23,355 nt of DNA, taken from positions 3,106 through 26,460 of the IMG/VR virus record IMGVR_UViG_3300008106_000025; one strand, given 5' to 3'. The DNA is from a virus. Below, piece after piece: positions 1-23,355 of the stretch (positions are counted from its first letter, which is position 1; each line of letters starts with the position of its first letter). Position numbers and translations under genes: made by a program. The notes under the pieces were generated by a model. That model was not told the DNA's origin. It did no database searches and was given only the letters and a program-made list of their open reading frames with translations.

Positions 1-312
1 ACGACCGCCGCCGAAGGCGTTATAATTATTCTTCATAACTCAGCAAGCGGCGCTGAAGCTGTTGTGGCCGAGTTCACCGATAAAAAACTTAGGGTTCTAG
101 CTTTGAAAGACGGAGAAGCTAAAATCTTGAAACAGTTCGATACACCTTTTGACTTGGAAGAAATCTTTGACTTAAAAGTTATGATTTGGATGCCCACCGA
201 GTGGACTTTGTGCGCGGCAATAACCCACCCCGATCACCCCCCTATGATTTTGCATTGGCGCGCAATAATCGGCTGGTCTTTCACATCTTTCGCAAAATTT
301 GGCATTTGTTAA
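1..312 (+). CDS. Hypothetical protein, 5' end outside window
   Basis: The reading frame is open from the first base to a TAA at 310-312, so the gene probably begins upstream. An internal GTG at 64 could start an 82-residue product but has no recognisable ribosome binding site. The visible 103 residues have a hydrophobic start (VIIILHN), a charged middle, and a Trp-rich end. I recognise no domain. It ends 18 bases before the next gene on the same strand, so it is probably the tail of the same early operon. Function unknown. Confidence 0.5.
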   Translation, partial: TTAAEGVIIILHNSASGAEAVVAEFTDKKLRVLALKDGEAKILKQFDTPFDLEEIFDLKVMIWMPTEWTLCAAITHPDHPPMILHWRAIIGWSFTSFAKFGIC

Positions 313-330
313 AAAGAAGAAAGCAAACTT

Positions 331-636
331 ATGACTAACACAAACAACACCCTCGCCGACACGTTAAACGAGCGCGGTAAGCGTTATGGCAATTTTGCTG
401 ACCAGGCAGCTATCGCACAAGCGATCAAAGCCGCCATGTACAGCGCCTGCGACTCATCCAAACTTGCTCCCGATCAACGGGAAGCCTTGGCCATGATAGC
501 CAACAAGCTCGGTCGTATCCTGAATGGAGACCCGAACTACGCCGACAGCTGGATGGACATTGCTGGCTACGCGAAGCTGGTGGCAGACAGATTGGAAGCT
601 GTAAGCGGCGAAAAATCTACAACATCTAATCTGTAA
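331..636 (+). CDS. DUF6378-like phage protein
   Basis: A 101-residue soluble protein starting at the ATG after a purine-rich AGAAGAAAG stretch. The pattern is an ERGKRYGNF segment near residues 14-22, then a helix with MIANKLGRILNGDP (about 75 residues in), then DSWMDIAGYAKL. That YG...K.aRi...Dsw.DiAGYa layout matches my memory of the DUF6378 family of small phage early proteins of unknown biochemistry. It sits 17 bases before a SNF2-like helicase gene in the replication operon, so a role near DNA metabolism is possible but only inferred from position. Confidence 0.65.
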   Translation: MTNTNNTLADTLNERGKRYGNFADQAAIAQAIKAAMYSACDSSKLAPDQREALAMIANKLGRILNGDPNYADSWMDIAGYAKLVADRLEAVSGEKSTTSNL

Positions 637-653
637 AAAGATCATCGAACTTT

Positions 654-2030
654 ATGCTTGAAACACCCTTCCCCTATCAGTTAGACGGCGCAGCGTTCCT
701 ATCAAAAATGCCACAGGCCTTGTTGGCCGACGAGATGGGGCTGGGTAAGAGCGCGCAAGCTATCATCGCGTGCGACCTGGTTGACGCAGAGAACATCCTG
801 GTTGTGTGCCCCGCCGCCGTGCGCATCAATTGGTCGCGGGAGTTTGACCGATTCAGCGACCGCCGCAGGCCGTGCACGCTGATCCTGACAGGTAAAGACG
901 CGCCTGCGCCTGGCGTTAACGTCGTGTCCTACGACCTGCTGGCCAGCAACGAGAAGCTGCGCAACAATCTGAAGTCGCGGGAGTGGGACGTGCTGGTGAT
1001 TGACGAGGCGCACTTCCTGAAAGAGCGCAGCGCCAAGCGCACGAAGGTTTTGTACGGCCACAACCAGCACCCAGGCTTGATGCACAAAGCCAAGCGCACA
1101 TGGCGGTTGACTGGCACGCCCATGCCAAACAACGCCTCAGAGCTTTACACCCATTTGCGATCAGCGAAAATTGTCAACCAACCCTATTGGGATTTTGTGT
1201 ACCGATTTTGCGCAGGCTTCGACAGTGACTACGGCTACAAAATTACAGGCCACAAGAACACTGACGAACTCAAAGCATTGCTAAACCAATTCATGTTGAG
1301 ACGAAAGAAGGATGACGTCATGAAACAATTGCCCCCCATCACCTTTTCAGAAGTGACTGTTGATCGTAGCGAAGTCCAGCTCGACCCGTGGTTCTATGAG
1401 AACTGGGTGTCGATAGGCGTGCCCGCGTTCCTCGATAACCTCAAGAACATTGACGAGAGTCTGAAGACCAGCCTGAACGCAATCAGAAGCGGCCACCACC
1501 ACACCAGCAAGGATAGCCTGGAGCTGCTCAAAGCATATTCGAAAAGCACCTCAACGCTGCGGCGCTACATCGGCCTGGCCAAACTCCCCCGCGTCATCGA
1601 CATCCTGAAGGAAGAACTTGAGACAGGGCAGATTGATAAGCTGGTCATTTTCGCCGTGCACAAGCAGGTCATTGACGAGACGCGAGACAAACTCCGCAAG
1701 TTCAAACCTGTCACCCTCTACGGCGGCACGCCCACGGCCAAGCGCCAGCAGAACATCGACAAGTTTCAGAACGAGCCAAGTTGCAGGGTGTTCATCGGCC
1801 AGATTGTGGCGGCGGGCACCGGCATCACATTGACCAGTGCGCGGGAGGTGGCCTTTATCGAAGCCGATTGGGTTCCCGCGAACAACGCCCAGGCAGCAAT
1901 GCGCTGCCACCGGGTGGGGCAAACCAGACCTGTGCGTGTGAGGTTTTTCACATGCGCTAGTTCCGTGGACGAGGACGTCATGCGCGTCGTTGTCCACAAG
2001 ACAAGAGAAATTGCAAAAATCATGGATTGA
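654..2030 (+). CDS. SNF2-type DEAH helicase/translocase
   Basis: A 458-residue superfamily 2 ATPase of the SNF2/SMARCAL1-like type. Visible motifs in order are the Q-like YQLDGAAFL (residues 8-16), Walker A EMGLGKS (27-33), DEAH (117-120), TGTPMPN (153-159), and a C-terminal motif VI region HRVGQTRPVRV near residue 425. Such phage proteins move on double-stranded DNA and are thought to help replication, fork remodelling or recombination; no nuclease or HIRAN domain is visible here. The start is the ATG at 654, with no strong Shine-Dalgarno sequence, so translation may be coupled to the gene before it. Family assignment is firm; exact role is inferred. Confidence 0.93.
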   Translation: MLETPFPYQLDGAAFLSKMPQALLADEMGLGKSAQAIIACDLVDAENILVVCPAAVRINWSREFDRFSDRRRPCTLILTGKDAPAPGVNVVSYDLLASNEKLRNNLKSREWDVLVIDEAHFLKERSAKRTKVLYGHNQHPGLMHKAKRTWRLTGTPMPNNASELYTHLRSAKIVNQPYWDFVYRFCAGFDSDYGYKITGHKNTDELKALLNQFMLRRKKDDVMKQLPPITFSEVTVDRSEVQLDPWFYENWVSIGVPAFLDNLKNIDESLKTSLNAIRSGHHHTSKDSLELLKAYSKSTSTLRRYIGLAKLPRVIDILKEELETGQIDKLVIFAVHKQVIDETRDKLRKFKPVTLYGGTPTAKRQQNIDKFQNEPSCRVFIGQIVAAGTGITLTSAREVAFIEADWVPANNAQAAMRCHRVGQTRPVRVRFFTCASSVDEDVMRVVVHKTREIAKIMD

Positions 2031-2088
2031 CAGTTGCGATATTCTCAAGTCATTGTTACACTCTCAACATCACGAAATGGAGATGCAA

Positions 2089-2520
2089 ATGCAAATCACC
2101 GTAACCTTCGACACCGCTGACCTGACAGACAATAAAATCCTGTCGGTGATGCTTGCCAATCTTGAAAAGTTGGCGAACGACGAGCCGCCTGTGGCCAACG
2201 ACACCAAGAGCCGCGCGCGGCGGGTCAAGATACAGACCCAGAAGCCTGAGCCTGTGCAAGCTGAGGTCGTAGAGGAAGAACCCGCAAACGACGACCAGTT
2301 GGTTTTGGATTTGGGCGACGAGCCTCAGCCTCAACCCCAGCTGGACGCGAGCGAGCCTGCCACCTACACGCTGGATGACATCCGCGATGCGTTGCAGACC
2401 TACACAGCGGCCAAGGGCGTACCCGCTGGCGTCGAGCTGCTTAAGAAGTATGGGGCGGTTCGTTCAAGCGAGTTGGCCGAACAGCACTACGCCTCCTTCA
2501 TCAAGGAGTGCGCATCATGA
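2089..2520 (+). CDS. Hypothetical protein with acidic Pro/Glu linker and C-terminal helical domain
   Basis: ATG codons occur at 2077, 2083 and 2089. The last has GGAG at 2079-2082 with a 6-base spacer, giving a 143-residue protein. The N-terminal 35 residues may form a small fold (MQITVTFDTADL, then a helix). A low-complexity Glu/Pro/Gln linker follows. The last 45 residues (YTLDDIRDAL ... AKGVPAGVELLKKYGA ... YASFIKEC) resemble a helical module often seen at the ends of phage recombination or ssDNA-annealing accessory proteins. That resemblance is from memory, not a search. Its stop overlaps the next start (ATGA), so the two are translationally coupled. Confidence 0.7.
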   Translation: MQITVTFDTADLTDNKILSVMLANLEKLANDEPPVANDTKSRARRVKIQTQKPEPVQAEVVEEEPANDDQLVLDLGDEPQPQPQLDASEPATYTLDDIRDALQTYTAAKGVPAGVELLKKYGAVRSSELAEQHYASFIKECAS

Positions 2521-3140
2521 GCAGCACGTTACGTGGTTACGACAGGCATAAAAGCGACTATTACGTCACGCCTAAATGGATAATCAGGGAGCTGTTTGAC
2601 GCCCTCCCTGAACTGTTCGACGACATGGACGGGAGGCTGGCGTTAGACCCATGCGCAGGTGGCGGTTCAGTCAATCTCAGTGAGGTCTTCACCATGCCTT
2701 ACCCCGACGTGTTGGCGGAATACGGGTGGGATGACGTGATTACGCTGGACATAAGAGAAGATTCGCACGCGGACATCAAGGCGGATTTCCTGACCTGGAA
2801 CAACCCTGACAACCTGGACTTCGACCTGATTATCACGAACCCGCCATTCGCTATCGCCGAGGAAATAACCCGGAAGGCGTTGGAACTGGTGGATCAGGAG
2901 AGCGGCAAGGTCATCATGCTGCAACGATTGAACTGGCTGGGCAGTGCGGCGAGGGATGACTTCTTCACCGACTACCCACCCACCACCATCGTGATGCACG
3001 CGCGCCGCCCGTCTTTCGGCGGCACGTCGTCAACAGACAGCGTGGAGTACGCCCATTTCATCTGGGACAACACCGACCGCTCGGGCGTGACAAACTTTGT
3101 GCGTGTCCGCGCTGACAACTCTAGGAGTAAGACGGAGTGA
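2517..3140 (+). CDS. Orphan adenine-specific DNA methyltransferase
   Basis: A 207-residue Rossmann-fold methyltransferase starting at ATG 2517, with AAGGAG at 2503-2508 and an 8-base spacer. The SAM-binding motif I is DPCAGGGS (residues 44-51), motif II is LDIRED (77-82), and the catalytic motif IV is NPPF (108-111), which points to transfer of a methyl group to an exocyclic amino group (N6-adenine most likely). The N-terminal SDYYVTPKWIIREL is also typical of phage adenine methylases. No restriction enzyme is next to it and it is too short for a large target-recognition domain, so it is probably an anti-restriction or regulatory methylase. Target sequence unknown. Confidence 0.85.
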   Translation: MSSTLRGYDRHKSDYYVTPKWIIRELFDALPELFDDMDGRLALDPCAGGGSVNLSEVFTMPYPDVLAEYGWDDVITLDIREDSHADIKADFLTWNNPDNLDFDLIITNPPFAIAEEITRKALELVDQESGKVIMLQRLNWLGSAARDDFFTDYPPTTIVMHARRPSFGGTSSTDSVEYAHFIWDNTDRSGVTNFVRVRADNSRSKTE

Positions 3141-3150
3141 GGATTAACAG

Positions 3151-3417
3151 ATGCTTTGGAAACTGACGCACCGCTTGTTTGGTTACGATTACCTCGCCTG
3201 GAAGAGTTTCAACTCAGGCGGTGTAGCGCGGATTCGCAGGTCAAGGGACGGTGCGGTCTATTTCATGGACGACCACAACGAGCCGCAGCAGTTGCTTGGG
3301 TACCCCGCGTTCTATCTTCAGGACGGTTTCGGCGGGGTAGTTTTGTACCATGTGTTGTTTCTGACTTGCTCGCCAGAGAAGTATCTACCACGTTGCGATT
3401 TTCGCACTTACCATTGA
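3151..3417 (+). CDS. Small conserved phage protein of unknown function
   Basis: An 88-residue protein with an AGGA-type ribosome binding site just upstream of ATG 3151. The pattern FGYDYLAWKSFNSGGVARI, then a DGAVYFM strand, and near the end LTCSPEKYLP, is one I recognise as recurring in small proteins encoded in phage replication modules, usually near DUF2800/DUF2815 genes. No catalytic motif or membrane segment is evident. It lies between the methyltransferase and the DUF2800 nuclease on the same strand. Function unknown. Confidence 0.65.
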   Translation: MLWKLTHRLFGYDYLAWKSFNSGGVARIRRSRDGAVYFMDDHNEPQQLLGYPAFYLQDGFGGVVLYHVLFLTCSPEKYLPRCDFRTYH

Positions 3418-3431
3418 GGATTTCCAATCTT

Positions 3432-4529
3432 ATGAGCCACGCAAAACTATCGCCAAGCGCCGCAGAGCGTTGGATGACATGCCCAGGCAGCGTTGTGTTG
3501 TCGCAAGGTATGCCGAACAAATCGAGCGTGTTCGCTGAGGAAGGACGCCAGGCGCACGAGATAGCCGAAGCGTTGTTGCGCGGCGAACTGGTGAACGCTG
3601 AACGCGCCACGCTCGATAACGTCGCCAGTTACGTCAACCACGTTCGTGAACTTGCTGGTGTGCGTCACGTCGAGCAGAAGGTGGAGGTCAACGCCGACAT
3701 CTACGGCACTGCCGATGCAGTGGTGTGGCAGGAGGAAGACCGCCACCTACACATCGTTGATCTCAAATACGGCGCGGGCGTGCCTGTCGAAGTCCACGGC
3801 AATCTGCAACTTAAAATCTATGCGCTGGCCACGCTGCTTACGTTTGGCTACCCCGCGCAGCAGGTGACGGCCACCATCGTGCAACCGCGTTGCCCGCACC
3901 CCGACGGGCCAGTGCGCTCGGTCACCTTTGATGTTGTGGACTTGATTGATTTGCACGCCGACCTCAGCGCAGCGGTGTCGGTGGTGGGCGACGCCGAACA
4001 GCACGCGCCAGAGGCGTTGCTGAACGCAGGCTTCCTGGTTCCAAGCGAGAAGGGTTGCCGCTGGTGCCGCGCCGCGTCTGTGTGCCCCGCGCTGAAGCGC
4101 AAGGCGCAGACCTTGGCCAAGCAGGTGTTCACCAAGGGCGAACCCTACGACCCTAAAGCGTTGGCGGAGACACTCGACTTCCTGCCTATCCTGGAAGGCT
4201 GGATCAAGAACACCCGCGAGTTCGCTTACGAAGAAGCGGAGAAGGGTAAGCCCATCCCCAATTGGAAGTTGGTTGAGAAGCGGGCGACTCGCAAGTGGCG
4301 CTCTGATGGGGAGGTTGCCCAGGCGCTGAGCGCTTACATCCCCACCTCTGAATTATACGAGCGGAAAATCATCAGCCCCGCTTCGGCAGAGAAGCTGCTG
4401 CCAAAAGAACACCGCACGCTGCTCGATGAGCTGTGCGTCAAAGAATCATCAGGGCACACCCTGGTGAGTGAGTCGGACAAACGTCCGGCTATCCGTGTGG
4501 ATGCCAAGTCGGCATTTGCGAACTTGTAA
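3432..4529 (+). CDS. DUF2800 RecB/Cas4-like PD-(D/E)XK nuclease
   Basis: A 365-residue protein starting at ATG 3432 (GAGGA 11 bases upstream); the frame is open further 5' but that extension overlaps the previous gene and looks random. It shows the RecB/Cas4-type nuclease pattern: His in EEGRQAHEIAE (H42), GTADAV (D95), the D-x-K core IVDLKYG (D110, K112), and QLKIYAL (Q126, Y130). Four cysteines, C17 near the N-terminus and C209, C212, C218 in the C-terminal part, are placed like the Fe-S cluster ligands of AddB/Cas4-type nucleases. It probably processes DNA ends in phage recombination together with the ssDNA-binding protein just downstream. The Fe-S cluster is inference. Confidence 0.9.
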   Translation: MSHAKLSPSAAERWMTCPGSVVLSQGMPNKSSVFAEEGRQAHEIAEALLRGELVNAERATLDNVASYVNHVRELAGVRHVEQKVEVNADIYGTADAVVWQEEDRHLHIVDLKYGAGVPVEVHGNLQLKIYALATLLTFGYPAQQVTATIVQPRCPHPDGPVRSVTFDVVDLIDLHADLSAAVSVVGDAEQHAPEALLNAGFLVPSEKGCRWCRAASVCPALKRKAQTLAKQVFTKGEPYDPKALAETLDFLPILEGWIKNTREFAYEEAEKGKPIPNWKLVEKRATRKWRSDGEVAQALSAYIPTSELYERKIISPASAEKLLPKEHRTLLDELCVKESSGHTLVSESDKRPAIRVDAKSAFANL

Positions 4530-4549
4530 CTTTGAAGAAGGAAAAAATC

Positions 4550-5107
4550 ATGGCTGACAAGCTAATCACCCCGGAGTTTCGCGCTGCTTACGCAGGGCTT
4601 TTCCGTGCAACCGCACCTAAGGAGAACCCGAATGGGGCAAAGAAGTACTCCATTCGCGCAGCATTTCCACCTGAGGCTGACATCAAAGACCTAAAGGCGG
4701 CGTGCGCACAGGTAGCTGCCGACAAGTGGGGTAAGAATGTTCCCAAGACGATGCGGTCGCCGTTTCGTTTTAACGAGGAGCTGGACAACCCCATCCCAGG
4801 TATCGGCGGCGACTGGGTTGTCATGACGTTCAGCGCGAACGAGGATCGTCGCCCTGGCGTCGTTGACGCAACCGTGCAGGACATCATCGACGAGTCCGAA
4901 GTGTACAGCGGGGCATGGTTCCGTGCGCAGGTGCGGCCATACGCCTACGACCAGGCAGGAAACAAGGGCATCGCCTTTGGCCTGGAGAATGTGCAGAAGA
5001 CACGCGACGATGACGCCCTTGGCAGCGGTCGTATCCCCGCAAGCAAAGTGTTCGAGAGCTTCGGCTCGCCGATTGCTGCAAGCAGCGCAGGCGCGCTGTT
5101 CGATTAG
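4550..5107 (+). CDS. DUF2815 single-stranded DNA-binding protein
   Basis: A 185-residue protein of the DUF2815 (Enc34-type ssDNA-binding protein) family, the phage counterpart of T7 gp2.5. ATG 4550 is chosen because AAGGA lies 7 bases upstream. Recognisable elements are LITPEFRAAYAGLF at the start, the KENPNGAKKYSI strand, PFRFNEELDNP, and YSGAWFRAQVRPYAYD followed by GIAFGLENVQK; the C-terminus is Ala/Ser-rich and ends in LFD. It would coat ssDNA at replication forks and during recombination. It follows the DUF2800 gene by 20 bases, a common phage pair, and ends just before a strong terminator. Confidence 0.92.
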   Translation: MADKLITPEFRAAYAGLFRATAPKENPNGAKKYSIRAAFPPEADIKDLKAACAQVAADKWGKNVPKTMRSPFRFNEELDNPIPGIGGDWVVMTFSANEDRRPGVVDATVQDIIDESEVYSGAWFRAQVRPYAYDQAGNKGIAFGLENVQKTRDDDALGSGRIPASKVFESFGSPIAASSAGALFD

Positions 5108-5127
5108 ATAATACTGCTTCCATTTAT

Positions 5128-5151
5128 GCGACCCTTCGGGGTCGCTTTTTT
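5128..5151 (+). terminator. Rho-independent terminator with UUCG loop
   Basis: A perfect 7-bp stem GCGACCC / GGGTCGC closed by a TTCG tetraloop and followed by six T. It sits between the ssDNA-binding gene and the polymerase gene, both on the + strand, so it ends or attenuates the upstream transcript. It also shows that a polymerase start inside the hairpin (ATG at 5126) is unlikely. Confidence 0.9.
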
Positions 5152-5158
5152 CTTATCA

Positions 5159-8020
5159 ATGAAAATCATGACTACCCTTCACCTCGACTTTGAAACCTAC
5201 AGCGCCGCTGACTTGCCCGTTGTTGGGCTGGATAATTACGCCAGCGACCCGACAACGGGCGTGCATTGTGTCGCGTGGTGTTTCGGTGATGGTCAGGTGC
5301 AGCTCATCGGCGCGTCCTCGCAAGGTTGGCCGCAGCTACCCGACGAGATAGCGACCCACGTTCGCAACGGCGGCACGGTCGTCGCGCACAACGCGGCCTT
5401 TGAGTTGGCGATATGGAATAAAGTGTGCGCCCCCAAATACGGTTGGCCGATCCTCAGCCCCAAGCAAATGCGCTGCACAATGGCGCAAGCCTACGCCATG
5501 TCGTTGCCAGGTAGCCTGGAAAAAGCGGCAGCGGCGCTCGGCATTCAGCAGAACAAAGATATGGTCGGCGCCCGCGTGATGATGCAGCTGGCCAGACCAA
5601 AACCCGACGGCACTTTTTGGACGGCGGAAGACGTGCCTGAAAAATTCCAACGCCTTTACGATTACTGTAAGTCGGACGTCGAGGTAGAACGAGCCATCGA
5701 CAACCGCATGATGCGGCTCTCCGAACAGGAGCAGCACGTCTGGGTTCTTGACCAGTTGATAAACCAACGCGGCATTCGCGTTGACCTGCCCGCCATTCAG
5801 AAAGCCATCGCCATGGTGGAACAAGAGAGGGCGCGGCTCGACAAGGAGATGCTGTGCACCACGGGCGGCGTCGTCGGCAAGTGTTCGGAAGTTCAACTGC
5901 TGGTGAAGTGGATACGCACGCAGGGCGTGGAGATTAAAGGACTGGCCAAAGCCGACGTTCTCGATGCGCTCACGGGCGAGCTGCCCCAACCTGTGCGCGA
6001 CGCCCTGGCGCTGAGGAAAGAGGCGGCCAAGTCTTCGACCGCCAAACTCTTGGCCATGAAGAACCGCGCCAGTCGTGACGGTCGTGTGCGCGGGTGCTTC
6101 CAGTATCACGGCGCATCGACAGGCCGTTGGGCACATCGCGGTATCCAGCCTGGCAATCTGCCGCGCCCACGCAAGCTGACCAACGACGATAATCATAACG
6201 CACGCCTTGTCTATCACATCAACGAACTGATAGCCGCAGGTGCGCGTGACGAGCTTGATATTTTGTACGGCCCAGTGATGGACGCTCTGGCTGATAGCGT
6301 GCGCGGTATGATTATTCCCAACCCAGGCTACGAGCTGGCGGCAGTGGACTTCAGCGCCATTGAAGCGCGGGTGTTGGCGTGGTTGGCGGGGCAGGAAAAC
6401 GTGCTCGACATCTTTCGCACGCACGGCAAGATTTACGAACACGCGGCCAGCGGTATCTATCGCAAGCCTATCGAAGCCGTCACCAAGTCGGAGCGTCAGA
6501 TAGGTAAGGTCGCCTGCTTTGGTGCGCAAACGCAAGTGGTGACGAACAACGGCATCAAAGCTATAATCGATGTATTACCGACTGATTTATTGTGGGACGG
6601 CGTTGAGTGGGTAAAGCATTGCGGGGTGGTAGAAAACGGTGTGCAACCGGTTGTTCGTGTGGCAGACACAGAAATGACGCCCGACCATTTGGTGTTGACG
6701 GGTCAGGATTGGACGCCAGCGCAAAGACTTATTTCCAACGCAAGTACCCTCTCCCTAGCATTGGCGACAGGTTCGGAGAACTTACCGTCCTCGGTCTCGA
6801 TAAGAGGCGCCGAAACGGACAAACCCGATATTTCATCAAGGTGCAATGCTCCTGCGGCGCAGATCCACACTTTGTTTATGAGGACAATCTGCGAAGGGGC
6901 GCGTCAACCCGGTGCGGCAGATGCGCCAAGAAGAAGGCGGCGCTTTATCGAACGACCCATTACCCATGCGCCAGCATCGTTGCCGATCAGAAGCACAGGA
7001 AGCGGCTGCTTACTCGCATATCCGCATGTATCAGTCGGTGCCACAATCCCGACAACAAGGGTTACATCCACTACGGGGCGCGGGGAATATCCGTGCACGA
7101 GCCGTGGAGGAAAGACCGAGTGCAATTCCTGGCCTACCTCATCACACTCCCAGGGTGGAACAACCCCGCGCTGGAGTTGGATCGCATCAATGTTGACGCA
7201 GGTTATGAACCTGGAAATCTTAGGTTCATTTCGCGCTCTGCGAACGCTTGCAACAAACGCAAAATCGGAGATTTGCAAGCCAGAATCAGCTGGCTTGAAG
7301 CCAGTCTTCGACATTGTGAATGCGGGGCCAAGGCACAGGTTCACCATCCTAACTAGCGATGGCCCGCTTATCGTCCACAACTGCCTTGCGCTAGGGTATG
7401 GCGGCGGTGTCGGCGCCTTCCAGTCCATGGCGCGCGCATATGGCGTGAAGGTCGAAGACGCGCTGGCCGACGATATTAAGCGTGCGTGGCGCGACAGCCA
7501 CCCCCACATCGTCAGTTACTGGTACGACCTTGAGCGCGCCGCCATTGCTGCTGTCGAGTTGGGCGGTGTGTGCGGAGCAGGTGCGCCTGGACGTGAGGTG
7601 CGATTCAAAAAGAATGGCAGCTTCCTTTGGTGCAAGCTGCCCTCTGGTCGCGTGCTTTGCTACCCGTACCCAGTCATCAAGGAGATTGAAACACCGTGGG
7701 GTGAAATGCGCGGCGCGCTGCATTTCATGTCGGTAAACGGTGTGACCAACAAGTGGGAAGAAACCAAAACCTACGGTGGGTCGTTGGCGGAGAACGTCAC
7801 ACAGGCGGTAGCCCGCGACCTGTTGGCCGAAGCAATTGTCCGTTTTGAGGAAGAAGGCATCAGCACCGTCATGCACTGTCATGACGAAATCGTTGCCGAA
7901 ATTAAATCAGGCTCGATAACATTGGAAGAAATTGAACGCATCATGTGCGTCTCACCGACTTGGGCGGGAGGGCTACCCCTCGCCGCCGAAGGTTACATTG
8001 CAACCCGTTACCGAAAATAG
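5159..8020 (+). CDS. Family A (T7-like) DNA polymerase interrupted by an intein
   Basis: A 953-codon frame; removing the 289-residue intein (residues 453-741) leaves a 664-residue polymerase, normal for T7-type enzymes. The 3'-5' exonuclease has Exo I DFET (D10, E12), Exo II HNAAFE, and Exo III YDYCKSD. Polymerase motif A is VDFSAIEAR (D397), motif B is split by the intein as GKVA / CLALGYGGG, and motif C is MHCHDE (H908, D909, E910). After splicing it would be the phage replicative polymerase. The start could be ATG 5159 or 5168 (MTTLHLDFETYS); neither has a clear Shine-Dalgarno sequence and a terminator lies directly upstream, so expression may need read-through or another promoter. Confidence 0.95.
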   Translation: MKIMTTLHLDFETYSAADLPVVGLDNYASDPTTGVHCVAWCFGDGQVQLIGASSQGWPQLPDEIATHVRNGGTVVAHNAAFELAIWNKVCAPKYGWPILSPKQMRCTMAQAYAMSLPGSLEKAAAALGIQQNKDMVGARVMMQLARPKPDGTFWTAEDVPEKFQRLYDYCKSDVEVERAIDNRMMRLSEQEQHVWVLDQLINQRGIRVDLPAIQKAIAMVEQERARLDKEMLCTTGGVVGKCSEVQLLVKWIRTQGVEIKGLAKADVLDALTGELPQPVRDALALRKEAAKSSTAKLLAMKNRASRDGRVRGCFQYHGASTGRWAHRGIQPGNLPRPRKLTNDDNHNARLVYHINELIAAGARDELDILYGPVMDALADSVRGMIIPNPGYELAAVDFSAIEARVLAWLAGQENVLDIFRTHGKIYEHAASGIYRKPIEAVTKSERQIGKVACFGAQTQVVTNNGIKAIIDVLPTDLLWDGVEWVKHCGVVENGVQPVVRVADTEMTPDHLVLTGQDWTPAQRLISNASTLSLALATGSENLPSSVSIRGAETDKPDISSRCNAPAAQIHTLFMRTICEGARQPGAADAPRRRRRFIERPITHAPASLPIRSTGSGCLLAYPHVSVGATIPTTRVTSTTGRGEYPCTSRGGKTECNSWPTSSHSQGGTTPRWSWIASMLTQVMNLEILGSFRALRTLATNAKSEICKPESAGLKPVFDIVNAGPRHRFTILTSDGPLIVHNCLALGYGGGVGAFQSMARAYGVKVEDALADDIKRAWRDSHPHIVSYWYDLERAAIAAVELGGVCGAGAPGREVRFKKNGSFLWCKLPSGRVLCYPYPVIKEIETPWGEMRGALHFMSVNGVTNKWEETKTYGGSLAENVTQAVARDLLAEAIVRFEEEGISTVMHCHDEIVAEIKSGSITLEEIERIMCVSPTWAGGLPLAAEGYIATRYRK
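6515..7381 (+). mobile_element. Intein in DNA polymerase motif B, with nested HNH gene
   Basis: An 867-bp in-frame insertion (289 codons). Splicing block A starts at Cys1 (CFGAQTQVVTNNG), followed by LLWDGVEWVKH and block B MTPDHLVLT with the TxxH signature. The C-terminal block F is VFDIVNAGPRHRF and block G is PLIVHN, followed by the +1 Cys of CLALGYGGG. All residues expected for class 1 splicing (Cys1, TxxH, penultimate His, Asn, Cys+1) are present. The insertion point is the highly conserved O-helix motif, typical of inteins. About 190 codons between blocks B and F in this frame are low-quality, Arg/Ser/Thr/Pro-rich sequence with no endonuclease motif; the endonuclease is encoded there in another frame. 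Confidence 0.93.
6607..7356 (+). CDS. HNH homing endonuclease encoded out of frame inside the intein
   Basis: Read in the frame one base behind the polymerase frame, this segment gives a convincing HNH endonuclease. There is an IGDRFGELTVLGL start (from about 6760), a zinc-binding pair (CSCG ... TRCGRC), then SRCHNPDNKGYIHYGARGI, EPW, and the core LELDRINVDAGYEPGNLRF, ending in a short coiled coil (LQARISWLEASL). This is the layout of free-standing phage HNH enzymes. The listed GTG at 6607 gives 249 residues, but the first ~50 and last ~15 codons are shadows of the intein splicing blocks. TTG at 6709 is another start, and no good ribosome binding site is seen for either. It would cut intein-free polymerase genes to spread the element. 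Expression route unknown. Confidence 0.8.
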   Translation: MGKALRGGRKRCATGCSCGRHRNDARPFGVDGSGLDASAKTYFQRKYPLPSIGDRFGELTVLGLDKRRRNGQTRYFIKVQCSCGADPHFVYEDNLRRGASTRCGRCAKKKAALYRTTHYPCASIVADQKHRKRLLTRISACISRCHNPDNKGYIHYGARGISVHEPWRKDRVQFLAYLITLPGWNNPALELDRINVDAGYEPGNLRFISRSANACNKRKIGDLQARISWLEASLRHCECGAKAQVHHPN

Positions 8021-8037
8021 GATTTGGAGGATTCATT

Positions 8038-8226
8038 ATGAGCGACGAAATCGACATTGCATCTGAGCGTGAAGAAATGCTGCGCAGTCACGCGCTGCGC
8101 TATCGCAAGAGAGCTGGCCCCCCGTGGACGGGACGCTGCGCGAATTGCGACGACCCTGTGGAGATACCGTTGCGTTGGTGTAACGCGGATTGCAGGGATG
8201 AATGGGATGGTAGAGGAAAGAAATGA
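8038..8226 (+). CDS. Small zinc-finger phage protein
   Basis: A 62-residue protein with TTGGAGG at 8024-8030 before ATG 8038. A charged N-terminal helix (SEREEMLRSHALRYRKR) is followed by a four-cysteine site: C-x2-C in GRCANCDDP and C-x3-C in RWCNADCRDEW, a likely zinc ribbon. Very similar small Cys-rich proteins are common next to phage replication genes; their partner or target is not known to me. Its stop overlaps the start of the primase-helicase gene (ATGA), implying translational coupling. Confidence 0.8.
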   Translation: MSDEIDIASEREEMLRSHALRYRKRAGPPWTGRCANCDDPVEIPLRWCNADCRDEWDGRGKK

Positions 8227-10382
8227 GCAAATTAGAAGCAGCACTGTCGTTGGCGCATCGCGGGTTCCATGTTTTTCCGTGCGAAGCCAACAGCAAAATA
8301 CCTTTGATTAAGGATTTTCCCAACCGCGCTACCCGCGATGCGGATCAAATCCATAAGTGGTTTGCGGGTAACGATTGCAACATCGGTATCAGCACGTCGA
8401 AATTTGGCGATGACCTGGCGCTTTGCGTCATTGATATAGACACGAAGGGGAACAAGGATGGGTACGCACAGATCCTCGAACTCGAACTTAAAGGGTATGA
8501 ATTTCCCGCCAGCATCGAACAAGAAACCCCCAGCGGTGGGCGACACATCATCTACACCACCGAGCATCCCCTCAAGCAAGGGGTCAACGTCCTCGGAGCT
8601 GGCCTCGATATTCGGTCAAGAGGAGGATACATCGTTGGAGAAGGAAGCCAGATTGACGGGAAGCCGTACCGACAAATCGACACCCACCGCCCACTGGCGT
8701 CAGCGCCAGAGTGGCTTGTCAGCCGATTGGGTCAAGACAAGTTTGAGGTGGCTCGCGCTTCTGTCGTTCTTGCTGGCGTGGATGCTGATAGGGCATCTAA
8801 CCGCGCTGTTTCTTACCTGACCAACGCGCCGCTATCTGTCGAAGGCGAAGGTGGAGACCTGACCGCGTACAAGGTGGCGGCCAATCTGAAAGACCTTGGG
8901 TGTTCTGTCGAACAGGCCTACGAGCTGATGCTCGAACATTGGAACGAGCGCTGCGACCCGCCATGGTCGGGGGACGAACTTCTCAGCAAGGTGCGCCACG
9001 CTTTCAAGTATGGCCGTGACCCGCAGGGAATCTCCGCACCAGAAGCGGTGTTTATGGCGGCAACCCCCGCAAACGATTTCGACGACAAGCAGCATCCTGT
9101 TGAGGCGCTCAACGCCGAATACGCTTTCATCAAGGACGGGGCGTTTGTGTTGCAGGAGACGACCGACTTCAAAGGCCGCTTCACCACACTGCGTCTGTCG
9201 CCGCCCGCGCTGCACGCATGGTTCGCCAACAAGGTGCTGCCAATGGGAGACAAGGCGGTGCCGTTGTCAAAACTTTGGATGACAGACCCTGGTCGCCGTG
9301 AATACGACAGCGTGGTGTTCTCACCTTTGAACCAGGTGCAGGCACGGTTCTACAATCTGTGGCGTGGGTTCTCTGTTGAACCTGCCGCCACCAACGACCA
9401 CCCATCGGTGGCAGCGTTTCGTGAACACGCATTGCACAACGTGTGCAACGGCGACGAAGCGTTGTGCCGTTGGTTGCTGGGGTATTTCGCGCACATGATC
9501 CAGCGCCCTGGCGAGAAGCCGTTGGTGGCGTTGGTGTTCAAAGGCGACAAAGGGACGGGGAAGAACGCCCTGGTCGAACGTGTCGGGCATTTGCTTGGCC
9601 CGCACTTCCTGGTTGCTGATGACGAGCGCTACCTGCTGTCGAACTTCAACAGCCACCTGGAGAGCAATCTGTTCTTCGTCCTGGACGAGGCGAGCTGGGC
9701 TGGCGACAAGCGCGCTGAAGGCAAGCTCAAAGGATTGATTACAGGTTCGGAGCATCTCATCGAGCGCAAAGGCGCGGAACCCTACAAGATGGATAACCTT
9801 GTCAGGGTCGCCATCATCGGCAACGAGAAGTGGTTGGTGCCTGCCACCGTGGACGAGCGCAGGTTCGCGGTGTTCAACGTCGGCGGTGGCCGCAAGCAGG
9901 ATCGAAAATTCTTCGAAGACATGCGGGTGGGCATGGAGCGCGGCGGCTACGCCTGCCTACTGCGCTTCCTGCTGGACTACGACTTGACCGGCATCGACGT
10001 GAATGCCGCGCCGAACACCCAGGGGTTGATAGACCAGAAGCACGCCAGCCTGCAACCAGAGCAGGAGTGGTGGCTTGACTGCCTGTCCTCGAACTCCCTG
10101 GTCGGCAGCGATTGGGACGGCGTGCTGCCAGACCTGATCCCGACCAACCGCGTGCGGTCGTCATTCGAGAGTTGGGCGCGGGGGCGGAACATCCGGTCGC
10201 GTCTGCCTGGCCGCAACGACTTCAGCCGAGCATTGCTGGCCATGGCGCCTAGCATGGAAAAGCTCAAGACCAAGCCAGATGAACCTGAGGACAGCACCTA
10301 TTCCTACAAGAACCCAGGGATAGGGAAGCTGCGGGACGACTGGGACAAATTCATTGGAGGGAAAAATGAGTGGAACGATTGA
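8223..10382 (+). CDS. Bifunctional primase-polymerase fused to SF3/D5-type helicase
   Basis: A 719-residue replication protein. Residues 1-170 form an archaeo-eukaryotic-type prim-pol domain: metal-binding VIDIDTK (D71, D73), SGGRHIIY (H108), and GLDIRSRGGYIVGEGS (128-143). A primase C-terminal-like helical part follows (about 190-270, AYKVAANLKDLG ... KVRHAFKYG). The C-terminal half is a DUF5906/D5-like superfamily 3 helicase with Walker A GDKGTGKN (441-448), Walker B FFVLDEA (484-490), sensor IIGNE and an arginine-finger-like DERRFAVF. It would unwind DNA and make primers for the polymerase upstream. ATG 8223 overlaps the preceding stop. Confidence 0.93.
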   Translation: MSKLEAALSLAHRGFHVFPCEANSKIPLIKDFPNRATRDADQIHKWFAGNDCNIGISTSKFGDDLALCVIDIDTKGNKDGYAQILELELKGYEFPASIEQETPSGGRHIIYTTEHPLKQGVNVLGAGLDIRSRGGYIVGEGSQIDGKPYRQIDTHRPLASAPEWLVSRLGQDKFEVARASVVLAGVDADRASNRAVSYLTNAPLSVEGEGGDLTAYKVAANLKDLGCSVEQAYELMLEHWNERCDPPWSGDELLSKVRHAFKYGRDPQGISAPEAVFMAATPANDFDDKQHPVEALNAEYAFIKDGAFVLQETTDFKGRFTTLRLSPPALHAWFANKVLPMGDKAVPLSKLWMTDPGRREYDSVVFSPLNQVQARFYNLWRGFSVEPAATNDHPSVAAFREHALHNVCNGDEALCRWLLGYFAHMIQRPGEKPLVALVFKGDKGTGKNALVERVGHLLGPHFLVADDERYLLSNFNSHLESNLFFVLDEASWAGDKRAEGKLKGLITGSEHLIERKGAEPYKMDNLVRVAIIGNEKWLVPATVDERRFAVFNVGGGRKQDRKFFEDMRVGMERGGYACLLRFLLDYDLTGIDVNAAPNTQGLIDQKHASLQPEQEWWLDCLSSNSLVGSDWDGVLPDLIPTNRVRSSFESWARGRNIRSRLPGRNDFSRALLAMAPSMEKLKTKPDEPEDSTYSYKNPGIGKLRDDWDKFIGGKNEWND

Positions 10383-10608
10383 ACAAACCTATCTATTGGA
10401 AAGGAAAGATAGCATGAACTTGACTACACAAGAAGCCGCAGACCGTATGCGACTAACCGTCAGAACCCTGGCCAACTGGCGTGTAAGGGGAGACGGCCCC
10501 CGCTTCATCAAGATGGGGCACAAGGTTCTTTACCCTGTGACTGAGATCGAGGCGTTCGAGCAGCGCCAGCTTCGGGACAGCACGGCTCATAAAAGAAAGC
10601 GCCCGTGA
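10366..10608 (+). CDS. Excisionase/MerR-like HTH DNA-binding protein
   Basis: An 80-residue protein. ATG 10366 follows GGAGGG (10356-10361) and overlaps the end of the primase gene. An alternative ATG at 10414, with AAGGA 8 bases upstream, would begin exactly at the domain (MNLTTQEAADRMRL). The winged-helix HTH_17 pattern is clear: TTQEAADRMRLTVRTLANW, then a basic RGDGPRFIKMGHKVLYPVTEIEAFE wing and recognition region, and a basic tail. Position immediately before the attachment site and integrase makes a recombination directionality factor (Xis) the best guess, but a repressor-like role is possible. Confidence 0.8.
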   Translation: MSGTIEQTYLLERKDSMNLTTQEAADRMRLTVRTLANWRVRGDGPRFIKMGHKVLYPVTEIEAFEQRQLRDSTAHKRKRP

Positions 10609-10739
10609 CCGCAGGCTGATGCTGAGACTCCAACGCGTCCGTTCATCCTACCAACACCAGCGGCGGCGCAGAACTCATGATTTCTGCCGGGCTAACCCCA
10701 TAGTACCCGAAACCGCCGTGCGGTACAAGCGGGAACGGT

Positions 10740-10761
10740 TTGCTACCAGTGTGCTACCAGC
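10740..10761 (+). repeat. Left 22-bp arm-type direct repeat
   Basis: Two adjoining near-copies of TGCTACCAG (TGCTACCAGTG then TGCTACCAGC). An identical 22-bp copy lies at 10950-10971 in the same orientation. It is 46 bases from the tRNA-like core. Role as an integrase arm-binding site is inferred from placement. Confidence 0.7.
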
Positions 10762-10807
10762 GGCTTTCTTGCTACCCGGAAATTTCACCGTAACTTGTTG
10801 GAAAAAT

Positions 10808-10852
10808 TGGCTCCCCGAGTAGGACTCGAACCTACGACCTAGCGATTAACAG
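10808..10852 (-). other. tRNA-Asn(GTT) 3' fragment: attP core
   Basis: On the - strand this reads from the anticodon loop (CTGTTAA, anticodon GTT) through the variable loop, a perfect T-arm (GTAGG TTCGAGT CCTAC), the acceptor 3' strand (TCGGGGA) and GCCA, including the encoded CCA. Upstream of the anticodon loop the sequence no longer matches a tRNA: no D-arm, no 5' acceptor strand, and the anticodon stem 5' strand is lost. It is therefore not a functional tRNA gene but the identity segment that would rebuild the host tRNA-Asn gene on integration. The exact crossover point cannot be told from one sequence. Confidence 0.88.
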
Positions 10853-10898
10853 TCATTTTCAAGGGGATAATTGAGGGTACCCGGGCATCACAAACCTA

Positions 10899-10926
10899 TT
10901 GCAAACAAAGGAAATTGTGTTATTCT
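10899..10926 (+). promoter_or_regulatory. Candidate sigma-70 promoter for the integrase
   Basis: TTGCAA at 10899-10904 and TATTCT at 10921-10926 with a 16-base spacer, about 77 bases before the integrase start. Transcription would start near 10933, so the right arm-type repeat (10950-10971) lies in the leader, where bound integrase could block its own expression. Only the consensus match supports this. Confidence 0.35.
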
Positions 10927-10949
10927 ACATACCTGAACATCACTGATTG

Positions 10950-10971
10950 TTGCTACCAGTGTGCTACCAGC
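10950..10971 (+). repeat. Right 22-bp arm-type direct repeat
   Basis: A perfect copy of the repeat at 10740-10761, same orientation, 97 bases from the tRNA-like core on the other side. It lies in the leader of the integrase gene. Inferred integrase arm-binding site. Confidence 0.7.
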
Positions 10972-11002
10972 AAACAACCATCCACGGAGCGAGGCGCGCC
11001 TC

Positions 11003-12115
11003 ATGTCTGAGCTGAACGAACGGAACATCAAAGCCGCCAAGCCTGGCGAGACGTTGTGGGACGCCAACGTCAAGGGGCTGCATCTGCGCAGCTTTGAAGG
11101 CGGCAAGGCGTTCTACCTTTACTACCGCACCAAGACCGCCGCGCAGCGCAAACCAAAGCTGGGCGAGTACGGCGCCATCACCTTGGCGCAGGCGCGCAAG
11201 GTGGCGCAGGAGATGCTCAGCGAGGTGGCCGCTGGCCGTGACCCCGCAGCCAGTCGTGCTGAGGCCAAGGCCGAGCCTACGGTGCAGGACTTGTGGAACG
11301 AATACTGGAAGCGCCACGGCAGCAAGAAGAAGACGGGCGAGTCCGACGAGCGCCGTTGGCGGCTGCACATCGCGCCGCACTTTTCCCGCAAGAGGTTGTC
11401 CGAGATTAGCTACGGCATGGTGGCGGATATGCACGAGGCCATATCGCAGACCGCGCCTATCGAGGCCAACCGCGTGCTGGCGCAGCTTTCCAAGATGTTC
11501 AACTTTGCCAACCGCCCATTGGAGTGGATGGAGCGCAACCCTGCCAAGGGGGTCAAGCGCAACAAAGAGAACAAGCGCGAGCGCTACATGAAGGGGGAGG
11601 AAGCGGCAAAGATTGCAGAGCTTCTGCACTCCCACGCCGAGTCGCACCCCGCTTCTGTGGCGTTCCTGTATCTGTTGATATTGACTGGGGCGCGCAAGGG
11701 CGAGATTGCCAAGGCCAGCTGGTCGCAATTGGACGGGACAAAGTTGGTGCTGTTCGCGCACAAGACAGACCACACGGGTGACAAGCGGGTGATCCACCTG
11801 CCCCAGCCCGCTATGGAGGTGTTGGATCGTCTGCCCAAGACTAGCGCCACCATCACGGGCGTGCAGTCCCCTAAGAAGCTGTGGGACAAAATAAGGGTTG
11901 AGGCGGGTTGCCCTGATTTACGGATGCACGACCTCAGGCATTCATTCGCCAGCGCAGCTATCGCTGCGGGCTTGTCGTTAGCGCAGATAGGAGAACTGCT
12001 TGGGCACAAGTCCACGCAGACCACCAAGCGCTACGCTCACCTTATGGACGAGGTGGCCTCTGCTGCCGCCACCGCGACCGCTGATCGTATCCTGGCAGCT
12101 ATGGAGATTTCATGA
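11003..12115 (+). CDS. int: Tyrosine integrase (P4/DUF4102 type)
   Basis: A 370-residue site-specific recombinase. ATG 11003 is preferred because GAGG lies 8 bases upstream and the protein then begins with the family-typical MSELNERNIKAAKPGE. The frame is open to a GTG at 10961, but that lies in the arm repeat. The N-terminal arm-binding (DUF4102-like) domain covers about 1-85, the core-binding SAM-like domain about 90-185, and the catalytic domain the rest. Catalytic residues are R231 (TGARKGE), K254, H309 and R312 (HDLRHSF), H335 (LLGHKS) and Y344 (KRYAHL), all present, so it should be active. It integrates the phage at a tRNA-Asn gene, judging from the adjacent core. Confidence 0.95.
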   Translation: MSELNERNIKAAKPGETLWDANVKGLHLRSFEGGKAFYLYYRTKTAAQRKPKLGEYGAITLAQARKVAQEMLSEVAAGRDPAASRAEAKAEPTVQDLWNEYWKRHGSKKKTGESDERRWRLHIAPHFSRKRLSEISYGMVADMHEAISQTAPIEANRVLAQLSKMFNFANRPLEWMERNPAKGVKRNKENKRERYMKGEEAAKIAELLHSHAESHPASVAFLYLLILTGARKGEIAKASWSQLDGTKLVLFAHKTDHTGDKRVIHLPQPAMEVLDRLPKTSATITGVQSPKKLWDKIRVEAGCPDLRMHDLRHSFASAAIAAGLSLAQIGELLGHKSTQTTKRYAHLMDEVASAAATATADRILAAMEIS

Positions 12116-12294
12116 TGACAAACTTTATCAAGCAGGCGTTGTTGCGCCTGTTGCCTGGCCTTATCCTAGGCGTGCTGTTTATAGGTGGCATCGCTGCCAT
12201 TCCCGACAGCAAGGTCAAGCGGGCGCAGGAGAGCTGGCGCATCCTGGATTTTCCAGCCGAGAATGAAGACTACTACCCACCACAGGATTTTTAG
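12112..12294 (+). CDS. Small single-pass membrane protein
   Basis: A 60-residue protein (59 if ATG 12115 is used). The start overlaps the integrase stop, with GGAG at 12103-12106. A hydrophobic segment spans roughly residues 10-30 (LLRLLPGLILGVLFIGGIAA) and a charged soluble tail follows (KVKRAQESW ... ENEDYYPPQDF). The coupling to the integrase suggests expression in the lysogen or early in infection. No known family; a superinfection-exclusion role is conceivable but unsupported. Confidence 0.6.
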   Translation: MMTNFIKQALLRLLPGLILGVLFIGGIAAIPDSKVKRAQESWRILDFPAENEDYYPPQDF

Positions 12295-12296
12295 AT

Positions 12297-12515
12297 ATGA
12301 ACCCATTATTAGCTAGCTGGCATGAACTTGATATTTTAATAGATTTTGTTGGTAAAGCAGTGGAAATGTGGGGATGGGTTTTTGATGATTTTACTAGGAT
12401 TTTGGGGGCTTTTTGGGAGGAAAACGGTTTCTTAGGATGGCAAAGCGACATTGATGATGGCAACATGCCAACCCACTGGTGCTATCCGCCAACAGAGGAG
12501 AAGGTAGATGACTGA
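12297..12515 (+). CDS. Hypothetical protein, Trp/acidic-rich
   Basis: A 72-residue protein beginning 2 bases after the previous stop, with AGGA at 12284-12287. It has six tryptophans and many acidic residues (ILIDFVGKAVEMWGWVFDD; FWEENGFLGWQSDIDDG) and no confident membrane span. Base composition turns AT-rich here compared with the integrase. Not recognised. Its end overlaps the next start by 8 bases. Confidence 0.45.
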   Translation: MNPLLASWHELDILIDFVGKAVEMWGWVFDDFTRILGAFWEENGFLGWQSDIDDGNMPTHWCYPPTEEKVDD

Positions 12516-12942
12516 CAATGTTAGCCTCATAAATATACGCAGTGATGCCGAATTTTGGAGGGTTTATACTCAATCTATAGAAGAATCAAGAAAGGCGGTT
12601 GAAAAAAACAGAAAAGAAGAACTTACTTTTAGGCAAGAGCTTGACACAATAAGGGGCAGCCTTTCTTGTAAAAAATGTAGGGAAAACCCAACTTGGGAAT
12701 ACTTCTCGGTTGTGGATACTTTCGATACAATACAATTGAGTTTTTTCTGCCCAAACAGTTGCCAATTAGATAGTTGCAAAATAAAATTGCGTTCGATGAT
12801 GTCGAATTATCATGTGTTTGACTATATTAAGGACTTTATAAAAGATTTAATAAAAAAGGAGATGTATGAATATGATATGGAAAAATACTATCAAATACAA
12901 GAAAAATTTAAGGAATTTAATGCAGAGAAAAGGACTGATTGA
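12508..12942 (+). CDS. Hypothetical Cys-rich, helical protein
   Basis: A 144-residue protein with a strong GAGGAGAAGG before ATG 12508. A charged helix (about 24-50) is followed by cysteine pairs (SCKKC near residue 54, then CPNSCQLDSC near 81-90) that could bind a metal. The C-terminal 50 residues are Lys/Tyr/Glu-rich helices (FIKDLIKKEMYEYDMEKYYQ). Codon use is strongly AT-rich, unlike the replication genes, which suggests recent acquisition. No family recognised; it may be a lysogenic-conversion (moron) gene. Confidence 0.6.
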   Translation: MTDNVSLINIRSDAEFWRVYTQSIEESRKAVEKNRKEELTFRQELDTIRGSLSCKKCRENPTWEYFSVVDTFDTIQLSFFCPNSCQLDSCKIKLRSMMSNYHVFDYIKDFIKDLIKKEMYEYDMEKYYQIQEKFKEFNAEKRTD

Positions 12943-13175
12943 TGGCGCAACTGGTAAAATACGAAATCCCCATGCGAAGCATTTATTGGCGTATCGCGGC
13001 AACGATTGCATTGTGCTTTTCAGTGTTACAGATAAACGACACTGATTTTTGGCTGTATTTTTTTTATGGGGTAGGAAAAACTTCCTTTGTAGCATTTGTT
13101 GGGCGGCTTTTATGGCGAAGTTTGCCATGCAAAAAAACATTGGTTCATAGAAAGGGCGATAACGATGTACACTAG
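12942..13175 (+). CDS. Small membrane protein
   Basis: A 77-residue protein starting at ATG 12942, which overlaps the preceding TGA; AAAAGGA lies upstream. It begins MAQLVKYEIPMRSIYWR, then has a hydrophobic span (about 18-32, IAATIALCFSVLQIN) and a second weaker one (WLYFFYGVGKTSFVAFVGRLL), and ends with a basic tail. Topology suggests an inner-membrane protein. Function unknown. It overlaps the next gene by 11 bases. Confidence 0.55.
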   Translation: MAQLVKYEIPMRSIYWRIAATIALCFSVLQINDTDFWLYFFYGVGKTSFVAFVGRLLWRSLPCKKTLVHRKGDNDVH

Positions 13176-13431
13176 AGAAAAATACCGTGCATTGCTAGAT
13201 GAAGCACTGCGTGAAGCTAAGGATAAACGCATAGTTAGCAAGGAAGTTTCAAGCAAAACACTGGCCAATGCCAATGATTTTATTGACAACCAAAGTTGCT
13301 TAGAATTGTTTGACTTTCCAAGTATTTCCGTAGGGTGCGACATATCAATTTTGTTTGAATGGCTTTTCCTATTGGTTCAAAGTGTTCTTGGATACGCCTT
13401 TGACTTTCTCAACAGTACGCATTCCACCTAA
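13165..13431 (+). CDS. Hypothetical protein, convergent with holin gene
   Basis: An 88-residue protein from ATG 13165 with AAAGGG about 8 bases upstream. The first half is a charged helix (REKYRALLDEALREAKDKR); the second half is more hydrophobic (DISILFEWLFLLVQSVLGYAF). Its last 63 bases overlap the end of the holin gene on the opposite strand, so the hydrophobic tail may be an accident of the overlap and the true protein may have been cut at its 3' end. Not recognised. Confidence 0.45.
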   Translation: MYTREKYRALLDEALREAKDKRIVSKEVSSKTLANANDFIDNQSCLELFDFPSISVGCDISILFEWLFLLVQSVLGYAFDFLNSTHST

Positions 13432-13803
13432 TCCAAGAATACCGCCCAATGCCCACCCTAGCAAGTCTGTATCTATGTTGGGCAAAGTCGGGATTACTTT
13501 GTTGAACAGCGCACAAAGGAAAAGCAAAAATGGCTGAAGAATAAGAATGTACGCAAATGAAAAACAGCATACCCACCCGACCGCTGGCCGCCATCCCGAC
13601 ACAAATAGATTGCTGCTGGCCGCCTCAATTTTATTTATTTCAAGCTGGCCAGTGGCTAATTGTGTTGCCGAGGCCAATTCAGCAAGCTCACCACGTTGTT
13701 CCAATTCTTGTAGTTTTAATATGGCTTCAGCTTTAGTCGCAGGGTCAGGCCATATCTTATTTATGACTGTGCTGGCCAGATTAAATACGCTATCAACTAC
13801 CAT
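13369..13803 (-). CDS. Holin, 3TM (GTA-holin-like) family
   Basis: A 144-residue protein. A short N-terminal hydrophobic/amphipathic helix (VFNLASTVINKIW) is followed by a charged helix (KAEAILKLQELEQRGELAEL), then the family signature SGWRPAVGWVC and membrane spans at about 72-99 and 114-130, with a basic end. This layout matches the three-TM holin family found in gene transfer agents and many phages. It would make inner-membrane lesions for lysis. The start codon overlaps the preceding gene's stop by one base (TAATG). Confidence 0.8.
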   Translation of the reverse strand: MVVDSVFNLASTVINKIWPDPATKAEAILKLQELEQRGELAELASATQLATGQLEINKIEAASSNLFVSGWRPAVGWVCCFSFAYILILQPFLLFLCALFNKVIPTLPNIDTDLLGWALGGILGLGGMRTVEKVKGVSKNTLNQ

Positions 13804-14024
13804 TACTTATCGGCTTTCGAATCCAGTTTGTCGAAGATCTGACGGAGAAACATTTTCACCTCATCAATGTCGGCGCGGTAGTCATCCTTCTGCACATAGA
13901 TCATGGGCAGCTCTGACATCTTGTCTTCCAATTTTTGGATGGTGCGTGTGAGATTGGTGGCGACATAGACCGCCAGAAACCCTGCCACGCTGACAATGAG
14001 ATTAAAAAGCTGTTGGTTGTCCAT
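13803..14024 (-). CDS. Small membrane protein with C-terminal coiled coil
   Basis: A 73-residue protein: one transmembrane segment (about 6-24, LFNLIVSVAGFLAVYVATN), then a charged helical tail (TIQKLEDKM ... DIDEVKMFLRQIFDKLDSKADK). Small proteins of this shape, ending in IFDKLDSKADK-like sequence, are frequent in phage lysis regions next to holins. It may be a lysis accessory protein or a spanin-like component, but it has no lipobox and no proof of either. It is coupled to the holin gene by TAATG. Confidence 0.7.
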   Translation of the reverse strand: MDNQQLFNLIVSVAGFLAVYVATNLTRTIQKLEDKMSELPMIYVQKDDYRADIDEVKMFLRQIFDKLDSKADK

Positions 14025-14029
14025 GGCTT

Positions 14030-14662
14030 TTACTCGTAAAGGATGTTGATAGAACCCGCGTCGAAGGTGTCAGTGCCGTTCGAAGTCGTGACAGCCAGCT
14101 GTGTCAGCGTGCCAGAGAGAGGCACCACACCCGCAACGGTATGTGTCCACGCGACCGAGCTTGTGGCAAACACACCTTTCGCCGCCCAGATGTTATTCGC
14201 CGCGTCTACCAGCGTGAAGATTATCGAACCATGGTAGACGTAAGCCGCACTAGGCACGTTGGTGTAGATGTCGAAGCCAGCGGTCTGGTTGACTGTGGCC
14301 GCGCCGCTGCTGATCACCGAACCCGCGCCCAAATAGCCTGATGTAGCCAAGCCACCGGCTGGCCCCAGCCTAAAACGGATAAGAGCGCTGCCACTCAGAC
14401 TGACACCATTCAATGAAACGGTGATGCGCTTGACCCAATTGGGAATGCCCGTAAACGGAATTGACGTGCCGCTGGTGCTGTTCTGCACGGTACCTAGCGT
14501 CAAAGGTTGAGACAATTTCGCTGGGGTCACATTCGCGTCCGTTATCTTCGCCGTGGTGACGGCGTTGTTGGCGAGTTTGGCTGCGGTCACAGAGCTGTCA
14601 GCAAGCGCCTGGGTGTTTAAGTTACCGTCGGCGATGACGTCTGAAGTTACTTGGGTAGGCAT
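14030..14662 (-). CDS. Tail fibre/spike protein with decapeptide repeats
   Basis: A 210-residue protein starting at the ATG at 14662-14660 (TAATG overlap with the gene before it); a longer frame upstream is a shadow. Residues 11-50 carry V-T-x-A-K-(I/L) repeats of about 10 residues (SSVTAAKLANNA, VTTAKITDAN, VTPAKL), a trimeric fibre-stalk pattern. The rest is beta-rich with many Gly/Ser/Thr (IPNWVKRITVSLNGVSL) and probably forms a globular receptor-binding or decorating domain. It is the second protein in the window with these repeats. Confidence 0.75.
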   Translation of the reverse strand: MPTQVTSDVIADGNLNTQALADSSVTAAKLANNAVTTAKITDANVTPAKLSQPLTLGTVQNSTSGTSIPFTGIPNWVKRITVSLNGVSLSGSALIRFRLGPAGGLATSGYLGAGSVISSGAATVNQTAGFDIYTNVPSAAYVYHGSIIFTLVDAANNIWAAKGVFATSSVAWTHTVAGVVPLSGTLTQLAVTTSNGTDTFDAGSINILYE

Positions 14663-15078
14663 TACGCGGCCTCCCGCAATTTCTTGTACGCACGGATGGC
14701 GCGTGGCCAGATACCAGAAGCCGCCAGCCCTATCACTAACCCAACGGCCACGGAGAATAGCACCAGGTTGTTGTAGAATACCGCGATGGCGAGAAGGCTG
14801 CCCGACAACCAAAAGGCAAAGTCTTGAATGCTGTCGCGTAGAGTGCGCCAGGAATCCTTCGCCACACGAGTCAAATCCCAGGTCTCAATTGCCCCCGACA
14901 CGATGGTATTCAGCGTCAACGCCCAGAACCAACCTCCGCCCAACAACAGCGCCAGTCCGCCAATGAAAACCCCCAGTAATGCGTGGGCGAATTGGTTGGT
15001 GATCCAACCGTACCAATCTTCCCCCTGATCGTCAGGGGTAGCCAAACTGGATACAACCAAAGCCCAAACATTAACCAT
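14662..15078 (-). CDS. Multi-spanning membrane protein in the lysis/tail region
   Basis: A 138-residue protein starting at ATG 15078 with GAGGTGA 8 bases upstream (a GTG at 15090 is within that site). It has three to four hydrophobic spans (about 31-47, 48-63, 88-102, 104-120), an N-x-x-A-H-A-L-L-G segment near residue 28 (TNQFAHALLG), and a basic C-terminus. Such membrane proteins are found among late phage genes, but I know no function. It could act in lysis or lysogenic membrane modification. Confidence 0.7.
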   Translation of the reverse strand: MVNVWALVVSSLATPDDQGEDWYGWITNQFAHALLGVFIGGLALLLGGGWFWALTLNTIVSGAIETWDLTRVAKDSWRTLRDSIQDFAFWLSGSLLAIAVFYNNLVLFSVAVGLVIGLAASGIWPRAIRAYKKLREAA

Positions 15079-15634
15079 TATTGAAATCACCTCGTGTTAA
15101 AAATAATTGATCCATAAGCACATCGGGGATTCCAAGCACCATTTGTAATTGCGCGATGATGGGATAATCACGGCCAACCTGCACCATCGTCACCCAAGTG
15201 AAGGTGATCTTGTCGCGCTCAGCCGCTGTCAGAGTTAGGCCGCCAGCGATAGCTTGGGCAACGCCTGCTGCTAAAGGAGCGGGCAGGTTATAAGGCGCAG
15301 TTTGCAACTGCGCGGCTGTGGGCGTTCCCCCCGCAACCGCTGCCTCAACAATCTGTTTGAGGGGATAGGGCAATTCCGCCTGTTTTGCCGCAGCCAAAAT
15401 GCCAGCATAGGTCAAAGCACCCATGTTGACCAAGCCTTGCTGAAACTCGCTAGGGGTAAGGAGGGGGAAGGAAGGGGGTTGTTGGATAGCCGAAAACAAC
15501 GCCTCAATCTCACTATTTGTCAAATGAGGGTTGCCAGCAAAATCAATCACGATGCTAGAGCCATCGTCGTCAACCCGCCATCCTTGGTATCCCAGGCTCT
15601 CTAAAACTTTAGTTATTTCAGGTAATGTCAACAT
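15071..15634 (-). CDS. Hypothetical tail-region protein
   Basis: A 187-residue protein (189 if ATG 15640 is used; ATG 15634 has AGGA with a better 6-base spacer). The N-terminus (LTLPEITKVLESLGYQGW ... SSIVIDFAGNP) looks like a small alpha/beta fold. The middle is Pro/Ala-rich, with AALTYAGILAAAKQAEL-like helices, and the end has GIPDVLMDQLFLTRG. It lies directly after the main fibre gene, where tail-fibre chaperones or assembly proteins are often found, so that role is possible. No confident family. Confidence 0.65.
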   Translation of the reverse strand: MLTLPEITKVLESLGYQGWRVDDDGSSIVIDFAGNPHLTNSEIEALFSAIQQPPSFPLLTPSEFQQGLVNMGALTYAGILAAAKQAELPYPLKQIVEAAVAGGTPTAAQLQTAPYNLPAPLAAGVAQAIAGGLTLTAAERDKITFTWVTMVQVGRDYPIIAQLQMVLGIPDVLMDQLFLTRGDFNNG

Positions 15635-15642
15635 ATTCATTC

Positions 15643-17127
15643 CTATGGTGTGTATTCATAAACAATAAGAGTGCATTTGCTTGCACCCCCGTATATACGG
15701 CCGCCAGAATTTCCATTGACATATATAGTACCCCCACTTTCACCAACTCTGACCCTATAAGTCCTGGCTGACGTGCTACCAGCAACCTCATCATGAGAAA
15801 CGGAAGTATTCTGCACATATACAGTATTTGATCCTGACCCCCCCACCGCTAAAGCGTTTGCCGCTGAATCCCGGAAGATTGCCGCACATGGCCTCCCCCC
15901 GCTGCTGCCATTAAGCTGGCAGACGCTCAATACGGCGATTCGATTGGTTGAGCTTAACGGAGTAATAGCTTGGGTCATAATCTCAACACCCTCCGTAATT
16001 TGCGGTATTGTGTCATCAAAAGGAATTTGAGTGGCGGAGCTTGTGTAGGTTGTGTACTCAACATAAAAATATTGTACTATTTTATTTGATGCTATCTCAC
16101 TAAAATTAACAGCTCGGACATCACCAGTTGCCCCGCGTCCAACTACTTGCGAGGCTGAAAGTGCTAGGTCGCTTGCAACACCAGAAGATGCGGCAGCTCT
16201 AACTTTTACAGTGTTAGCTGCCATGTCTGCTAGCAAGGTGTTACTGACCGCGCTATTGGCGATCTTTGCCGTGGTAACTGCACCATCAGCAATCTTTGCA
16301 GTGGTGGCCGCGTTGTCTGCAATTTTAGCAGATGTAACCGCGCCATCCGCGATCTTTGCTGTGGTTACGCTGGTGTCGCTGGGGACGCCGATACCCAACG
16401 TTGTCCCCCAACGCACAAAGATGTTACCTGTGCCGGCGGCAGGAGCGCCGCTCACGAAGGTGAGCGTGCTGCCCGACAACGTGTAGTCTGTTGTGGGTCG
16501 CTGGCGCACACCAGAGATAAACACTTCCAGGTTTGCGATAGCGCCAGGTGACGTGGACAATGTGAACGCCGTCTGCGCGCCCGTACCATTGAACGTCTGT
16601 GTGGAGAACCCGCTTGAACCCGCAACAGTTAGCAGACTGGTCGGATCGTAAGTGGTCAACGCACTGCCCGCAGCGTTGAACCCCAACAGTTGCAACGGCT
16701 GCGCTGTGGGCAGGCTGGTTGAGATGCCCGTTGTGGCGGCAGGCAACGCAATGGAGCGGCTGAGGTTTTCGTTGACCTGCTGCGCCAGCATCGTCAACTG
16801 ATCGAGCGCCCTCTCGTGTGACTCCGCAGGAAACGGGTCGTTGGGAACGTAGTCGGTTAACTGGGTGAAGGGTACGTTACGAAGGATGCTGATCTTCTGC
16901 GCAGCCGTAGGAGCCACGGTGCAGGTAACAGTGCCGCCAGCAGGGACACCCGCCCCTGTAACCGTGTAATCCGTCCCCAAAGCCAAGGTGGTGCTGACCC
17001 CTGTGGCAATCACAGTGCGCAACACGGTCAGGTGAGTGTTGTCTAGAAAATAGAAAGGTACGGTAAAGGCCGTGGTTACGCCGTTACCAGTATAATCTGC
17101 TCTTGATGTCGTTGTGTTGACGGTCAC
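15643..17127 (-). CDS. Tail fibre protein (T7-type N-terminal domain)
   Basis: A 494-residue protein. The first ~140 residues match the T7-type tail-fibre attachment domain (RADYTGNGVTTAFTVPFYFL ... ERALDQLTMLAQQVNENLSRSI). A second, similar module follows (FNGTGAQTAFTLSTSPGAIANLEVFISGVRQ). Residues 250-299 are five 10-residue stalk repeats of the V-T-T-A-K-I-A-D-G-A type. The C-terminal ~150 residues are beta-rich and likely bind the host receptor. It should attach to the tail and determine host range. Base composition drops in GC toward the C-terminal domain, consistent with tip exchange. Confidence 0.9.
   Translation of the reverse strand: MTVNTTTSRADYTGNGVTTAFTVPFYFLDNTHLTVLRTVIATGVSTTLALGTDYTVTGAGVPAGGTVTCTVAPTAAQKISILRNVPFTQLTDYVPNDPFPAESHERALDQLTMLAQQVNENLSRSIALPAATTGISTSLPTAQPLQLLGFNAAGSALTTYDPTSLLTVAGSSGFSTQTFNGTGAQTAFTLSTSPGAIANLEVFISGVRQRPTTDYTLSGSTLTFVSGAPAAGTGNIFVRWGTTLGIGVPSDTSVTTAKIADGAVTSAKIADNAATTAKIADGAVTTAKIANSAVSNTLLADMAANTVKVRAAASSGVASDLALSASQVVGRGATGDVRAVNFSEIASNKIVQYFYVEYTTYTSSATQIPFDDTIPQITEGVEIMTQAITPLSSTNRIAVLSVCQLNGSSGGRPCAAIFRDSAANALAVGGSGSNTVYVQNTSVSHDEVAGSTSARTYRVRVGESGGTIYVNGNSGGRIYGGASKCTLIVYEYTP
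16231..16380 (-). repeat. Five 30-bp tandem repeats in the fibre stalk
   Basis: Five degenerate 30-bp units (16231, 16261, 16291, 16321, 16351 as unit starts), each coding for ten residues of the V-T-x-A-K-I-A-D-x-A type on the - strand. The unit nearest the C-terminus is the most diverged. They encode stalk repeats and can change number by slippage or recombination. Confidence 0.8.
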
Positions 17128-17166
17128 GGCGGCCTCTCAATTGGTGTGATTATCGCATCATTTGGG

Positions 17167-17700
17167 TTATTGTGGAAGGGTTTTGGTTTGCAGTCGCTTC
17201 TCCAATTCAGTGCTGATTTGGAGCGCCTTCTGCATAATCTGTTCAGGAGGAACCGCAAACGCCTTTCCTACCTTACGGCTCTGCTCAAACACTTTTTCAA
17301 TTGCAATGCGTTGCGCCATATCAGGCATGGTGTCCCACCAAGGGGAATTGACCATCAACTGAATGCCTTCGTACGCGACCTTGCCGGACTTCTCTGCAAA
17401 AATATCACGTTGTTCGGGCGTCAATTCTATTTTACCCAGTTTGGGATCGCGCCCCGCAGGCAGTTCAATGTTGTCGGGCGCTTTAGACACACCGACACCC
17501 AGGCGCGCAACCTCAGTGCGAACTTTGTCGGTGCTTTCTGTGGAAACCGTGATGGGGCTGATACCTGCCAAACGAGCCTTTGCGGGGATTGGCTCGCCAA
17601 ACGGATCACGTTTGGGCTGTAGATTTTCACGGGCGCCAGGGATGCGGTACTGAACGGCATCCAAAATAGAATAAACCTCACGGCGATAAGGATCGAGCAT
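17167..17700 (-). CDS. Detached C-terminal part of the large internal virion protein
   Basis: A 177-residue frame beginning MLDPYRREVYSILDAVQYRIPG and continuing with LQPKRDPFGEPI, SPITVSTESTDKVRTEVARLG, LTPEQRDIFAEKSGK, and a C-terminal helix rich in Glu/Lys. I recognise this as the normal C-terminal end of the same phage protein family as the 1067-codon gene upstream, where it is continuous. Here it lies in a different frame, and the expected linking residues between TNQTFLQG and VGQTADMLDPY are missing. It may be translated from its own ATG at 17700 (no good ribosome binding site) or be a non-functional remnant. Confidence 0.6.
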   Translation of the reverse strand: MLDPYRREVYSILDAVQYRIPGARENLQPKRDPFGEPIPAKARLAGISPITVSTESTDKVRTEVARLGVGVSKAPDNIELPAGRDPKLGKIELTPEQRDIFAEKSGKVAYEGIQLMVNSPWWDTMPDMAQRIAIEKVFEQSRKVGKAFAVPPEQIMQKALQISTELEKRLQTKTLPQ

Positions 17701-20700
17701 ATCGGCGGTTTGGCCGACCTTGTAAGAAAGTTTGGTTGGTTATTGAATTGGCAAAAGCGATTGAAATAATTTTTGGTATTTTATCTCTCTCCTCTTCTCC
17801 CATATATTCCCAAGCCGCTGCTGCGTCAGCCGCCATGCCGACTAACGTGCCTACTGGCTGGAGACGTTGGTAATTGTACCATGTGTTTCCGATTTTTTTT
17901 GAATAAGGCTGCCAACCACTTGCCAATTGCGCGGCGCGCTTACGTGTGTCTGGATCGCCTTGACCCGATATGTTTCCAGACAGCGCCATGGCGAATACAG
18001 TTGAGAAAAGAGCGGTACCGACGACCAACTCAGCCGCAGCTTTGTCCGCTTCGACACCACCTTTACTAATGGCGTTCCGCCAGTCCTTCATGATTGCCGC
18101 AGCAGGGCTTAATCTGAATGTTTCTTTGAACACGTTAATAGGTGATTGTGTGAAAGGAACCGCCCATTCCAAATAATACTCTTTTATAAGTCTTTGAACT
18201 GCGCGGCCCTTCGACCCCAGCGGTGCGTTAAATGTGAAGCGTTCGCCCGCAGCATCAATCTGCTCCACCATTTTGTCGGTCGGGCTAGCTGCAATACTTG
18301 CAACACGTTCACGGAACTCACGGGTGGCGGGGTTATACCCTTCTTGCGCAGCCTGCCGTGTAGCCAAAGTAAAAGCCTCGCCACGTTCGTTGAGAGTGCG
18401 AAAGAACGCGTCGGCGGCTGATAAAGTCCGAAGAGGAAATCGTATAGCCTCACCCAGCTTACCCTCAATCGCTTTACGGTGAGATTCTGTTTTACCCGAC
18501 ATGTTTTCGCCTGTTTTCAACACGGAGAGCATGGATTTCGCGCCGTCGATGGTGCCGTGGATGTTTCCAACAACGCGCGCTAAAGGCTCTATCGCCGACA
18601 TAGCTTCGGGGGCGCCACGGGCGCGGTTAATCGCCACTGCCGTTGCGTCAACCAAAGGCCGCGTAGCCATAAAAGTCAGGTTGCCCATGATGTTGGCAAC
18701 TTGAGTTACCGGCCCCGACACAAGCCCCGATTTCCACGCCTCAATGACTTTTTCCCATAAGGACGCTTTGGACGCCTTGACAGCGAAGGTGCTGAGTTGA
18801 GTAACATCGCCTAGTTCGCCGACCATCTGCGCGAGTTTTTGCGGGTCATCCCGATACTTGGTCAACAATTCAGACGCTTCTTTCCCTAGTGCGTTGACGT
18901 TTTGCGCAGCTTTGCGGGCGTTAAGCGCGCGAGCAATCGCCGCGCCATTGCCTTGGTCAATAGCGTGCAACATGGCCAGCGTCTCGATAGCCTGCGCTTG
19001 GCGCGCCGCCATCTCTGGTGTAACGCCAAGCTCGCCCGCAGCACGAATCTCAGAAGCTACCTGCGCAAGATCGAACGCTGCGCGCTGCGACATTGCTTGC
19101 TGCGCCATAGACTCCGCCGCAAGCTGGTTCAAATCACGACCGACCAACTCTTCAGGACGACGGTTACGAAGAATCTCCGCCGCGCCTTCTTGCGTTTTTG
19201 CCCACGATTCTGTCCCCCGCTGCGCCTCAATCTGTTGCGAGAACACTTCAGCAATACGCGCCTGCACAGCCTTTACGTCTTCGGGTCCATCGACGTAACG
19301 GTAGTTGATGTGGTTAGGCTCTTTGGTCGGCGTGATGCGGCCTAACGGATTTGCCGCAACGTCAGCGATCATGGCTGGGTCATAGGTACCGGTGCCTTTG
19401 GGATCACGATAAGCGCCCAACACGTTGTTCAGCATTTCTTCGCGCGCCAAAGGTTGATAGGCACGGGGGAGTTCAGCGGTAGCAGGTTTATTGCGAACCT
19501 TACCTGGTTCCAGCGCTATATAGGTATCGACTGGCTCACCTTCATTCATGTTCTTGTATTTAATTGAATCGAAACCCTCGGCTTTCAATTCGGATCGGAT
19601 CAGGGCGTACCCTTCATCTGTGGCTTTTTGGTTTGCTTTGTCGCGTGTTTGGTCTTTCAACGCAGTCTCTTCGGGCGTAAGCCCGCTTAACTTGTTGCGA
19701 AGCCTTTGGTACGATTCTGGTTGAGAATCCAGGTAGTCCTTGCTTGCCTTCTCCATGACTTGCCACACGCGAGATTCAAACGGAGTTTGGTTGTAATCCC
19801 CTTCTTTGATACCTTTTACCCCGTCCACCGCTTTCGCTATTTCGGTGGGGAACCATATATTAAGATCCGGCAATTCTATAGATTTTCCAAACTGCGCCTC
19901 ACCCTCCAAAACTTTTCCTGGTGTGCCTCCTTTATTGGCGAAAAGTTCTGCCGTACTGCGCGACGTAGTGAAGTGCGGGCCAATGTCTTCAGTCTTTGCT
20001 AACTGCTCGATTTCGACATTGGCTTTAGTTCCGTGGAATACGTTGATCGGCGCAGGTTTAGCCAAGTCCTCCACGATTGTCGGATCGCTCTTGGCGTCGG
20101 CCATCACTTCTAAGGGGGTCTTGCCCGTCTTGGCGTAAATGTTCGCCAACTTAGCAGCGCCAACTGTCGCCGCGCGAAAGCCAACAAGCATAATCGCCGC
20201 GTCCATGATCTCTTGCGGTTCAGGCAAACGGCCTTCCAGCAATGCGGGCGCAACAGCCAAGGTTGACCCTTGTGCGGCCAATACGGACGCACCCGTAGCC
20301 TTTGCGCCCAAGCCCGCAGTCTTTGCGCCAACTTGTGCTAATTTCCCCGTGCCAGCTGTTAGAAGTCCGACCGTACCCTCCTTAACCGTCTGCCCTAACA
20401 CCACGGACGCACGGCCAAGAAAGTCGGCGGTGCTGGTTATTTCGCCCTTGCTGTACGCCTGCATGTAACTCTCGCGGATTGCGGCAGGGAGCGCAAACGC
20501 ACCGAACCCGCCCCCCAACAAACCGCCGACCAACGTACCTGGCCCAGGGGCTACAGCTGTACCGGCCGACCCACCCGCCGCCGCGCCGCCAAACGCTCCT
20601 ACAACCCCGAAAGGAGTTTCGGAAACCATTTGCGCCGCGCCAGCTGCCAGTCTCTCGTACCAATCGCTGTCAGTCGGGTCGAGTTGCACGTCCGGCAATT

Positions 20701-20881
20701 TGCCCCGCTGCATCAAGCCTAAGGCAGAGGATTCGTAGCCCGCTTGCGCTGCTTCAATTACCCCGGAAGCAATCTGTTTGCCTTCCGGTTGATCCGCAAA
20801 ATCTATCTGCAAGCCGTCTGGCTGCGCAGGGGGCGGCGCAGTTTGCTGATCTACGAAATCTATGTTTAAGGATTCAACCAT
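17678..20881 (-). CDS. Large internal (ejection) virion protein with ART-like domain
   Basis: A 1067-residue protein, frameshifted near its C-terminus. The N-terminus repeats a short motif (LNIDFVDQ, LQIDFADQ). Residues 80-250 are Gly/Ala-rich, with membrane-active-looking segments. Residues about 278-465 resemble an ADP-ribosyltransferase domain of polyvalent proteins (VFHGTKAN, GPHFTTSRSTAELFA, GFDSIKYKN, DTYIALEPGKVRN). Long Ala-rich helices follow, then a conserved part (YYLEWAVPFTQSPINVFKETFRLSP ... NTWYNYQRLQPVGT) known to me from phage virion proteins. By position it matches T7 gp16-type proteins that enter the host with the DNA. Catalysis by the ART-like domain is unproven. Confidence 0.82.
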   Translation of the reverse strand: MVESLNIDFVDQQTAPPPAQPDGLQIDFADQPEGKQIASGVIEAAQAGYESSALGLMQRGKLPDVQLDPTDSDWYERLAAGAAQMVSETPFGVVGAFGGAAAGGSAGTAVAPGPGTLVGGLLGGGFGAFALPAAIRESYMQAYSKGEITSTADFLGRASVVLGQTVKEGTVGLLTAGTGKLAQVGAKTAGLGAKATGASVLAAQGSTLAVAPALLEGRLPEPQEIMDAAIMLVGFRAATVGAAKLANIYAKTGKTPLEVMADAKSDPTIVEDLAKPAPINVFHGTKANVEIEQLAKTEDIGPHFTTSRSTAELFANKGGTPGKVLEGEAQFGKSIELPDLNIWFPTEIAKAVDGVKGIKEGDYNQTPFESRVWQVMEKASKDYLDSQPESYQRLRNKLSGLTPEETALKDQTRDKANQKATDEGYALIRSELKAEGFDSIKYKNMNEGEPVDTYIALEPGKVRNKPATAELPRAYQPLAREEMLNNVLGAYRDPKGTGTYDPAMIADVAANPLGRITPTKEPNHINYRYVDGPEDVKAVQARIAEVFSQQIEAQRGTESWAKTQEGAAEILRNRRPEELVGRDLNQLAAESMAQQAMSQRAAFDLAQVASEIRAAGELGVTPEMAARQAQAIETLAMLHAIDQGNGAAIARALNARKAAQNVNALGKEASELLTKYRDDPQKLAQMVGELGDVTQLSTFAVKASKASLWEKVIEAWKSGLVSGPVTQVANIMGNLTFMATRPLVDATAVAINRARGAPEAMSAIEPLARVVGNIHGTIDGAKSMLSVLKTGENMSGKTESHRKAIEGKLGEAIRFPLRTLSAADAFFRTLNERGEAFTLATRQAAQEGYNPATREFRERVASIAASPTDKMVEQIDAAGERFTFNAPLGSKGRAVQRLIKEYYLEWAVPFTQSPINVFKETFRLSPAAAIMKDWRNAISKGGVEADKAAAELVVGTALFSTVFAMALSGNISGQGDPDTRKRAAQLASGWQPYSKKIGNTWYNYQRLQPVGTLVGMAADAAAAWEYMGEEERDKIPKIISIAFANSITNQTFLQGRPNRRYARSLSP

Positions 20882-20884
20882 TCC

Positions 20885-23044
20885 CTATTCCCAACTCGTG
20901 CGTAAATTTTTGGGGCCGCCCAAATATGTGCTGTTTTTACCGTTGACAACGTATTGCTTCCCGACCACCAACCCTCCATCGGGTGCGCGGTTTTGCGCGG
21001 TTTCGGTGCGTGCTTTTTCATTTGCGAGCTGGTTCAGTAACGTCTTAGGATCGGGGATGAATTGTTGGAGCCGACCTGGACGCAACGCATAATCGGGAGA
21101 GTTTGGATCGAGCAGTACGGTCGGGTCTTTGTTTTCCTTGCGCAAAGCGTCGATACGATTTTCGAGGTCACGGTCAAAACGATACGCAATATCCGCTATA
21201 ACCCCAGGGTTGTTTGAATCCATAGTCTGAAGTATCACGTTCTGCTGTAGTGTGCGGGCGACCTGCCCACGGAGATTGTTCAAATCGCGGCGAAACCCGT
21301 TGGTGCTAGTGCTGCGCAGTTCTGTGACTTCCTTGGTCAGGTAGGAAAATTCAGACGTGCTGATCTTCCCATCGCTTAACGCCTGATAAATCGGTTCGTT
21401 GTTGTAAATTTTAGCGGGGTCGTTATCGGGCGCATGGATGCGCAGCATCAACTCCCGCATGGCGACGGGGTTCGATTTTGGTTCCGTGCGTGCCTGCTTC
21501 TCACGGGAGAACTGACTCATGTAACTTAAAATGTGCTGTTTCTGTGTTGAGTCCAACACATCGTTGCTGACGACTTCGACCTCACTCAACGCGCCGCCAT
21601 TCTCCTGGTTCGGGTTGACAATCCGTTGAGTGTACAGGTTCATCGCCGACTCTGCTGCAACTTGCTGCTGACGTTTCAGATCAATCCGAGACCGTTCAGA
21701 CTGTGCGTCATAAGCGCGCGAATACTGCTCAGCGTTTGTGAGAATGGCGAAGAACTTGTCGGCAGGCAGATTGTCGATAAAACCTATACCTGTCTGAGGC
21801 TTGACCCAACTTTGTGAATTGCCTGTGAGATCGGTTGGCGTCATAGCAAATTGTTCAGGTGATATACCGGTGCCAAGCCCAACCGCACCGCGTGTGGCGG
21901 CAAGGTTGGCCGCGTACTGCTTAGTGTTGGCGCCCCAAGCGGTTCCGCTCTCTCCCCCATAATACATCATGTCAACTTTTGACATGTCGCCGCCGGCCTT
22001 TGTGCGGTAATCGGCTATCAGTTTTGCGGCGGCAAATATCGACGCTGTCGGGTTGTTGCGATCTACGCCGAGTTGTGCGGCCATCTCCGTCGTGAATTGC
22101 ATAATGCCGCCCGCGCCTTGTTTGCTAGTGGCGTTAGGGTCTAGGTTTGACTCGGCGACCGCGCGCATTTTAAGTTCGCGCCAATCGAGGTTGTGAAGTT
22201 GCGCAGCGTCCTTGAAAGTCTGGTCGTATGGGCTTGGCTGCGCCACACGTTTAGCAACACTGTCTATGTTGCTTTGGTCATACGGCTTGACGGTATCGGC
22301 CTTCAGGTCAGGGGGTAGCCCTGGCTTTGGCGGATTAGCGACGGCGTTCTGAACCTGACTGCGCACTTCACCTGGCAACTTACCAAGAACTGCGTTGGGA
22401 TACTGGCGCGCAAAACCCTTTGCCGCTGAGTACTCTATCTCCTCACGGATAGAACGGCGGAAGGCTTCACGAGTTGGTTCTGGCACTCTTGCAAATCTAC
22501 CGTTAGGGTCGTCGATAGCTGCAAGCCCTTGCTTAACCAGACTCTCGGTTTGTGAATAATCCCTAGCCGCTACTGTGCCAAGGCTCTGCGACATATCCAT
22601 GTATTGGTTTTTGGCAAACTCACCGTTCAAACGCGCCTGTATGCCGACGGCTTCCTGCCCGAACATTGACGTCATATCTGCGGACATTCTGGCAAACGCC
22701 TGCTGCCCTTGTCGGGTTTTGACAGACTGCCCCATGCTCTCAAAATCTTGACGCAGTGATTCCATGACGCGGGGCGCTAATGTGTCATCGCCCGGTTCGG
22801 TCTGGTTGGATAGATCTGTAAGCTTTTGCTGCCACTCAGCACGCTTCTTGGCCATCTCAACATGGATGTTGGTGACGTCATCCTGCACCTCTTGCTGATA
22901 AGCCCGCTCAGCATACTGCTGCCCTGCTTCCCCAAGCTGCTGGACGGCCTGGCCGACGTTGGCGCCAAAGGCGTTTGGAGTGGCTTGCACGTTTAGCTGG
23001 CCTGAAGGGGCGATGCTGTCGTTATAAGTTTGGATTACTGCCAT
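20885..23044 (-). CDS. Internal virion protein with lytic transglycosylase domain
   Basis: A 719-residue protein starting at ATG 23044, 3 bases after the previous stop. The first ~240 residues are helical and Gln-rich (QQYAERAYQQEVQDDVTNIHVEMAKKR), like T7-type ejection proteins. Residues about 273-385 form an SLT lytic transglycosylase domain: AVAESNLDP with catalytic Glu298, the GAGGIMQFTTEMAAQLGV motif (310-327), and a MMYYGG segment. The rest is helical and ends at LRTSWE. It would cut peptidoglycan during DNA entry. It lies between a gp14-like gene and the large ejection protein, matching the T7 gp14-gp15-gp16 order. Confidence 0.9.
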   Translation of the reverse strand: MAVIQTYNDSIAPSGQLNVQATPNAFGANVGQAVQQLGEAGQQYAERAYQQEVQDDVTNIHVEMAKKRAEWQQKLTDLSNQTEPGDDTLAPRVMESLRQDFESMGQSVKTRQGQQAFARMSADMTSMFGQEAVGIQARLNGEFAKNQYMDMSQSLGTVAARDYSQTESLVKQGLAAIDDPNGRFARVPEPTREAFRRSIREEIEYSAAKGFARQYPNAVLGKLPGEVRSQVQNAVANPPKPGLPPDLKADTVKPYDQSNIDSVAKRVAQPSPYDQTFKDAAQLHNLDWRELKMRAVAESNLDPNATSKQGAGGIMQFTTEMAAQLGVDRNNPTASIFAAAKLIADYRTKAGGDMSKVDMMYYGGESGTAWGANTKQYAANLAATRGAVGLGTGISPEQFAMTPTDLTGNSQSWVKPQTGIGFIDNLPADKFFAILTNAEQYSRAYDAQSERSRIDLKRQQQVAAESAMNLYTQRIVNPNQENGGALSEVEVVSNDVLDSTQKQHILSYMSQFSREKQARTEPKSNPVAMRELMLRIHAPDNDPAKIYNNEPIYQALSDGKISTSEFSYLTKEVTELRSTSTNGFRRDLNNLRGQVARTLQQNVILQTMDSNNPGVIADIAYRFDRDLENRIDALRKENKDPTVLLDPNSPDYALRPGRLQQFIPDPKTLLNQLANEKARTETAQNRAPDGGLVVGKQYVVNGKNSTYLGGPKNLRTSWE

Positions 23045-23047
23045 CGT

Positions 23048-23355
23048 TTACCCCATGTCCCAACCAAAACTGCTGCTTGAACCGCTGCTGGAACCCAGGT
23101 TTGGAATGGGTGTCCCTTTCATAGATTGATACTTGCCGTAAGAATCGGTCGCCCCGCTAAGCGCGTTTAACACGCCTGCTGTGCGCGCTGACTTTGCGGA
23201 CATGTTGTCAATGGCCGCTTGGTTCTCAAACCCTGCGCCCTTGAGTTCGTAATTATATTTCAATGTTAGCCTATCGAGCGTCGCCATAGCCGCGCTATCC
23301 GCCAACACATCAACGGGTGAACCAGAATCGGTTTGCACGCCCGATGCGCCGTAGT
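23048..23355 (-). CDS. Internal virion protein (T7 gp14-like), 5' end outside window
   Basis: The frame is open to the right edge of the window, so the N-terminus is missing. Visible residues start YGASGVQTDSGSPVDVLADSA, then LDRLTLKYNYELKGAGFENQA, and end in a Ser/Gly-rich tail (SSSGSSSSFGWDMG). This pattern is typical of the smallest T7-like internal virion protein in temperate podoviruses. An internal GTG at 23338 should not be taken as the start. It lies directly before the transglycosylase-bearing ejection protein gene. Confidence 0.75.
   Translation of the reverse strand, partial: YGASGVQTDSGSPVDVLADSAAMATLDRLTLKYNYELKGAGFENQAAIDNMSAKSARTAGVLNALSGATDSYGKYQSMKGTPIPNLGSSSGSSSSFGWDMG

Follow-up and report, generated by a model that had tools for sequence, protein, structure and literature searches.

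In the usual description, an intein and its homing endonuclease form a single polypeptide of nested domains, and the standard homing intein encodes its endonuclease in frame. The closest precedent we found for an intein overprinted by an HNH gene is the ShiLan domain of mycobacteriophage methylases, where an insertion with no stops in the host frame contains an out-of-frame HNH gene (Arsenault, Gosselin, Gogarten 2025, PMC11855218). No splicing domain is detectable in the ShiLan domain, which is presumed to remain part of the protein; its distribution is patchy and homing-like, and a GTG start has been proposed for its HNH gene (PMC11855218). A search of open papers in PMC recovered no description of an intein with an out-of-frame endonuclease. 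The locus described here resembles ShiLan in having an alternate-frame HNH gene within an insertion open in the host frame and in its patchy, homing-like distribution. Unlike ShiLan, a complete intein with a full Hint domain surrounds and overlaps the HNH gene, and the hosts are polymerase, helicase and terminase genes.

The window, that is, the whole 23,355-nucleotide stretch of viral DNA that was analyzed (IMG/VR record IMGVR_UViG_3300008106_000025), contains a family A DNA polymerase gene of 964 amino acids, exteins and intein included, at positions 5126-8020 (plus strand, as are all features below). The N-extein part matched Pfam DNA_pol_A (E=2.7e-19), and both exteins matched PHROG DNA polymerase families. 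The gene is interrupted at polymerase motif B, where the joined exteins would read RQIGKVA/CLALGYGGG (a slash marks the splice or insertion point), by 289 residues encoded in the polymerase frame (6515-7381). The splicing residues of this insert are intact, namely Cys1 (6515-6517), the TPDH of block B (residues 55-58), the terminal His-Asn (H288 and N289; 7376-7381) and Cys+1 (7382-7384), in agreement with the class 1 pattern of Cys or Ser at residue 1, TxxH in block B, a final Asn preceded by His, and Cys, Ser or Thr at +1. In a 45-row intein alignment, C1, T55, H58, H288 and N289 are invariant, and across the family alignments, including those made without rows from annotated phage records, the N-terminal half also retains T6, V8, G13, W27, G29 and W32 without exception. 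A profile of the intein matched the solved inteins NEQ068 (E=6e-4) and Mtu RecA.

The predicted structure agrees with this assignment. In an AF2 model of the polymerase-frame intein, residues 1-95 and 261-289 form the two Hint halves at pLDDT 96-98, and residues 96-258 are essentially structureless. The N-terminal half, with blocks A and B, is encoded at 6515-6799 (pLDDT 96-98), and the C-terminal half, with blocks F and G (VFDIVNAGPRHRFTI...LIVHN/C, where HN precedes Cys+1), at 7295-7381 (pLDDT 96-97). The intervening DNA, 6800-7294, over which the HNH gene runs, yields in the polymerase frame a stretch with pLDDT of about 32-50 and no secondary structure. The best PDB matches of the model in Foldseek were inteins, with probabilities of 0.9-1.0, though E-values were about 0.01-0.1. 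We identify the insert as a class 1 intein with a Hint fold, probably competent for splicing judging by its intact residues; the overlapped region is predicted to be a disordered loop joining two well-folded splicing halves.

The second gene lies in the -1 frame of the same DNA, at 6607-7356, and encodes a complete protein of 249 amino acids from a GTG start to a stop at 7354-7356. Its product matched phrog_374, a family of HNH endonucleases in PHROG, at E=1.5e-36, and relatives matched it at 1e-20 to 1e-61. This bears out the original prediction of an HNH gene in the -1 frame of a polymerase intein, nested in a polymerase frame that has no stop across the insert. Its extent also held, with the refinement that the open reading frame reaches at its 5' end into the N-terminal splicing domain and ends within the block F-G region. 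The prediction had further stated that the polymerase frame returns in phase at block F; the openness stands, but the frame is never left, so no return is needed. The locus shares with in-frame homing inteins of the LAGLIDADG and HNH types the splicing blocks, the insertion into a conserved active-site motif and the extra DNA between blocks B and F, and differs from them in that the endonuclease is an overlapping gene, apparently started separately, and not a domain of the intein polypeptide.

The HNH-frame protein is recognizable as a member of a nuclease family with an unusual core. Across 55 aligned sequences, 19 residues are invariant, including the cysteines of a CxC...CxxC zinc finger (residues 81, 83, 103 and 106; 6847-6924) and, in the nuclease core YGARGI...W...LDRINVDAGYEPGN (residues 156-204; 7072-7218), Y156, R159, G160, W167, D192, R193, Y200 and N204. 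The core reads LDRIN...GYEPGN, with LDRI where HNH proteins have a DH or HH pair, and none of the 55 sequences' invariant positions is the usual catalytic His. Searches of the window protein against Pfam-A and NCBIfam gave no HNH match, and a Pfam search of the HNH proteins of its family (family A, below) found no HNH domain; the one HNH_3 match, in locus L011, fell below the cut-off (E=0.0027). A structural model was confident from about residue 40 onward; its matches in a viral structure library include phage HNH endonucleases, and a comparison with the PDB returned no nuclease match and none that was useful. The protein is therefore best described as a predicted endonuclease with a non-canonical motif, and its nuclease activity as putative, because the core has no invariant His.

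We surveyed relatives of this arrangement from both sides. A profile of the N-terminal splicing half recovered 316 relatives in viral contigs, 80 of which were taken, and 22 in prokaryote genomes. The taken loci, together with phages, gave 105 unique inteins, which were classified by searching for HNH genes in all three forward frames. Two HNH families emerged, each confined to a single frame: family A, to which the window belongs, was always in the -1 frame (71 of the 105), and family B kept without exception to the +1 frame (28), with APSE-1, Caulobacter phage GB2A and Firmicutes contigs among its carriers. The remaining six had no HNH, and most of these are mini-inteins of 135-158 amino acids. 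Not one of the 105 had an intact HNH in the intein's own frame, and all 99 HNH-bearing inteins had it out of frame. An apparent in-frame case, L190 (on the same contig as L333), proved to be a tandem free-standing HNH protein. The reciprocal search, starting from the HNH side, gave 239 loci, in 117 of which (101 unique) the gene is nested out of frame in a long open reading frame. Pfam confirmed among the host genes family A polymerases, ResIII/SF2 helicases (L303, L298 and L305), an SNF2 helicase (L156) and a terminase (L364).

The same arrangement was found in IMG/VR inteins at 34-44% identity, with the HNH in the -1 frame and the polymerase frame open, and in EBPR siphovirus 2, Pseudomonas phage MR14, Vibrio phage 97.13, Sodalis phage SO-1 and those Jerseyvirus phages that were examined. 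The window intein itself matched 173 annotated phage records, 145 of them from Salmonella phages. In most records examined, the HNH gene is unannotated. What the original prediction presented as a single case belongs to a widespread class, in which the HNH gene occupies one of two alternative frames and the hosts are several different genes, and the second-frame HNH inteins that it proposed to look for in other phages are numerous. This breadth also bears on sequencing or assembly indels that displaced an in-frame HNH domain, an explanation that the prediction itself had named and that, for a lone case, would be the most frequent cause. The same frames recur across metagenomes, phage isolates and genome contigs, in more than 100 loci altogether, and we reject sequencing error on that ground, regarding it as vanishingly improbable: boundary indels did not account for the arrangement, no relative has an in-frame HNH, and the -1 frame is kept in every relative of the window's HNH family.

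An intron with an intron-encoded HNH gene, of group I or II, is another conceivable source of such an insert. Phage group I introns often contain HNH genes, and the record of Sodalis phage SO-1 annotates a "type I self-splicing intron". In that phage (gp39, -1 frame) and in APSE-1 (P46, +1 frame), overlapping HNH open reading frames of the same class are in fact annotated, gp39 as intron-related and P46 without comment, and the overprinted intein went unrecognized in both. Rfam searches found no intron in SO-1 or APSE-1, and no intron match in the window or eight relatives, where the absence of the conserved RNA core speaks against a group I intron. Moreover, the splicing residues are invariant in the protein frame, a Hint fold is predicted and the polymerase frame is selected for openness, which an intron would not need. 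Overall, we consider an intron of either group very unlikely. The resemblance to group I introns lies in an HNH gene situated inside a splicing element and, as we read it, translated separately; the differences are that removal would take place at the protein level, that the host frame is kept open and that no intron RNA was found.

To quantify the openness of the two frames, we recoded the HNH genes synonymously and counted stops in the overlapping frames. When the HNH part of the window was recoded, 0.16% of 5000 trials left the polymerase frame without a stop (the mean number was 4.7), and the third frame had 9 stops, compared with 9.9 expected. Across the HNH domain, the polymerase frame had no stops in family A (48 loci; 264 expected) or family B (21 loci; 202 expected), figures that, like those of the selection tests below, give direction and size and not formal probabilities because related loci are treated as independent. 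The third frame had 620 stops against 487 expected in family A and 227 against 180 in family B; it is not depleted, and therefore there is no general shortage of stops. Free-standing relatives of the +1-frame family served as a control: 75 unique sequences carried a mean of 16 stops in the equivalent frame, which was interrupted in every one of them, whereas it was open in all 79 nested loci. Chance openness from base composition is ruled out by the recoding together with this control.

Substitution patterns complemented the stop counts. Among close relatives, variation in the overlap peaks at the polymerase codon position that coincides with HNH codon position 3, namely position 2 in family A and position 1 in family B. 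In family A, HNH-silent substitutions reached 2.05 times their neutral share, HNH-changing substitutions about 0.6-0.7 of theirs, and those that would create a polymerase-frame stop along with an HNH change 0.17 times theirs. In an entropy scan, variation of the polymerase type gave way to that of the HNH type between codons 66 and 82, with a return to the polymerase type about 25 codons before the intein end. The comparison of substitutions by frame, suggested in the original prediction, shows, as judged from these patterns, that the HNH frame is under purifying selection and that the polymerase frame is kept mainly stop-free. The HNH could still be decaying as a passenger of the intein, its translation or activity already lost, as its lack of a catalytic His and of a PDB nuclease match might suggest. 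The depletion of nonsynonymous and enrichment of silent changes in its frame, its invariant residues and the near absence of stops all argue against decay, which we regard as improbable.

How the HNH protein is translated was examined in the region upstream of the nuclease domain. The codons of the splicing motif LWDGVEW (6590-6609) also spell a Shine-Dalgarno (SD)-like stretch and the candidate HNH start codon, which spans the Glu and Trp codons in DGVEWV and is GTG (6607) in the window and ATG in most relatives; this double reading draws on the stop boundary, codon bias and anti-SD duplex. In family A, HNH-frame stops numbered 103 (70.5 expected) in intein codons 0-29 and 3 (81.7 expected) in codons 31-64. 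The Glu codon is GAA, the choice that gives ATG, in 54 of 62 relatives, compared with 27.7 expected from local usage. The anti-SD duplex averages -6.9 kcal/mol, and 96% of loci are at or below -4. SD strength at the start showed no excess over what the intein residues impose, so that selection on this signal beyond the amino-acid constraint is unsupported; the motif supplies the SD-like stretch anyway. That the HNH frame is open exactly from the ATG or GTG in DGVEWV points to internal initiation. We infer that the HNH protein is made in this way, most likely from codon 30. The top structural match, a 247-residue protein of Salmonella phage LPSE1, has a length that fits a codon-30 start (compare L026). 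A possible second start is a TTG (6709-6711) before the conserved Trp codon 65, where the base that would give CTG is avoided (C in 9 of 68 relatives, 25.1 expected). The exact start is tentative on two counts: SD strength is no greater than the intein residues require, and strong amino-acid selection in the HNH frame does not become evident until about codon 66-80.

Programmed ribosomal frameshifting on the polymerase message would offer a different route, yielding a polymerase-intein-HNH fusion and no free HNH protein. Both frames are open over a long stretch, SD-like sequences can stimulate frameshifting, and some relatives have an SD-like AAGGAGG near codon 66-70. However, HNH openness begins exactly at an ATG or GTG biased to ATG, the start-region sequences of relatives contain no conserved slippery heptamer by eye, and the two HNH lineages occupy opposite frames, -1 and +1. 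We consider frameshifting unlikely, and take internal initiation as the working model.

The distribution of the intein in Salmonella phages offers a view of its mobility. The Jerseyvirus polymerase region, used as a query, matched 401 records, of which 150 covered at least 80% of it. In many other records the match falls into two parts whose footprint, 1403 bases, is exactly 897 short of the query, and precise empty sites are present in Salmonella phages. Phage skrot, for example, has no intein at the site, which reads RQIGKA/CELGLGYEGG. Compared with the intein-bearing phages Ent1 or SETP3, skrot has 14-15 mismatches in the 50 nucleotides to the left of the site and 1-3 on the right. At the sequence level, such an empty site with one-sided flank divergence is compatible with homing and co-conversion.

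We consider it highly likely that the window contains a mobile intein whose putative homing endonuclease is a separate overlapping gene, derived from a free-standing HNH gene that entered a mini-intein. The whole polymerase reading frame would be translated, and the intein, given its intact splicing residues, would excise itself and restore motif B. Ribosomes would also start internally at the ATG or GTG in DGVEWV, as the openness boundary and codon bias suggest, and produce a separate HNH protein. This protein may cut intein-less polymerase alleles at motif B, and repair may then copy the intein together with the HNH gene into the cut allele, a scenario suggested by presence and absence in near-identical phages. 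As to origin, a free-standing HNH gene would have entered a mini-intein out of frame, after which selection kept both frames open. The original prediction had raised such an invasion, and it gains support from the endonuclease-free mini-inteins of the same intein family and from the free-standing relatives of the +1-frame HNHs, with which family B proteins align almost full-length at 36-41%. Family A HNHs occur almost only nested (52 of 55 unique). A tree of the Hint domain groups the HNH classes, and from its 94 columns the origins are not firmly countable; separate invasions of inteins by HNH genes are nonetheless our reading. It is likely, in our judgment, that these loci form a general class of overprinted inteins, with at least two out-of-frame HNH entries, in both alternative frames and in polymerase, helicase and terminase genes. 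For the -1 class, the conserved splicing motif LWDGVEW would provide the endonuclease gene with both its ribosome-binding site and its start codon, and a single stretch of DNA would thereby encode two proteins, one for splicing and one for homing.

In this large and diverse phage family, splicing and homing functions are dual-coded, apparently as separate products as in group I introns. The arrangement provides a clean example of a long same-strand gene overlap held by selection in both alternative frames, and accounts for runs of about 160 residues, seemingly without meaning, that occur in many annotated phage polymerases. It also suggests a route by which a free-standing endonuclease may capture a splicing element. 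The Salmonella Jerseyvirus group, with its near-identical intein-bearing and intein-less phages, makes homing directly testable.

The large terminase subunit encoded on an IMG/VR contig (L364, positions 1006-3561) combines an intein-like N-terminal stretch with an out-of-frame HNH (+1), which brings the kinds of host gene that carry this arrangement to three. Out-of-frame HNH genes were also observed inside inteins of SF2/ResIII and SNF2 helicases (L303, L298, L305, and L156), three of which are located near or after helicase motif VI.

The record of Sodalis phage SO-1 (L019) assigns a "type I self-splicing intron" to the polymerase and annotates gp39 (4078-4836) as HNH. No intron RNA was detectable in this phage, and the polymerase insert looks like an overprinted intein, in which the HNH gene occupies another reading frame of the same DNA, rather than the recorded intron. 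The polymerase-frame translation of positions 6569-7504 of the window aligned with phrog_93 ("endonuclease") across the overlapped stretch; some sequences of this family may be HNH genes translated in the wrong frame.

In two related loci (L096 and L099), the HNH frame has a stop directly after codon 65, the conserved Trp codon of the intein, followed by a new start at an ATG further on, suggesting that the HNH start site is able to move. Frames are broken in the related inteins of L079 and of an Arsenophonus endosymbiont contig (L121), and in L121 the HNH match shifts from frame +1 to 0; both inteins are probably decaying copies. A further contig (L190/L333) carries two tandem HNH-family units within one ORF, which is a duplicated, free-standing HNH protein.

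When intein-bearing Jerseyviruses (L020:2401-3000, L026:1901-2500) are compared with an intein-free one (L133), most of the sequence divergence falls within 50 nt on the left side of the insertion site, a pattern resembling a co-conversion tract.
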